Below, piece after piece: positions 1-64,000 of a stretch of 64,000 nucleotides of DNA. The notes beneath the pieces were generated by a model that ran no database searches, had not been told where the DNA came from, and saw only the letters and a list, made by a program, of their open reading frames with translations. The position numbers were made by a program, and so were the translations under genes. Where the stretch lies: assembly GCF_011682235.2 (NCBI RefSeq), contig NZ_CP076718.1, forward strand, positions 4,185,095 to 4,249,094, given 5' to 3'. The stretch comes from Rhodocaloribacter litoris (lineage in GTDB: Bacteria > Bacteroidota > Rhodothermia > Rhodothermales > ISCAR-4553). How positions within the stretch are numbered: the stretch's first letter is position 1; every line of letters starts with the position of its first letter.

Positions 1-1
1 C

Positions 2-1888
2 AGCCTGAGCGGGCCGCTGCCGCTCGCCCCGCGCACGACGTTCCTCCTGAGCGGCCAGCGCTTCGTGGACCTGGGGCACCTGATGGGCGAGCGCCGCTTC
101 CGGCCCACCGACCGGAACGACTTCGAGCAGCGCGTCTTCAACCCCACCGGGGACGGTGCCATCGTCCCGATGGACTTCGACAAGCAATGGTCCTGGCTGG
201 GCAAGCTCACCAACCGCTCGATCCCCAACGTGCAGCTCAGCTACCAGGCCGTCGGCAACTACATCGAACGGCAGAACTACAACCACGCCTTCCGTTTCAA
301 CCCCGACGGGCAGAAGACCGCGAAACAGTTTTCCATCGTCCACGGGCTGGACTGGACGCACACCCTCAGCGACCGCCTGTTCTACGAGCTGAGCCTGCGC
401 CAGAACTACTTCGACTACAAGGACATGAAGTACGAGGATCTCGGGACGATCCCGGAGGATGCCGGCAAGCAGTTCCCGTTGCCCGAGGATTCCCCGTACC
501 GGGCACCCGGCCCGCCGCGCGGCGACGCCAACTACGAAGAGGGCGCCATCGTGCAGGGGGTGGACCTGGGCCGGTTCGTCCAGCGGACGAACGCGCTCGT
601 GTTCAAGGGGACCGTCACCAGCCAGGCCACGAAGACGCATCTGCTCAAGGCGGGCGTCGAACTCCAGCGGGCGCGGCTCTCCTTCGGCACCCCCGGCCGC
701 GTCGACCAGGTCGTCGTGGACGGTATCCAGCAGCTTGGCGTCGTCCGCGACACGCTCGGGGCCGAGGTGAACCACTACGAGCCCGTCAGCGGCGCCGCGT
801 TCATTCAGGACCGCATCGAGTGGCGCGACCTGCGCGTGCGCGTCGGCCTCCGCCTCGAGTACTTCGATGCCAACGCCACCATCCCGAGCGACCTGCAGAA
901 CCCGGCCAACAGCATCGACGGGGCGCCGCCGTCGCTGCCAAAGCCGACCTCCGTCAAGCTGGCGCTCGCGCCCCGGCTGGGCATCTCGTTCCCGATCCTC
1001 GACCGGGCCTCGGTCTTCTTCTCCTACGGGCACTTCTACCAGATGCCCGGCCTCGGCCAGATCTTCTCGAACGCCGACTACTCCGTGCTCGAGGACCTGC
1101 AGGCCGGCGCCGTCGACTACGGCGTGATGGGCAATCCGGACCTCAAGCCCGAGTTCACGGCGCAGTATGAGTTCGGCTTCAAGTCCGAGTTGACGCCGTT
1201 CCTGGGGCTGGACCTGAGCCTGTTCTACAAGGACATCCGGGATCTGCTCGGCGTCGAGTTCGTGCAGACCTACACGGCCGCCGAATATGCGCGGCTGACC
1301 AACGTCGACTTCGGCGGGGTGCGCGGCTTCACGCTGGCGCTCGACCAGCGCGGGCCGGGGCCGCTGAGCACCTCGATCGACTACACGCTCCAGGTGGCCA
1401 CCGGCAACAGCAGCGACCCGCGCGAGACGGCCAACCGCGCCGCCGCCGGCGAGGACCCGCGCCCCCGGCAGGTGCCCTTCAACTGGGACCAGCGTCATAC
1501 CCTCAACGGCACGCTCATCTGGTACCAGCCGGATAACTTCGCCGTCACGGCCATCGTCCGCTATGCCAGCGGCCAGCCCTACACGCCCACCATCAGCACC
1601 GGCTTCGGGGCCGAGCTCGAAGCCAACTCCGGGCGCAAGCCCGACTACGTCACCGTCGACCTCCGGGCGGAGAAGTTCTTCCGCGTCGGCGCCGTCAACT
1701 GGACCGCCTTCGTCCGGGTCTTCAACCTGTTCGACCAGCACTTTGCCAACGGCTTCGTGTATGCGGACACGGGCAGCCCGTTCTTCACCCTGAACCCGGC
1801 GCAGCAGCGCAACCCGAACCCCGCCCGGTTGAACCCGCCCCGGCGCGTCGAGATCGGAATCTCGTTGCGCGGTGTCGTGCCCCGGTAA
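2..1888 (+). CDS. TonB-dependent outer-membrane receptor, C-terminal part (5' end outside window)
   Basis: The frame is open from the first bases, so the signal peptide, plug and first strands lie upstream; 628 residues are visible. The start of the visible part (SLSGPLP..TTFLLSGQRF) is typical of the first barrel strands of Bacteroidota-type TonB receptors. The rest is a series of aromatic-rich amphipathic strands. The repeated pattern 'NPDLKPEFTAQYEFG', followed by 'FYKDIRDL' and a C-terminal 'VNWTAFVRVFNLFDQHF', is the usual late barrel. It should act as a ligand-gated outer-membrane channel driven by TonB; the ligand cannot be read from the sequence. The next two genes encode a secreted tail-domain protein and a PorV-like protein, the same partners that surround the receptor at 53677-56574, so it probably belongs to a surface module rather than being a classical SusC. 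No SusD gene is adjacent. Confidence 0.88.
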   Translation, partial: SLSGPLPLAPRTTFLLSGQRFVDLGHLMGERRFRPTDRNDFEQRVFNPTGDGAIVPMDFDKQWSWLGKLTNRSIPNVQLSYQAVGNYIERQNYNHAFRFNPDGQKTAKQFSIVHGLDWTHTLSDRLFYELSLRQNYFDYKDMKYEDLGTIPEDAGKQFPLPEDSPYRAPGPPRGDANYEEGAIVQGVDLGRFVQRTNALVFKGTVTSQATKTHLLKAGVELQRARLSFGTPGRVDQVVVDGIQQLGVVRDTLGAEVNHYEPVSGAAFIQDRIEWRDLRVRVGLRLEYFDANATIPSDLQNPANSIDGAPPSLPKPTSVKLALAPRLGISFPILDRASVFFSYGHFYQMPGLGQIFSNADYSVLEDLQAGAVDYGVMGNPDLKPEFTAQYEFGFKSELTPFLGLDLSLFYKDIRDLLGVEFVQTYTAAEYARLTNVDFGGVRGFTLALDQRGPGPLSTSIDYTLQVATGNSSDPRETANRAAAGEDPRPRQVPFNWDQRHTLNGTLIWYQPDNFAVTAIVRYASGQPYTPTISTGFGAELEANSGRKPDYVTVDLRAEKFFRVGAVNWTAFVRVFNLFDQHFANGFVYADTGSPFFTLNPAQQRNPNPARLNPPRRVEIGISLRGVVPR

Positions 1889-1991
1889 AGGGCCTGGTCT
1901 GGAGGGCGGCCGGGTTTCGCTCCCGGACCGCCGATAACCGGTCATCAGAACGTTCCACCGACCACCACCCCTTGTTCGATAGAGAAGCGAG

Positions 1992-4900
1992 ATGAAGCGC
2001 CTTTTCCCCCTTCTCCTCTGGCTGTTTCTGGGTGTGCCGGCACAGGCGCAGGAGCTGGAGCCGGTGGTGCCGCCGGAGCTGCGCAGCCGCATCGACTTCG
2101 AGCGCTCCGCCGTGCACGACGCCAACCGCATCCGCACCGTCTTCTACAACTACGGGATGGTCGGCGATTTCCAGGTCAACCCGGACCTGAGCATTTTTCA
2201 CTCGGTGGAGGTCCCGAAGGGAAGCGGGCTCAACTATTCGGACGGCATCACCCCGTTCGTGCTGGCGCGCATCGTGCAGGAGAACGGGCGGGAGGCCTAC
2301 ATCATGGAGACGGGCTATCGCGAGCGGCAGGCGACGAGCCCCTTCTCCGGCCGGGTGATGCGCTTCGAGCCGCGCCCCGGCTACCTCGAGCCCGACCCGA
2401 ACATCAACAAGGGGCGCTCGATCGCCCTCTCGAACGACCCGCGCACCTGGCCCGGCGCCGTCGATGCCAGCGGCAACCCCCGCGAGGGCGTCGACCCGAG
2501 CCAGTGCTGGATCGACAAGGTCAACGACCCGGACGATCCCGGCTGGTGCGGTTCGTGGAACGGCTTCTTCGGCAAGCGCCCCAACGCCGACCAGGAGTCC
2601 TTCTTCGTGATGGACGACAACTTCTACGACGCCTGGAGCTTTTACCCGGACAGCCGCGACCGCACGCGCCGGGGGCTGGGCCTGCGCGTCGAGGTGCGGG
2701 GGTTCCAGTGGGCCAACCCCCAGGCGCAGAACGTCATCTTCTGGCACTACGACATCGTCAACGAGGGGACGACCGACTACGAGGACATCGTCTTCGGCCT
2801 CTACATGGACTCGGGCGTCGGCGGGTCGGCCGTCTCGTGTGACGGCACCCCGGAGTCCGACGACGACAACGCCTTCTACAACCGCGACTTCGGCCTGAAC
2901 CTGGTCTACACGTGGGACAAAGGCGGGCGCGGGGTCAGCCTCAGCTCGAACTGTGCCCCGACCGGCTACCTGGGCTATGCCTACCTGGAGACGCCCGGCA
3001 ACCCGTTCGACGGCGTGGATAACGACGAAGACGGCATCACCGACGAGCGGCGCGACGGCGGCCCGGGTGAGCGCATCGAGGGGCAGGACGCCATCCGGGC
3101 CTACGTGCAGGCCCACTACGACCTGGCCCGCTTCGAGGCGTTCTACGGCCCGCTCGAGGAACGCCCGGCCTACCGCGCCGGCGTCTGGTGGACCGGCGAC
3201 GAGGACATGGACTGGGTCGCCGAGTTCAACGACACCGGCGCCGACGGCATCTTCGAGGACGACGACAACCCCGCCGACACCGGCGAGCGGGACGGCATCC
3301 CGACCGAAGGCGAGCCCAACTTCGACCGCACCGACGTCAACGAGTCCGACATGATCGGGCTGACGGGCTTCAAGATGAACCGCATCCGGGCCGGGGCCGG
3401 GGCGCCCACGTCCGAGACGGACAACATCGTCTTCTTCATGAACGAACAGGAGTGGCCGAAACGCCTCTACGAGCAGTTCACCCATCCCGACGAGGACGTG
3501 CGTTTCGACGACCCGCTCGTGCTCAACTACAACATCGGCTTCCTGTTCGCGTCGGGGCCGTTCCGGCTGGAGGCCGGCCGGCGCGAGCGCTTCAGCCTGG
3601 CCCTCGCCTTCGGGCAGGACCTGACCGAGCTGGAGTCCACCGTCGAGGTGGTGCAGTCCATCTATGCGGCCAACTACCAGTTTGCCACGCCGCCGCCCCT
3701 GCCGACGGTGCAGGCCTATGCCGGGGACGGCTTCGTCACGCTGACGTGGGACAACGCCGCCGAGCGCTCGGTCGACCCCGTCACGAACCGGAACGACTTC
3801 GAGGGCTACCGGATCTACCGCGCCACCGACCCCAACTTCCTCGACGCGCAGGTCATCTCGAACGCCCGTGGCACCGGGCCCTTCGGCAACGGGCGGCCCA
3901 TCGCCCAGTTCGACCTGGCCAACGGCATCCGCGGCTTTTCGAACCTGACCGTCGACGGCGTCGCCTACTGGCTCGGGGAGGATACCGGCCTGACGCACAC
4001 GTTCACCGACTCGACCGTCACCAACGGCCAGACGTATTACTACGCCGTCACGGCCTATGACCGGGGGTCGGAGGAGTTCAAGTTCTTCCCGTCGGAGAAC
4101 GCCATCACGGTCTCGCGCACGCCCCGCGGGGGGACGATCCTGCCGAAGAACGTCGTCGAGGTGCGGCCGAACCCGCCGGTGCCCGGCTACGTCGGTGCCC
4201 GTGTGGCCGAGGGCTCGATCGCGCACGTCGAAGGGGAGGGGAGCGGCTCCGTGGAGGTGCGCATCCTCAACCCGGCGGCCGTGCCGGACGGCCACACGTT
4301 CCGCCTCGACTTCCACGGCTCGGCCGACAGCGTCCGGGCCGCCTCGTACAGCCTGACCGACCTGACGACGGGCGAGGTGCTGTTCGAGGAGGGCACCGAC
4401 CTGGAGGGGCGGGGCGTGGGCCCCGTCGGGGCCGGCCTGCTGCCCGTCGTCCGGACGCCCGCCACCGTGGAGGTGGACACCCTGCGCTCCGGCTTCCGGG
4501 AGGGGAGCGGCACCACGGCCCGGTTCACGGCCCGCTACGTGGCGGCCCTGCCGATCAACCTGCGGCGGCCCGGCTTCCCCGAGGACCTCGTCGTCACCTT
4601 TGCCGACAGCCCGCTGGACACCTCGCTGGCCGCCATCGGGGCGCCGGCCATCCCCGCCCGCTTCAAGATCGAGAGCGCCGTGACGGGGCGGCAGTTCGAC
4701 TTCCGCTTCCGCGACGTCAACGGGGATGCTACCCTCAGCGACGCGGGCGAGTACATCGAGGTGATGCTGCCCGAGGCCGAAGGGTCGACGCGGCAGCGCC
4801 CGGCCTGGCGCATCGAGCTGGACGCCGTGCGGACCCCGCCGCCGCTGGCGACGCCCCCGGGAGCAGGTGATGTCTATGAGCTGGTGCTCCGGCGTCCCTT

Positions 4901-5288
4901 CGGCCACGAAGACGCCTTCACGTTCGAGGTGATCGGCGAGACGATCGACCCCGTGAAGGCCCGCGAGACGTTCGCCGAGGAGAAGCCCTACGTGGTGCCC
5001 AACCCGTACGTGGCCTCGGCCAGCTTCGAGCCCGAGCGCTTCGCCGTCGCCGGACGCGGCGAGCGCCGGATGGAGTTCCGCGCCATCCCCGCCGGGGCCA
5101 CCATCCGGATCTACACCCTGCGCGGCGAACTGGTGCAGACCCTCCATCACGATGGCTCCACCACCGGCATGGTCCCGTGGAACCTCCGCACAAAAGACAA
5201 CCTGGAAGTGGCGCCCGGTCTCTACATCTTCCACGTTGAGGCCGACGGCGTGGGCGACTACGTGGGCAAGTTTGCGATCATCAAATAG
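1992..5288 (+). CDS. Large secreted protein with FN3-like domain and C-terminal sorting tail
   Basis: 1,098 residues. A cleavable signal peptide (MKRLFPLLLWLFLGVPAQA) supports the start, and the gene is preceded by a purine-rich GAGAAGCGAG. The N-terminal half has no family I recognise but carries Asp-rich EF-hand-like stretches (for example DNDEDGITDE near residue 340), suggesting Ca2+ binding. An FN3-like domain starts near residue 570 and contains DFEGYRIYR. The last ~100 residues (VVPNPYVAS..., IRIYTLRGELV, LEVAPGLYIFHVE, ending GKFAIIK) form an FlgD/Por_Secre_tail-like beta-sandwich of the kind used for T9SS export and surface attachment. It appears homologous in layout to the protein at 61144-63327 (DFEGYRIYR, GKFVIIK). 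The 103-bp gap from the receptor and 125-bp gap to the PorV-like gene suggest one transcription unit. Cell-surface location is inferred; function is unknown. Confidence 0.85.
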   Translation: MKRLFPLLLWLFLGVPAQAQELEPVVPPELRSRIDFERSAVHDANRIRTVFYNYGMVGDFQVNPDLSIFHSVEVPKGSGLNYSDGITPFVLARIVQENGREAYIMETGYRERQATSPFSGRVMRFEPRPGYLEPDPNINKGRSIALSNDPRTWPGAVDASGNPREGVDPSQCWIDKVNDPDDPGWCGSWNGFFGKRPNADQESFFVMDDNFYDAWSFYPDSRDRTRRGLGLRVEVRGFQWANPQAQNVIFWHYDIVNEGTTDYEDIVFGLYMDSGVGGSAVSCDGTPESDDDNAFYNRDFGLNLVYTWDKGGRGVSLSSNCAPTGYLGYAYLETPGNPFDGVDNDEDGITDERRDGGPGERIEGQDAIRAYVQAHYDLARFEAFYGPLEERPAYRAGVWWTGDEDMDWVAEFNDTGADGIFEDDDNPADTGERDGIPTEGEPNFDRTDVNESDMIGLTGFKMNRIRAGAGAPTSETDNIVFFMNEQEWPKRLYEQFTHPDEDVRFDDPLVLNYNIGFLFASGPFRLEAGRRERFSLALAFGQDLTELESTVEVVQSIYAANYQFATPPPLPTVQAYAGDGFVTLTWDNAAERSVDPVTNRNDFEGYRIYRATDPNFLDAQVISNARGTGPFGNGRPIAQFDLANGIRGFSNLTVDGVAYWLGEDTGLTHTFTDSTVTNGQTYYYAVTAYDRGSEEFKFFPSENAITVSRTPRGGTILPKNVVEVRPNPPVPGYVGARVAEGSIAHVEGEGSGSVEVRILNPAAVPDGHTFRLDFHGSADSVRAASYSLTDLTTGEVLFEEGTDLEGRGVGPVGAGLLPVVRTPATVEVDTLRSGFREGSGTTARFTARYVAALPINLRRPGFPEDLVVTFADSPLDTSLAAIGAPAIPARFKIESAVTGRQFDFRFRDVNGDATLSDAGEYIEVMLPEAEGSTRQRPAWRIELDAVRTPPPLATPPGAGDVYELVLRRPFGHEDAFTFEVIGETIDPVKARETFAEEKPYVVPNPYVASASFEPERFAVAGRGERRMEFRAIPAGATIRIYTLRGELVQTLHHDGSTTGMVPWNLRTKDNLEVAPGLYIFHVEADGVGDYVGKFAIIK

Positions 5289-5413
5289 GGGGAAACGGTC
5301 GGGAGATGGCAGAGGGCGGCGGGTGATGCTGAAAGCATCCGTTACACGTCCAGGTTCAACCTGCACGATGCCCGTCTGCCATGCCGACCGGATCCGGTAA
5401 ACGCCTGAGCGAC

Positions 5414-6415
5414 ATGAAGCGGCTCCTGATTTTTCTGATCCTGCTGTGGCCGGTGCTGACGGTCCGGGCGCAGAGCAAGACGGGCACAACCGTCGGGCAG
5501 TTTCTCCTGATCGAGCCGAGCGCCCGGATGGCGGCCATGGGCAACGCGGGGGTGACCGACTTCCACGAGGTCACGGCGGCCTTCTACAACCCGGCTGCGC
5601 CCGGTCACCTGCCCGGCTCGGACGCGCAGTTCACCTATGCCCGCTGGCTGGCGGACATCACGTACAACTATGCGGCCGTGGCCGTCCGGCTGGGCGAGCT
5701 GAACACCCTCCACCTGGCCGTGACGGTGCTGAACTCCGGCGAGATGGATGTGCGCACGGTCGAACAGCCGCTGGGCACCGGCGAACGCTTCTCGGTGAAG
5801 GACCTGGCGCTGGGCCTGGGGTACAGCCGCCGGCTCACGGACCGTTTCTCGGCCGGGGTGCAGGTCAACTACGTGCAGGAGACGATCTGGCACAGCTCGA
5901 TGCAGGCCCTCGGGTTCAACTTCGGGGTGCTCTACGAGCTGCCCTTCCAGGCCTACCTGGGCGCCAGCCTGTCCAACTTCGGCACGCGCGGCGTCTTCGA
6001 CGGGCGCGACCTGCGCGTCCGCTACGACCAGGACCCGGACCGCTTCGGAGACAACAGCAGCCTGCCGGCCGCGCTCCATACCGAGGATTTCCCCCTCCCG
6101 ATCCTCTTTCGCGTCGGCCTCGGATTCCCGCTGAACCTCTCCCCACAGAACACGGTGCACCTCGTCGTCGATGCCTTCCAGCCGAGCGACAACACCAACA
6201 GCGTCAGCTTTGGCGGAGAGTGGCTCTTCATGGATACGTTCGCCCTGCGCGGCGGCTACCAGCATCTGTTCCAGCAGGACGCCGAGACGGGCCTCACCCT
6301 CGGCATGGGCATCAAGTACGACGTGGCCAGCTACGTCTTCCGCATCGATTATGCCTGGAACGACTACGGCCGCGTCGGGGATGTGCAGCGGTTCACCCTG
6401 GGGTTTGCGTTCTGA
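5414..6415 (+). CDS. PorV/PorQ-family outer-membrane beta-barrel protein
   Basis: 333 residues. I chose the ATG at 5414 because it begins a clean signal peptide (MKRLLIFLILLWPVLTVRAQ); an in-frame ATG 33 bases upstream would add a hydrophilic leader. The mature start 'FLLIEPSARMAAMGNAGVTD..AAFYNPAA' is the hallmark of the PorV/PorQ (UPF0164-like, FadL-related) family. The remainder alternates short beta strands with 'NSGEMDVRT' and 'GTGERF' motifs and ends in an aromatic residue (FTLGFAF), as expected for an outer-membrane barrel. PorV is the T9SS shuttle protein that carries tail-domain cargo at the outer membrane. Position directly behind a tail-domain protein fits a dedicated partner for that cargo. 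The paralogue at 52581-53657 shares the SGEMDV/GTGERF region. Exact role is inferred. Confidence 0.82.
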   Translation: MKRLLIFLILLWPVLTVRAQSKTGTTVGQFLLIEPSARMAAMGNAGVTDFHEVTAAFYNPAAPGHLPGSDAQFTYARWLADITYNYAAVAVRLGELNTLHLAVTVLNSGEMDVRTVEQPLGTGERFSVKDLALGLGYSRRLTDRFSAGVQVNYVQETIWHSSMQALGFNFGVLYELPFQAYLGASLSNFGTRGVFDGRDLRVRYDQDPDRFGDNSSLPAALHTEDFPLPILFRVGLGFPLNLSPQNTVHLVVDAFQPSDNTNSVSFGGEWLFMDTFALRGGYQHLFQQDAETGLTLGMGIKYDVASYVFRIDYAWNDYGRVGDVQRFTLGFAF

Positions 6416-6687
6416 TACCTGCTCTGCGGAGGGGCTGTGCGCGGGATCGGGGACCGGCGGCGTCGACCCGCCTCGGGGAGCGTCGACCGGCCGGTCAACG
6501 GTTCCGTTCAGAAACGTGCACCGTGAATGCGCAGGGAGGGCATGAGGGGGGAGGCGCGCCCCACGGCCGGCCGCCGGCAGCCCGGGCAGAAGCCCGCGGC
6601 TACGTGTCCACGGCCTGCGGCATCATGCGCTTTCGGAGGCGTGGCACGCCGGAAAGTCATCTTGTTCATCTTTCATCACGAAGGCTC
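6416..6687 (+). other. Intergenic leader of the glycan operon with a 12-bp palindrome and a repeat fragment
   Basis: No coding signal is visible here, although one reading frame stays open by composition. A perfect 12-bp palindrome GACCGGCCGGTC (6485-6496) could be an operator. A hairpin CGGGC-AGAA-GCCCG (6583-6596) followed by CGGCTACGTG resembles one end of the dispersed element at 24096-24183. No convincing -35/-10 pair was found. Promoter activity is assumed only from the change of gene content downstream. Confidence 0.45.
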
Positions 6688-8541
6688 ATGCCGTCACGTC
6701 TCGGGTTACTGTTGCTGGTGAGCGGGCTCATCCCGGCCGGCGGGCTGCACGCACAGCCGTCTGCCCCGGAGAACCTGGTGACCCGCGCCGGCGACCGGAG
6801 CGTGATCCTGCACTGGGACACCGTCGCGGCGGCGGACCTGAAGGGCTACCGGGTCTACCGCGCCCCCGCGCCCGGCGGGCCGTTCGAGCAGCCCGTCCCC
6901 GCCGTGTTTCTCCATCCCCACTTCGTCGACTTCGACGTGGAGAACGGCACCACCTATTACTACCGGGTTCGCGCCGTCGACACGGCGGACCGTGAAAGCA
7001 CCGACTCCAACACCGCCGCGGCACGCCCGGACGTGCTCGACGACGACGCTTTCCTCGACCTCGTCGCCCAGACGGCTTTCGACTATTTCTGGTACGAGGC
7101 TAACCCCGAGAACGGCCTCATCCGGGACCGAAACACCTCCACTTCGGCCTCCAGCATCGCCGCCGTCGGCTTCGGCCTCTCGGCGCTGACCGTGGGGATC
7201 GACCGGGGCTGGATCAGCCGCGAAGCCGGGCGCACGCGCGTGCGCACCACGCTCGAGTTTTTCTGGAACAGCCCGCACGGTCCCGGGCCCGACGCCACCG
7301 GGTACCGCGGTTTCTATTATCATTTCCTCGACATGGAGACGGGCCGCCGCGCCGGGACCACGGAGCTCTCGACGATCGACACGGCCCTGCTCATGGCCGG
7401 CATCCTGCACGTCCGTCAGTACTTCGACGGGGACGATCCCGACGAGGTCGCCATCCGGGCCCTGGCGGATTCGCTCTACGAGCGGGTGGAGTGGGACTGG
7501 ATGCAGGTGCGCGGCCCGCGCATCGCCCACGGGTGGAAGCCCGAGACCGGCTTCCTGCCCTGGGACTGGGGCGGCTACAACGAGGCGATGATCCTGTACC
7601 TCCTCGCCCTCGGCTCGCCCACGCACGCCGTCGGCCCCGAAGCCTGGACGGCCTGGACGAGCACGTACACGTGGGCGACCCATTACGGCTATTCGTTCGT
7701 GGTCTTCCCGCCGCTCTTCGGGCACCAGTACAGCCACGTCTGGATCGACTTTCGGGGAATACGGGATGCCTATATGCGGGCGAAGGGGATCGACTACTTC
7801 GAAAACTCGCGCCGGGCGACGCTGGCCAACCGGGCGTACGCCATCGACAACCCGAACGGGTTCGCCGGGTACGGCGAGCATGCCTGGGGTCTGACCGCTT
7901 CGGACGGTCCGGACGGCTACCGGGCACGGGGAGCACCTCCGGCCCAGAACGACGACGGCACCCTCACGCCGACGGCTGCCGGCGGCTCGATGCCGTTCGC
8001 GCCGGAGGTGGTGCTTCCCACCCTCCGGCACCTGTACGACACCTACCGGACCCGGCTGTGGGGACGCTACGGCTTCCGCGACGCGCTCAACCCCACGCGG
8101 GGGTGGTTTGCCACCGACCATCTGGGCATCGACCAGGGGCCGATCGTGCTCATGATCGAGAACCACCGCACCGGGCGGGTCTGGGACGTGTTCATGCAGC
8201 ACGAGGCCGTGCAGCGCGGCCTCGAACGGGCCGGCTTCACGCCGGTGTCCACCGGGCAGGCCCCGTCCCCGGAGGCGCCCGGCGGCACGCGGCTCCTGCC
8301 GGCCTACCCCAGCCCGGCGACGACGCGCGCCGTGATCCCGTTCACGCTGGCCGTCCCGGCCCATGTCAGGCTGCGGGTACATGACCTCCTCGGCCGAACG
8401 GTCGCCACGCTGGTCGACGGAGCGCGCCCGGCCGGCCGGCACGAGGCCGCCCTCGACGTCGCGGGCCTGCCTGCCGGGGTGTACGTCTACACGCTCACGG
8501 CCGGCACCGCCCGCGCAACGGGCAAGCTGGTCGTCTACTGA
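6688..8541 (+). CDS. GH144-type (PF10091) beta-1,2-glucanase with FN3 domain and sorting tail
   Basis: 617 residues. The ATG at 6688 begins a signal peptide (MPSRLGLLLLVSGLIPAGGLHAQ); the same frame is open further upstream but without a gene-like start. Order: signal peptide; FN3 domain (~residues 25-110, with LKGYRVYRAP); PF10091 'glycoamylase' catalytic (alpha/alpha)6 domain (~115-520, with FDYFWYEANPENGLI, GYRGFYYHFLDM, GYNEAMILYLLALGSPTH, FGHQYSHVWIDFRG); and a C-terminal T9SS-type tail (PSPATTRAVIPF..VHDLLGRTVATLVDG..LPAGVYVYTL). Characterised PF10091/GH144 enzymes are endo-beta-1,2-glucanases or sophorose-releasing exo enzymes. The tail suggests secretion or surface display, so I infer the initial attack on the polymer. 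The gene 46 bp downstream is a tandem paralogue with a lipoprotein signal. Substrate is inferred from family and context. Confidence 0.85.
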   Translation: MPSRLGLLLLVSGLIPAGGLHAQPSAPENLVTRAGDRSVILHWDTVAAADLKGYRVYRAPAPGGPFEQPVPAVFLHPHFVDFDVENGTTYYYRVRAVDTADRESTDSNTAAARPDVLDDDAFLDLVAQTAFDYFWYEANPENGLIRDRNTSTSASSIAAVGFGLSALTVGIDRGWISREAGRTRVRTTLEFFWNSPHGPGPDATGYRGFYYHFLDMETGRRAGTTELSTIDTALLMAGILHVRQYFDGDDPDEVAIRALADSLYERVEWDWMQVRGPRIAHGWKPETGFLPWDWGGYNEAMILYLLALGSPTHAVGPEAWTAWTSTYTWATHYGYSFVVFPPLFGHQYSHVWIDFRGIRDAYMRAKGIDYFENSRRATLANRAYAIDNPNGFAGYGEHAWGLTASDGPDGYRARGAPPAQNDDGTLTPTAAGGSMPFAPEVVLPTLRHLYDTYRTRLWGRYGFRDALNPTRGWFATDHLGIDQGPIVLMIENHRTGRVWDVFMQHEAVQRGLERAGFTPVSTGQAPSPEAPGGTRLLPAYPSPATTRAVIPFTLAVPAHVRLRVHDLLGRTVATLVDGARPAGRHEAALDVAGLPAGVYVYTLTAGTARATGKLVVY

Positions 8542-8587
8542 CGGCCGGAGCCCGGATCGTATCGCCTACCGACAAACGAAACCGCCC

Positions 8588-10036
8588 ATGAAAACACGCT
8601 TTGTTACGCTGGCTCTTCTGGCGTTCTCCTGCCTCAACGCAGCCTGTGACACGGAGCGCCGGGCGTCCTCGGAGACGGCCGGCCTGCGCGACGACCCCTT
8701 CGTCGAAGACCTCTCGGCCCGCACGTTCCGGTGGTTCTGGGAAACGACGAACCCGGCCAACGGGCTGGTGCCGGACCGCGCCCCCGAGCCGCCCTTTTCG
8801 AGCATTGCCGCCGTGGGCTTCGGGTTGACGGCCTACGGCGTCGGCGTCGAGCGGGGGTACGTCTCCCGGCAGGAAGCCGCCGAGCGGACGCTCACCACCC
8901 TGCGCTTTTTCTGGGAGGCGCCACAGGGACCTGAGCCGGCGGGCCGGGCCGGATATCGTGGTTTTTTCTACCACTTCCTCGACATGGAGACGGGCGAGCG
9001 CTTCCGCACCACGGAGCTCTCGACGATCGACACGGCCCTGCTCATGGCCGGCGTCCTCTTCGCCCAGGCCTACTTCGACCGCGACGACCCCACCGAGGCC
9101 GCCATCCGGGCCTATGCCGACTCGCTCTACCGGCGCGTCGAGTGGCCGTGGTTTCAGCGCGACAGGGCCCCGCTGATCACGATGGGCTGGCACCCCGAGA
9201 GGGGCTTCGGGAGGGCCGCCTATGAGGGCTACAACGAGGCGATGATCCTGTACATCCTCGCCCTCGGCTCGCCCACACACCCCATCGCGCCCGACGTGTG
9301 GGACGCCTGGACGAGCACCTACCTCTGGGGCGACTTCTATGGCTACGAGCACGTCCAGTTCAGCCCGCTCTTCGGGCACCAGTACAGCCACGTCTGGATC
9401 GACTATCGCGGCATCTTCGACGACTACATGCGCGAGAAGGGGATCGACTACTTCGAGAACTCGCGCCGGGCGACACTCTCACAGCGGGCCTACGCCATCG
9501 ACAACCCGCGCGGGTTCCGCGATTATGGCGAAAACATCTGGGGGCTGACGGCCTGCGACGGGCCGGCCGGCGCCACGTTCGTCGTCAACGGGGACTCGGT
9601 GCGTTTCCATCGCTACTGGGCCCGCGGCGCCAGCCTGCGTCACATCAACGACGACGGCACCATCGCGCCGACGGCGGCCGGTGGCTCCGTCCCCTTTGCG
9701 CCGGATGTGACCCTGGCCGCCCTCAAGGCCATGCGCGACCGCTACGGCGACCGCGTCTACAACGAGTACGGCTTCGTCGACGCGTTCAACCCGACCTTCA
9801 CCTTCGAGGCCGAGACGGAGTTCGGCGTCGTCGATCCCGAGTACGGGTGGTTCGACGGCCAGCAACTCGGCATCGACCAGGGGCCGATCCTGCTCATGCT
9901 CGAAAACTTCCGTTCGGAGCTCGTGTGGGAGACGATGAAGAAGAGCCCCTACATCGTCCGGGGGCTCTGCCGGGCCGGATTTCGCGGTGGCTGGCTCGAG
10001 GGGCGGTGCACCGGGGAGGCGGGTGCCGGGGCGTGA
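8588..10036 (+). CDS. GH144-type (PF10091) glucanase, lipoprotein; tandem paralogue
   Basis: 482 residues. The ATG at 8588 starts MKTRFVTLALLAFSCLNAAC, a lipoprotein signal with Cys20 as the likely lipidated residue. Almost the whole mature protein is the PF10091 catalytic domain (FRWFWETTNPANGLVPDR, GYRGFFYHFLDMETG, GYNEAMILYILALGSPTH, FGHQYSHVWIDYRG). It lacks the FN3 domain and sorting tail of its neighbour. It carries an insertion near VNGDSVRFHRYWARGASLRH that the neighbour lacks. A 45-bp stretch (9008-9052) is identical to 7357-7401 in the upstream gene, so the pair arose by tandem duplication or shares gene conversion. Anchoring to a membrane suggests a second step, perhaps trimming oligosaccharides; the family includes an exo-acting sophorohydrolase. 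Which copy is endo and which exo is not decidable here. Confidence 0.85.
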   Translation: MKTRFVTLALLAFSCLNAACDTERRASSETAGLRDDPFVEDLSARTFRWFWETTNPANGLVPDRAPEPPFSSIAAVGFGLTAYGVGVERGYVSRQEAAERTLTTLRFFWEAPQGPEPAGRAGYRGFFYHFLDMETGERFRTTELSTIDTALLMAGVLFAQAYFDRDDPTEAAIRAYADSLYRRVEWPWFQRDRAPLITMGWHPERGFGRAAYEGYNEAMILYILALGSPTHPIAPDVWDAWTSTYLWGDFYGYEHVQFSPLFGHQYSHVWIDYRGIFDDYMREKGIDYFENSRRATLSQRAYAIDNPRGFRDYGENIWGLTACDGPAGATFVVNGDSVRFHRYWARGASLRHINDDGTIAPTAAGGSVPFAPDVTLAALKAMRDRYGDRVYNEYGFVDAFNPTFTFEAETEFGVVDPEYGWFDGQQLGIDQGPILLMLENFRSELVWETMKKSPYIVRGLCRAGFRGGWLEGRCTGEAGAGA

Positions 10037-10080
10037 ACGGGCCAGCGAACATAGAGCTGCTTGACCGACCGGGTAGCCGG

Positions 10081-10977
10081 ATGAGCACGTATGCGGCATA
10101 CGGTGCGGTGGTGCTGCTGGCGGTGAGCCTGGCGGGATGCCGGGCCGAGGCGCCGGGCACGCCGGCCTTCGAGGCCGTGCAGGCGGAGGTACCCGAAGGG
10201 ATGGTGTACGTTCCCGGCGGCACGACCCGTATCGGCTCGGACGACGGCTTACCCGACGAGGCGCCCTCCTTCGACGCGGTGGTCGCTCCGTTCTTTCTCG
10301 ACGTGCATCCGGTGACGGTCGCGCAGTTCCGGGCATTCGTGGAGGCCACCGGCCACGTGACCGACGCCGAGCGCTTCGGCAACTCGGCCGTGCTCGACCC
10401 GGCGACGAAGACGTGGACGCTGCACGAAGGGGCTACCTGGCATCATCCGCTCGGTCCGGTCGCGGCGCCCGCCCCGGACGACCACCCGGTGACGCACGTC
10501 TCCTGGTACGACGCCGTGGCGTATTGCGCCTGGGCCGGCCGGCGACTGCCCACGGAGGTGGAATGGGAACATGCCGCCCGCGGGGGGCGCAACGCGCCGG
10601 GGCCGTACGTCTGGGGCACGACCTTCGGGGCAGGCGGGCGCTACGAGGCCAACACCTGGCAGGGCACGTTCCCCTTCGTCAACACGGGAGAGGACGGCTT
10701 CCTGTTGACCTCCCCCGTGGGTGCCTTCGGCACGTCCGAGCTCGGCCTGATGGACATGGCGGGCAACGTGTGGGAATGGACGGCAGACTGGTTCCGCCCC
10801 TACGCCGAGCGCGACCGCCCGTTCACCCCGGACGCGACGTCCGAGAAGGTGCAGCGGGGCGGCTCGTTCCTCTGCCACGCGGACTACTGCCATGGTTACC
10901 GCGTCTCGGCCCGCAGCCATTCCACCCCGGAATCCTCCCACTTTCACGTGGGCTTCCGGTGCGCGAAAGACCTGTGA
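10081..10977 (+). CDS. Formylglycine-generating enzyme (sulfatase-modifying factor), predicted lipoprotein
   Basis: 298 residues. The ATG at 10081 opens a lipoprotein signal (AVSLAGC, Cys19 or Cys20 region); a GTG at 10033 overlapping the previous stop would bury it. The rest is one SUMF1/FGE domain. It is close to genuine FGEs, not merely a C-type-lectin-like relative: ANTWQGTFPFVNTGEDGF, GLMDMAGNVWEWTADW and GGSFLCHADYCHGYRVSARS match the family core. Both catalytic, copper-binding cysteines are present (Cys265 and Cys270, the same five-residue spacing as human Cys336/Cys341). FGE oxidises the CxPxR cysteine of sulfatases to formylglycine using O2. The sulfatase it could activate lies at 13298-14758 in the same operon and also has an export signal. 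That makes maturation outside the cytoplasm the simplest reading. Gaps of 44 and 27 bp to its neighbours support an operon. Confidence 0.9.
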   Translation: MSTYAAYGAVVLLAVSLAGCRAEAPGTPAFEAVQAEVPEGMVYVPGGTTRIGSDDGLPDEAPSFDAVVAPFFLDVHPVTVAQFRAFVEATGHVTDAERFGNSAVLDPATKTWTLHEGATWHHPLGPVAAPAPDDHPVTHVSWYDAVAYCAWAGRRLPTEVEWEHAARGGRNAPGPYVWGTTFGAGGRYEANTWQGTFPFVNTGEDGFLLTSPVGAFGTSELGLMDMAGNVWEWTADWFRPYAERDRPFTPDATSEKVQRGGSFLCHADYCHGYRVSARSHSTPESSHFHVGFRCAKDL

Positions 10978-11004
10978 ACCGAAGCCTCTTACCCTGTAAT
11001 CACC

Positions 11005-13248
11005 ATGCGAACGATGCACAAGACGCTCCTTTGCCTGATGGGCCTCTGGCTGGCCTGGGTGTCGGTCCTCCCGCCCGGGGGGCTGGCGCAGCCGGTGGCC
11101 GACCCGCGGGAGGCGGCCTTCGTCGATTCCGTCCTTTCGCTGATGACGCTCGAAGAGAAGCTGGGCCAGCTGGCACAGTACCGGGGCCGCTGGAGCGACA
11201 CGGGACCCAAGGTGCCCGAGGGGGGCGAGGCCGAGATACGGGCCGGCCGGGTCGGGTCGTTCCTGGGTGTCTACGGCGCCGCGTACACGCGCGAGATGCA
11301 GCGGCTGGCCGTCGAGGAATCGCGCCTGGGCATCCCGCTGCTTTTCGCGCATGACGTGATCCACGGGTTCCGCACGATTTTTCCCGTGCCGCTGGCCGAG
11401 GCGGCCACGTGGGATGTGACGGCCGTCGAGGAGGCGGCCCGCATCGCCGCCGTCGAGGCGACGGCCCACGGGCTGCACTGGACGTTTGCGCCCATGGTCG
11501 ATGTGGCCCGTGATCCCCGGTGGGGGCGGATCGTCGAGGGGAGCGGGGAGGACCCGTACCTGGGGGCACAGATGGCGGCAGCCCGCGTCCGCGGCTTCCA
11601 GGGCGCCGACCTGCGCGACCCCGCCACGATGCTCGCCTGCGCCAAGCACTTCGCCGCCTACGGCGCCGCCGAGGGGGGGCGGGACTACAACATCGCCGAC
11701 CTCTCGGAGCGCACCCTCCGCGAGATCTACCTGCCACCTTTTCAGGCGGCCGTCGAGGCGGGCGTCGAGACGATCATGGCGGCCTTCAACGAAGTCAACG
11801 GTGTGCCGGCGCACGCCAGCACGTTCCTGCTCGACGACGTGCTGCGCCGCGAGTGGGGCTTCGGCGGCCTCGTCGTGAGCGACTACACGGGCGTGCTGGA
11901 GCTGATCCCGCACGGCGTCGCCGCCGACCGGGCCGAGGCCGGGCGGCTGGCCCTGACGGCCGGTGTCGACGTGGACATGGTCAGCGGCATCTATGTGGAC
12001 GACCTGCCGGCCGAGGTGCGGGCCGGACGGCTGGACGAGGCCGTCGTGGACGAGGCGGTGCGGCGTGTGCTCCGGGCCAAATACCGCCTGGGCCTCTTCG
12101 AGGACCCGTACCGGTACAGCGACCCGGCGCGGGAGCAGGCGCTCACGCTCACCCCGGCCCACCGGCAGGCCGCGCGCGCGATGGCGCAGAAGTCGCTCGT
12201 GCTCCTGAAAAATGAGGGCGGCGTGTTGCCGCTGGACCGCACTGTGGGGACGCTGGCCGTCATCGGTCCCCTGGCCGATGCGCCCCGCGAGATGCTCGGC
12301 GGGTGGGCTGCCGCCGGACGAGCCGAGGACGCCGTCACGATCCTTCAGGGCATCCGGGAGGCCGTGGCGCCTGGTACTCGTATCCTCTACGCGAAAGGGG
12401 CCACCATTGAAGGCGACGACCGCAGCGGCTTCGACGAGGCCGTACGGGTGGCCCGCGAGGCGGATGCCGTCGTCCTCGTCCTCGGCGAGCACCACGACAT
12501 GAGCGCCGAGGCGCACAACCGCACCTCGCTCGACCTCCCCGGCGTGCAGCGGGAACTGGCGCAGGCGGTCCACGCCACCGGCAAGCCCGTCGTGGCCGTG
12601 CTCATCGGCGGGCGGCCCCTCTCCGTGACCTGGCTCGATGCGCATGTGCCGGCCATCCTGATGGCCTGGTTCCCCGGCGTCGAGGCGGGCCATGCCGTGG
12701 CCGACGTCCTCTTCGGCGACGTCAGCCCGAGCGGGAAGCTGCCCGTGACCTTCCCCCGCACCGTCGGCCAGGTGCCGATCTATTACAACCACAAGAACAC
12801 GGGCCGCCCGCCCGACCCGAACAACAAGTACACGTCGAAATACATCGACGTGCCGTGGACCCCGCTCTATCCTTTCGGGCATGGCCTGAGCTACACCACC
12901 TTCGCCTACGCCAATGTGCGGGTGGACCGGCCGGTCATCCGTGCGGGCGAGACGGTCACCGTCTCGGTGGACGTGACCAACACGGGTGATCGCACGGGCG
13001 ACGAGGTCGTCCAGTTGTATCTTCGGGATGAGGTGGCCAGCGTGACCCGGCCCGTGAAGCAGCTGCGGGGCTTCGAGCGGATCACCCTGGCGCCGGGCCA
13101 GACGAAGACGGTCACCTTCACGCTCGGCCCGCAGGACATGACCTTCTACGACCAGGCCATGCAGCCCGTCATCGAGCCGGGCTTCTTCACCGTCTATGCC
13201 GGCGGTAGCTCGGAGAACGTCATCCAGACGCGGTTCGAGGTGCAATGA
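11005..13248 (+). CDS. Glycoside hydrolase family 3 beta-glucosidase, exported
   Basis: 747 residues with a signal peptide (MRTMHKTLLCLMGLWLAWVSVLPPGGLAQ), so periplasmic. Order: GH3 N-terminal barrel (DPRWGRIVEGSGEDPYLG; KHFAAYGAAEGGRDYN), a C-terminal alpha/beta sandwich (SLVLLKNEGGVLPLD; LVLGEHHDMSAEAHNRTSLDLP; PSGKLPVTFP) and a terminal FN3-like domain (VDVTNTGDRTGDEVVQLYLRD). The catalytic nucleophile is Asp293 in VVSDYTGV; the acid/base probably lies in the GEHHDMSAE loop. The layout matches BglX-type periplasmic beta-glucosidases and GH3 enzymes found in beta-1,2-glucan loci that release glucose from sophoro-oligosaccharides. Linkage specificity is inferred from neighbours. An alternative start at the ATG at 11014 would shorten the signal peptide by three residues. 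Confidence 0.9.
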   Translation: MRTMHKTLLCLMGLWLAWVSVLPPGGLAQPVADPREAAFVDSVLSLMTLEEKLGQLAQYRGRWSDTGPKVPEGGEAEIRAGRVGSFLGVYGAAYTREMQRLAVEESRLGIPLLFAHDVIHGFRTIFPVPLAEAATWDVTAVEEAARIAAVEATAHGLHWTFAPMVDVARDPRWGRIVEGSGEDPYLGAQMAAARVRGFQGADLRDPATMLACAKHFAAYGAAEGGRDYNIADLSERTLREIYLPPFQAAVEAGVETIMAAFNEVNGVPAHASTFLLDDVLRREWGFGGLVVSDYTGVLELIPHGVAADRAEAGRLALTAGVDVDMVSGIYVDDLPAEVRAGRLDEAVVDEAVRRVLRAKYRLGLFEDPYRYSDPAREQALTLTPAHRQAARAMAQKSLVLLKNEGGVLPLDRTVGTLAVIGPLADAPREMLGGWAAAGRAEDAVTILQGIREAVAPGTRILYAKGATIEGDDRSGFDEAVRVAREADAVVLVLGEHHDMSAEAHNRTSLDLPGVQRELAQAVHATGKPVVAVLIGGRPLSVTWLDAHVPAILMAWFPGVEAGHAVADVLFGDVSPSGKLPVTFPRTVGQVPIYYNHKNTGRPPDPNNKYTSKYIDVPWTPLYPFGHGLSYTTFAYANVRVDRPVIRAGETVTVSVDVTNTGDRTGDEVVQLYLRDEVASVTRPVKQLRGFERITLAPGQTKTVTFTLGPQDMTFYDQAMQPVIEPGFFTVYAGGSSENVIQTRFEVQ

Positions 13249-13297
13249 CAATGAGGGAGCCGTTCAGGTATCTGGCGACCAGAAACATGGAGTGAAC

Positions 13298-14758
13298 ATG
13301 CAACGAATGCGACGATACAGCCTGCTGACGGTCCTGCTCATGCTCATCGGGTCAGGGACGGTCCTGGCCCGGCAACCCGCGTCGGCGCCGAGGAACGTCG
13401 TCTTCATCCTCAGCGACGACCACCGGTACGACTTCATGGGCTTCCATGAACATGCGCCCGACTTCCTGGAAACCCCGAACATGGACCGCATGGCCGCCGA
13501 GGGGGCGCACCTGAAGAACGCCTTCGTCACCACCTCGCTCTGCTCGCCAAGCCGTGCCTCGATCCTCACGGGTCAGTACGCGCACCGGCACGGTATCGTG
13601 GACAACTCCAGCCCGATCCCCCCGGGCACCCGCTTCTTCCCGGCGGACCTGCAGGCGGCCGGCTACCGGACGGCCTTTGTCGGCAAGTGGCACATGGGCG
13701 AGGTGGACGACAGCCCGCAGCCCGGCTTCGACCGCTGGGTGAGCTTCCGGGGACAGGGCGTCTACGTCAACCCCACGCTCAACATCGACGGCGAGCGGGT
13801 GCGCCGGGAGGGCTACATCACCGACCTGCTCACCGACTATGCGCTGGACTGGCTCGGCGAACGGGCGAGCGACGGCGCTCCGTTTTTCCTCTACCTCTCC
13901 CACAAGGCCGTCCATGCAGAGTTCGAGCCGGCCGACCGCCACGCCGGGCGGTATGCGGACGTGGCGATCCCGTACCCGCCCACCATGGCCAACACCGAGT
14001 CCAACTACCGGAACAAGCCGCGATGGGTCCGGGAGCAGCGCTACAGCTGGCACGGCGTCGACTATGCCTACCACGGGCAGATGGACTTCGACGACTTCTA
14101 CCGCCGCTATGCCGAGTCCCTGCTGGCCGTAGACGAAAGCATCGGGCGGGTGATGGATTTCCTGGAAGCGCACGGCCTGGCGGAAAACACGCTGGTCGTC
14201 TACATGGGCGACAACGGCTTCCTGCTGGGCGAGCACGGCCTGATCGACAAGCGCAACGCCTACGAGGAATCCATCCGCGTGCCGATGCTGGCGTGGGCGC
14301 CCGGCTTCATCCGTCCCGGCACGGTCGTCGACGGGCTCGTGCGCAACATCGACGTGGCCCCGACGATCCTCGAACTGACGGGCGCCACGTCGTCGATCCC
14401 GATGGACGGGCAGTCGTTCCTGGACCTGCTCACGGGCGCATCCGCCCCCGGCGACGACCGCGAGTTTCTGTACGAATATTACTGGGAGCACGCGTTCCCC
14501 CATACGCCGACGACGTTCGCCCTGCGCGGCGACCGGTTCAAGTACATTTACTACCACGGCATCTGGGACCTGGCCGAGCTCTACGACCTGCAGGCCGACC
14601 CCGAGGAGCGCCACAACCTGATCGACGTGCCGGCGTTTCGCGAGGTGGCCGAACAGATGCGCGAGCGTCTGTTCGACCGGCTGGAGGCTGCCGGCGCCAT
14701 GTACGTGCCCATGCGCCGGGGCTCCTGGCAGGCCGCCGAACGCAAGTTGCACGACTGA
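13298..14758 (+). CDS. Exported sulfatase (family S1, Cys type)
   Basis: 486 residues. The ATG at 13298 has a GGAG-type ribosome site (CATGGAGTGAAC) and opens a signal peptide (RRYSLLTVLLMLIGSGTVLA). The metal-binding start NVVFILSDDHRYDFMGF and the sulfatase signature CSPSRASILTGQ are present. Cys82 is the residue that must be converted to formylglycine. Later motifs also fit the fold: GKWHMGEVDD, SHKAVHAEFEPA, YMGDNGFLLGEHGL with the metal Asp-Asn pair, and LYDLQADPEERHNL. The predicted activating enzyme is two genes upstream. Substrate cannot be read; the operon context suggests a sulfate ester on an oligosaccharide. A sulfatase is unexpected if the only substrate is plain beta-1,2-glucan, so a decorated glycan or a second substrate is possible. 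Confidence 0.9.
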   Translation: MQRMRRYSLLTVLLMLIGSGTVLARQPASAPRNVVFILSDDHRYDFMGFHEHAPDFLETPNMDRMAAEGAHLKNAFVTTSLCSPSRASILTGQYAHRHGIVDNSSPIPPGTRFFPADLQAAGYRTAFVGKWHMGEVDDSPQPGFDRWVSFRGQGVYVNPTLNIDGERVRREGYITDLLTDYALDWLGERASDGAPFFLYLSHKAVHAEFEPADRHAGRYADVAIPYPPTMANTESNYRNKPRWVREQRYSWHGVDYAYHGQMDFDDFYRRYAESLLAVDESIGRVMDFLEAHGLAENTLVVYMGDNGFLLGEHGLIDKRNAYEESIRVPMLAWAPGFIRPGTVVDGLVRNIDVAPTILELTGATSSIPMDGQSFLDLLTGASAPGDDREFLYEYYWEHAFPHTPTTFALRGDRFKYIYYHGIWDLAELYDLQADPEERHNLIDVPAFREVAEQMRERLFDRLEAAGAMYVPMRRGSWQAAERKLHD

Positions 14759-14772
14759 CCCGGAGGCCTGCC

Positions 14773-17370
14773 ATGCCCGGACGATCTGCATCGCTTCTTC
14801 CGTACGGCGTCCTCCTGGTGCTGCTCGTCCTGCCGGCCGGCTGGTGGGAGGCGCAGGCGCAAGAGAGGGGAGAGCGGGTGCGCTTTACGGTGAATGACGG
14901 CTGGCGCTATGCTCCCGCCGAGGCCGTCCCGCCCGGCGCCGCCGACCCGGCCCTCGATGATGCCGGCTGGGAGGTCGTCGATCTGCCCCACACGTGGAAT
15001 GCCCGGGACGCCTTCGACAAGGAGCCCGGCTACCGGCGTGGCGTGGGGTGGTACCGGAAGCGGCTCGTGCTCGATCCTTCGCTGGCCGGGCGGCGCCTGT
15101 TCCTCTACTTCGAAGGGGCCAACCAGGTCGCCGACGTGTACGTCAATGGCCTTCACGTGGGCAGCCATGTGGGCGGCTACACCGCCTTCGCTTTCGACAT
15201 CACCGCCGCCGTGACCTTCGACCGGCCCAGCCTGGTGGCCGTGCGGGTGGACAACCGGCACGACGACGACATCCCTCCGCTCGACGCCGATTTCACGTTT
15301 TATGGAGGGATCTACCGCGACGTCTGGCTGCTGGCAACCGACCCGGTGCACTTCGATGTGCTCGACTACGCCGGGCCGGGCGTCTACGTAGACACGCCGC
15401 TCGTGACCGGGGAGGCGGCGACGGTCCGCGTGCGGGGCACGGTGGTCAATGCGGGGGCGGCGCCGGCGGCGGTCGAGGTGGTCAGCCGGGTGCGAGAGGC
15501 CGGCGGGCGCGAGGTAGCGGTGCTCCGCAGCACGGTGCAGGTGCCGCCCGGCGGGCGGGCGCCGTTCGAGCAGGTGAGCGACACGCTCTCCGCCCCGCGC
15601 CTGTGGTCGCCCGCCGATCCGTACCTGTACCACGTGGAAGCGTCGCTCTACACCGGAACGCACCGTCGGGACGTGGTGGTACAGCCGCTGGGGTTCCGGT
15701 GGCTCCGGGTCGATCCGCAGCTGGGCGTCTTCCTCAACGGACAACCCATTCGCCTTTTCGGCACGAACCGGCACCAGGACCTGCCCGGACTCGGCAATGC
15801 CCTGCCGGATGCCGCCCACCGCCGCGACGTGGAGATCGTCAAAGAGAACGGCTTCAACTTCCTTCGCCTGGCGCATTACCCGCAGGATCCTGCCGTGCTC
15901 GAAGCCGCTGACCGGCTGGGCCTCGTCGTCTGGGAGGAGATCCCCGTGGTCAACATGATCACCCGTTCCGAGGCGTTCTATGCGCATGCCGAGCGGATGC
16001 TCGTTGAGATGATCCGGCAGCACTACAACCACCCTTCGGTGCTGTTCTGGGGGTACATGAACGAGATCCTGCTGCGCGAAACCACACCCGTCGACACCGC
16101 GTACCGGGCCGACGTCGTGGCCCTGGCCCGCCGGCTCGAGGCCCGTGCGAAGGCCGAGGACCCCACGCGCCACACGGTCACGGCCATCTCCCACGGCGAG
16201 GTGAACAACGGCAGCGGCTTCCAGGACATCCCGGACGTCCTCGGGCTCAACCTGTACTTCGGCTGGTACTACGGCACCTTCGCCGACCTGGGCGCGTTCC
16301 TGGACACGTTGCATGCCCGTCATCCCGCCCGCCCGCTGATGGTGAGCGAGTACGGGGCCGGGAGCGACGAGCGCGTCCACACCACGGGGCCTGTGCCGTT
16401 CGACTTCTCCTCCGAGCACCAGCAGGCGTTCCACCGCGAGAGCTTCGCCCAGCTCCAGGCTCGGCCCTATCTGGCCGGCACGGCCGTGTGGAACCAGTTC
16501 GACTTCGGCTCGGCCCTTCGCCAGGACACGAAGAACGCCCTCAACCAGAAGGGCCTGTATTTCTTCGACCGGACCCCGAAAGACATCGCCTTTTACTACC
16601 GGGCCCGGCTCCGGGACGAGCCGGTGCTCTACATCGCCCGCGAGTGGTCGCGGCGGGCCGGGAGCCGCCCGGAGGATCGACGGCAGCCGGTGTGGGTCTA
16701 TGCGAACACCGACTCGGTAGAGCTGCTTGTCGACGGCATCTCGCAGGGGTGGCAGCCGGTGGTGAATGCCACGGCCCGGTGGCTGGTGAACTGGTCGGAC
16801 GGCATGCACCGGCTGGAAGCCCGGGGATGGAAGGGGGGAGGGCCCGTGGTCGACGTGGCCCACGTCGCGTTCGAGGACCGGACAGGGTTCTTCGAGGGAC
16901 GCGGACCCGCCGTGCTGGCGGTCAATGCCGGGGCGCACGAGGCCTACACGGACGGCTCCGGGGTGGTCTGGGAGCCGGATCGCCCCTATGCGCCAGGGGG
17001 CTGGGGCCATGTGGGGGGGACGGCCCGGCGCACCCACCACCGCATCACCAGCACGGCCGACGACCCGCTCTTTCAGACCTACCGGGAGGGCGTCCAGGCC
17101 TACCGCTTCGACGTACCCGACGGCCGCTACCGCGTGACCCTCGGGTTCATGGAGGCACAGCACGAGACGCCCGCACAGCGGGTTTTCGGCGTCCGGGCCG
17201 GGTCCCGGCCGCTGCTGGCCGGGCTCGACCTGGCCGCCGGCACCGGTCGCTGGCGGGCGACCACCCGCACCGCCGACGTCGTCGTCACGGGCGGCACGGG
17301 GCTGGTCCTCACCTTCGAGGCCGGCGCCGGGGCGCCCGTGGTCAGCAGCATCCTCCTGGAGCGACGATGA
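14773..17370 (+). CDS. Glycoside hydrolase family 2 protein with C-terminal malectin-like domain
   Basis: 865 residues. The ATG at 14773 sits 6 bp after a strong CGGAGG and begins a signal peptide (LLPYGVLLVLLVLPAGWWEAQAQ). Order: GH2 sugar-binding jelly roll (~45-200; GWYRKRLVLD, LYFEGANQVADVYVNG), immunoglobulin-like domain, and TIM barrel (~300-590; LFGTNRHQDLPGLGNAL). Glu431 in WGYMNE is the acid/base and Glu526 in MVSEYGAG the likely nucleophile. An Ig-like segment follows (VWVYANTDSVELLVDG). The final ~150 residues are malectin/CBM57-like (LAVNAGAHEAYTDGSG..W..D..YAPGG; YRVTLGFMEAQHET). GH2 covers beta-galactosidase, beta-mannosidase, beta-glucuronidase and others, so substrate is open. 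The protein is probably periplasmic. It lies 14 bp after the sulfatase and 46 bp before the importer genes. Confidence 0.88.
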   Translation: MPGRSASLLPYGVLLVLLVLPAGWWEAQAQERGERVRFTVNDGWRYAPAEAVPPGAADPALDDAGWEVVDLPHTWNARDAFDKEPGYRRGVGWYRKRLVLDPSLAGRRLFLYFEGANQVADVYVNGLHVGSHVGGYTAFAFDITAAVTFDRPSLVAVRVDNRHDDDIPPLDADFTFYGGIYRDVWLLATDPVHFDVLDYAGPGVYVDTPLVTGEAATVRVRGTVVNAGAAPAAVEVVSRVREAGGREVAVLRSTVQVPPGGRAPFEQVSDTLSAPRLWSPADPYLYHVEASLYTGTHRRDVVVQPLGFRWLRVDPQLGVFLNGQPIRLFGTNRHQDLPGLGNALPDAAHRRDVEIVKENGFNFLRLAHYPQDPAVLEAADRLGLVVWEEIPVVNMITRSEAFYAHAERMLVEMIRQHYNHPSVLFWGYMNEILLRETTPVDTAYRADVVALARRLEARAKAEDPTRHTVTAISHGEVNNGSGFQDIPDVLGLNLYFGWYYGTFADLGAFLDTLHARHPARPLMVSEYGAGSDERVHTTGPVPFDFSSEHQQAFHRESFAQLQARPYLAGTAVWNQFDFGSALRQDTKNALNQKGLYFFDRTPKDIAFYYRARLRDEPVLYIAREWSRRAGSRPEDRRQPVWVYANTDSVELLVDGISQGWQPVVNATARWLVNWSDGMHRLEARGWKGGGPVVDVAHVAFEDRTGFFEGRGPAVLAVNAGAHEAYTDGSGVVWEPDRPYAPGGWGHVGGTARRTHHRITSTADDPLFQTYREGVQAYRFDVPDGRYRVTLGFMEAQHETPAQRVFGVRAGSRPLLAGLDLAAGTGRWRATTRTADVVVTGGTGLVLTFEAGAGAPVVSSILLERR

Positions 17371-17416
17371 CCGTCTGTGATCTACCCGTTCACACCACGC
17401 ACCAGACCGATCGTCC

Positions 17417-18700
17417 ATGCGTCGTTCCATCGTGATACCGGTCCTGCTGGCCATGCTCGCGGGCGGGTGTGCGGCCTCCCGCGAGGAGGTCGTCGAGATC
17501 GACTTCTGGGCGATGGGGGCCGAGGGGGACGTGGTGGCCCGGCTGTTGCCCGACTTCGAGCGGGAGCATCCCGGTATCCGGGTGCGGGTGCAGCCCATCC
17601 CCTGGGCCTCGGCGCACGAGAAGCTGCTGACGGCCTTCGCCGGCGACGCCACGCCCGACCTCTGCCAGCTCGGCAACACCTGGATCCCCGAGTTCGCCGC
17701 CCTCGGCGCCCTCGAAGACCTCACCCCCTGGATCGACGGCACGGACGGGGTCGATTCGACCGCGTATTTCCCCGGCATCTGGGAGACGAACGTGATCGAC
17801 GGGGCCGTCTACGGCATCCCCTGGTACGTCGATACCCGCCTGCTTTTCTACCGCACCGACCTGCTCGCACAGGCCGGCTTCGACCATCCGCCGAGGACGT
17901 GGGACGAGTGGACGACCATGCTTGCGGCCCTCAAGCGGCAGGCCGGATCCGATCGCTACGCCATCCTGCTGCCGGTCAACGAGTTCGAACCGCCCATCAT
18001 CCTGGCCCTCCAGCAGCCCGATCCGATGCTGCGGGACGGGGGACGCTACGGCAACTTTGAGAGCCCCGGCTTCCGCCGGGCCTTCACCTTCTACACCGAC
18101 ATGTTTCGCCACGGATGGGCGCCGAAGGTGGCCAACACACAGGTGCCCAACGTCTGGCAGGAGTTCGCCCGGGGCTATTTCACCTTCTACATCACCGGCC
18201 CGTGGAACATCGGCGGGTTCCGCGAGCGCCTGCCCGCCGCGGTGCAGGACGACTGGATGACCGCGCCGATGCCGGGCCCCGGCACGTGGCCGGGTACCTC
18301 CGTGGCCGGGGGGAGCAGCCTGGTGATGTTCCGCGACGCGGCCCACAAGCCGGAAGCCTGGGCGCTGATCGCGTATCTCAGTCGCCCCGAGACGCAGGTG
18401 CGCTTCCACGAACTGCTCGGCAACCTGCCCGCCCGCCGCGAAGCCTGGGACGACAGCGTCCTCGTCGCCAACCCGTATGCCCGTGCGTTCCGGGAGCAGC
18501 TCGCGCACGTGAAGCCCACCCCGAAGGTGCCCGAGTGGGAGCGCATCGCCACGCTCATCCGCACCTATGCCGAAGCCGTCGTCTTCGGCCGGATGACGGT
18601 GGACCGGGCGCTGGCCGCCCTCAACCGGGACGTGGATGCCCTGCTGGAGAAACGCCGGTGGATGCTCGCCCGGCGCGAGCGGGAGGGAGGTGCGGAATGA
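17417..18700 (+). CDS. ABC transporter sugar-binding lipoprotein (family 1 solute-binding protein)
   Basis: 427 residues with a lipoprotein signal (VIPVLLAMLAGGC, Cys18). The body has the layout of cluster B/D carbohydrate-binding proteins: IDFWAMGAEGDVVARLLPDFEREHPGIRV at the start, FAGDATPDLCQLGNTWIPEF, GIPWYVDTRLLFYRTDLL, and FTFYITGPWNIGGF, followed by SLVMFRDAAHKPEAWALIAYL. It captures an oligosaccharide in the periplasm and passes it to the two permeases encoded immediately downstream (ATGA overlap with the first). In Listeria a comparable binding protein serves sophoro-oligosaccharide uptake beside a GH94 phosphorylase. The same ligand here is an inference from the GH94 gene that closes this operon. 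Confidence 0.9.
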   Translation: MRRSIVIPVLLAMLAGGCAASREEVVEIDFWAMGAEGDVVARLLPDFEREHPGIRVRVQPIPWASAHEKLLTAFAGDATPDLCQLGNTWIPEFAALGALEDLTPWIDGTDGVDSTAYFPGIWETNVIDGAVYGIPWYVDTRLLFYRTDLLAQAGFDHPPRTWDEWTTMLAALKRQAGSDRYAILLPVNEFEPPIILALQQPDPMLRDGGRYGNFESPGFRRAFTFYTDMFRHGWAPKVANTQVPNVWQEFARGYFTFYITGPWNIGGFRERLPAAVQDDWMTAPMPGPGTWPGTSVAGGSSLVMFRDAAHKPEAWALIAYLSRPETQVRFHELLGNLPARREAWDDSVLVANPYARAFREQLAHVKPTPKVPEWERIATLIRTYAEAVVFGRMTVDRALAALNRDVDALLEKRRWMLARREREGGAE

Positions 18701-19650
18701 ACGCGGATCGCAGGGGGCTTCACCGGTGGAAGCGGGCCGCCCGCGCCATGCGGCAGGCGACGGGGGACGGCACGGTCCGGGCCGCGTTGCTCTTCCTGGC
18801 ACCCGCCCTCGCGGTGATCGGCGTCTTCTTTTTCCTGCCGGTGGCCGCCGCCTTTGTCCTCAGTTTCACCGACTTCGACATCTATGCCCTGGCCGATGCC
18901 GGCAACGCCCGGTTCGTGGGCCTGCGCAACTACGTGGCGCTCGTCCGGCATCCCCTCTTCTGGAAAGCCCTGGGCAACACCCTGTACTTCGTCTTCGCGG
19001 GTGGCCCGCTGACGGTGGCCGTGTCGCTGGGGGCAGCCCTGCTCGTGAGCAGCCGTCTCGTACGGTTCAAGGCCCTCTTCCGCACCGTGTTCTTCGCCCC
19101 CGTGGTGACGACGCTCGTGGCCGTGGCGCTGGTGTGGCGCTACCTCTACGACACCCGCTACGGCCTGTTCAACGGCCTGCTGGGCTTTTTCGGTCTCGAC
19201 CCCATCGACTGGCTCGGCGATCCCGACTGGGCCATGCCCGCCATCATCCTGCTCGCCGTCTGGAAGAACTTCGGGTACAACATGATCATCTTCATGGCCG
19301 GCCTGGCCGCCATTCCCGAGACCCTCTACGAGGCCGCCCGCATCGACGGGGCCGGGCCCTGGCGGCAGTTCCGGCACGTCACCCTGCCGATGCTGGCGCC
19401 CACGTTCCTGTTCGTCGGCGTCGTCACCATGATCGGCTATTTCCAGCTCTTCGCCGAGCCGTACGTGATGACGCAGGGGGGGCCGCTGCAGAGCACCGTC
19501 AGCGTCGTCTACCTGATGTACGAGGAAGGGTTCAAGTGGTGGAACATGGGCTATGCCGCTGCGGTGGCGTTCGTCCTGTTCGTGATCATCCTGGCCGGGA
19601 CGGTGCTCCAGCTCCGGCTGCAGAAAGCGGGGATGGAGGGGACGGGATGA
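18697..19650 (+). CDS. ABC sugar transporter permease, MalF/UgpA type
   Basis: 317 residues. The start ATG overlaps the previous stop (ATGA) and follows a very strong GGAGGGAGG. Six hydrophobic helices are visible, beginning with ALLFLAPALAVIGVFFFLPVAAAFVLSFT. The cytoplasmic EAA loop that contacts the ATPase is clear: ETLYEAARIDGAGPWRQF followed by RHVTLPML. It forms the inner-membrane channel together with the product of the next gene. No ATPase gene lies in this operon, so the channel is probably powered by a shared MsmK/UgpC-type ATPase encoded elsewhere. Confidence 0.93.
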   Translation: MNADRRGLHRWKRAARAMRQATGDGTVRAALLFLAPALAVIGVFFFLPVAAAFVLSFTDFDIYALADAGNARFVGLRNYVALVRHPLFWKALGNTLYFVFAGGPLTVAVSLGAALLVSSRLVRFKALFRTVFFAPVVTTLVAVALVWRYLYDTRYGLFNGLLGFFGLDPIDWLGDPDWAMPAIILLAVWKNFGYNMIIFMAGLAAIPETLYEAARIDGAGPWRQFRHVTLPMLAPTFLFVGVVTMIGYFQLFAEPYVMTQGGPLQSTVSVVYLMYEEGFKWWNMGYAAAVAFVLFVIILAGTVLQLRLQKAGMEGTG

Positions 19651-20471
19651 GACGGGAGATGCTCCTCAAGGTCGCGATGTACGCGGTGCTGCTGGTGGCG
19701 GCCGCGCTGACGGCGTTCCCGCTCCTGTGGATGGTGTCCGTTTCGCTGATGCCATCGGGAGCGGCCCATGCGGTGCCGCCGCCGCTCTGGCCCGAGGCAC
19801 CGACGCTCGTTCACTACGGCGAGCTGTTCACCCGGCTGAACATGGGACGCTACCTGTTCAACAGCACCCTCATCGCCGTTGCCGTCACGCTGCTGTCGTT
19901 GCTGCTGAACTCCATGGCGGGGTATGCCTTCGCCAAGTTGCGCTTCCCCGGGCGGGACCGGCTATTCCGCACGTTGCTGGCGGCGATGGTGGTGCCCGTG
20001 CAGGTGGCCATGCTGCCCCTCTTTCTGCTGATGAAATACCTGGGGCTGGTCAACACCTATGCGGGCGTCATCATCCCGGGCATGGCCTCCATCTTCGGCA
20101 TCTTCCTCATCCGCCAGTATGCCCTTTCGGTGCCGGGTAGCCTGATCGAGGCGGCCCGCATCGACGGCGCGGGCGAGTTCCGGATCTACTGGTCCGTGGT
20201 GTTGCCCCTCCTTCGGCCCGTCCTGGTGACGCTGGCCCTCTTCACGTTCATGGGTGCCTGGAACGACTTCATGTGGCCCCTGATCGTCCTGACCGACCAC
20301 GACATGTACACGCTGCCCGTCGCCCTGGCGACGTTCTCGCGCGAGCACGTGCAGGATACCGAGCGCATGATGGCCGGCGCCGTCCTGACCGTCCTGCCCG
20401 TCCTCGTCGTGTTCCTCGCCCTGCAGCGCTATTACCTCCAGGGCATCATGGTGGGCGGCATGAAAGGTTAA
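19647..20471 (+). CDS. ABC sugar transporter permease, MalG/UgpE type
   Basis: 274 residues. The start overlaps the stop of the previous permease gene (ATGA). Six membrane helices are visible (first: VAMYAVLLVAAALTAFPLLWMVSVSLMP cut short here). The EAA motif is SLIEAARIDGAGEFRIYWSV followed by VLPLLRPVL. A C-terminal IMVGGMKG is typical of MalG-like carbohydrate permeases. It pairs with the upstream permease in the inner membrane to import the sugar bound by the lipoprotein at 17417-18700. Confidence 0.93.
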   Translation: MRREMLLKVAMYAVLLVAAALTAFPLLWMVSVSLMPSGAAHAVPPPLWPEAPTLVHYGELFTRLNMGRYLFNSTLIAVAVTLLSLLLNSMAGYAFAKLRFPGRDRLFRTLLAAMVVPVQVAMLPLFLLMKYLGLVNTYAGVIIPGMASIFGIFLIRQYALSVPGSLIEAARIDGAGEFRIYWSVVLPLLRPVLVTLALFTFMGAWNDFMWPLIVLTDHDMYTLPVALATFSREHVQDTERMMAGAVLTVLPVLVVFLALQRYYLQGIMVGGMKG

Positions 20472-20483
20472 ACCGGATTGACG

Positions 20484-23400
20484 ATGCATGACGCTACGTA
20501 TGTTACCGAAAACGACCTGGTGCTGGTGCGCGGCGCCCTCCGAACCGAGCTGACCCCGCTGGGCGCGGGAGGGGTGTACCTGGGCGACCTTGCGCTGACG
20601 CGCTACCGGCCCGACCCCACGTCCGATACCGACGGCTACTTCATCTACGTCCGCGACCTGGAGGCGGGGACCCTCTGGTCGGCGGGCTACCTGCCCGTGC
20701 GCCGGCGACCCGATCAGTACGCGGTGCGCTTCGGGCCGCAAGCGGCCCTCTTCGAGCGGCGGGACGGTGACCTTACGACGCGGATGGTGGTGGTGCCGGT
20801 AGCTTCGGACGAGGCCGGTGTGGATCTCCGGCACGTGACGGTGGTCAATCACGGCACCCGACGCCGCCGTCTGGACCTGACGAGTTATGCCGAGGTCGTG
20901 CTCAACACCCCCGGGGCGGATGCGTCGCATCCCGCCTTTTCCAAGCTGTTCGTGCAGACCGCCTGGGACGCCGGCCGGCAGGCGCTCGTGGCCCGCCGCC
21001 GTCTCCGCAGCCCCGACGACCTGCCGGGGTGGCTGGTCCACACGCTGGTGACGGACCCGCCGGCCACGGTGACCTTCGAGACCGACCGCATGGCCTTTCT
21101 CGGCCGGGGGCGCGACGTGACCGGCCCGCGGGCGCTCGACCCGGGCGCAGCGCTCGGCGGCACCACCGGCAGCGTCCTCGACGCCATCGCCAGCCTGCGC
21201 GTGCCGCTCGACCTGCCGCCGGGGGGGCAGGCCACCGTGACGTTCCTCCTCGGAGGGGGCGCGACGGAGGCGGCCGTGTGGGAGATGGTGGACCGTTTGC
21301 GCAGCCGGGAGGCGATCCGCCGGGCGCTGTCCGGCGTGACGGCGGAGGTGCGGCCCGTGGTCGTGACACTCCCCCCGGCCCGCACGCCCCGCTACCGGCC
21401 CGTGGACCCGCCGGCCGCCTCCCCCGGCGGATCGCCGGCCCGCGCGGCAGAGGAGCCCCTCCGGTTCGACAACGGCTACGGCGGCTTCAGCGCGGACGGG
21501 AAGGCCTATGTCATCCGCCTCGCGCCCGACGGTACCCGGGCGCTACGCCGCCCCCCGCTGCCGTGGACGAACGTCGTCGCCAACGAACGGCACGGCTTCC
21601 TGGTGACGGAAAGCGGGGCCGGCTATGTGTGGAGCGTCAACAGCCGCGAGAACCGCCTGACGCCCTGGTTCAATGACCCCGTTTCGGATCCGTATGGCGA
21701 GGCGCTCTACCTGCGGGACGAGGACGACGGGGTGTTCTGGTCGCCCCTGCCCGGTCCGGTGCCCGGCGCGGGCGGCTACGAGGTGCGGCACGGCTTCGGG
21801 TATACGACGTTCCGCCACGAGAGCCGTGGCCTGGCCTGCGAGACGACCCTGTTCGTACCTCGCCATGACCCCGTCCGGGTGACGCGCCTGCACCTGACGA
21901 ACCGGGGCACGGTGCCGCGGCGTCTCTCGGTGGTGGCCTACCACCGGCTGGTGATGGGCGTTCACCCGCACGAGACGGCGCCGCACGTGGTCACGTCGGA
22001 GCAGAACGGGGTGCTGCTGGCGCGTAACCCGGTAAACCGCCCGTACGAAGGGCAGGTCACGTTCGCCACGCTGGCCGTGGACCCTCCGGCCGGGGAGACC
22101 TCCTTCACCACAGACCGGACGGCGTTCCTGGGACCGGCCGGCCACCTCACCGCGCCGTCCGCCCTCGTCCACGACGACCGCCTCGACGGCCGGACCGGCT
22201 CGGGGCTGGACCCCTGCCTGGCGTTTCAGTCGTCGTTCACGATCCCGCCGGGCGAGACGGTGACCTGCCTGGTGCTGCTGGGGCAGGGCGGGGATGAGGA
22301 GGAGGCCCTGCGCCTGGCGACCGTCTACCGCGATGCCGGCCAGGCGGACGCCGCCCTCGAAGGCGTCCGGGCGTTCTGGGAGGACCTCACCGGTCGGGTG
22401 CACATTGCGACGCCCGCGCCGGAGATCGACCTCATGGCCAACGGGTGGCTCCTCTACCAGAACCTGAGCTGCCGGATGTGGGGGCGCTCGGCCTACTACC
22501 AGGCCGGGGGCGCCTTCGGCTACCGGGACCAGCTCCAGGATGCCGCCGCGCTCGTCTACACGCGCCCCGACCTGACGCGGGCGCAGATCCTGCTCCATGC
22601 CGCCCACCAGTTCGTCGAGGGCGACGTCATGCACTGGTGGCACCCGCCGGACGACCGGGGCCTGCGTACCCGCTTCTCGGATGATCTGCTCTGGTTGCCC
22701 TACGTCACCGCCTTCTACGTCCATGCGACCGGCGACCGCGGCGTGCTCGACGAAACGGCGCCCTTCCTTACCGCCCGTCTCCTCGACGAAGGCGAGGACG
22801 AAGCATTTCTCCAGCCCCGGCCTTCGGGCGAGGCGGGGGACGTCTATACCCATTGTGTGCGGGCCATCGACCGCTCACTCACGCGGGGGGCACACGGCCT
22901 GCCCCTCATGGGCACGGGCGACTGGAACGACGGCATGAACCGCGTCGGGCGGGGGGGACGCGGCGAGAGCGTCTGGCTCGGCTTCTTTCTGCACCACGTG
23001 CTCGACCTCTTCATGCCGTTCGTCGAGGCGCGGGGCGACACCGCGCGGCGGCAGCGCTACGAAGCGTACCGGGCCGCCCTGCGTTCGGCGCTGAACGAGG
23101 CCGGCTGGGACGGCGCCTGGTACCGCCGCGCCTACTACGACGACGGCACCCCGCTCGGCTCCGCCGCCGGCGACGAATGCCGCATCGACGCCATCGCCCA
23201 GGCCTGGGCCGTCCTCTCCGGCGTCGCCCCGCCCGAACGCGCCCGGCAGGCCCTCGACGCCCTCGAAGCTCACCTGGTCGACGAGCGGGCCGGTCTCATC
23301 CGCCTCCTCACCCCGCCCTTCGACCGGACGCCGCACGATCCGGGGTACATCAAAGGGTACGTGCCGGGGGTGCGCGAGAACGGGGGGCAGTACACCCACG

Positions 23401-23903
23401 GCGCCCTCTGGGCCGTGCGGGCGCTGGCCGAAGCCGGACGGGGCGACCGGGCCGCCACGCTCCTCCGCATGCTCAGCCCGGTGGCCCACGCCGCCACGCC
23501 CGAGGCCGCCGGCCGCTACCGGGTGGAGCCCTACGTCATCGCCGCCGACGTCTACGGGGAGCCGCCCCACGTCGGGCGCGGGGGGTGGACCTGGTACACC
23601 GGCTCGGCCGGGTGGATGTACCGCGTGGTGCTGGAATCGCTGCTGGGCCTCCGGCTGGAGGACGGGCGGTACCTCGTGCTCCGCCCCGTCCTGCCCGGGA
23701 ACTGGCCCGGTGTGCGCTTCACCTACCGGCCCGACGACCGGGGGACGGTCTACCATGTCGACGTGCGAACGGCGTCCAACCACGAACGCCCCCGGGCCAC
23801 GTTCGACGGCCGGCCGCTCGCGATCGAGGCGGGCGGCGTGCGCGTGCCGCTCCTCCGGGACGGGCAGGCGCACCGGGTGATTCTTCATCGGGGCGGGTCC
23901 TGA
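20484..23903 (+). CDS. GH94 phosphorylase, long form (1,2-beta-oligoglucan phosphorylase-like)
   Basis: 1,139 residues from the ATG at 20484; a TTG at 20478 in the same frame, better spaced from GAAAGG, is an alternative. No signal peptide, so cytoplasmic. Two N-terminal beta-sandwich-like segments (~10-290 and ~325-600) precede an (alpha/alpha)6 catalytic barrel. The barrel carries GYRDQLQDAAALVYTRPD, the GDWND box with the GH94 catalytic Asp (Asp813 region), ENGGQYTHGALWAVRAL and GGWTWYTGSAGWMYRV (phosphate and sugar site), and a C-terminal cap. Cellobiose and chitobiose phosphorylases are ~800 residues. This length and the doubled N-terminal part match 1,2-beta-oligoglucan phosphorylases and the GH94 module of cyclic beta-1,2-glucan synthases; the synthase's glycosyltransferase and membrane parts are absent. 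It should convert imported oligosaccharides plus phosphate to glucose-1-phosphate. It sits 12 bp behind the importer genes. Confidence 0.85.
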   Translation: MHDATYVTENDLVLVRGALRTELTPLGAGGVYLGDLALTRYRPDPTSDTDGYFIYVRDLEAGTLWSAGYLPVRRRPDQYAVRFGPQAALFERRDGDLTTRMVVVPVASDEAGVDLRHVTVVNHGTRRRRLDLTSYAEVVLNTPGADASHPAFSKLFVQTAWDAGRQALVARRRLRSPDDLPGWLVHTLVTDPPATVTFETDRMAFLGRGRDVTGPRALDPGAALGGTTGSVLDAIASLRVPLDLPPGGQATVTFLLGGGATEAAVWEMVDRLRSREAIRRALSGVTAEVRPVVVTLPPARTPRYRPVDPPAASPGGSPARAAEEPLRFDNGYGGFSADGKAYVIRLAPDGTRALRRPPLPWTNVVANERHGFLVTESGAGYVWSVNSRENRLTPWFNDPVSDPYGEALYLRDEDDGVFWSPLPGPVPGAGGYEVRHGFGYTTFRHESRGLACETTLFVPRHDPVRVTRLHLTNRGTVPRRLSVVAYHRLVMGVHPHETAPHVVTSEQNGVLLARNPVNRPYEGQVTFATLAVDPPAGETSFTTDRTAFLGPAGHLTAPSALVHDDRLDGRTGSGLDPCLAFQSSFTIPPGETVTCLVLLGQGGDEEEALRLATVYRDAGQADAALEGVRAFWEDLTGRVHIATPAPEIDLMANGWLLYQNLSCRMWGRSAYYQAGGAFGYRDQLQDAAALVYTRPDLTRAQILLHAAHQFVEGDVMHWWHPPDDRGLRTRFSDDLLWLPYVTAFYVHATGDRGVLDETAPFLTARLLDEGEDEAFLQPRPSGEAGDVYTHCVRAIDRSLTRGAHGLPLMGTGDWNDGMNRVGRGGRGESVWLGFFLHHVLDLFMPFVEARGDTARRQRYEAYRAALRSALNEAGWDGAWYRRAYYDDGTPLGSAAGDECRIDAIAQAWAVLSGVAPPERARQALDALEAHLVDERAGLIRLLTPPFDRTPHDPGYIKGYVPGVRENGGQYTHGALWAVRALAEAGRGDRAATLLRMLSPVAHAATPEAAGRYRVEPYVIAADVYGEPPHVGRGGWTWYTGSAGWMYRVVLESLLGLRLEDGRYLVLRPVLPGNWPGVRFTYRPDDRGTVYHVDVRTASNHERPRATFDGRPLAIEAGGVRVPLLRDGQAHRVILHRGGS

Positions 23904-24263
23904 GGCGTCGCGGCGAGAAGCCGGGACGTCGTTGCGGTTTCCGGTGCTCTCATCCTCCCGGCCGTGGCACCCGGATCACAGATCGAGGACGGCGTTTTTG
24001 CACGAAGACGTCAGGGCAGGAATAAGGCAATCCCGAAGTTTTAGCGGAGGTCATGGTTATGGAGGGCATGGCTGCCCTTAGCGAACGGCCCACGTGTAGC
24101 CGCGGATCTGGACGCGTTGCGCGTCCCGTCCAGCCCGGGCTCTCCTGTGGGCCATGGGGCGCACCCGTGAAGGGTGCGGCTACATCGCGCTGCACAACGA
24201 CGCCTTCAATAGCATGGACCAACGCTATTTATTTGTAACCTCAAATTTGAAACCCACAATCCG
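23904..24263 (+). other. Intergenic region between the GH94 and GH1 genes
   Basis: 360 bp with no supported gene. It contains the palindromic repeat element listed at 24096-24183. The last ~45 bp before the GH1 start (24221-24262) are markedly AT-rich for this genome (TATTTATTTGTAACC, CAAATTTG), a plausible promoter for the GH1 gene, though I could not fix a -35/-10 pair. Confidence 0.5.
24096..24183. repeat. REP-like palindromic element with GTAGCCGC/GCGGCTAC ends
   Basis: 88 bp bounded by an 8-bp inverted repeat, GTAGCCGC (24096-24103) and GCGGCTAC (24176-24183). Inside are two hairpins: GGACGCG-TTG-CGCGTCC (24110-24126) and GCACCC-GTGAA-GGGTGC (24161-24177). A related fragment (CCGCGGCTACGTG) lies at 6594-6606. 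It has the look of a non-coding dispersed repeat; copy number in the genome is unknown. Confidence 0.55.
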
Positions 24264-25631
24264 ATGACCTTTCCGAAGGAATTTCTCTGGGGTGTGGCGA
24301 CGTCCGCCTATCAGGTCGAGGGGTCGCCGCTGGCCGACGGGGCCGGTCCGAGCATCTGGCACCGCTTCGTCCGCACCCCGGGTCGCATCGTCGACGGCGG
24401 CACGGGCGACGTGGCCTGCGACCATTACCATCGTTATGAGGACGACGTGCGGCTCATGCAGGCCCTTGGGGTGAAAGCCTACCGCTTCAGCGTCGCCTGG
24501 AGCCGTATCCTGCCCGAAGGCACCGGACGCGTCAACCCCGCCGGTCTGGCCTTCTACGACCGCCTCGTCGACACCCTGCTGGCGCACGGGATCACCCCGT
24601 TCGTGACCCTCTACCACTGGGACCTGCCCGCCGCGCTCGACGACCGGGGCGGGTGGCTCAATCCCGACGTGGCCGGGTGGTTCGCCGACTACGCCGCGAC
24701 CCTTTTCCGCGCCCTCGACGACCGCGTGCCGTACTGGGCGACGCTCAACGAGCCCTGGGTGGTGATGGACGGCGGCTACCTCAACGGCGGGCTGGCGCCC
24801 GGCCACCGCAACCTGTTCGAGGCGCCGCGCGTGGCGCACAACCTGTTACGGGCCCATGCCCGGGCCGTCGAGGTCTACCGCGCCTTCGGGCGCCACGCCG
24901 TCGGGCTGGTGCTCAACCTGGAGCCGAAGTACCCCGCGACCGACAGCGAAGAGGACCGCGCCGCCACGGCCCGCGCCGACGCCTACATGAACCGGATCTT
25001 CGTCGAGCCGGTCCTGACCGGCCGCTATCCGGACCTGCTCCCGGAGATCTTCGGGGAGGCCTGGCCGGAGATCCCTGAGGCCGACGTGGAACGCATCGCA
25101 GCGCCCATCGACTTCCTCGGGGTCAACTATTATACCCGTGGCGTGACGGCTTTCGACCCGGACGCACCGCCCCTGCAGGCAAAGACCGTCCCGCAACCCA
25201 CCTCGACCTACACCGAGATGGGCTGGGAGGTGTACCCGGACGGGCTCTACGACACGCTGGCCTGGCTCCACGGCTCCTTCGACGTGCCGCCCCTGTTCAT
25301 CACCGAGAACGGGGCCGCCTTCTACGATCCACCCCGGTGTGCCGGCGGGCGCATCGAGGATCCGTTGCGCGTCGACTATTTCCGGACGCACCTGCGTGCC
25401 CTGTGCCGTGCCCTCACCGACGGCATCGACATCCGGGGCTACTTCGCCTGGTCGCTGCTGGACAACTTCGAGTGGAGCTACGGCTACACGAAGCGGTTCG
25501 GCATCGTGCACGTCGACTACCGGACGCAGGCGCGCACGCCGAAGGCCAGTGCCCGCTTTCTGGCCCGGGTCTTCGCGACGAACGGGGCCTGCCTGGCCCG
25601 TGAGGCAGCCGAGGCCGGTCGGGACGGCTGA
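24264..25631 (+). CDS. Glycoside hydrolase family 1 beta-glucosidase, cytoplasmic
   Basis: 455 residues, a normal GH1 length, with no signal peptide. The start MTFPKEFLWGVATSAYQVEG is the conserved GH1 N-terminus. Further markers are WHRFVRTPGRI, YRFSVAWSRILPEG, and the acid/base Glu163 in TLNEP. The nucleophile is Glu348 in FITENGAAF, and DNFEWSYGYTKRFGIVHVDY forms the aglycone end. It hydrolyses beta-linked disaccharides or short oligosaccharides to glucose in the cytosol. It is separated from the GH94 gene by 360 bp, so it may be a separate unit. Placed behind a sugar importer it probably consumes imported disaccharide that GH94 cannot shorten. Linkage preference is not visible; GH1 enzymes are often broad. 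Confidence 0.93.
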   Translation: MTFPKEFLWGVATSAYQVEGSPLADGAGPSIWHRFVRTPGRIVDGGTGDVACDHYHRYEDDVRLMQALGVKAYRFSVAWSRILPEGTGRVNPAGLAFYDRLVDTLLAHGITPFVTLYHWDLPAALDDRGGWLNPDVAGWFADYAATLFRALDDRVPYWATLNEPWVVMDGGYLNGGLAPGHRNLFEAPRVAHNLLRAHARAVEVYRAFGRHAVGLVLNLEPKYPATDSEEDRAATARADAYMNRIFVEPVLTGRYPDLLPEIFGEAWPEIPEADVERIAAPIDFLGVNYYTRGVTAFDPDAPPLQAKTVPQPTSTYTEMGWEVYPDGLYDTLAWLHGSFDVPPLFITENGAAFYDPPRCAGGRIEDPLRVDYFRTHLRALCRALTDGIDIRGYFAWSLLDNFEWSYGYTKRFGIVHVDYRTQARTPKASARFLARVFATNGACLAREAAEAGRDG

Positions 25632-25664
25632 GCGGCGTCGCTCACGGTCGCGGCCCGGGACGGC

Positions 25665-26654
25665 CTACAGGCCGTGTGACGCGGCCCTGCGCATCCAGAT
25701 GCGGTTGAGGAGCCGGGGATGGGGGCGGCGTGTGTCCAGGCGGCGAAGGCCCAGGTCGCGGGCCATCGTTTGGGCCTGGCGGAACTCGTCGGAGGTCAGC
25801 CGGCGGTTGATCTCGGCGTACTGCGTGGCGCTCACCTTGCCCGAGGGGTAGTACTGGTCCATGAGGTTGACGTACGTGTTCGGGCCGAGCTCGGCGGCGA
25901 TCCATTCGAGGATGGCACGGGTTTCGTCGAGGTGGCCGGGCATGACGAGGTGGCGGACGATGAGGCCGCGCCGGGCCAGCCCGTCGGCGTCGAGGACGAG
26001 GTCGCCCACCTGCCGGTGCATCTCCAGGATGGCGGCCCGGGCGGCCTCCGGGTAGTTCTCGGCCTTCAGGTAGGTGCGGCTTCGCTCGGCACTCCAGTAC
26101 TTGAAGTCCGGCATGTAGATGTCCACGATGCCGTTCAGGAAGGCGAGGCTTTCCAGGGCGTCGTAGGCGCTGGTGTTGTAGACGATCGGCAGGCGCAGGC
26201 CTTCCTCCACGGCGACGGCCACGGCTTCGAGCACCTGGGGCACGACGTGCTCGGGGGTGACGAAGTTGATGTTGTGGCAGCCGAGGCCCTGGAGTTCGAG
26301 CATCATGCCGGCGATGGCCTCCGGCGGCGACCCGGCGGGCGAGTCCGGGCGGCCCGGCTTGATGTTCCAGGAGATCTCCCAGTTCTGGCAGAAGACGCAG
26401 CGCAGGTTGCAGTGCGAGAAAAAGATGGTGCCGGAACCGTTCCAGCCGCGCAGGCAATCTTCTTCACCGAAGTGGGGAAAGTAGCTGCCCACGACGGCAT
26501 AACGTCCGGTCTTGCAGGCGGACCAGCGGTCTTCGAGCCGGTTGACGCCGCAGTCACGTGGGCAGGCGCGGCAGTCCGCCAGGGTGGCGACGGCCCGGCG
26601 GGCACGCGCGCGCAGCGCGTCGCGGGGCAGGGCCAGGTAAGCGGGCCAGGTCAT
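25665..26654 (-). CDS. Radical SAM protein, pyruvate-formate-lyase-activase-like (COG1313 type)
   Basis: 329 residues from the ATG at 26654, which matches the usual N-terminus of the family (MTWPAYLAL..). A GTG at 26714 with AGAGGTG seven bases before it would add 20 residues that look non-coding. An N-terminal Cys cluster (CRACPRDCGVNR, CKTG) precedes the radical SAM motif CNLRCVFCQNW (Cys82, Cys86, Cys89), which binds a 4Fe-4S cluster. Later motifs, INFVTPEHV and VDIYMPDFKYW, fit the COG1313 family. These proteins resemble glycyl-radical-enzyme activases but usually lack a linked glycyl radical enzyme, and none is seen here; their substrate is generally unknown. The gene converges on the GH1 gene (33 bp between stops) and follows the TonB receptor on its own strand. 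Confidence 0.85.
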   Translation of the reverse strand: MTWPAYLALPRDALRARARRAVATLADCRACPRDCGVNRLEDRWSACKTGRYAVVGSYFPHFGEEDCLRGWNGSGTIFFSHCNLRCVFCQNWEISWNIKPGRPDSPAGSPPEAIAGMMLELQGLGCHNINFVTPEHVVPQVLEAVAVAVEEGLRLPIVYNTSAYDALESLAFLNGIVDIYMPDFKYWSAERSRTYLKAENYPEAARAAILEMHRQVGDLVLDADGLARRGLIVRHLVMPGHLDETRAILEWIAAELGPNTYVNLMDQYYPSGKVSATQYAEINRRLTSDEFRQAQTMARDLGLRRLDTRRPHPRLLNRIWMRRAASHGL

Positions 26655-26747
26655 GGCAAGGGGAGCGTTGCACGCTCGGTATGTCGCGGATGACAGATCC
26701 TTCCACCTTCCCACATCTCCACACCTCTAATATTACCCGGTCCGTGC

Positions 26748-29030
26748 TCAGTGGGTCCACTGGAGTCGCAGGGTGTAGTTCCGGGGGGCGGCCAGGTAGG
26801 CGGGGCGTTCGAGGTAGTAGTATTCGAGGGCGTTTTTGACGAGGAAAGCGAGGTGGAGGCCGCCGTGCCGGACGGCCAGGCGGAGGTCGAGCACGCGGGT
26901 GTCGACGAGCAGGTCGGCGTCCGGGACGAAGCGGGCAAAGTCGGATTCGACGCGCTCGGGGCGGCTGGCGAAGCGGTAGTCGAAGCCGGCTTCGAGCGGG
27001 CCGATGAGGCGGGCATCGAGCGAGGCCAGGAGGAGGTGACGGGGGCGGAAGGGGAGGGGGGCACCGGCGGTGCGGTCGTTGGCGTCGAGGAAGGTGTAGC
27101 CGAGCCGGGTTCGCACGCGCTCGTCGGCCAGGTCGAGGTCGAGGGCGGCTTCGAGCCCGCGGATGCGGGCCCTGGTCAGGTTGACGAACTGGAAGGCCCG
27201 TCGTTCGGGCACGAACTTCGGCTCGATCAGGTTGGCCAGGTCGTTCCAGAAGAGGGCCAGGTCGAGGCGGATGCCGCCGGTGCGGGAGAGCGGCAGGAGG
27301 GTGCGCAGCCCTGCTTCCACGCTGGTGCTTTCCTCGGGGCGGAGCTCGGGGTTGCGCGCGATGGGGACGAAGTCCCGGTTGTCGGTGAAGCGCTCGGCCA
27401 GGCTGGGCACGCGGAAGCCCTGCCCGAAGGCGGCCCGCAACGTCAGGCTCGGGCCGGGGGTGTAGGCCAGGTTGAGCTTGGGGCTGAGGCGGGTCACGGT
27501 TTCTGCGGCATCGATGCGGTAGGCGTCGAAGCGCAGGCCGGCGACGGCCTGAAGGTGGTTGCCGGGGGTCGCTTCCCACTGGGCGAAGAGGGCGGCTTCG
27601 GGCTGGCCGCCGAGTTCGTCGCCGTCGGTGGTTACGTAGAAGGAGGAGCGGGTGAGGTTGGCGTCGAAGGAGGCGCCGGTGGTCAGGTGGTGGCCCGGCC
27701 GCACCTGCCAGTTGACCTGGGTTTCGCCGCCGTAGCGGAAGCCGAGCGTGCCGTCGGCGACGGACCGGGGCTTGCCCGTCACGTCGTCGATCGGGCGGAT
27801 GACGACGGCGAAAAGGCGGGCCTTCAGGGTATAGAACACCTGCTCGCTGACGACGTGGGTGAAGGCGGGCAGCAGGCTGAACTGGTTGTTGAAGGCGTCG
27901 TTCGTGCCCGTGGGCGAGGTGCCGGGCGTGAAGGACAGGTTGCCGGGGTTGAGGGCATCGCGGCCGCCGTTCCAGAAGAGGAAATTGTCGCGTTCCCGGG
28001 CCAGCAGGCCGGCGAGCACGTCGAGGCGGAGGCCGGGGCGGGGCCGGTAGCCTACCTTGGCGTAGCCCTGGACGAGCCACAGCCGGCTGAAGTTGAGGTA
28101 GCCCGTGTCGGCACGGTAGGCCAGGTTGAACCAGAAGCCGAGGCGGTCGTTCAGGCGCCGGGCGTGGGTGAGCGTTGCCCCGCCGAAGGGGCGCGCGCGC
28201 CCGGCATCGTCCCATTTTTCCCGCCAGAGGGCGTACCGCACCGGTTCGTAGACGCCGCCGAAGAGCCGGACCGAGGACGAGGGGGTCTCGGGAAAGGGTT
28301 TCGTGATGACGTGCACGACCCCGCCCAGGGCGCCGCTGCCGTAGAGGGCCGAGCCGGGGCCTTTGAGTACCTCGATCTGCTCGACCTGGGCCATCGGGAG
28401 GGCATCGAGCGGGAGGCCGTCGCTGTCGGGCGTCAGCAGCGTGGCCCCGTCGAGCAGGAGCAGGACACGGCTGCCCGTGTTGTAGGCGAAGCCCGAGGCA
28501 CCGCGCACGTTGACCTGGTTCTCCTGAACCTGCACGCCCGGCACATAACGGAGGGCCTCGTCGAGTGCCACCACGTTTCGTGTCTCCAGCTCGCGGGGCG
28601 TCATCACGGACAGGCTCACCGGTGCCGTGTTCGAGAGCTGCGCCCGCCGCGAGGCCGTCACCACCACCTCTCCGGACTGGAGCACGACCTCCTCCAGGAC
28701 GAAGTTGACCGTCAGCGTGTCGCCGGGCGCCAGGCGGACGGTGCGCTCGGCTCGCCGGAAGCCCACCGCCGAGACGGCAAGGAGGTGCTCGCCGGCCGGC
28801 AGCCCCTCCAGGCGGTAGCGCCCGGCCGCGTCGGTGGCCGTCCCGCGCGGGGTGCCTGCCACCACCACGTGGACACCGGGAAGCGGCTGTGCGTCCGCGT
28901 CCTGAACGGTCCCGCGGATCGTTCCCGTCTGCGCCGCCGCCGGCGCGGCCAGGCACAGGCACAGCCACAGGGCCGGCACGGAGCGCCTGGAGGGCGGATC
29001 GAAAAAGGTTCGGATGAAGACCTGAAACAT
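26748..29030 (-). CDS. TonB-dependent receptor with carboxypeptidase-regulatory-like N-terminal domain
   Basis: 760 residues, complete. A signal peptide (VPALWLCLCLAAPAAAQ) is followed by a carboxypeptidase D regulatory-like domain (~35-115, GTIRGTVQDADAQPLPGVHV). Next is the plug (~120-235: VVVTASRR, ALDEALRYVPGVQV, VNVRGASG, VEQIEVLKGPGSALYGSGALGG), then a 22-strand-type barrel ending YTLRLQWTH. The size and plug motifs are closer to siderophore, cobalamin or haem receptors than to 1,000-residue SusC proteins, but the ligand is not readable. A 148-residue lipoprotein gene lies 60 bp upstream on the same strand and may be co-transcribed. Confidence 0.92.
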   Translation of the reverse strand: MFQVFIRTFFDPPSRRSVPALWLCLCLAAPAAAQTGTIRGTVQDADAQPLPGVHVVVAGTPRGTATDAAGRYRLEGLPAGEHLLAVSAVGFRRAERTVRLAPGDTLTVNFVLEEVVLQSGEVVVTASRRAQLSNTAPVSLSVMTPRELETRNVVALDEALRYVPGVQVQENQVNVRGASGFAYNTGSRVLLLLDGATLLTPDSDGLPLDALPMAQVEQIEVLKGPGSALYGSGALGGVVHVITKPFPETPSSSVRLFGGVYEPVRYALWREKWDDAGRARPFGGATLTHARRLNDRLGFWFNLAYRADTGYLNFSRLWLVQGYAKVGYRPRPGLRLDVLAGLLARERDNFLFWNGGRDALNPGNLSFTPGTSPTGTNDAFNNQFSLLPAFTHVVSEQVFYTLKARLFAVVIRPIDDVTGKPRSVADGTLGFRYGGETQVNWQVRPGHHLTTGASFDANLTRSSFYVTTDGDELGGQPEAALFAQWEATPGNHLQAVAGLRFDAYRIDAAETVTRLSPKLNLAYTPGPSLTLRAAFGQGFRVPSLAERFTDNRDFVPIARNPELRPEESTSVEAGLRTLLPLSRTGGIRLDLALFWNDLANLIEPKFVPERRAFQFVNLTRARIRGLEAALDLDLADERVRTRLGYTFLDANDRTAGAPLPFRPRHLLLASLDARLIGPLEAGFDYRFASRPERVESDFARFVPDADLLVDTRVLDLRLAVRHGGLHLAFLVKNALEYYYLERPAYLAAPRNYTLRLQWTH

Positions 29031-29090
29031 CGCGTGTGCAGCCTGGAGCCCACGTTCACACCGGCGTACGTCCCGGTAGCCTCCGGGCGT

Positions 29091-29537
29091 TCAGGGCGGG
29101 AAGGGGGGCGGGTTGGCAAAATCGACGGTGAGGGACAGTTCCGTGACTTCGCCGGGACGGACCTGAAAGAGGCCGCCATTCTCCCGGTAGAGCCCGACGG
29201 GGCGCCAGGCCAGCGGGTCGGTCCCGAAGCGCTGGGCCACCCCGCTGAAAGGGAACGTGCCCGCCTCCACGTTGTCGATGAAGAACGTGTCGGCGGGTAC
29301 GCCGTAGGCCAGCGTCTCGCTGAAGACCATCCGGTTGAGCTGGAGCAGGTCGGTCGTATCCCGGGGGATGAAGCGCAGGGCGACGAAACGGAGGTCGCGC
29401 ACCTCGCTGCGGGGCGGCCAGGTGCCGGTGTAGGTGACGACGCCCCGGATGGCCCCGGCGGGCGGTGTCTCCGGCGGGGCCAGGCCGTGGTCGCAACCCG
29501 ACAGCACCGCGGCAAGCAGGTACAGGGGCACGCGCAT
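29091..29537 (-). CDS. Small lipoprotein of unknown function
   Basis: 148 residues. MRVPLYLLAAVLSGCDHG is a lipoprotein signal with Cys15. The mature part (AIRGVVTYTGTWPP, LRFVALRFIPRDTTDLLQL, TFFIDNVEAGTFPF, YRENGGLFQVRPGEVTELSLTVDF) reads as an all-beta domain similar to carboxypeptidase-regulatory or transthyretin-like folds, but I cannot name a family. It lies 60 bp upstream of the TonB receptor on the same strand, so it may be a surface accessory to it. Confidence 0.72.
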   Translation of the reverse strand: MRVPLYLLAAVLSGCDHGLAPPETPPAGAIRGVVTYTGTWPPRSEVRDLRFVALRFIPRDTTDLLQLNRMVFSETLAYGVPADTFFIDNVEAGTFPFSGVAQRFGTDPLAWRPVGLYRENGGLFQVRPGEVTELSLTVDFANPPPFPP

Positions 29538-29604
29538 GGAAGATCAGGCGGGGAAAGTGGAACCGGCGAAACCTAATCACCGGCACCCGAGGCCGTCAAG
29601 TTCT

Positions 29605-29618
29605 CGTTGAATTCAACG
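29605..29618. promoter_or_regulatory. Perfect 14-bp palindrome, possible operator
   Basis: CGTTGAATTCAACG reads the same on both strands. It lies in an otherwise GC-rich divergent intergenic region, 68 bp upstream of the minus-strand lipoprotein start. A dimeric regulator site is a reasonable guess; no regulator gene is nearby. Confidence 0.35.
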
Positions 29619-29657
29619 TGTAGCGCGGGAACCCGGGCGAGAAAGGCCCGGCCTCTG

Positions 29658-29687
29658 TTTGGAGCGGGCAGAAAACGAGGTTATATT
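29658..29687 (+). promoter_or_regulatory. Candidate promoter upstream of queA
   Basis: TTTGGA (29658-29663), 18-bp spacer, TATATT (29682-29687), in the only AT-rich patch of this intergenic region. It points toward queA and would give a leader of about 275 nt. Confidence 0.4.
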
Positions 29688-29968
29688 ATCAACTCGTTCG
29701 AAACCCGCCCGGTCAGGGCGTTTCAGGTGCCTGCGCGGCCGGTCAGGAAGCCGTAAAGGCGCGGACCGGCGACGTTTCTCGTCATGCTCACAGGAAAGTG
29801 CAGGGGCTCGTCTCGGTGCGGCGTCGTGGAGTGCGGGGCCGGCGGCTGGTACCGGCCGCCTCGCTCCCGGGCATTCTTCAAGGGCCATGTGGAGCCGGCA
29901 GACGTGGGATACGTCCGCATCCGCGACCGGCTCCTCGTTGATCGTCATCTCCGTAGTGCAAAGCGTCT

Positions 29969-31015
29969 ATGAAGCTTTCGGACTTCGTCTACGAATATCC
30001 CAGAGAACTTATTGCCAAGTATCCGGCCGAGCCGCGCGACAGCGCTCGTCTGATGGTGCTCGACCGGAAGAAACAGACCATCGAACACCGTGTCTTCCGG
30101 GACATCGTCGACTATTTCAACGACGGCGATGTGCTGGTGGTCAACAACACCAAGGTGTTTCCGGCACGGCTCTACGGCAGCAAGGAGAAAACCGGCGCGC
30201 GCATCGAGGTATTCTTGCTCCGTGAGCTGAACCCCGAGAGCCGGCTCTGGGATGTGATCGTCGATCCGGCACGAAAGATCCGCATCGGCAACAAGCTGTA
30301 CTTTGAGAACGGGCTCGTCGCCGAGGTGATCGACAACACCACCTCGCGCGGGCGGACGATCCGCTTCGTCTTTGCCGGTTCGAACGAAGAACTCTACCGG
30401 AAGATCGACGAAATCGGTCAGACGCCCATCCCGCCCTACATCAAGCGCGAGGTGGAAGAAGAGGACCGTGACCGGTATCAGACGATCTTTGCGAGGGAGC
30501 GCGGTGCCGTGGCCGCACCGACGGCCGGCCTCCACTTCACCGAGTCGCTGGTCAAGAAGCTCCGGGCCAAGGGGGTGCAGATCGCTCCGGTGACGCTGCA
30601 CGTCGGGCTGGGTACGTTCCGCTCGGTCGAGGTGGAAGACCTGACGAAACACCGGATGGACTCGGAATACTATGACATTTCGCCGCAGACGGCCGAGATC
30701 GTCAACCGGGCACTCGAATCTCCCGACCACCATGTGACCGCCGTGGGCACGACCGTCGTCCGGGCCATCGAGTCGAGCCTGTCGGCGGCCTATACCCTGA
30801 AAGCCAACCGGGGCTGGACGGACAAGTTCATCTATCCGCCCTATGACTTTCACATCACCGAGCGGCTGATCACCAACTTTCACATGCCGCGCAGCACCCT
30901 GCTGATGCTCGTGGCGGCTTTTGCCGGTTACGACTTCATCATGGAGGCCTACCGGGTGGCGGTTCGCGAGAAGTACCGGCTCTTCTCTTTTGGCGACGCG
31001 ATGCTGATCCTTTGA
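29969..31015 (+). CDS. queA: S-adenosylmethionine:tRNA ribosyltransferase-isomerase QueA
   Basis: 348 residues, the usual length. The N-terminus [33 protein letters not shown] is diagnostic. [52 protein letters not shown] and [18 protein letters not shown] complete the family pattern. QueA transfers the ribosyl part of SAM to 7-aminomethyl-7-deazaguanine in tRNA, making epoxyqueuosine at the wobble position of GUN anticodons. It acts in the cytoplasm. Downstream ispD starts 26 bp after its stop, so the two are probably co-transcribed although functionally unrelated. Confidence 0.97.
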
Positions 31016-31041
31016 GGCGGGCCGTCTGCGTCCGGGGCCCT

Positions 31042-31800
31042 ATGTCGAACCGCGAAGACAGCACGCGGCTTTTCTCCACGGCGCACGCCGGTCCGGTGGC
31101 CGTGCTCGTGCCGGCGGCCGGAACGGGCCGGCGGATGGGAGGTCCCCGCAAACAGTTCCGGCAGCTCGGCGGCCGGCCCCTGCTCGTGCAGACCCTGCTC
31201 GTTTTTGAGCGGCATCCGGAGGTGGACCGGATCGTCGTGGCCGTCCCGCCCGGGGCCGTCGTTTCCCTGGAGGCGACGCTGCGCGGGGCCGGGGTGCACA
31301 AGCTGCAAGCCGTGGTGCCGGGCGGAGGGACGCGGCAGGCGTCGGTGGGCGCGGCCTTGCAGGCCCTGCCGGACGACGTCGCCATCGTGCTCGTGCACGA
31401 CGCCGTTCGCCCGTTCGTGCGCCGCGAGGACGTCAGCCGGGTGCTCGATCACGTGCGCCGGCACGGGGCCGCCGCCCTTGCCCTTCCGGTCTCCGACACG
31501 CTCCGGTACGGGCTTGAGGGTTTCTTCGGCGAGACCGTGCCCCGGGAAGGGCTTTTCCGTATGCAGACCCCCCAGGGATTCCGCCGCGACTGGTTCGAGG
31601 AGGCCCATGCAGCGGCCCGGCGGGACGGGGTGCAGGCCACCGACGACGTCGAACTCGTGCAGCGGCTGGGCCATGCGGTCGCCATCGTGCCAGGGAGCGA
31701 ACAGAACGTCAAGCTCACCACGGCCGGGGACTGGGAGTGGGCCCGGCGCTTCTGGCCTCAGTGGGCCGCCGAGATCCCGGAAGAGGCGGCGGGCCGGTAG
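31042..31800 (+). CDS. ispD: 2-C-methyl-D-erythritol 4-phosphate cytidylyltransferase IspD
   Basis: 252 residues. The nucleotide-binding motif is [19 protein letters not shown], followed by [26 protein letters not shown] and [16 protein letters not shown], all diagnostic of IspD. It makes CDP-methylerythritol from MEP and CTP in the non-mevalonate isoprenoid pathway. I used the ATG at 31042; a TTG overlapping the queA stop is less likely. The N-terminal ~16 residues ([16 protein letters not shown]) are a short extension before the usual start of the fold. ispF, acting two steps later, follows after 70 bp. Confidence 0.96.
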
Positions 31801-31870
31801 GCGAGCGGTCCGGCCACGTGCTTCCGGTCGAGAAACGCGGAACCTCGAACGCAAAAAACGCAGGCAAGCG

Positions 31871-32350
31871 ATGCGGATCGGGATCGGATACGATGTGCAC
31901 CGGCTGGTGGCCGGACGGCCGTTGATCCTCGGCGGGGTGGAGATCCCGCATGAGAAAGGGCTGGAAGGCCATTCGGACGCCGATGTGCTGCTGCACGCCG
32001 TCGCCGATGCCCTGCTCGGGGCCGCCGCCCTGGGAGATATCGGGCTCCATTTTCCCGACACCGACGAACGCTGGCGTGGGGCCGACAGCCGGCTGCTGCT
32101 GGCCGAGGTGGGCCGCCGCGTGCGCGAGGCCGGCTACCGGATCCTGAACCTCGATGCGACCGTGGCGTTGGAGCGGCCAAAGCTGCGCCCCTTCATCGAC
32201 GCCATGCGGGCCAACATCGCGGGGGCGCTGGAACTGGAGCCCGGGCAGGTCTCCGTCAAGGCGACCACCTCCGAAGGGCTCGGGTTCGTCGGAGCCCGGG
32301 AGGGCGCTGCCGCCTGGGCCGTCTGCCTGCTGGCCTCCGCCGGCGGCTAG
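31871..32350 (+). CDS. ispF: 2-C-methyl-D-erythritol 2,4-cyclodiphosphate synthase IspF
   Basis: 159 residues, full length. [12 protein letters not shown] with the metal-binding Asp-x-His, [48 protein letters not shown] and [17 protein letters not shown] cover all conserved IspF blocks. It cyclises CDP-methylerythritol phosphate, releasing CMP. In the cell it forms a trimer with zinc at the active site. It stands beside ispD as in many bacteria, with the dedA-like gene 12 bp downstream. Confidence 0.97.
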
Positions 32351-32362
32351 CGCCATACCGCT

Positions 32363-33004
32363 ATGGGCGAACTTTTTACCGACATCTTCGAGTGGATGGC
32401 GGCCCTGCCGCCGCTGTGGGCCTATGTGGCCCTGCTCGTCATTGCCTACGGCGAGAACGTGGTCCCGCCGATTCCCGGGGATATGGTCGTCGTCTTCGGC
32501 GGCTACCTGGTGGGCGTCGGCCGGCTCGACTTCACCGTGGTGGTGGTACTTGCGACCCTCGGCGGCGCCCTCGGTTTTATGACGATGTACGCGATCGGCT
32601 ATCGCATCGGCGAGGCCGTGCTCGATCCCCGGCGGCTGCGCTGGCTCCCGAAGGACCGGATCCGGCAGGCACGCCGCTGGGTTCGGCGATGGGGCTACTG
32701 GGTGGTGGCGGCCAACCGGTTTCTCAGCGGGCTCCGCTCGGTGATCTCGCTGACGGCCGGCATGGCGCACATGCATCCCTGGAAGACGGCGGCTTTCGCC
32801 ACGCTGAGCGCCGCGGTGTGGACGACGCTCATCGCCTATCTCGGCTATATGGTGGGGGAGAACTGGGAGGTCGTGCGGGGGTACCTCCGCACCTATGGCT
32901 GGGTTGTAGGGGCCGCCATCGGGCTGTTCGTGCTCGTGCAGCTGTGGCGCTACTACCGGCGTCATCGCAGGCGGCCGGTCGCCGGAACGGAAGAGCAGGC
33001 CTGA
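32363..33004 (+). CDS. DedA/SNARE-associated family inner-membrane protein
   Basis: 213 residues with about five hydrophobic segments. The family signature is clear: ENVVPPIPGDMVVVFGGYL near the N-terminus, then RWVRRWGYWVVAANRFLSGLRSVISLTAGMAHM with the conserved RF-x-G-x-R, and a basic C-terminal tail (RRHRRRPVAGTEEQA). DedA proteins are implicated in undecaprenyl phosphate or phospholipid translocation and membrane homeostasis; the individual role is uncertain. It ends 31 bp before the insertion sequence. Confidence 0.9.
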   Translation: MGELFTDIFEWMAALPPLWAYVALLVIAYGENVVPPIPGDMVVVFGGYLVGVGRLDFTVVVVLATLGGALGFMTMYAIGYRIGEAVLDPRRLRWLPKDRIRQARRWVRRWGYWVVAANRFLSGLRSVISLTAGMAHMHPWKTAAFATLSAAVWTTLIAYLGYMVGENWEVVRGYLRTYGWVVGAAIGLFVLVQLWRYYRRHRRRPVAGTEEQA

Positions 33005-33027
33005 GCCGGCATCCTTCATGGATCCTT

Positions 33028-33035
33028 TATTCCAG
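33028..33035. repeat. Target-site duplication, left copy
   Basis: TATTCCAG directly before the left IS end; identical to 34267-34274 directly after the right end. Confidence 0.92.
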
Positions 33036-34266
33036 CAGGGCGAGCGCATTCTAAATTCCGACGATCTGCGCCAGGAAGGCATCGTCCCAACCGGCCCGTT
33101 TTCGCTTCATGCGCAGACTCAACCGCTTCGTTTCGTCCTTGCGCAACAGGTTGAGCGCTAGCTGCCGCACCACCGCCATGTTCTGCCCCCCGTGATCGCG
33201 CCGAATACGGCTCTCATCCTCCCGAAACACCACATCGAGCACCCAGTGCAGCTGATTCTCAATGCCCCAGTGACTCCGGATGATATCCAGCATCTGCTCC
33301 GCTGTGGTCGCGAGGCTGCTGATGTAGAAGCGGCGCTCCAGACTCACGCCCTGCTGCGTGTGGCGCTCGTGTTCGACCATCACGAGGCTGTTCAGGTCAC
33401 GCCACGCCTCGGCCTTGGGCACCCAGGCCACATCGGTCGAGATCCACAGCCGACGCACTTCCTTGCGCCCGTGCCCCAGGTCACAGCGCTCCGCGTAGGC
33501 GACCGGCATCGCCCGCCAGTGCCGCGTGCGCCCCTGCTCGAAGTAGGCCCGCACCTCACGGTGGAGCAGGCCCTGGTTGCCCTTCAGGGCCAACACGTAG
33601 TCCGCCCCCTGCGCGCAGATCGCTTCGGCAATCTCGGTCTGCGTGCCCATCGCATCGAGCGTCACAATGCAGCCTTCGAGGTCCAACACCTCCAGAAGCG
33701 CCGGAATCGCGGTAATCTCATTGCTCTTGGCCGAGACCTTCTCTTGCGCCAGCACCAGATGCTGCTCACACGCCCAGGCCGAGATCATGTGCAGGGCGGC
33801 CTTCGGGTCGTCTTTGTCGTAACTGCGGCGCAGCGTCTTGCCATCGATGGCAATGACCTCGCCGGCCGTCTGTTGGGCCAGCGCCTCCACCCAGCGTACG
33901 AAGCCGCGGGCGAAGGCCTCCGGGCAGATGGCGGCCAGGACGCGGCGGAAGGTGTCGCCCGAGGGCGTGCCATGTTTGAGGTCGAGCCGTTGGGTCAGCC
34001 AGGAGACTTTGGCCTGGGCGAACGTGGCGATGTCATCCCAGCCCTCAGCACCGGCAACAACGGCACAGAGGGCGATCACGAGCACGTGCTCGAGCCGGTG
34101 GCGTTTGCCCTGATCGCGTCGGGGGTCCTCAAGGTGGTCAAAATAGCGAATAAAGCAGGTCTCAGACATGAACGGAGGGGAGCAAACTGGAACGGCTGAC
34201 GAACCGGCACAGCTTACGACATCCCAGGCCATTAACACTAGCCTATTTTAGAATGCGCTCGCCCTG
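33036..34266. mobile_element. ISAs1-family insertion sequence, complete
   Basis: 1,231 bp. The two ends form a perfect 20-bp inverted repeat beginning CAGGGCGAGCGCATTC (33036-33055 and, reversed, 34247-34266). The element is flanked by an 8-bp direct repeat TATTCCAG (33028-33035 and 34267-34274), which is the target duplication. A single transposase gene fills it on the minus strand. Intact ends, duplication and gene argue for a recent insertion. Its right end lies 14 bp from the -35 box of the tRNA-tuf-rpo promoter. Confidence 0.95.
33051..34169 (-). CDS. ISAs1-family transposase
   Basis: 372 residues from the ATG at 34169 (MSETCFIRYFDHLEDPR); the frame is open 23 codons further upstream toward the IS end without a better start. 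Family hallmarks: DHLEDPRRDQGKRHRLEHVLVIALCAVVAGAEGW at the N-terminus, VIAIDGKTLRRSY, VTLDAMGTQTEIAEAI, DYVLALKGNQGLLH and SHWGIENQLHWVLDVVFREDESRIR. The last contains the DDE-fold acidic residues. The TAG stop lies inside the left inverted repeat, as is common in compact IS elements. No frameshift or internal stop is seen, so the enzyme is probably active. Confidence 0.95.
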   Translation of the reverse strand: MSETCFIRYFDHLEDPRRDQGKRHRLEHVLVIALCAVVAGAEGWDDIATFAQAKVSWLTQRLDLKHGTPSGDTFRRVLAAICPEAFARGFVRWVEALAQQTAGEVIAIDGKTLRRSYDKDDPKAALHMISAWACEQHLVLAQEKVSAKSNEITAIPALLEVLDLEGCIVTLDAMGTQTEIAEAICAQGADYVLALKGNQGLLHREVRAYFEQGRTRHWRAMPVAYAERCDLGHGRKEVRRLWISTDVAWVPKAEAWRDLNSLVMVEHERHTQQGVSLERRFYISSLATTAEQMLDIIRSHWGIENQLHWVLDVVFREDESRIRRDHGGQNMAVVRQLALNLLRKDETKRLSLRMKRKRAGWDDAFLAQIVGI

Positions 34267-34274
34267 TATTCCAG
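34267..34274. repeat. Target-site duplication, right copy
   Basis: TATTCCAG directly after the right IS end; identical to 33028-33035. Confidence 0.92.
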
Positions 34275-34280
34275 GCTCGG

Positions 34281-34309
34281 TTGACAGGGGAAAAGCACGT
34301 TCGTAAATT
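34281..34309 (+). promoter_or_regulatory. Strong promoter for the tRNA-tuf-rpo operon
   Basis: A consensus TTGACA (34281-34286), 17-bp spacer, and TAAATT (34304-34309; TAAATTGG also resembles the Bacteroidota TAnnTTTG box). Transcription would begin near 34316, about 28 bp before tRNA-Thr. The IS target duplication ends 6 bp upstream of the -35 box, so the core promoter is intact but any upstream activating DNA was displaced by about 1.2 kb. Confidence 0.72.
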
Positions 34310-34343
34310 GGAAGTCTTGTCAGGCCTCGAACCGGCTGGAGCA

Positions 34344-34415
34344 GCTGGCGTAGCTCAACGGTAGAGCAGCTCACTTGTAATGAGCAGGTTGGGGGTTCGA
34401 CTCCCTCCGCCAGCT
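34344..34415 (+). tRNA. tRNA-Thr (anticodon TGT)
   Basis: 72 nt. The acceptor stem GCTGGCG pairs with CGCCAGC, discriminator T. The anticodon loop CTTGTAA gives TGT. The T arm is GGGGG-TTCGACT-CCCTC with one wobble pair. CCA is not encoded. It is the first gene after the promoter. Confidence 0.95.
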
Positions 34416-34504
34416 CTTTACATTAAATTCTTGTCTTCAGCCGGCACAAGGTGCCTTTTTGCTCTTTAAAGCATCTGCTGTGGCGCATCGACGCGCCGCG
34501 AACG

Positions 34505-34587
34505 GGACAGGTACCGAAGCGGTCAACCGGGCTGGACTGTAAATCCAGTGGCTTTCGCCTTCGGAGGTTCGAATCCTCCCCTGTCCA
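34505..34587 (+). tRNA. tRNA-Tyr (anticodon GTA)
   Basis: 83 nt with a long variable arm (GTGGCTTTCGCCTTC), as expected for bacterial tRNA-Tyr. The acceptor GGACAGG pairs with CCTGTCC, discriminator A. The anticodon stem-loop is CTGGA-CTGTAAA-TCCAG. A GTA anticodon makes it a potential target of the queuosine pathway that includes QueA at 29969. Confidence 0.95.
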
Positions 34588-34662
34588 CTACGGCTGATGG
34601 CTCCCGGCCTCCGGCTCCCGGCTTCAGCCGGAACCGGCAGCCGGAGGGCGCCGGTTCGTAAG

Positions 34663-34735
34663 GCGGGAGTAGCTCAGTTGGTAGAGCATCAGCCTTCCAA
34701 GCTGAGGGTCGCGGGTTCGAATCCCGTCTCCCGCT
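34663..34735 (+). tRNA. tRNA-Gly (anticodon TCC)
   Basis: 73 nt. Acceptor GCGGGAG/CTCCCGC, discriminator T, D arm AGCTCAGTTGGTAGAGC, anticodon stem-loop TCAGC-CTTCCAA-GCTGA. CCA is not encoded. Confidence 0.95.
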
Positions 34736-34953
34736 CTTTTTATCCTTGTCATAGCGTTCATCCTCCGGGTGTCCGCTGTGGCGGGTGCCGTTGGGATGGG
34801 GCGGGCGCTGGCCCGGCGGATGTCGTCGGGATGGGGCGGGCTCCGATCCGGCAGGTTTCCGGTGTTGCCGTTGTCGGGATGACCGGATGCGCTGGGAACA
34901 GGCACCGGCAATAGCATGTGTTCGAAGAACGCGTGTTATTGCAAAAATGAAAC
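34736..34953 (+). other. Spacer between tRNA-Gly and tRNA-Thr(GGT)
   Basis: 218 bp without a gene. It contains two copies of a GTYGGGATGGGGCGGGC-like segment (about 34789-34805 and 34829-34845), a short direct repeat of unknown meaning. Nothing else is recognisable. Confidence 0.5.
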
Positions 34954-35025
<72 letters not shown>

Positions 35026-35035
35026 CACGCATGCG

Positions 35036-35069
35036 GCGTGTCCCGCCGGCAAAACGGGATGCGCTTTTT
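35036..35069 (+). terminator. Terminator/attenuator between the tRNA cluster and tuf
   Basis: Ten-pair stem GCGTGTCCCG (35036-35045) with CGGGATGCGC (35055-35064), two of the pairs G-T, 9-nt loop, then TTTTT. Because tuf and the ribosomal genes follow in the same direction, it may act as a partial terminator that lowers tuf mRNA relative to tRNA, or release processed tRNA precursors. Confidence 0.65.
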
Positions 35070-35140
35070 CGTGGGCGGGGGCGTTCTGGCGTCTTCGCCG
35101 GCTCGCGCTTCCATAACAGACACGTTATCCAAGGCAGACC

Positions 35141-36337
<1,197 letters not shown>

Positions 36338-36344
36338 GTCGAAG

Positions 36345-36444
<100 letters not shown>

Positions 36445-36473
36445 CTGCATGCTGACATAGCGAGGTGAACGGA

Positions 36474-36656
36474 ATGAACAAGGTCAAGGCGTACCTGGAA
36501 GAGGTCGTCAAAGAGATGCGGAAGGTGAGCTGGCCGGCCCGGCGCGAGCTGATTAGCAACACGGGGATCACGCTGCTGGCCACGCTCGTCATCTCCCTGT
36601 TCATCTTTGCCGTCGACCGGGTGATCAGCCAGGTGCTTGAATTTATTTACCGGTAG
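36474..36656 (+). CDS. secE: Preprotein translocase subunit SecE
   Basis: 60 residues, the short single-span form. An amphipathic N-terminal helix VKAYLEEVVKEMRKVSWPARRE carries the conserved KVSWP motif, followed by one membrane helix (GITLLATLVISLFIFAVDRVIS). SecE clamps SecY in the inner-membrane export channel. The ATG at 36474 is preceded by GAGGTGA at good spacing; an in-frame GTG within that site (36465) is the less likely start. It is followed by nusG. Confidence 0.95.
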   Translation: MNKVKAYLEEVVKEMRKVSWPARRELISNTGITLLATLVISLFIFAVDRVISQVLEFIYR

Positions 36657-36684
36657 CGGGAGGCGGCTCCGCCGGGCGAATGGG

Positions 36685-37242
36685 ATGGCCATGCAGAAGA
36701 CAGAGAACATCCGAAAGTGGTACGTGCTGCGCACCTTCTCAGGACATGAGAAGAAGGTGAAGGCCTATCTGGAGCGGGAAATCGAGCGGCTGGGCCTGCA
36801 GGATAAGATCACCGACATCATGATCCCGACGGAGACGGTCTTCGAGATGCGCGGCGGCAAGAAGCGGACGCGCGAGAAAACCTTTTTCCCCGGTTACGTC
36901 TTGCTTCACTGTGTGCTGGACAACGAGTTGCAGCACGTGATCTCGAACGTGCCCTCGGTCGTCGGTTTTCTGACCACCGGCGATCAGCCCACCCCGCTGC
37001 GCCCGGACGAGGTCAACCGCATCCTGGGCAAGGTGGACGAAGCGCGGGAGATGGGGGAGCAGCCCGAAATCCCCTTCAAGCCGGGCGATGCCGTCAAGGT
37101 GGTCGATGGGCCGTTCAACAACTTCACCGGCTTCGTCGAGGAAGTCTATCCGGACAAGATGAAGGTCAAGGTGATGGTCTCCATCTTTGGCCGCAAGACC
37201 CCTCTAGAGCTCGACTATCTCCAGGTGGAGCACGAGGAGTAG
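36685..37242 (+). CDS. nusG: Transcription termination/antitermination factor NusG
   Basis: 185 residues from the ATG at 36685; the ATG two codons later (36691) is equally possible. The NGN domain (KWYVLRTFSGHEKKVKAYLEREIERLGL; FFPGYVLLHCVLDNELQHVISNVPSVVGFL) and the C-terminal KOW domain (FKPGDAVKVVDGPFNNFTGFVEEVYPDKMKVKVMVSIFGRKTPLEL) are both complete. NusG binds RNA polymerase and couples it to Rho or to the ribosome. It sits between secE and rplK as in most bacteria. Confidence 0.97.
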   Translation: MAMQKTENIRKWYVLRTFSGHEKKVKAYLEREIERLGLQDKITDIMIPTETVFEMRGGKKRTREKTFFPGYVLLHCVLDNELQHVISNVPSVVGFLTTGDQPTPLRPDEVNRILGKVDEAREMGEQPEIPFKPGDAVKVVDGPFNNFTGFVEEVYPDKMKVKVMVSIFGRKTPLELDYLQVEHEE

Positions 37243-37335
37243 CGCTCCCCGGATGAAGCTTGCGTGGATGCGGAACCCCGGTCCGCGGCGGGGCATAGAA
37301 CGCGGCCCTTTCATCTGTACACACCGTAACCCTGA

Positions 37336-37371
37336 GGCGGGAGCCTGCCCCCGGCGGGCGTTCGAACCGCA
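37336..37371 (+). promoter_or_regulatory. Predicted L1-binding mRNA leader before rplK
   Basis: Outer stem GCGG (37337-37340) with CCGC (37367-37370); inner stem GCCTGCC (37343-37349) with GGCGGGC (37353-37359), CCC loop. The strands are separated by an asymmetric internal loop, GA on the 5' side and GTTCGAA on the 3' side. This matches the layout of the L1 site in 23S rRNA (GGTGGGAG opposite a TTGAAA-containing strand). It lies 9 nt before the rplK start, where L1 binding would block translation. A near-copy precedes rplA. Confidence 0.6.
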
Positions 37372-37380
37372 TACGAACCC

Positions 37381-37821
37381 ATGGCAAAGAAGGTAGAAGG
37401 TTACATCAAGTTGCAGGTCAAGGCGGGCCAGGCGAACCCGGCACCGCCCATCGGCCCGGCGCTCGGGCAGCATGGCGTCAACATCATGGAGTTCTGCAAG
37501 CAGTTCAACGCTGCGACGCAGGACCGGATGGGCCTCCTGCTGCCCGTCGTGATCACCGTCTACACCGACAAGTCTTTTTCTTTCATCGTCAAGAGCCCGC
37601 CGGCGGCGGTGCTGTTGAAGAAGGCGGCCGGCATCGAATCCGGCGCGGCGGACCCGCTGCGCGAGCGGGTCGGAACCGTCACCTGGGAGCAGTGCCGGGA
37701 GATCGCCCGGCAGAAGATGAACGACCTGAACGCCTACGACCTGGACAAGGCGGCCTCGATGATCGCCGGCACGGCCCGTTCGATGGGGATCAAGGTCGAA
37801 GGGCGCCCGGAAAGCGTCTGA
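37381..37821 (+). CDS. rplK: 50S ribosomal protein L11
   Basis: 146 residues. [45 protein letters not shown] is the classical L11 N-terminus. [34 protein letters not shown] and [15 protein letters not shown] complete the RNA-binding C-terminal domain. L11 binds the GTPase-associated centre of 23S rRNA. It is the first gene of the L11-L1 pair, with the predicted L1-binding leader directly before it. Confidence 0.98.
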
Positions 37822-37865
37822 CGGGGGGCCGGTCCGGGATCGCCCTCCTGTAGAAAGCCTCAACC

Positions 37866-37905
37866 GGCGGGAGCCTGCCCGGCAGCGGCGGGCGTTTGAA
37901 CCGCA
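37866..37905 (+). promoter_or_regulatory. Second predicted L1-binding leader, before rplA
   Basis: Repeats the element at 37336-37371. Outer stem GCGG (37867-37870)/CCGC (37901-37904), inner stem GCCTGCC (37873-37879)/GGCGGGC (37887-37893), 3' internal loop GTTTGAA. Only the apical loop differs (CGGCAGC instead of CCC), which is what selection on structure would leave. It ends 15 nt before the rplA start. Confidence 0.6.
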
Positions 37906-37920
37906 CAGATCGCACCGATC

Positions 37921-38631
37921 ATGGCAAAGAAAGGGAAACGTTACCGTAAGCTCAAGGAGTTGATCGCGCAGGTCGATGGGCCGATCGACCTGGGCAAAGG
38001 GGTGGAACTCATCAAACAGACCGCCTCGGCCCGTTTCAACGAGTCGGTTGACATCGACGTCCGGCTCGGGGTGGACCCGCGCCACGCCGATCAGATGGTG
38101 CGCGGCACGGCCGTCTTGCCGCACGGTACCGGCAAAGAGGTGCGCGTGCTCGTCCTGACCGACGAGGGCAAGCAGGCCGAGGCCCGGGAAGCCGGCGCCG
38201 ACTACGTAGGGCTCGACGACTACATCGAAAAGATTCAGAAAGAAGGCTGGGTCGATTTCGACGTCGTGATTGCCTCGCCCGACGTGATGCCCAAGGTGGG
38301 ACGTCTCGGGCGCATCCTCGGGCCGCGCGGCCTGATGCCCAACCCCAAGAGCGGTACCGTCACGATGGACATTGCGCAGGCCGTCAAGGAGGTCAAGGCC
38401 GGCAAGATCGATTTCCGCGTGGACAAGTTCGGCAACCTGCATACCGCCATCGGCAAGGCGTCCTTTGCGCCGGAGCAGTTGCGGGAGAACGCGGAGGCGT
38501 TCCTCCGGGAGGTGCTTCGCCTGCGTCCGGCTTCGGCCAAGGGGACCTACGTCCGCTCGATCACCCTTTCGACGACGATGGGGCCGGGCATCCATCTGGA
38601 TCGCGGTGAAGTCCTGAACGCGTTACGCTAG
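37921..38631 (+). CDS. rplA: 50S ribosomal protein L1
   Basis: 236 residues. [98 protein letters not shown] and [22 protein letters not shown] cover the L1 signature regions. L1 forms the mobile stalk of the large subunit and in many bacteria represses its own operon by binding a leader that mimics its rRNA site. The presence of such an element before both rplK and rplA supports autoregulation here. Confidence 0.98.
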
Positions 38632-38705
38632 TCATCCGCCGGGCGTGTGGCCGGGCGCCGGGGCCGGTGCCCGCGCAAAGCGCCGGGCGAAGCGAGGAAA
38701 GAGGC

Positions 38706-39236
38706 ATGGCACTGACAAGAGAACAGAAGGCGGTGGCCGTCGAGGCCTTGCAGGAGAAGCTCCGGGCCACCCCCACCATCTACCTGACCGATTATGCGGG
38801 CCTGACCGTGGAGCAGGCCAACACCCTGCGCAACCGGTTCCGGGAAGCCGGCGTCGAGTTCCGGGTGATCAAGAACACGCTCCTGCGCCTGGCCATGGAG
38901 AAGGTGGGCGGCTACGAGGAGCTCTTCGACCACCTGCACGGTCCCACGGCGGTGGCCTTCAGCGAGGAGCCGGCCGCCCCGGCCCGCGTCATCAAGCGCT
39001 ACCTCGAAGAAACCAGCCTGGAGCGACCCGCCCTGAAAGGGGCTTTCGTCGACGGCGCCGTCTTTCACGAGGATGCGCTGGAAGCCCTGGCGGCCCTCAA
39101 ATCCAAGGATGAACTCATCGGGGACATCCTCGGGTTGCTGCTGGCCCCGATCACGAACGTCGTGGGAGGGCTCCAGGCGCAGGGCGGCAACCTCGTCGGG
39201 GCGCTCAAGACGATCGCCGAGCGTGGCGAGGCCTGA
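38706..39236 (+). CDS. rplJ: 50S ribosomal protein L10
   Basis: 176 residues from the ATG at 38706 (MALTREQK), preceded by GAAAGAGG. The region IYLTDYAGLTVEQANTLRNRFREAGVEFRVIKNTLLRLAMEKVG is diagnostic. The C-terminal helix (LLLAPITNVVGGLQAQGGNLVGALKTIAERGEA) is the docking site for L7/L12 dimers. It anchors the L12 stalk to 23S rRNA. rplL follows after 130 bp. Confidence 0.97.
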   Translation: MALTREQKAVAVEALQEKLRATPTIYLTDYAGLTVEQANTLRNRFREAGVEFRVIKNTLLRLAMEKVGGYEELFDHLHGPTAVAFSEEPAAPARVIKRYLEETSLERPALKGAFVDGAVFHEDALEALAALKSKDELIGDILGLLLAPITNVVGGLQAQGGNLVGALKTIAERGEA

Positions 39237-39315
39237 ACGCATGCGGATTGTGGAAGGAGGCTTCCGGGCGTCCGTCTGCGATCCATCATCCCAAACCCAC
39301 ACCAACCCTTAATCG

Positions 39316-39349
39316 GCAACGCAGTCCCCGCGGGGACAGAGACCGTTGC
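39316..39349 (+). promoter_or_regulatory. Stem-loop in the rplL leader
   Basis: GCAACG (39316-39321) pairs with CGTTGC (39344-39349) around the self-complementary GTCCCCGCGGGGAC (39324-39337). It ends 6 nt before the GGAGG ribosome site of rplL. It may stabilise the mRNA or tune the high translation that L7/L12 needs; no U-run follows, so it is not a terminator. Confidence 0.45.
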
Positions 39350-39366
39350 AGGAAACGGAGGACATC

Positions 39367-39747
39367 ATGGCAGACATCAAACAACTCGCGGAGCAGCTGG
39401 TCAACCTGACCATCAAAGAGGCCAACGAGCTGGCCAAACTGCTCGAAGAAGAGTACGGCATCAAGCCGGCGGCGGCCGCGGTGGCCGTGGCCGGTCCGGC
39501 CGGCGGCGACGGTGCCGCGGCGGCCGCCGAGGAGAAGACCGAGTTCGACGTGATCCTCACCGGCGTCGGGGACAAGAAGATCAACGTCATCAAGGAGGTG
39601 CGCGCCATCACCGGGCTGGGCCTGAAGGAGGCCAAGGACGTGGTGGAAGGCGTGCCGAGCCCGATCAAGGAGGGCGTCTCGAAGGAGGAGGCCGAACAGA
39701 TCAAGGCCAAGCTCGAGGAGGCCGGTGCCACGGTCGAGATCAAGTGA
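39367..39747 (+). CDS. rplL: 50S ribosomal protein L7/L12
   Basis: 126 residues. The ATG at 39367 has a strong GGAGG 6 nt before it. The N-terminal dimerisation part ([30 protein letters not shown]), an Ala-rich hinge ([22 protein letters not shown]) and the C-terminal domain ([69 protein letters not shown]) are all present. It recruits translational GTPases to the ribosome. Confidence 0.98.
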
Positions 39748-39785
39748 GCGGGCCGCCTGCTTGCTCACAACGTCGCACAGCGAAG

Positions 39786-39813
39786 GCCGGCCCTGTCTGC
39801 GGGGACCGGCTTT
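39786..39813 (+). terminator. Putative attenuator between rplL and rpoB
   Basis: GCCGGCCC (39786-39793) can pair with GGG-A-CCGGC (39802-39810, one bulged A), followed by TTT. An attenuator at this point is known in other bacteria and would explain making more L7/L12 than RNA polymerase beta. The short T-run keeps confidence moderate. The remaining ~195 bp before rpoB show no gene. Confidence 0.45.
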
Positions 39814-40007
39814 CGCGGCTTATATCCGGCCACCCGCTTCGGAGACGGAGCCGGGCCTGAACAGCTTTCGGTGAAACAAGAGGATAGCGATGGCGTTCAC
39901 TCCCCGATACGCCTTTCTCGATACCCGAACCTGATGCCCCTGTCGGCGTACGTTCGCCTCGCCTTCCCACTGCATCGCGTTACCAACCCACGGTATCCAC
40001 TCAGCTT

Positions 40008-43000
40008 ATGCAAAACGCCCATGGCCAGGCGGAACGACACAGTTTCGCCCGCATTCGCTCCGTTCAAGATTACCCGGACTTTCTCGAGGTTCAACTCCAA
40101 TCCTTCCGTGACTTTGTACAAGACGACGTAGCGCCCGAAGAGCGCGAGGACATCGGCCTGCAGGCCGTCTTTCAGGAGCACTTCCCGATTCAGGACAGCC
40201 GCGAGCGCTACACGCTCGAGTTCATCCACTACACACTCGACGCGCCGAAGCATTCCGTCGAGGAGTGTATCGCGCAGGGGCTGACCTACTCGGTGCCGTT
40301 GAAGGCCAAGCTCCGGCTCTCGAGCAAGGAAGACGAAGACGAGGACGAGGCCGAGGAGGCCATCGAGCAGGAGGTGTACCTGGGCAACCTGCCGTTCATG
40401 ACCGAGCGCGGCACGTTCGTCATCAACGGGGCCGAGCGCGTGGTCGTCTCGCAGCTGCACCGCAGCCCCGGCGTCTTCTTCGGCCAGAGCGTCCACCCCA
40501 ACGGGACGGAGCTCTTCTCGGCCCGCGTCATTCCCTTCCGGGGGTCGTGGATCGAGTTCTCCACGGACGTCAGCGACGTCATGTGGGCCTACATCGACCG
40601 GAAGAAGAAGCTGCCCGTGACGACGCTGCTGCGGGCCCTCGGCTACTCCACCAACGCCGAGATCATCCAGCTCTTCGACCTGGCCGACGAGCACGACGTC
40701 CGGACCAAGAAGAGTTTCGAGAAGGTGATCGGGCGCCGGATCGCCACGTCGCTCACCGTCGAGCGGCAGGTGGAGCTCATCGATGAGGATACCGGCGAGG
40801 TGATCGAGGAACGCACCGAGCGCGAGGTCATCCTCCCGGCCGGCACCGAGCTGAAGGAAGAGCACTACGACACGCTCAAGGAGATGGGCGTCGAGGTCGT
40901 CTACCTGTTGCGGGAAGGACAGGAAGACGATGAGCTCGACCGGTCGACGCTGCTCAACACGCTCAAGCGGGACCCGACGCACTCGACCGAGGAGGCGCTC
41001 GCCTACCTGTACTTCCAGCTGCGCGGCACCGAGGCCCCCGACCTCGACACCGCCCGCGGGGTGCTCGAGCGCCTCTTCTTCAGCGAAAAACGCTACGACC
41101 TGGGCGAGGTCGGGCGCTACCGCATCAACAAGCGGCTCCGGATCGAGGAATCGCTCGAGACGCTGACGCTGACGCGCAACGACATCGTCGCCATCATCCG
41201 CGAGCTGATCCTGCTCAAGAACGGCAAGAGCACCGTCGACGACATCGACCACCTGGGCAACCGGCGCGTGCGCACCGTGGGGGAGCAGCTGGCGGCGCAG
41301 TTCTCGCTCGGGCTGGCCCGCATGGCCCGCACCATCAAGGAGCGGATGAACCTCCGCGACGCGGAGAACTTCACGCCACAGGACCTGGTCAACGCCCGCA
41401 CCGTCTCGAGCGTCATCAACACGTTCTTCGGAACGAACCAGCTCAGCCAGTTCATGGACCAGACCAACCCGCTGGCCGAGCTGACGCACAAGCGCCGCAT
41501 GAGCGCCCTGGGCCCCGGCGGGCTCACGCGCGAGCGGGCCGGCTTCGAGGTGCGTGACGTTCACTACACCCACTACGGTCGCCTCTGCCCCATCGAGACG
41601 CCGGAAGGGCCGAACATCGGCCTGATCTCGTCCCTGTGCGTGCATGCCCGCATCAACGACTTCGGCTTCATCGAGACGCCCTACCGCGTCGTGCGCAACG
41701 GCAGGGTGACCGACGAGATCCGGTACCTGACGGCCGAGGAGGAGGACAACGCCATGATCGCGCAGGCCAACGCGCCGATCGACGCGCAGGGCAACTTCCT
41801 CAACAAGTACGTCAAGTGCCGCTACAAGGGCGACTTCCCGATCGCGGAGCCGGAAGAGATCCAGTACATGGACATCAGCCCGAACCAGATCGTCTCGCCG
41901 GCGGCCAGCCTGATCCCGTTCCTGGAGCACGACGACGCCAACCGTGCGCTCATGGGCTCGAACATGCAGCGCCAGGCCGTGCCGCTGCTGCGGCCGGAGG
42001 CGCCCATCGTCGGCACCGGCCTCGAGGAACGGGTGGCCCTGGACTCCCGCGCCGTGCTCGTGGCTGAAGGCGACGGCGTCGTCGAATACGTCGACGCCAC
42101 CCGCATCGTCATCCGCTATGACCAGGACGAGGAAGACGCCGAGCTGGCCTTCGAGGAGCCCGTCGTCACGTACCACCTGACCAAGTTCCGCCGGACGAAC
42201 CAGGACACGAGCATCAACCAGAAGCCCATCGTCAGGGTCGGGCAGCGCGTCAGCAAGGGCACGCCGCTCACCGAAGGCTTCTCGACCGACAAGGGCGAGC
42301 TGGCCCTGGGCAAGAACGTGCTCGTGGCTTTCATGCCCTGGCGCGGCTACAACTTCGAGGACGCCATCGTCATCTCGGAGCGCCTCGTGGCCGAGGACGT
42401 CTACACCTCGGTGCATATCGAGGAGTTCGAACTGCAGGTGCGCGACACCAAGCGCGGCGAGGAGGAACTCACACGGGAGATCCCGAACGTCTCCGAGGAG
42501 GCCACGAAAGACCTCGACGAGCGCGGCATCATCCGCGTCGGCGCCGAGGTGAAGGCCGGCGACATCATCGTCGGCAAGATCACGCCGAAGGGCGAGACCG
42601 ACCCGACCCCCGAGGAGAAACTGCTCCGCGCCATCTTCGGCGACAAGGCCGGCGACGTCAAGGACGCCTCGCTGAAGGCGCCGCCGGGCATGAAGGGCGT
42701 CGTCATCGACACGAAGCTCTTCAGCCGCCGCCGCCTCGACCCGGCCTCGAAGAAGCTGGAGCAGGAACGCCTGGCCGAGATCGACGAGCACTTCGAGAAG
42801 AGCGTCGCCGACCTCAACCGCAAGTTCTGGGAACGTTTCTTCCGGCTGGTGGAAGGCCGGACGGCGGCCTACGTGGAGGACCGCGAGGGCAACGTGCTCG
42901 TCTCCGAAGGGGCCAAGATCACGAAGGAGGCCTTCGACGGCATCACCCCGAACCGCCTCAACGGCCGCATCGACTACACCGACGACCCGGATGTCAACCG

Positions 43001-43835
43001 GAAGGTCCGCAAGCTCTTCCGCAACTACGAACGGCTCTACCGCCGGATCGAGGGCGAGGCCAAGCGAGAGAAGCACCAGGTGCAGATGGGCGACGAACTG
43101 CCCCCCGGCATCGTGCAGCTCGCCAAGGTCTACATCGCCCGCAAGCGCAAGATCCAGGTGGGGGACAAGATGGCCGGACGCCACGGCAACAAGGGTGTCG
43201 TGGCCAAGATCGTCCCCGTCGAGGACATGCCGTTCCTGGAGGACGGCACCCCGGTGGACATCGTGCTCAACCCGCTGGGCGTGCCCAGTCGTATGAACCT
43301 GGGCCAGATCTACGAGACGCTCCTGGGCTGGGCCGGCAAGAAGCTCGGGGTCAAGTTCGCCACCCCCATCTTCGACGGCGCCACGCTCGACGACGTCGCC
43401 GAGTGGATGGAGAAAGCCGGCCTGCCCGCGGACGGCCGGACGCAGCTCTACGACGGGCGCACCGGCGAGCCGTTCGACCAGAAGACGACCGTCGGCTACA
43501 TCTACATGCTCAAGCTCAGCCACCTGGTCGAGGACAAGATCCACGCCCGCTCGATCGGCCCCTACAGCCTCATCACGCAGCAGCCGCTCGGCGGGAAGGC
43601 CCAGTTCGGCGGCCAGCGCCTGGGCGAGATGGAGGTGTGGGCCCTCTATGCCTACGGTGCCGCGCACACGCTGCAGGAGATGCTCACCTACAAGTCGGAC
43701 GATGTGCAGGGCCGCTCCAAGGCCTATGAGGCCATCGTCAAGGGGGAGAACATGCCGGAAGCCGGAACGCCGGAAAGCTTCAACGTGCTCGTGCGCGAGC
43801 TGCAGGGCCTCGGTCTCGAGGTGAAACTCGACTAA
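40008..43835 (+). CDS. rpoB: DNA-directed RNA polymerase subunit beta
   Basis: 1,275 residues. All main regions are recognisable: [21 protein letters not shown] at the N-terminus, and the rifampicin pocket [43 protein letters not shown], which looks wild type. [45 protein letters not shown] and the C-terminal [38 protein letters not shown] are also present. It forms the catalytic core with beta'. The stop is followed immediately by an inverted heptamer-repeat element and then rpoC. No internal inteins or splits. Confidence 0.98.
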
Positions 43836-43927
43836 TTGCGGAATGCGGAATGCGGGAGGCGGGGCGGCCCGGGGTCGCGCCGCCTCCCGACGACCCCATC
43901 CGAAATCCGAAATCCGAAATCCGCAAT
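43835..43927. repeat. Inverted heptamer-repeat hairpin between rpoB and rpoC
   Basis: The left arm contains tandem GCGGAAT units (43838-43851). The right arm contains three TCCGAAA units and one TCCGCAA (43899-43926). The ends ATTGCGGA and TCCGCAAT are an 8-bp inverted repeat, and an inner stem CGGGAGGCGG (43853-43862) pairs with CCGCCTCCCG (43880-43889). The element fills almost the whole 97-bp gap. It is not a terminator, since no T-run follows and rpoC must be transcribed. Similar heptamer arrays occur scattered in several GC-rich bacterial phyla (from memory), without an agreed function. Confidence 0.7.
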
Positions 43928-43932
43928 CGATC

Positions 43933-48222
<4,290 letters not shown>

Positions 48223-48246
48223 GACGACGCCCCGCTCGGTCAACCG

Positions 48247-48280
48247 GACCCGGTCCCCGGAAGGGGGCCGGGTCTTTTTT
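48247..48280 (+). terminator. Rho-independent terminator of the rpo operon
   Basis: Twelve-pair stem GACCCGGTCCCC with GGGGGCCGGGTC (one G-T pair), GGAA tetraloop, followed by TTTTTT (48275-48280). It starts 24 bp after the rpoC stop. Confidence 0.92.
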
Positions 48281-48385
48281 CGTACCGGTTTCACCGGGCA
48301 GACTGGCACGGGGTTGGCAACGGGCAAGACGCGCAACCATCCTCTCCCCGGCGATGTGAGACGTTTCACCAATCGGAGAAAGGTT

Positions 48386-48760
48386 ATGCAAGGCAAGTCG
48401 ATGATGCCCGTATGGCTGACGGTTGTGTCGGCGTTGTTCGTGGGGGCGTGCGCGTCGGCCCAGCCGGTGGCCCATCATCCGCATCGTGTGGATCGGGTCG
48501 TGGTGGTACATGCGCATCCGGGACCTGATCATGTGGTCATCGTCCGGAAAAAGCCGCCGAAGCCGCGCCGGGAAAAGTACCGTCATCGTCCTTCCCCGCG
48601 TCATGTCTGGATTCCGGGGTACTGGGCGTGGCATCGGGGCCGGTACGTGTGGAAGCACGGATACTGGGCGCTTCCGCCCCGTCCCGGGGCCGTCTGGGTG
48701 GCCACGCACTGGGCACCCTATCGCGACGGATGGGTCTTCGTGGCCGGGTACTGGCGCTGA
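48386..48760 (+). CDS. Small exported protein with WxxGxW-type repeats
   Basis: 124 residues. Start at 48386 after GGAGAAAGG. MQGKSMMPVWLTVVSALFVGACASA is an export signal, possibly lipoprotein (FVGAC). A His/basic stretch follows (HHPHRVDRVVVVHAHPGPDHVVIVRKKPPKPRREKYRHR). Then comes a repeated aromatic motif: HVWIPGYWAWHRGRYVWKHGYWALPPRPGAVWVATHWAPYRDGWVFVAGYWR, matching the YxWxxGxW (PF12779-like) repeat of small envelope proteins. Function is unknown; an envelope or stress role is a guess. It has its own terminator and stands alone between the rpo operon and a lipoprotein gene. Confidence 0.78.
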   Translation: MQGKSMMPVWLTVVSALFVGACASAQPVAHHPHRVDRVVVVHAHPGPDHVVIVRKKPPKPRREKYRHRPSPRHVWIPGYWAWHRGRYVWKHGYWALPPRPGAVWVATHWAPYRDGWVFVAGYWR

Positions 48761-48786
48761 GGTACACCTTCCCCCCGCAAGCGCAG

Positions 48787-48820
48787 ACCCCGGTGTGCCG
48801 GCAGGGCCACCGGGGTTTTT
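48787..48820 (+). terminator. Rho-independent terminator
   Basis: Nine-pair stem ACCCCGGTG (48787-48795) with CACCGGGGT (48808-48816), followed by TTTT. It closes the small WxxGxW gene. Confidence 0.85.
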
Positions 48821-49014
48821 GCATGTTTGACCCGGAAAAGACGATGAACTGTCCACTATAGAATACAATGTGCGGTCCGGTGAGGGATCCGGGGGGTGAG
48901 GGGTTTCGCTCCGGCGCGGCGGCCCGGGGTTTGCAGGGGGCTTCGGCAGACGCATCCGACCGGACCGGGACCTTTTCCCGCGAGCGGGTCATCATCAAAC
49001 GAAGGGAGGAACCC

Positions 49015-49524
49015 ATGAAAACAGGACGTACGATCGGGCTGGCGCTGATGCTGGTGCTGGCCGGGTGCAACATCGAGACCGTCGGGCCGGAAGGGCCGCC
49101 GGGACCGCCCGGCAACGCCAACGTTTTTACGCTCACCTTCACCTTCTCGATGGCCGATGCCGTCTTCAACGGGCCCGTTGCCTCGGTGCAGTACGAGGTG
49201 CCGGCCATCACCCGCTCGGTCGTCGACGAAGGGGCCGTGCTGCTCTTTTTCCGCGAACAGGGAACCTGGACGGCCATGCCCTACACTTTTGCCGTGGAAT
49301 CTCCGGACCTGCCGGCCGTGGATTACACGATCTCGCTCGGCTTCGGCTATGACGTGCAGTTCCTGGAGGTCTTCTACGAGGCCTCGACGGAGGCTGCCCC
49401 GCTCGAAGACCAGCCGGACCGGCTCATGAAGGCGGTCGTCATCGACGGCTTCCCGGCCGGCAAAGCCCCCGTCGACCTGACGGACTATGAGGCCGTTCGC
49501 CGGTATTTCGGGCTGCCGGATTGA
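49015..49524 (+). CDS. Lipoprotein with a collagen-like GPP segment
   Basis: 169 residues. The ATG at 49015 follows GAAGGGAGGA, one of the best ribosome sites in the window. MKTGRTIGLALMLVLAGC is a lipoprotein signal (Cys18). A short collagen-like stretch, GPEGPPGPPGNA, leads to an all-beta domain (FTLTFTFSMADAVFNGPVASVQYEVPAITRSVVDEGAVLLFFREQGTW). Similar short-collagen lipoproteins are common in Bacteroidota surface proteomes; the fold and role are unknown. The 194-bp gap upstream is AT-rich around 48850-48870 and may contain its promoter. Confidence 0.75.
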   Translation: MKTGRTIGLALMLVLAGCNIETVGPEGPPGPPGNANVFTLTFTFSMADAVFNGPVASVQYEVPAITRSVVDEGAVLLFFREQGTWTAMPYTFAVESPDLPAVDYTISLGFGYDVQFLEVFYEASTEAAPLEDQPDRLMKAVVIDGFPAGKAPVDLTDYEAVRRYFGLPD

Positions 49525-49647
49525 GGGGCGGGCTGCCGGAACAAGATGTGGAAAACTTCTCCCGGCGGATACTTTAAGAATGAAGGCCGTTGTCGATACT
49601 GTCGGAGCCACGTTAAGGTTGTTGTACCCGCAGGAAGGAGAACCTTC

Positions 49648-49836
49648 ATGGACCGTTCAAGGCCCGAGAGCATGAGCCAGACGAAACGTGCCAACACCCC
49701 GCACATGCGGCAGGTCATTGCGGCTTTCTGCCGCACGGCCGTCGAAGATTACCGGCGGGCCGGCTGCCCCTTCGGGGCCGATGTCGACGGGATGCTGATC
49801 TGGTTCGAGTTCGGCCAGCACACCACCGGAAACTGA
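49648..49836 (+). CDS. Small hypothetical protein, 62 residues
   Basis: MDRSRPESMSQTKRANTPHM..., starting at 49648 seven bases after AGGAAGGAG, which makes translation likely. The body VIAAFCRTAVEDYRRAGCPFGADVDGMLIWFEFGQ is a helix followed by a short aromatic end; it has two cysteines and no signal peptide or known motif. I do not recognise a family. A strong hairpin follows at 49906. Confidence 0.6.
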   Translation: MDRSRPESMSQTKRANTPHMRQVIAAFCRTAVEDYRRAGCPFGADVDGMLIWFEFGQHTTGN

Positions 49837-49905
49837 TCGGCGCCTTGGATGGCCTGCAGGGCCTCGGGGCATCCAGCCTTTCGAAGCCTGTTGCTGCCCG
49901 CACAG

Positions 49906-49947
49906 GGGAGAAGGTTCCGGGACATTCCATCCCCGGGGCCTTCTCCC
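49906..49947. terminator. Long hairpin between converging genes, possible terminator
   Basis: Sixteen consecutive pairs (two G-T): GGGAGAAGGTTCCGGG (49906-49921) with CCCGGGGCCTTCTCCC (49932-49947), loop of 10 nt. A T-run is missing on both sides (GTTATA on the + side), so termination would need help. It separates the + strand small gene from the minus-strand nuclease-fold gene. Confidence 0.55.
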
Positions 49948-50034
49948 GTTATACCCGTTGCCGGGGCATGACGCGCCCGCGGCCGCGTTCAGATGACATG
50001 GCGAAAGCGTTGCCGGGAAGCCGGCGGCCGGGCT

Positions 50035-51240
50035 TCAGCGGACGTGCAGCAGGGGGCGGGAGGTTTGGCCGTTCGGGGTGCGCAGGTACACCATGTAGAG
50101 GCCGGACGGGCGCCCGGCGGCGTCGAAGTCGACGCGGTGAAAACCGGCCGGTAGGGGCCGGTCTACCAGCCGGGCCACCTCACGCCCGTAGGTGTCGTAG
50201 ACGGCCAGCCGTACGGCCCCGGTCCGGGCCAGGGTGAAGGAGAGCGTCGTGCGGTCACGGAACGGGTGGGGGGCGGCGGTCAGGGCCGGGCCGTCTGGCA
50301 CGCCGGGGATCGGCCGCGTCGTGGTGGCACGTGCGAAGTCGAACCGGGCGACGACGGGCAGGTGGTCCGACGTGGTGACGGTGTAGCTGCCGAGGGCGTC
50401 GAGCAGCGCCTCGTACCGTTCGGCCGAGCCCGGGACGTAGTGCGGCACCAGTTCGTCCGTGATCAGGATGTGATCGATCGTGGAGCCGGCCGCACAGGTG
50501 CTGCTGCTGCAAAAGGTGGCCTGGCCGGCCGCTTCCAGCGCGAGCGTGGGAAAGAAGTAATCGTCGGGGTCCTGGACGAAGTTGTCGTACGGGGAAGGCC
50601 GGCCCGGTGTGATCGAGTTGAGCAGCTCGTCGTTGAAGTCGCCCAGGACGATGACGGGAACGCCGGGGAGCAGGAAGTCGAGGCGGTTCTTGAGCCGTTG
50701 CGAGGCCTGGAGCCGCCGCTCGTAGGAAGCGAGGTCGCTGAAGGCCTTCATGTGGACGGTGATGAAGGTAACCGTGAGCGTCGTATCGCCCAGGGTGATG
50801 TCGGCTTCCAGTTGCAGCGGCGGGCGTCCGGCGAAGTCGGAGGCGAAGTCCGTCAGGATGTGGCCGTAGTTGCGGGGGCGAAGGAGGCCGGTTTTGTAGA
50901 TGAAGCCGATGCGCTGGGTGCCGGATTCGGTGGCGAGCAGGCCGGCGTAGGTACTGCCCAGGCCGGCCAGCAGGGCATCGAAGTCGTCCGGGTCGGCGAT
51001 TTCCTGCACGGCCCACAGGTCGACGGCCGCCTGTTCGATGACGGCCTGCACGTTGGCAAGCTGGAGGGGGTCGTCCGACGGGCCGTTTTGCGGGTCACCG
51101 AACCATTCGATGTTCCACGTGGCGACGTCGAACGTAGCGTCGGTCCCCTTCGGGGGGACGGACTGGGCGTGCAGCGGGCCGGCCGGGAGCCCGGTGAGCA
51201 CGAGGCATCCGAGGAAAAAGACCAGGCGCCGTGGGTTCAT
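50035..51240 (-). CDS. Exported endonuclease/exonuclease/phosphatase-family protein with sorting tail
   Basis: 401 residues from the ATG at 51240 (MNPRRLVFFLGCLVLTG, signal peptide). The ATG at 51282 overlapping the upstream stop would add 14 non-hydrophobic residues. The catalytic domain has the EEP pattern: FDVATWNIEWFG, LWAVQEIADPDDF with the metal-binding Glu, FITVHMKAF, IVLGDFNDE and TVTTSDHLPVVARF with the catalytic His. The last ~85 residues are a T9SS-like tail (APHPFRDRTTLSFTLARTGAVRLAVYDTYGREVARLVD; PSGLYMVYLRT). It is probably a secreted or surface nuclease or phosphodiesterase, possibly for DNA or phosphate scavenging. It is last in a minus-strand series of surface genes. Confidence 0.85.
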   Translation of the reverse strand: MNPRRLVFFLGCLVLTGLPAGPLHAQSVPPKGTDATFDVATWNIEWFGDPQNGPSDDPLQLANVQAVIEQAAVDLWAVQEIADPDDFDALLAGLGSTYAGLLATESGTQRIGFIYKTGLLRPRNYGHILTDFASDFAGRPPLQLEADITLGDTTLTVTFITVHMKAFSDLASYERRLQASQRLKNRLDFLLPGVPVIVLGDFNDELLNSITPGRPSPYDNFVQDPDDYFFPTLALEAAGQATFCSSSTCAAGSTIDHILITDELVPHYVPGSAERYEALLDALGSYTVTTSDHLPVVARFDFARATTTRPIPGVPDGPALTAAPHPFRDRTTLSFTLARTGAVRLAVYDTYGREVARLVDRPLPAGFHRVDFDAAGRPSGLYMVYLRTPNGQTSRPLLHVR

Positions 51241-51278
51241 GTGTTCAACCGTCAACCCGCCGTTTCCGGGGGGGTGTC

Positions 51279-52544
51279 TCATTCGAAATCCGTGTTCAGG
51301 CGGAAGCGTGCGATGCGGTTGTTGCCGCGGTCGGCCACGTAGACGATGCGGTCGAAGTAGCCGACGCCCATGGGGTCGCGAAACTGCCGGGCGCCGTCGC
51401 CCGTGCCGCCGAAGGAGACGACGACGGGGCGGGTGGAGGTGGCCCCGGGCGGGGGGGCTACGCCCTCGATCCCCTGTGCGGTGAAGACGAACAGGCTGTC
51501 CTTGCCGGCATCGGTCACGAAGAGGTAATTGGTGCCGTCGGCGGCGAACGTCAGGTCCGTCGGGTTCTCGAAGCGGAACTCGTCGTAGAGGAAGCCGTCG
51601 CCCCGGTCGGGGTTGGCCGCTACCTGGAGTTTTTCGGTGTCGGGGCGATACTCGGTGCCGTCGGGCGTCTCGACGGCGCGGATCGACAGGACGGCGAAAC
51701 GCAGGCTGTCCCGTGTGGCGGGGTTCTCCGGGGTTTCGCCGTCGGGGTAGGGGGACTGGGCGATGAGGAAGTGTTTTTCGTTCGGGAAGAAGGCGCGCTG
51801 CGGCGGCTGCACGAACGTCATGACGTCGGCCGGATGGATGGCGCTGCGCAGGCTGGGCTGGGTGGGGTTGAGCGCGATGATGGCCTGCACGTTGATCCCG
51901 TCGGTGTTGAACTCGAGGACCGTATTGTGGGGCAGGATGACGGAGGTGCGGTCGTTGACCGGCCCGCGCCGGGCCACGTAGATGTTGTTGTTCGGCAGCA
52001 CGGCGACGCCGGTGAAGGCTACCTGCTCGTCGGTGTCCAGCGGGTCGGGGCGGTTGAACCGGCGCGAGTCGTCGTCGAAGGGGTGCCAGATGAGGTCCAC
52101 CAGCACCGGGGTGCCGGTGGAGAGGCCGTCGTAGTGGAGGACGACGGGCAGGTTCCAGGTGCGTCCGTTGACGGTCGTGTCTCGCCGGGCCGTCACGTAG
52201 ACGTGGAGCCGGCGGTCCTGCGTCACGGAGGTGGCACCACCGGCGATGGGCACGAAGACGGCGGGGCGCCCGGCCCGGTCGAGCACGTGCAGCCCCCGGG
52301 CATCGGTCACGTAGATGAACTCGTCATAGCCGACGTACACGTCCGTGGGGGCTTCGAGCGGGTTTCCGTCGCCGCCCCGCGTGAAGAAGGGGAACAGCGG
52401 CACGTATTCGACCTCATTGATCAGGCCGGGCTCCGAGCGCCCGGCCTCGAAGATCTCGCGGGTGGTCTCGTCCGACTTCGAGCCCAGCAGGTCGTCACAG
52501 CCGGCTAGGGCGAGCGTCAGCAGCAGGATCGTCCAGGAACGCAT
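51279..52544 (-). CDS. Lipoprotein with beta-propeller (NHL-like) repeats
   Basis: 421 residues from the ATG at 52544: MRSWTILLLTLALAGCDDLLG is a lipoprotein signal (Cys16). Repeated blocks such as APTDVYVGYDEFIYVTDARGLHVLDRAG, ENPTDLTFAADGTNYLFVTDAGKDSLFVF and FRDPMGVGYFDRIVYVADRGNNRIARF are typical of six-bladed NHL-type propellers. The stop overlaps a possible ATG of the next gene, and the start is 36 bp after the PorV-like gene, so they are likely co-transcribed. Such lipoproteins often act as binding scaffolds at the outer membrane; no catalytic site is seen. Confidence 0.82.
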   Translation of the reverse strand: MRSWTILLLTLALAGCDDLLGSKSDETTREIFEAGRSEPGLINEVEYVPLFPFFTRGGDGNPLEAPTDVYVGYDEFIYVTDARGLHVLDRAGRPAVFVPIAGGATSVTQDRRLHVYVTARRDTTVNGRTWNLPVVLHYDGLSTGTPVLVDLIWHPFDDDSRRFNRPDPLDTDEQVAFTGVAVLPNNNIYVARRGPVNDRTSVILPHNTVLEFNTDGINVQAIIALNPTQPSLRSAIHPADVMTFVQPPQRAFFPNEKHFLIAQSPYPDGETPENPATRDSLRFAVLSIRAVETPDGTEYRPDTEKLQVAANPDRGDGFLYDEFRFENPTDLTFAADGTNYLFVTDAGKDSLFVFTAQGIEGVAPPPGATSTRPVVVSFGGTGDGARQFRDPMGVGYFDRIVYVADRGNNRIARFRLNTDFE

Positions 52545-52580
52545 CGCGTGGCCGGGAAGCATCGGGTTTCTATGCATACG

Positions 52581-53657
52581 TCAGCCTTTCAGGTTCAGCC
52601 CGATCCGGTGGACGGTACCCAGGCGTTCGAGCCGGTTGAAGCCGTAGTCGAAGCGGAGGTCCGGGCCGAGGTAGGGGATGTGCAGGCCCAGGCCCAGGCT
52701 CGGGAGGGTGAACTCCTCGACCCCGAAGCGGTAGCCCGCCCGCAGGGTCAGCGTCTCGTGCCAGACGTATTCGAGCCCGACGTTCCACGTTTCGGCGTTG
52801 TCGTTGGGGTTGTTCAGCTGGGCCGAGACGAACAGGTCGTTCCGGGCATCCCGGTGCAGCAGGTTGTAGGTGGCCCCGAAGAGGAACGTCGTGGGCGGGG
52901 TGATCGCGGCGAAGTCGGTTTCGATCACCTCGGACGGGTTGCCGATGACGGTGCGTCGCAGGCGGCCGCCGGGTCGGCCGTCGAAGCCGAAGTTGCGGAT
53001 CGCGACGGCCATCTGGGCCCCCGTGTCGCCGATGCGGTAGAAGATGCCGAGGTCGAAGACGAGGGTCGAGGTGGTCAGTCCCGCCACGCTTTCCCGCACG
53101 TATTTGCCGGTGACGCCGTAGCTGAACAGGTCGGTCAGGCGCTGGGCGAGGGTCAGCCCGGCCGCCAGGTCGAAGAAGCGGAACCGCTCGCCCGTGCCGA
53201 AGGGCTGAAACTCGGTCGTCACGTCCATCTCGCCGGAATCCATCGTCTGCAGGCTGGCGCCGAGGGTCAGGCCGGTACCGCGCAGGGGGTACGCGACGGC
53301 CAGGAAGTCGAGCGTCACGCCGGCAAAGTAGGCGGTGTGGTGCAGCCCCACGTGGAGGCCGTCGAACTGGGCGGCCAGGGCCGGGTTCCAGAAGAGGGCG
53401 CCGGCATCGAAGGCGCTGGCCACGACGGTTTCGCCGAGGGCCGCCCCCCGGGCGTCGGCGGCGATTTTGAGGAACTGGAAGCCGGAGGTTCCCGCCCGGT
53501 CGCCGCCGAAGGAGGGCAGCACCTGCGCGGAGGCGGACGCCGGCAGCAGGAAGATCGCAAGCCCCAGCACGAGGCGGAGAACGTGCTGCCGGGGAGGGCG
53601 GGGCGACGGGTGGCCCCTTCTTTTTTCTTCCCGTCGTTTTTGCATGAACGGAGGCAT
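52581..53657 (-). CDS. PorV/PorQ-family outer-membrane protein (second copy)
   Basis: 358 residues. A long basic leader (MPPFMQKRREEKRRGHPSPRPP) precedes the hydrophobic signal (LRLVLGLAIFLLPASASA). An internal start at the ATG at 53645 (MQKRREEKRR) is possible. The family start FLKIAADARGAALGETVVASAFDAGALFWNPA is clear, followed by beta strands with TMDSGEMDVTTEFQPFGTGERF, closely matching the 5414-6415 protein. It ends IGLNLKG. Expected to be an outer-membrane barrel that helps export or attach tail-domain proteins. It starts 20 bp after the TonB receptor stop. Confidence 0.83.
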   Translation of the reverse strand: MPPFMQKRREEKRRGHPSPRPPRQHVLRLVLGLAIFLLPASASAQVLPSFGGDRAGTSGFQFLKIAADARGAALGETVVASAFDAGALFWNPALAAQFDGLHVGLHHTAYFAGVTLDFLAVAYPLRGTGLTLGASLQTMDSGEMDVTTEFQPFGTGERFRFFDLAAGLTLAQRLTDLFSYGVTGKYVRESVAGLTTSTLVFDLGIFYRIGDTGAQMAVAIRNFGFDGRPGGRLRRTVIGNPSEVIETDFAAITPPTTFLFGATYNLLHRDARNDLFVSAQLNNPNDNAETWNVGLEYVWHETLTLRAGYRFGVEEFTLPSLGLGLHIPYLGPDLRFDYGFNRLERLGTVHRIGLNLKG

Positions 53658-53676
53658 CAGATCGCTCTCATCAGTC

Positions 53677-56574
53677 TCAGAACCGGAAGGACACCCCCAG
53701 CATGATGTGCCGCTGGGGCAGGAAGCGGGCCGGGTTGAACGGCGGGAGGCCGCTCGTCTCCGGGTCCTCGTAGCGCGGGTCGCGCGTGCCGGCGGGCACG
53801 TCGAAGTCGGGGTTGTCGCGCAGTTGCGTGAAGTCGGTCGTTTCCGGATCGACGTCCGGGTAGGCCTTGCCCGTGACGGGGTTGATGATGACGCTGTTCT
53901 GCTGGTTGAACAGGTTCGTGATTTCGAGTGAGAAGACCAGGTCCGTTCCGGCGAGGGCGACGGAGCGCTGGAGGTTCAGGTCGAACCACCACCAGGGTTC
54001 GCCGACCTCGGAGAAGCGTTTCTCGGGGTCGGAGACGATCTCGTAGACGGGTCGCCAGTCGGCCTCGCCGGTGAACGGGTTGACCTCGCGGCCGCGGAAG
54101 ACGGCCGGGGTGTAGCGCTGGCCGCTGCGGAAGGTGGAGGCGAGGTAGACACGGAAGCGGTTCAGGCCGGGGATGCCCAGCAGGGGGCGGTCCCGCTCGT
54201 GGGTGAACGTGACGCTGGCCTTCAGATCGAGGGGGCGATCCCAGGCCAGGGGCGTCTCGAAGGTGTTCTCGATGTCGCCGTTGGCGAGGAAGTCCTGCAG
54301 GGCGTCGTTGTTGGTGGAGCTGAGGCCGGTGGCGCGGGAGAAGGAGCCGGAGAGCTGTCCCTGGAACCAGTCGCCGATGCGTTTGAGGTAGCTCACCTCC
54401 ACGCCGCGGACCCGGGCGAAGTCGCCGTTGACGCGGAAGGCGCGGGTCACGTCGCGCCCGGTGGGGTCCTTGACGACGACGTTTTCGACGGTGATGAAGT
54501 CGAACTTGTCCCGCCAGAAGAAGGTGAGGTTGAGCACATCGTTCTGGGAGAACTGGTTGCGCAGGCCGAGTTCGTAGGAGATGTCCACCTCGGGGTCGAG
54601 GTTCGGGTTGCCCAGGTCGGCGAAGAAGGAGCGGTCCTGGAAGAAGGGGTCGAGGCCGGTATAGACGAAGGTGGGATGGGGGAGTTTGGTCGAGTGGCCG
54701 TAGTTGAAAAAGAGGACGCGGTTTTCCTGGATGGGGAAGGAGACGCGCACCTTGGGCAGGAGGCGGAACTTGTAGCGCAGGCCGAGGAGCTTGACGGTTT
54801 CGTTCTTGTAAGCCTGGCGGACGCCGTCGAGGATGGGGGCGAGGGGGTCGTCGACGAGCCGGTCCACGTAGCGGCCGGGCGCCCAGTACTCGAAGCGGAG
54901 GCCGGCGTTGGCGATGAGCCCGCGGTAGCGCAGCTGGTAGGTGCCGAAGAGCGCGCCGCGCCGGGGGCGGACGCGCCAGATGTCGGCGCTTTCGCCGAGG
55001 CGTCCGGTGCGGGTTCCCTCGTCCCCGCCGATGGGGGCGCCCACCCAGGGGCGAATCACGTCGATCCACTGGTAGTCGTTGAACTTGGCCTCGAGGCCCA
55101 CGTTGAGCCGGTTGTTCTTGTCGGTCGAGAAGCGGGTGTAGGTGGCGCGCAGGGTGATCTCCTCGGCGAAGTGGTCGTGGAAGCGCGTGGCGATGCCGCC
55201 GTTGTTGATCAGCCCGGGGCCGGGCAGGACGAAGAGGGCGTTCGGGTCGATGGGGTCCCCGTTTTCGTCGACGAAGAGGTTGGCGGGATAGGTGACGATG
55301 CTCTCGGGGTCGAGCTCGGTGCTGACGTTCTCCGGTCGCCAGCGGCGTCCGTTGGCGTCGGCGCGGAGCTTCGTGAAGAGGCGGCTCAGCTGCACGTCGT
55401 AGAAGGAGCGCTCGTTGAGGACGTGCGACCAGCGGGCGTAGGCGATGATGTTGTCGTGCGCGTACGTGTTGGCGTTGTCCGGCTGGAGGATGAAGGCATA
55501 CTGGAAGCCCGGCTGGATGACGGCTTCGTTGCCCGTCACCTGGAGCATGCGGGTGTTCTGGTTGATGGTGAGCGAGCGCTGGTAGGAGGCCTGCACGCGC
55601 ATGCCGGGCCGGAGGTCGTAGGTGAGCTTGGCCAGGCCGTTCCAGCGGTTGCCCGTGCGCGGGGAGAAGAAGTCGGTATCGACGAGGGAGGAGCGCACCT
55701 GGCGCGGGGTGGCCACGTGCCGGGTGAAGCCGTCCGAGAGCTGCACCTGCCCGGAGACGAAGAAGCGCAGCTTGCCCCGGACGATGGGGCCGCCCAGGTT
55801 GAACTCGTAGATTTCCTCGTTGAAGTTGGAGGCTGCCTCGTCGTTGAAGCCGAGGTGGTCGCGCTTGTGGGAGAAGAAGCCCGCGAAGGTGTCGCCGCCC
55901 GTCTGGGTCTCGACGGAGACGACGCCGCTGGTGGCGTCGCCCACTTCGGCGCCGAGGCCGCCGGTGGTCACTTCCACCTCGGAGAAGGCGTTCGAGCCGA
56001 TGTCGAGGCCGAAGCCGGTGCCGGCCAGCGGGTCCTTGGCCGAGACACCGTCGACGATGAAGCCCGTCTCGTAGGCCCGCCCGCCCCGGATGTAGAGGCC
56101 CGTGGGGTCCTGGAGGACGCCGGCCTGCGTGGCGACGGCCTCCTGCACGTTGCGCAGCGGGGCGGCGTCGAGCTGGTCCCGGCCGATCGTGTACGCGCTG
56201 GTGGACTGCTCGACGTCCAGCAGGGGTTTCTCCCCGACGATAACGATCTCTTCTTCGGTCGAAAGGACGGCCTCCTGCAGCGTCACGTCGAGCGGGGTGG
56301 TCCGGCCGTCGCGCACCTGGATGCCGGTGAAGAGCTTCGTCTCGAAGCCGATGTAGGAGACTTTGACGGCATACTCGCCGGGCCGCAGGTTCTCGATGAC
56401 GTAGCGCCCGTCGGCGTCGGTGGCGGCGCCGCTGGTGGTGCCCACCACGATCAGGTTGACGCCGATGAGCGGCTCGCCGGTGGCCGCGTCGCGCACGGTG
56501 CCGGCGATCCGGCCCTGGGCGAAGATCGGGACGGCAGCGAGGTGGAGCAGGAACAGGCAGGCGAGAAGGCGCAT
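53677..56574 (-). CDS. TonB-dependent receptor, large, with carboxypeptidase-regulatory-like domain
   Basis: 965 residues from the ATG at 56574; a GTG six codons upstream (56592) also fits. Signal peptide MRLLACLFLLHLAAVPIFA, regulatory-like domain (GRIAGTVRDAATGEPLIGVNL; YAVKVSYIGFETK), plug (TAYT-like start, NVQEAVATQAGVLQDPTGLYIRGG, FSEVEVTTGGLGAEVGDATSGVVSVET), then a long barrel ending RHIMLGVSFRF. The plug contains DGVSAKDPLAGTG. The order receptor, PorV-like, and tail-domain proteins nearby mirrors region 1. No SusD-like gene follows, so nutrient import by a SusCD pair is not supported; cargo is unknown. Confidence 0.9.
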   Translation of the reverse strand: MRLLACLFLLHLAAVPIFAQGRIAGTVRDAATGEPLIGVNLIVVGTTSGAATDADGRYVIENLRPGEYAVKVSYIGFETKLFTGIQVRDGRTTPLDVTLQEAVLSTEEEIVIVGEKPLLDVEQSTSAYTIGRDQLDAAPLRNVQEAVATQAGVLQDPTGLYIRGGRAYETGFIVDGVSAKDPLAGTGFGLDIGSNAFSEVEVTTGGLGAEVGDATSGVVSVETQTGGDTFAGFFSHKRDHLGFNDEAASNFNEEIYEFNLGGPIVRGKLRFFVSGQVQLSDGFTRHVATPRQVRSSLVDTDFFSPRTGNRWNGLAKLTYDLRPGMRVQASYQRSLTINQNTRMLQVTGNEAVIQPGFQYAFILQPDNANTYAHDNIIAYARWSHVLNERSFYDVQLSRLFTKLRADANGRRWRPENVSTELDPESIVTYPANLFVDENGDPIDPNALFVLPGPGLINNGGIATRFHDHFAEEITLRATYTRFSTDKNNRLNVGLEAKFNDYQWIDVIRPWVGAPIGGDEGTRTGRLGESADIWRVRPRRGALFGTYQLRYRGLIANAGLRFEYWAPGRYVDRLVDDPLAPILDGVRQAYKNETVKLLGLRYKFRLLPKVRVSFPIQENRVLFFNYGHSTKLPHPTFVYTGLDPFFQDRSFFADLGNPNLDPEVDISYELGLRNQFSQNDVLNLTFFWRDKFDFITVENVVVKDPTGRDVTRAFRVNGDFARVRGVEVSYLKRIGDWFQGQLSGSFSRATGLSSTNNDALQDFLANGDIENTFETPLAWDRPLDLKASVTFTHERDRPLLGIPGLNRFRVYLASTFRSGQRYTPAVFRGREVNPFTGEADWRPVYEIVSDPEKRFSEVGEPWWWFDLNLQRSVALAGTDLVFSLEITNLFNQQNSVIINPVTGKAYPDVDPETTDFTQLRDNPDFDVPAGTRDPRYEDPETSGLPPFNPARFLPQRHIMLGVSFRF

Positions 56575-56639
56575 GGTCTGGCGTCGCGTCACAGGACTAC
56601 GTGGGAAAGCAGGGCGTGTGCGGGGGCGTTCGTCCGCGG

Positions 56640-58259
56640 CTAGTGGCCGGGGAAGCCCAGGCTTTCGAGCATCAGGTGGATGGCCCGGCGGGGGGCTTCG
56701 GGATCGCCGTCGGCGCCGGCGAGCAGGGCCCCCCCCGTCTGTTCGTTGACCATGGGCAGGGCAAAGAGGCCCACCCGGCGGTCGGCGCTGAGCGAGGCGA
56801 CGGTGTTCGGCCCGGGCCAGTCGCCCTGCCGGCCGTCCCGGGTGCGAAAGCGGTAGGCTCCCTCGTAGAGGGGGATGATGTTGACGCTCTCGGCGTCGTA
56901 GGGTAGCTCGTTGATGAAGAAGCGTTGTGCGACGAGGGGCGGCAGGGGTACGCCGGGGCCCGGTACCGGCTCGACCGGTGTGATGGCCGCACCGTTGCTC
57001 AACTCGAGCCGTCCGATCGAGTCGGGCAAGGCTGTCAGATCCCGGATGGGCAGCAACAGGATGGCCGCGTTCCCCAGGTTGTCTTCCGGGTTCGTCGGCA
57101 GGGTGATCGGGGTGTGGACCATCAGCTTGCCACCCTGCTCGAAGAAGGCATCCATGACGGAGGCTGCCAGCGGCAGGTTGTTGCCCTGAATGCGGTTGGT
57201 GGCGTTTGTGGTTACCCAGTAAATGTATTTGAACAGGAGGAGCGTTTCGCGGAGTGTGGGTTCAGCCTGCGGCGGCAGGGCATCGGAGCGTGGCGTATTG
57301 CCGGCCGAACCGGTGGCGAACGGCCGGGAGAGGTCCCAGGTATCGATGGGGGTGCCGGGGGGCAGGTAGTCCCGGAGGAGTGCCAGGTGATAGGCCTGCA
57401 CGGTGGGTGCCGTCGCCTTGCGGTAGTCGTTTACGTAGAGCACCTCGCTCGTTGGCTTCTTGACGTACCAGGTGAAGCGCTGCAGGGTGCTGGTCGTGTC
57501 CGTCTGGTCGACGGCACGGAGGTAGAACGTGTTGTCTGCGTTGAGGTGCAGGCCCGGTACAGTGATGCCCGTGGGCTGGAATGCGAGGCCCGAGAAGACG
57601 CGGGCTTCCGAGGGAGATGGTCCCGGGTCGTTCCGGTCGAACGTCCCGACCAGGGTGATGAAGTCGATATCCGGAGGCAGGGCCACGAACGTCGTACTGT
57701 CGTTGAGGCTGATCTCGATGCGGTCGAGGTTGCCGGGGCCTTCAGGGTCGCTGGCCCGCCAGGCAAAGGAAAAGACGGTGAAGGTCGTGTCGGGTGGCAG
57801 GTCGAACGTGTTGAGGGAGATGGCCGGTGGGCTGTTCTGGATGGGAAAGACGGTGCGGGCGGGTGTCGGGTCCTTGAGCCCGTCGTTGTCGATGGCACGT
57901 ACCTCGAACGTGACGTCGGCGATGCGTTCGCCGCGTGGAATGGGCAGGAGCACCAGGGAGTCCGTGCGCGTGGTGGTTGTCCATCCCTCTTCTGGATCGG
58001 GCCGGTCGCCCCGGGCAAAGAAGCGCAGTTCGTAGGCCGCCACAAAGCCGTCGGGATCGGTGCCGCTCCAGGAGACGAAGACGGTGCTCGTGAGCCGTTC
58101 GGCACCGGCCAGGTTGTCCACGAGGGAGGTGTCGCGGACGCTCAGGGTGGTCTCCGGCGGCTGGTTCTCGAAAGCGACTCCGCCGAAGTCGGCATCGCAA
58201 CCGGCCGAGAGAACGAGCACGAGCGTGAGGAAAAGCGCTATGGTACAACGGAGGGGCAC
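56640..58259 (-). CDS. Large lipoprotein with FN3-like N-terminal domains
   Basis: 539 residues. A GTG start at 58259 opens MPLRCTIALFLTLVLVLSAGC (lipoprotein Cys21); no ATG would preserve the signal. The first ~270 residues look like two Ig/FN3-type domains (ENQPPETTLSVRDTSL, VFVSWSGTDPDGFVAAYELRFFARG; FSFAWRASDPEGPGNLDRIEISLND). The second half (EVLYVNDYRKATAPTVQAYHLALLRDYLPPG; FFEQGGKLMVHTPI) resembles alpha/beta domains that follow such modules in Rhodothermus-type lipoproteins, function unknown. It directly precedes the TonB receptor (65 bp), suggesting a surface partner. Its 5' flank is the octamer-repeat array at 58263-58342. Confidence 0.75.
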   Translation of the reverse strand: MPLRCTIALFLTLVLVLSAGCDADFGGVAFENQPPETTLSVRDTSLVDNLAGAERLTSTVFVSWSGTDPDGFVAAYELRFFARGDRPDPEEGWTTTTRTDSLVLLPIPRGERIADVTFEVRAIDNDGLKDPTPARTVFPIQNSPPAISLNTFDLPPDTTFTVFSFAWRASDPEGPGNLDRIEISLNDSTTFVALPPDIDFITLVGTFDRNDPGPSPSEARVFSGLAFQPTGITVPGLHLNADNTFYLRAVDQTDTTSTLQRFTWYVKKPTSEVLYVNDYRKATAPTVQAYHLALLRDYLPPGTPIDTWDLSRPFATGSAGNTPRSDALPPQAEPTLRETLLLFKYIYWVTTNATNRIQGNNLPLAASVMDAFFEQGGKLMVHTPITLPTNPEDNLGNAAILLLPIRDLTALPDSIGRLELSNGAAITPVEPVPGPGVPLPPLVAQRFFINELPYDAESVNIIPLYEGAYRFRTRDGRQGDWPGPNTVASLSADRRVGLFALPMVNEQTGGALLAGADGDPEAPRRAIHLMLESLGFPGH

Positions 58260-58262
58260 GGG

Positions 58263-58342
58263 GTGTGTTGGTGTTTGGGTGTGTGGGTGTTTGGATGGTT
58301 GGGTGTGTGGGTGTGTGGGTGTTTGGGTGTGGGGGTGTGGGA
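58263..58342. repeat. Tandem 8-bp GTGTKTGG array, left flank of the S23-type gene
   Basis: Ten consecutive 8-bp units, mostly GTGTGTGG or GTGTTTGG with single changes (ATGGTTGG, GTGTGGGG, GTGTGGGA). The array starts 3 bp from the start codon of the lipoprotein gene and ends 4 bp from the stop of the S23-type gene. Related units occur in opposite orientation on the other side of that gene. Confidence 0.85.
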
Positions 58343-58346
58343 GTGG

Positions 58347-58775
58347 TCAATCGATTTCGGGTGCCGAATCGGGGGAATAGGGTACGGGTTCTTCGCGTAA
58401 CCGGGCAGGGCCGCACCATGTGTCTCGGTGCTGCATCATGCCCACGAGACCGCTGGCGATGGCTTCGTACGTCGCGTCGAGTTTGCCGTGTTGTTCGGCA
58501 GACAGATAACCACAACGAAGGGCCATATCCAGCCAGCTCTGTGTTTCGGCCACTTCGGCGTCGGCGTCGGTCAGCTTGCTGACGAAATGGTTCGGGTATC
58601 TCCTTTTGCGCCATGCTTCAGCGATGTTGGCGCACACGGAGCGTGAGGAACGTCGGATCTGATCGGTCAGCGCATAGCGCTCTTCGACCGGCCAGGCCTT
58701 CGAGAGCACAAAGAGGTGCATCGAAGCCTCCAGCGCCTGCTGGTAAACCCGGAGTTCCCTGAAATGCCGAACCAT
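58347..58775 (-). CDS. Four-helix-bundle protein, S23/23S rRNA intervening-sequence type
   Basis: 142 residues from the ATG at 58775 (MVRHFRELRVYQQALEASM). The family core is clear: LRVYQQALEASMHLFVLSKAWPVEERYALTDQIRRSSRSVCANIAEAWRKRRYPNHFVSKLTDADAEVAETQSWLDMALRCGYL, predicted as four antiparallel helices. Relatives were first seen inside 23S rRNA intervening sequences of Leptospira and are related to the Avd accessory protein of diversity-generating retroelements; nucleic acid binding is likely but the role of stand-alone copies is unknown. There is no rRNA gene or retroelement here. The gene interrupts a run of surface-protein genes and is flanked by inverted octamer repeats, as if it were part of a small inserted cassette. 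Confidence 0.85.
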   Translation of the reverse strand: MVRHFRELRVYQQALEASMHLFVLSKAWPVEERYALTDQIRRSSRSVCANIAEAWRKRRYPNHFVSKLTDADAEVAETQSWLDMALRCGYLSAEQHGKLDATYEAIASGLVGMMQHRDTWCGPARLREEPVPYSPDSAPEID

Positions 58776-58814
58776 CACACCGTATATGGTTTGCTTACAG
58801 CCTTCTCGTCCCCC

Positions 58815-58843
58815 ATCTCCAACCACCCCCACACCCCACACAC
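58815..58843. repeat. Right-flank octamer repeats, inverted relative to the left array
   Basis: On the + strand CCAACCACCCCCACAC followed by CCCACACACC; on the minus strand this reads GTGTGTGG and GGTGTGGGGGTGG, the same unit type as the left array but in opposite orientation. It ends at the stop codon of the upstream tail-domain gene. Confidence 0.7.
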
Positions 58844-61054
58844 CTACTTCATCAACAACATCGTCCGGGTCATCACCTGCGAGCCGGCCGTGAGGCGGTA
58901 GACGTACATGCCACTGGCCAGGTCACGTGCGTCGAACGTGACGGTGAACGAGCCCGCCGGCTGCTCGCCGTTGACCAGGGTGGCGATGCGGCGCCCCAGC
59001 AGGTCGAAGACCTCCAGCGACACGCGACCCGTGCGAGCCAGCTCGTACCGGATCGTCGTCTGCAGGTTGAACGGGTTGGGGAAGTTCTGGTGCAGCGCGT
59101 ACCGTGCAGGCAGCGTCTCGTCTTCCGTGGCCACATTGACCACGGTGCCGACGTCGGTAGCCAGGTCCTCCGGCTCCAGCTTGTAGTTGCCGAAGGTGTA
59201 CCACCAGATACCCTGGATGAAATCATGGGTGTCGCCGACGTTGAAGAATTCGCCCGCGAAATTGTTCGTGAACGAGATGGCCTGAGAGGCATCATCGGCA
59301 CGGACGGCGTTTTCGGCGGTGCCGTCCGAGGAGAAGGCCCATTCACCGAAAGGTCCGGCGGGGTCGTCCGGATTGACGCTCGTGATCGTCACATTGTCGA
59401 AGCGGAGCAGCATGCCCTCGTGCGCCTCCGCAATGTTCTCGTCCTGGAGCACGTCGGTCGTGACGGTCTTGTAGCCATAGAACGCGTTCGGTCCCGCCGT
59501 GATCAGTTCGAAGGTGATGTTCTCTAGGCGCGTCAGGCCGAAGCTTTCGGCGATGGTGGCGTTTGTGATGCGAATCTCGTCGCCACGTTTCAGGGTCGCC
59601 GCCAGGTCGCCCGAGGCCTGGATGGCGATGCCCGTCCAGGGGTTGAGATCGGCATCGTCCTGAACGGCGATCAGGCCGGAGAGGTCGGGTTGCGACTGCA
59701 CGATGACCGTCAGGTCCATGTCGGTCGTCAGGCCGACGAAGGGGCTGTCGCCCGGGCCGCCGTCGATGGTCTCCTGGATGTCGGCGATCTCGTTGATCCC
59801 TTCGTAGAGGACCCGCGTTACCTGTACGGGCTCCGACGGGATGACGGCGCCGTCGGTATCGGTGACCTCGACGAAGTAGGTGACGAACGTCCCGTCAGGC
59901 TGTGTCGGGATCTCGCCGGTATAGGTGACGCCCCCATCCGTGCTGCTCATGGCGACGGTCTGGGTGCCGGTGGCCGCCGAGGTTTCATAGACCAGGTTGA
60001 CGGCCGCAATATTGGCCGGGTCGCTGCTGAAAGTGACCGTGATCGGGATGGGGCTTTCACCCGGCACGCCGTCCGGCCCCGAGACGCTCTCGATGACCAC
60101 TTTCGGTGCCGCCGTGATGACGAGGTCTTCATCCGCCCACGGCGTAATCTTCAGCATACCGGCCGGCGGCGCACCGATGGCGAAGGGGTCAAAGTCACTG
60201 CGCAGGAGCGCGAAACCCTGCACGGTGACGATAGCACCCGGCGGCGGGGCCTCGAAGTCCGTCTCGCGCTTGTCGAACGTATCCGGGTAGTTGTCCCGGT
60301 CGTTGCGATAGCGGAGGGAGATGTCATCATTCTGGATGATGACATTGTCGTCGATGAGGGCCCAGTTGGGGCGGTCGTCTGTGCGGTTGGGCGAGCGCCA
60401 GACGACCACATTCTCGATGCGTACGTACTGCTGGTTGAGGCTGTTGAAGTTGGCCCAGTTGGCCTGGATCTGGAACGCATCTCCGGAGCCCAGATTGCGG
60501 TTGATATCGCCGATGGTTACCGTGACCGGGTCCAGCAGGTCGGCCGGCAAGCCCAGGTCGGTGTAGAAGCCCAGCGGTTCGATCGTCTCCGGGGTGATCT
60601 GCAACGTGGTTCCGAAATAGGTGACGTCCCCGGTGATGGTGACGACGTCGCCCTTGAAGAGGCTGAGCGAACCGGTGGTCTGATAGTCACCGTCGACGAT
60701 CTGGATGTCCATGCCGGCCGGGCCCAGCGACGCGGCCGAGGTGTCCCGGACGAAGTAATGAACCCGGCTCGGATTGACGCCGTCTCCGCCGATACTCGCA
60801 AGGCCGGACTTGTTCGGTTCGGCCAGCACGACGGCGGTGAAGCGCACTTTCTGCCCGTTGAGGGGCGAGCGGATATAGGTGGTGATGTCGTCAAAGGTCA
60901 GGTCGGTACCCCGGGCGAGTACCTGGTCGATGTTTTCCTGCGGGATGGCGTTGATCTCCCGCACGGTCACCTCCACGGGGTCCTGTGCGGCGGCCTCGCG
61001 GGCGAGGCCGAGCAGGAGAAACAGGGCGAAAAGAGTCGTAAAGGTTCGTCGCAT
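58844..61054 (-). CDS. Secreted multidomain protein with T9SS-type sorting tail
   Basis: 736 residues from the ATG at 61054 (MRRTFTTLFALFLLLGLAREAAAQ, signal peptide); the frame is open 86 codons upstream without a credible start. Two or more OB-fold-like segments are suggested (NGQKVRFTAVVLAEPNKSG..; VRIENVVVWRS; TLKRGDEIRITNATI; GMLLRFDNVTITSVNPDD), similar to DNA/metal-binding domains of extracellular nuclease-like proteins, but no nuclease site is visible. An Ig-like region (PKVVIESVSGPDGVPGESPIPITVTF) lies between them. The C-terminal ~90 residues are a textbook Por_Secre_tail (YALHQNFPNPFNLQTTIRYELARTGRVSLEVFDLLGRRIATLVNG..). Exported and probably attached to the surface; function unknown. 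It lies 89 bp downstream of the next tail-domain gene. Confidence 0.83.
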   Translation of the reverse strand: MRRTFTTLFALFLLLGLAREAAAQDPVEVTVREINAIPQENIDQVLARGTDLTFDDITTYIRSPLNGQKVRFTAVVLAEPNKSGLASIGGDGVNPSRVHYFVRDTSAASLGPAGMDIQIVDGDYQTTGSLSLFKGDVVTITGDVTYFGTTLQITPETIEPLGFYTDLGLPADLLDPVTVTIGDINRNLGSGDAFQIQANWANFNSLNQQYVRIENVVVWRSPNRTDDRPNWALIDDNVIIQNDDISLRYRNDRDNYPDTFDKRETDFEAPPPGAIVTVQGFALLRSDFDPFAIGAPPAGMLKITPWADEDLVITAAPKVVIESVSGPDGVPGESPIPITVTFSSDPANIAAVNLVYETSAATGTQTVAMSSTDGGVTYTGEIPTQPDGTFVTYFVEVTDTDGAVIPSEPVQVTRVLYEGINEIADIQETIDGGPGDSPFVGLTTDMDLTVIVQSQPDLSGLIAVQDDADLNPWTGIAIQASGDLAATLKRGDEIRITNATIAESFGLTRLENITFELITAGPNAFYGYKTVTTDVLQDENIAEAHEGMLLRFDNVTITSVNPDDPAGPFGEWAFSSDGTAENAVRADDASQAISFTNNFAGEFFNVGDTHDFIQGIWWYTFGNYKLEPEDLATDVGTVVNVATEDETLPARYALHQNFPNPFNLQTTIRYELARTGRVSLEVFDLLGRRIATLVNGEQPAGSFTVTFDARDLASGMYVYRLTAGSQVMTRTMLLMK

Positions 61055-61143
61055 GGCATGCTCCGTGTTGGGTTGAAAGGAAATCGTGTGGTGCGGGAGG
61101 CGACGCCCGGCGCCGGGCGCCCCGGTCGCACCACGAACCGGTG

Positions 61144-63327
61144 TTATTTGATGATGACGAACTTGCCGCGCTGGACCTCGCCCGTGTCGAGGTTCTTGAC
61201 GGTAAACAGGTAAAGGCCGGGGGAAATATTCAGCCCGTTCTCGGAGAGGATGTCCCACGAGTGTTCGCCGCCGGGGAGCTGCCGGTTCTCGGCGCTGAAG
61301 TTGTCGTACCACCGGATGTCGCCCCGGTAGGTCCCGGCCTCGTGCCGCATCTCCTTGACGATTTCACCGGCCAGCGTGTACACACGGATCTCGGCGCGGG
61401 GGGGGAGATTGTAGAAGTTGAGCCGCCGGGTGCGGTTGGTGCCCCCGTCCCAGGCGGCGCCGGCGCGGTACGGGTTGGGATAGACGCCCACCCGGCGCGC
61501 GCCCTCCGGGTCCGGCGGGGTGCCGGGAAAGACGCGGGTGGCGTTGGCCGTGCGGGACGACTCGAACGACGGCAGCCCGGCGTCGGGGTCGCCTTCGTCG
61601 AAGGCGGTGACGATGAAGAGGTACTGCCAGCCGGCGAGCAGGTCCTCGGCTTCGAACCGGTACCAGTATTCGGTTGGATCGTCGGGGAACGTGACGGGCT
61701 CCTCGAGCGCGATCTCGTCGAAGCCGTTGTTGAAGCCGGTGCGGTTGCCGGGGCGGTCGTACTGGGCAATCAGGGTGGCGCGGTCCAGGATGTTGCCGGC
61801 GCGGTCGTCGCCGGGGTTGCTGCGGTAGATGCGGTAGCCTTCGAAGTCGAGCCGGCCGGTGACGGGATCACGCGACAGTTCAGCGGTGCGATCCCAGTAC
61901 AGGACAACCTTCGCCTTCTGCCGTCCGGTGGCGGGGTCGATGTCGTTCTCGAAGGCGACGCGCACACGGGGGGCCGCCGGCGGCTCGGGGATGAGATAGC
62001 GGTCCAGCACCCCGTTGCCGTTGACGTCTTCGCCGGGGTCGAGCGTGCCGTTGAGGTTGTTGTCCTCGCCGGCATAGGTGCGCCGGGCCCAGGCGATGTT
62101 GTTGGCCAGCAGCGCCCGGCTCTCGGGGGTGTCGACGGGCTTGCCGGCCTGTCCCTGGAAGGCTTCCGGCTTGAGGGCGGCGACGACGGCGTAGGTCACC
62201 GTCAGCGTGTCCCCGGGAGCGACACGGGGGAAGGGGCCGATGGGGGTCAGCCCGATCCAGTTGCCGGCGGCGTTCTGCCCGTCGGTGCGCAGCCGCTCGA
62301 ACCAGGCCGCCCGTGCCGCCTCGAAGTCGACCGGATTCGGGAAGGCGTCGGGGTTGGGGAAGGGGGTGGCCATGCGCCGGTAGCGTTCCTCGTCGGAAGC
62401 CGGGCGGGCGAGTTCGTCGAGGCCGCCCGAGAAAAGCCACCAGCGGGGGTTTACCTGCGGCCGGGGCAGGCCCTCGGCTGCGTAGGCCTCGGCCAGGGCG
62501 GGGTGGAAAAAGCGCTTCCGACCGGCCGTGGGGTCCGGCCATTCGGCCCCCAGGAAGACGATGGCGCCGTAGGTGTTGAGGGTCTCTTCATTGCCGCCGG
62601 CGTTGAAGGCGTAGGAGGCGTACAGGCTGTCGATGAACCCGTAGCCGCCCTTGTTGAAGAAAGCACTGCCGCTTTCGGTCGTCGTGTTGACGTTGCGCAC
62701 GACCAGGTCGTGGTACATACCCACGTAGACGTTGTCCCAGGCCGCCTCGCTGATGTTGATGATCTTCCAGTTGAGGATGACGAAAAACTCGGTGAAAGGG
62801 AAGTTCCATGCGAACGTTTCCATCTCCACCTTCATGCCGAGCCGCCCCCGGGGGTCGGGCATCTGGATGGAGGTGCCCGGCAGCACGGCGGCCGTGTCGA
62901 CGAAGGCGGCCAGGTAGTCCTGGTGGCTGACGGCGCTGCGGGTGAAGACCTCGGAGGTGGGCAGGGTGGATCGTTCGAGCAGCGGCGTCAGCTGGGCGAA
63001 CTCGTAGCCGGTGGCGCCGGGCCGGTAACCACCGGCCGCCGTGACGGCTCCCGTGCGCACCGTGATCACCCCGTCGCTGCGGACGGCCCCTACCCAGAGC
63101 CCCGACTCGAACAGGTGCTCGACGCCCGAATCGAGCGGGTATTCCATCGACGGCGGGCCGGTGGGGTTGTTGCGCACGTTGGCCCGCCCGATGAAGCCCG
63201 CATTGGTCACCGTCAGCCCGAGGTTGCCCACATCCACCACTGCCTCCTCGAACGAGGCCGTCTGTGCACGACCGTGGAGCGGCAACAGGAACAGCAGGAG
63301 CAGGACCGGAACGGCAAGGTGCTTCAT
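61144..63327 (-). CDS. Large secreted protein with EF-hand-like and FN3-like segments and sorting tail
   Basis: 727 residues from the ATG at 63327 (MKHLAVPVLLLLFLLPLHGRAQ, signal peptide). The N-terminal half is an unrecognised beta-rich region (LWVGAVRSDGVITVRTGAV; NWKIINISEAAWDNVYVGMYHDLVV). A calcium-type stretch (EDNNLNGTLDPGEDVNGNGVLDRY) precedes an FN3-like part (LYWDRTAELSRDPVTGRLDFEGYRIYRSNPG). The C-terminus (VGVYPNPYRAGAAWDG; IRVYTLAGEIVKEMRH; LNISPGLYLFTVKN, ending GKFVIIK) is a sorting tail. It shares this plan and several motifs with the protein at 1992-5288. It appears to be the first gene of the minus-strand surface series. Role unknown. Confidence 0.83.
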   Translation of the reverse strand: MKHLAVPVLLLLFLLPLHGRAQTASFEEAVVDVGNLGLTVTNAGFIGRANVRNNPTGPPSMEYPLDSGVEHLFESGLWVGAVRSDGVITVRTGAVTAAGGYRPGATGYEFAQLTPLLERSTLPTSEVFTRSAVSHQDYLAAFVDTAAVLPGTSIQMPDPRGRLGMKVEMETFAWNFPFTEFFVILNWKIINISEAAWDNVYVGMYHDLVVRNVNTTTESGSAFFNKGGYGFIDSLYASYAFNAGGNEETLNTYGAIVFLGAEWPDPTAGRKRFFHPALAEAYAAEGLPRPQVNPRWWLFSGGLDELARPASDEERYRRMATPFPNPDAFPNPVDFEAARAAWFERLRTDGQNAAGNWIGLTPIGPFPRVAPGDTLTVTYAVVAALKPEAFQGQAGKPVDTPESRALLANNIAWARRTYAGEDNNLNGTLDPGEDVNGNGVLDRYLIPEPPAAPRVRVAFENDIDPATGRQKAKVVLYWDRTAELSRDPVTGRLDFEGYRIYRSNPGDDRAGNILDRATLIAQYDRPGNRTGFNNGFDEIALEEPVTFPDDPTEYWYRFEAEDLLAGWQYLFIVTAFDEGDPDAGLPSFESSRTANATRVFPGTPPDPEGARRVGVYPNPYRAGAAWDGGTNRTRRLNFYNLPPRAEIRVYTLAGEIVKEMRHEAGTYRGDIRWYDNFSAENRQLPGGEHSWDILSENGLNISPGLYLFTVKNLDTGEVQRGKFVIIK

Positions 63328-63567
63328 ACGAAGAGGGTGAGGCCGGAAAGCTACGGAGGCAACCGATCCCGAAAGCAGGGATCTTACGGGAAAGCTCATA
63401 ATATGCGGCTCGGGTAAATAAAAAGAAACGCCGGTGTGAAGTCCAGTCGAAAAGCCGGTACCGGCTCTGCCCCCGGGAAAGCAGACGCCCCGGGATCTTT
63501 CTGTGCCGGGCCGGGTCCTTGTAGCCCGATTCGGGTCCTTTTCTGGTGCTCTGGGCCAGGGCCTGCC

Positions 63568-64000
63568 ATGTTCCACGTCTGTTCCTGCAAAGTGCTGCGC
63601 CGTGCCTGCCGGTATCTCGCCGTCGCGGTTCTGTTGCTGGCGGTGGGCCAGGGTGGGTGCGGGCCGGCGGGTGAACGACGCTCCGACGGGCCGCGCTACG
63701 AGGTGCGGCGCGAGGCCGGACCGGACGGCACCGGGCGCTACTACATGGGACGGGAGATCGCCCGGCCCCTCACCGACGCCGACGATGCCGGCTGGCTCGA
63801 ACGTGCCGAGCGCGAATCGGTGGAGTTGCCGGACCGGCTCGTGGAAGCGCTCGGGCTCAAACCCACCGATATCGTGGCCGACGTCGGGGCCGGCACCGGC
63901 TACTTCACGTTTCGACTCGGCAAAAAAGTGCCCTACGGAAAGGTCTATGCCGTCGACATCGACCCGGCCATGCTGGACACCATCCGTACCCGCATGGCAG
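63568..64000 (+). CDS. SAM-dependent methyltransferase with export signal, N-terminal part (runs off window)
   Basis: 144 residues visible from the ATG at 63568, frame open to the window end. MFHVCSCKVLRRACRYLAVAVLLLAVGQGGC looks like an export signal with a possible lipoprotein Cys31. After a linker (RYYMGREIARPLTDADDAGWLERAERE) comes the class I methyltransferase motif I, VADVGAGTGYFTFRL, and motif II, VYAVDIDPAML. It would use SAM to methylate an unknown substrate. An exported SAM enzyme is puzzling because SAM is not known to be plentiful outside the cytoplasm; the signal-like segment could instead be a membrane anchor with the domain facing inward. The 240 bp between this gene and the minus-strand gene at 63327 is AT-rich around 63395-63425 and may hold divergent promoters. 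Confidence 0.75.
   Translation, partial: MFHVCSCKVLRRACRYLAVAVLLLAVGQGGCGPAGERRSDGPRYEVRREAGPDGTGRYYMGREIARPLTDADDAGWLERAERESVELPDRLVEALGLKPTDIVADVGAGTGYFTFRLGKKVPYGKVYAVDIDPAMLDTIRTRMA

What the first reader, a model, noticed from the sequence alone, without database searches (positions are those of the whole stretch)
58261..58843. Four-helix-bundle gene flanked by inverted octamer arrays: a possible small mobile cassette
The S23-type gene is bordered on the left by ten GTGTKTGG units and on the right by the same unit type in opposite orientation, and it splits a run of surface-protein genes. S23-type proteins are linked to rRNA intervening sequences and, through Avd, to retroelements. Inverted simple-repeat borders with a nucleic-acid-binding-type helical protein could mark an undescribed element that inserts between genes and leaves repeat arrays.
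Basis: partly seen in the sequence, partly recalled or inferred. Interest (0 to 1): 0.68.

Follow-up and report, generated by a model that had tools for sequence, protein, structure and literature searches.

The report
S23 gene between inverted repeat arrays
A small helical-protein gene sits in the loop of two mirror-image arrays of short repeats, and the same arrangement, with a different repeat word at almost every site, surrounds many relatives of this gene across bacterial phyla, which points to a repeat-hairpin element that I could not find described.

Summary
The gene is absent from the same gene junction in about 25 relatives and present in one sister genus, with arms on both sides. The octamer is not a signature of S23 genes; the arrangement is. 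In 114 Rhodothermales S23 loci and 78 loci from many phyla, the 5' flank matches the reverse complement of the 3' flank (36/114 and 26/78 at score >=30; about 1% in swapped pairs; 0/52 and 3/115 for neighbouring genes). Words are locus-specific, 7- (or 8-) nt periodic, G-rich on the 5' side. S23 proteins are under purifying selection while arms turn over. Such arrays also occur without S23, mostly in genomes that have S23 genes. Best reading: an IVS-like hairpin element with its ORF in the loop, gained or lost as a unit, with S23 acting on or through the arrays. The mechanism is inferred. I found no description of the association in the held library.

The parts
58260..58339 (+). Array of about 10 degenerate GGGTGTKT octamers; lies 3' of the S23 gene (on the gene's strand it is the C-rich arm)
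   Evidence: TRF
58347..58775 (-). S23-type four-helix-bundle gene, 142 aa, PF05635/TIGR02436
   Evidence: nearest solved relatives 2gsc 6.7e-9 and 2rld 4.3e-8
58810..58843 (-). Inverted arm, G-rich on the gene's strand, 5' of the S23 gene and directly after the stop of the upstream gene
   Evidence: (inverted score 37)
56640..58259 (-). Downstream neighbour, 539 aa, signal-peptide-like start; its start codon abuts the left array
58844..61312 (-). Upstream neighbour, T9SS C-terminal sorting domain protein; adjacent to the 539-aa gene in relatives without S23
43836..43931 (.). S23-less inverted heptamer-type hairpin in another spacer of the window (comparison)

Best explanation
This is an IVS-like hairpin element. 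An S23-type ORF lies in the loop between two inverted arms made of degenerate 7-8 nt repeats, filling the space from one gene's stop codon to the next gene's start codon. Shown: at many S23 loci in many phyla the arms are inverted, locus-specific in word, 7/8-nt periodic and G-rich on the 5' side; the unit is present in some genomes and absent from the same site in relatives; the S23 protein is under purifying selection; such arrays also exist without S23, mostly in genomes that carry S23 genes. Inferred: the transcript forms a long stem with the ORF in the loop, as rRNA intervening sequences do; the arms grow and turn over by slippage or template switching within the hairpin, which tends to keep both arms on one word; the S23 protein (its solved homologue 2gsc is a ring of five four-helix bundles) binds the arm hairpins and promotes, tolerates or protects them, at its own locus and at S23-less arrays.
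For: Inverted flanks: 36/114 order loci >=30 against 1.1% of swapped pairs and 8/114 in direct orientation; 26/78 across phyla against 1.4%; 11/41 with one locus per genome against 1.2%; neighbouring genes 0/52 and 3/115, own-genome genes 1/281. Polarity: 5' GC skew above 3' in 104/114 and 61/78. Lag-7 periodicity z 4.5-7.5 in all four flank sets, absent in the control. Presence/absence of the unit. Arm words differ between species around an orthologous S23 gene, and match within some species. dN/dS 0.08-0.20. Genome-level link between arrays and S23: two CGTTGAA words in 24/52 S23+ against 4/62 S23- genomes; AGTTNNN arrays in 96/235 against 5/61. RNA fold z=-4.45.
Against: About half of the S23 loci show no significant inverted arms (for example 3295629 in the own genome). 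Most arrays in the own genome have no S23 gene. Within-species arm matching at Salinibacter site A is modest (own 22.3, cross-species 17.8 on average; four of seven species do not match best with themselves). Genome-level associations are not corrected for phylogeny. There are no binding, transcription or movement data, so every step about S23 protein action is inference.
Confidence: 0.45

Rival explanations
1. Safe-harbour insertion: inverted word arrays arise in spacers by a process that has nothing to do with S23, and S23 genes (mobile by some other route) settle or survive preferentially in their loops because this harms neither neighbour.
For: Many S23-less arrays exist, several as G-first hairpins with no gene in the loop. 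G-first polarity follows from the palindrome alone. In Salinibacter species lacking the gene at site A a short inverted array is present.
Against: At the window site and at Salinibacter site B the empty sites carry no arrays, so arms and gene come or go together. Inverted arrays scoring >=34 are rare in 400-kb samples, few of them repeat-like, in the own genome and in G013, too few to catch S23 genes by chance. Arrays are scarce in S23-free genomes.
Confidence: 0.3
2. Passive spacer decay: the arms are ordinary slippage products that replaced intrinsic terminators; the hairpin is selected as a terminator or RNA stabiliser and the S23 gene is incidental.
For: Empty sites usually hold a terminator-like hairpin, and G000/G001 lack one of that kind. 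Arrays fill stop-to-start spacers.
Against: Other genes with spacers in the same genomes do not have inverted flanks, and the excess at S23 genes extends across phyla.
Confidence: 0.15
3. Classical small mobile cassette with octamer terminal repeats, moved by an S23-dependent transposition.
For: Gene plus arms absent from the site in about 25 relatives.
Against: No shared terminal sequence between S23 loci, octamer arrays elsewhere lack S23, no clear target duplication, orthologous S23 persists at fixed sites in several species.
Confidence: 0.05
4. Retroelement remnant related to diversity-generating retroelements, with S23 as an Avd-like partner of a reverse transcriptase.
For: PF05635 is related to Avd.
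Against: No RVT_1 match in G000, G001, G008 or G013; the Avd model scores far below its cut-off.
Confidence: 0.03

Closest known systems
Intervening sequences (IVS) of 23S rRNA with S23 ORF (Leptospira, Coxiella)
   Same: S23/PF05635 ORF inside an element bordered by complementary sequences that form a stem (PMC4990558); sporadic presence.
   Different: Here between protein genes, not in a 23S rRNA helix; arms are arrays of short words that differ from locus to locus; S23 is under clear purifying selection, whereas the Coxiella ORF is reported to be in reductive evolution.
Intergenic heptamer repeats: GGGAATC of Xanthomonas and GGGGA(C/T)T of Nostoc (PMC4692102), TAACTGA of Beggiatoaceae (PMC4679880)
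   Same: 7-nt tandem repeats in intergenic regions; about 70 convergent inverted pairs in Xanthomonas.
   Different: Those papers centre on one word or word type per genome and do not mention S23 in the searched text.
REP elements with REP-associated transposases (RAYT)
   Same: Intergenic palindromes plus a gene family flanked by them.
   Different: REP sequence is shared within a genome and RAYTs are transposase-like; here words are locus-specific and the protein is a four-helix bundle. Comparison from general knowledge and abstracts, not tested.
Avd of diversity-generating retroelements
   Same: Related four-helix-bundle family (PMC10053308).
   Different: No reverse transcriptase in the own genome; Avd model score far below its cut-off (29 against 80).

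Membership tests
PF05635 / TIGR02436 (S23-type four-helix bundle) | Score above the curated cut-off | tested here: met
   99.5 bits against 33.8; 91.4 against 24
23S rRNA IVS element | S23 ORF within the element | tested here: met
23S rRNA IVS element | Complementary ends that can form a stem around the ORF | tested here: met
   fold with arms paired, z=-4.45
23S rRNA IVS element | Located in a helix of an rRNA gene | tested here: not met
   between two protein genes
23S rRNA IVS element | Excised from the transcript by RNase III | not testable with these tools
   needs RNA
Insertion sequence / MITE | Terminal inverted repeats shared between copies | tested here: not met
   words differ between loci
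Insertion sequence / MITE | Transposase encoded | tested here: not met
   the only supported ORF in the unit is the PF05635 gene; MITEs would not need one
Insertion sequence / MITE | Target-site duplication | tested here: inconclusive
   none evident by eye at Salinibacter site B; repeats obscure the ends
Diversity-generating retroelement | Reverse transcriptase | tested here: not met
   RVT_1: 0 matches in G000
Intergenic heptamer repeat arrays | 7-nt tandem periodicity in intergenic DNA | tested here: inconclusive
   met by S23 flanks as a set (lag-7 excess); the window array itself has period 8

The most novel reading that the evidence does not exclude
S23 proteins are the trans-acting partner of a widespread class of intergenic inverted heptamer arrays: the protein drives or licenses the writing and rewriting of locus-specific 7-nt words in both arms of spacer hairpins, a repeat-generating activity of unknown kind, with S23-bearing loci as the autonomous copies and S23-less arrays as products or remnants.
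Probability: 0.25. Interest if true: 0.92.

Novelty: new variant of a known kind. Interest (0 to 1): 0.78.

Why it matters
PF05635/TIGR02436 genes are common (235 of 296 sampled genomes of the phylum) and, as far as the papers read here say, have no known function; heptamer arrays in bacterial spacers have been reported without a partner protein. The link makes both testable together: a defined protein family, a defined repeat architecture, and close Salinibacter relatives with and without the unit at the same site.

Tried and rejected
GTGTKTGG as the signature of S23 genes: rejected, at least five other sites lack S23 and other S23 genes carry other words; the reversed-pattern control was uninformative because the pattern is nearly symmetric. 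Retroelement origin: no RVT_1 match in the own genome. Conserved transposon ends: rejected. A quick 6-mer repeat count discriminated poorly because its control was mostly coding; replaced by lag periodicity. Gene trees for dating the insertion conflict: the 539-aa protein puts G000 with G008, which lacks S23 at the site, and the 822-aa tree is poorly resolved, so ancestral gain with loss in G008 and other histories stay open. Runs of N in one genome gave false inverted hits, ignored. The flanking-order search around another order failed because the centre must be a G handle; a phylum sample was used. Papers joining S23 genes with repeats: none found in the held library.

Full report
Observation. 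The left array spans 58260-58339 (period 8, about 9.9 degenerate copies, TRF 102-118) with six exact GTGTKTGG units. The right side holds one exact unit in the opposite orientation within about 34 nt of related sequence, 58810-58843. Between them lies a PF05635/TIGR02436 gene on the minus strand, best started at the ATG at 58775, giving 142 aa.

Own genome. It is a single 4.50-Mb contig with five PF05635 matches, four above cut-off. Octamer arrays occur at five or more other intergenic sites without an S23 gene, so the octamer is not tied to S23. However, two other S23 genes lie among different words: CGTTGAAC-type at 347217 and GTGCGTAG-type at 1108425; the second has clearly inverted flanks (score 41).

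Empty site. The flanking genes are adjacent in about 25 relatives of the order, with a spacer of roughly 70-270 nt that usually holds a terminator-like hairpin and no S23 gene. One sister genus (G001) has the S23 gene there (66% identity in BLAST) with arms on both sides. G008, whose 539-aa protein is the closest, lacks it; the two gene trees do not agree on how to date the event.

General test. For 114 S23 loci of the order I aligned 200 nt upstream with the reverse complement of 200 nt downstream. 36 reach a score of 30, against 1.1% of swapped pairs and 8 in direct orientation. With one locus per genome it is 11 of 41 against 1.2%. Of 78 loci from Acidobacteria, Chloroflexi, Bacteroidota, Cyanobacteria, Planctomycetes, Verrucomicrobia and others, 26 reach it against 1.4%; an archaeal locus (L230) scores 29. 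Neighbouring genes reach 30 in 0/52 and 3/115 cases, genes in sampled own-genome DNA in 1/281. The words differ at almost every locus. The 5' flank has a higher GC skew than the 3' flank on the S23 strand in 104/114 loci, confined to about 120 nt. A palindrome reads the same on both strands, so this is a property of the hairpin, not of gene orientation. Flanks show excess identity at lags 7, 14 and 21 (also 8 in Rhodothermales), while control DNA shows only codon periodicity.

Turnover. In Salinibacter (G013 has the chromosome length I recall for S. ruber DSM 13855) two S23 sites were compared. At site A the orthologous S23 gene persists in seven species but the arm word differs between species: CGTTGAA-type in some, GTTGAGGG-type in G090, GGTTGAAGG-type in G084. 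In G090, G084 and G047 the two arms match each other best; in the other four they do not, and the mean excess is modest (22.3 against 17.8). A species 97% identical in the flank lacks the gene and carries a short inverted array with another word. At site B the empty species carry no arms. S23 coding sequences have dN/dS 0.08-0.20, so the protein is kept while the arms change.

Arrays and S23 across genomes. Two CGTTGAA words within one mismatch occur in 24 of 52 S23-bearing genomes of the order and 4 of 62 without (17 against 0 with two or more hits). In a wider sample of the phylum, AGTTNNN arrays occur in 96 of 235 S23-bearing and 5 of 61 S23-free genomes. Neither test is corrected for phylogeny. 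Most arrays in the own genome are S23-less and fill stop-to-start spacers, several as G-first inverted hairpins; the window itself has one at 43836-43931.

Mechanism. The RNA strand folds with the arms paired and the ORF enclosed, the architecture of S23-bearing rRNA intervening sequences (PMC4990558), but in a spacer between protein genes. I infer that the unit is gained or lost as a hairpin, that slippage and intra-hairpin copying tend to keep both arms on one word, and that S23 protein engages the arms. None of these steps is shown. A reverse-transcriptase route is unlikely here because RVT_1 finds none in the own genome.

Novelty. S23 genes, rRNA IVS stems and intergenic heptamers are each known. 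I found no paper in the held library that connects S23 genes with inverted heptamer arrays; most subscription papers and all preprints were not searchable.

Noticed in passing
window 43836-43931: S23-less inverted heptamer-type hairpin filling the spacer between two ORFs that look like rpoB and rpoC (by eye, not searched).
   Followed up: partly
window 33036-33055 and 34247-34266: 20-bp inverted repeat about 1.2 kb apart, as in an insertion sequence; the ORF 33192-34199 on + has no Pfam match.
   Followed up: partly
L389, L391, L395, L402, L404: Own-genome spacers filled from stop to start by CGTTGAA-type arrays, several as G-first inverted hairpins, without S23.
   Followed up: partly
G074:C39, G089:C5, G046:C5: Some PF05635 matches lie in open frames of 500-770 aa, far longer than the domain; not examined.
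   Followed up: no
L399 and L405-L407: CGTTGAA arrays in the own genome and G008 follow nearly the same upstream coding sequence and precede a shared downstream stretch, as if a larger element carried the array.
   Followed up: no
Xanthomonas (PMC4692102; PDB 2gsc): About 70 convergent inverted GGGAATC heptamer pairs are reported in a genus that also has the S23-type structure XCC0516; whether its S23 gene lies in such a pair was not checked.
   Followed up: no
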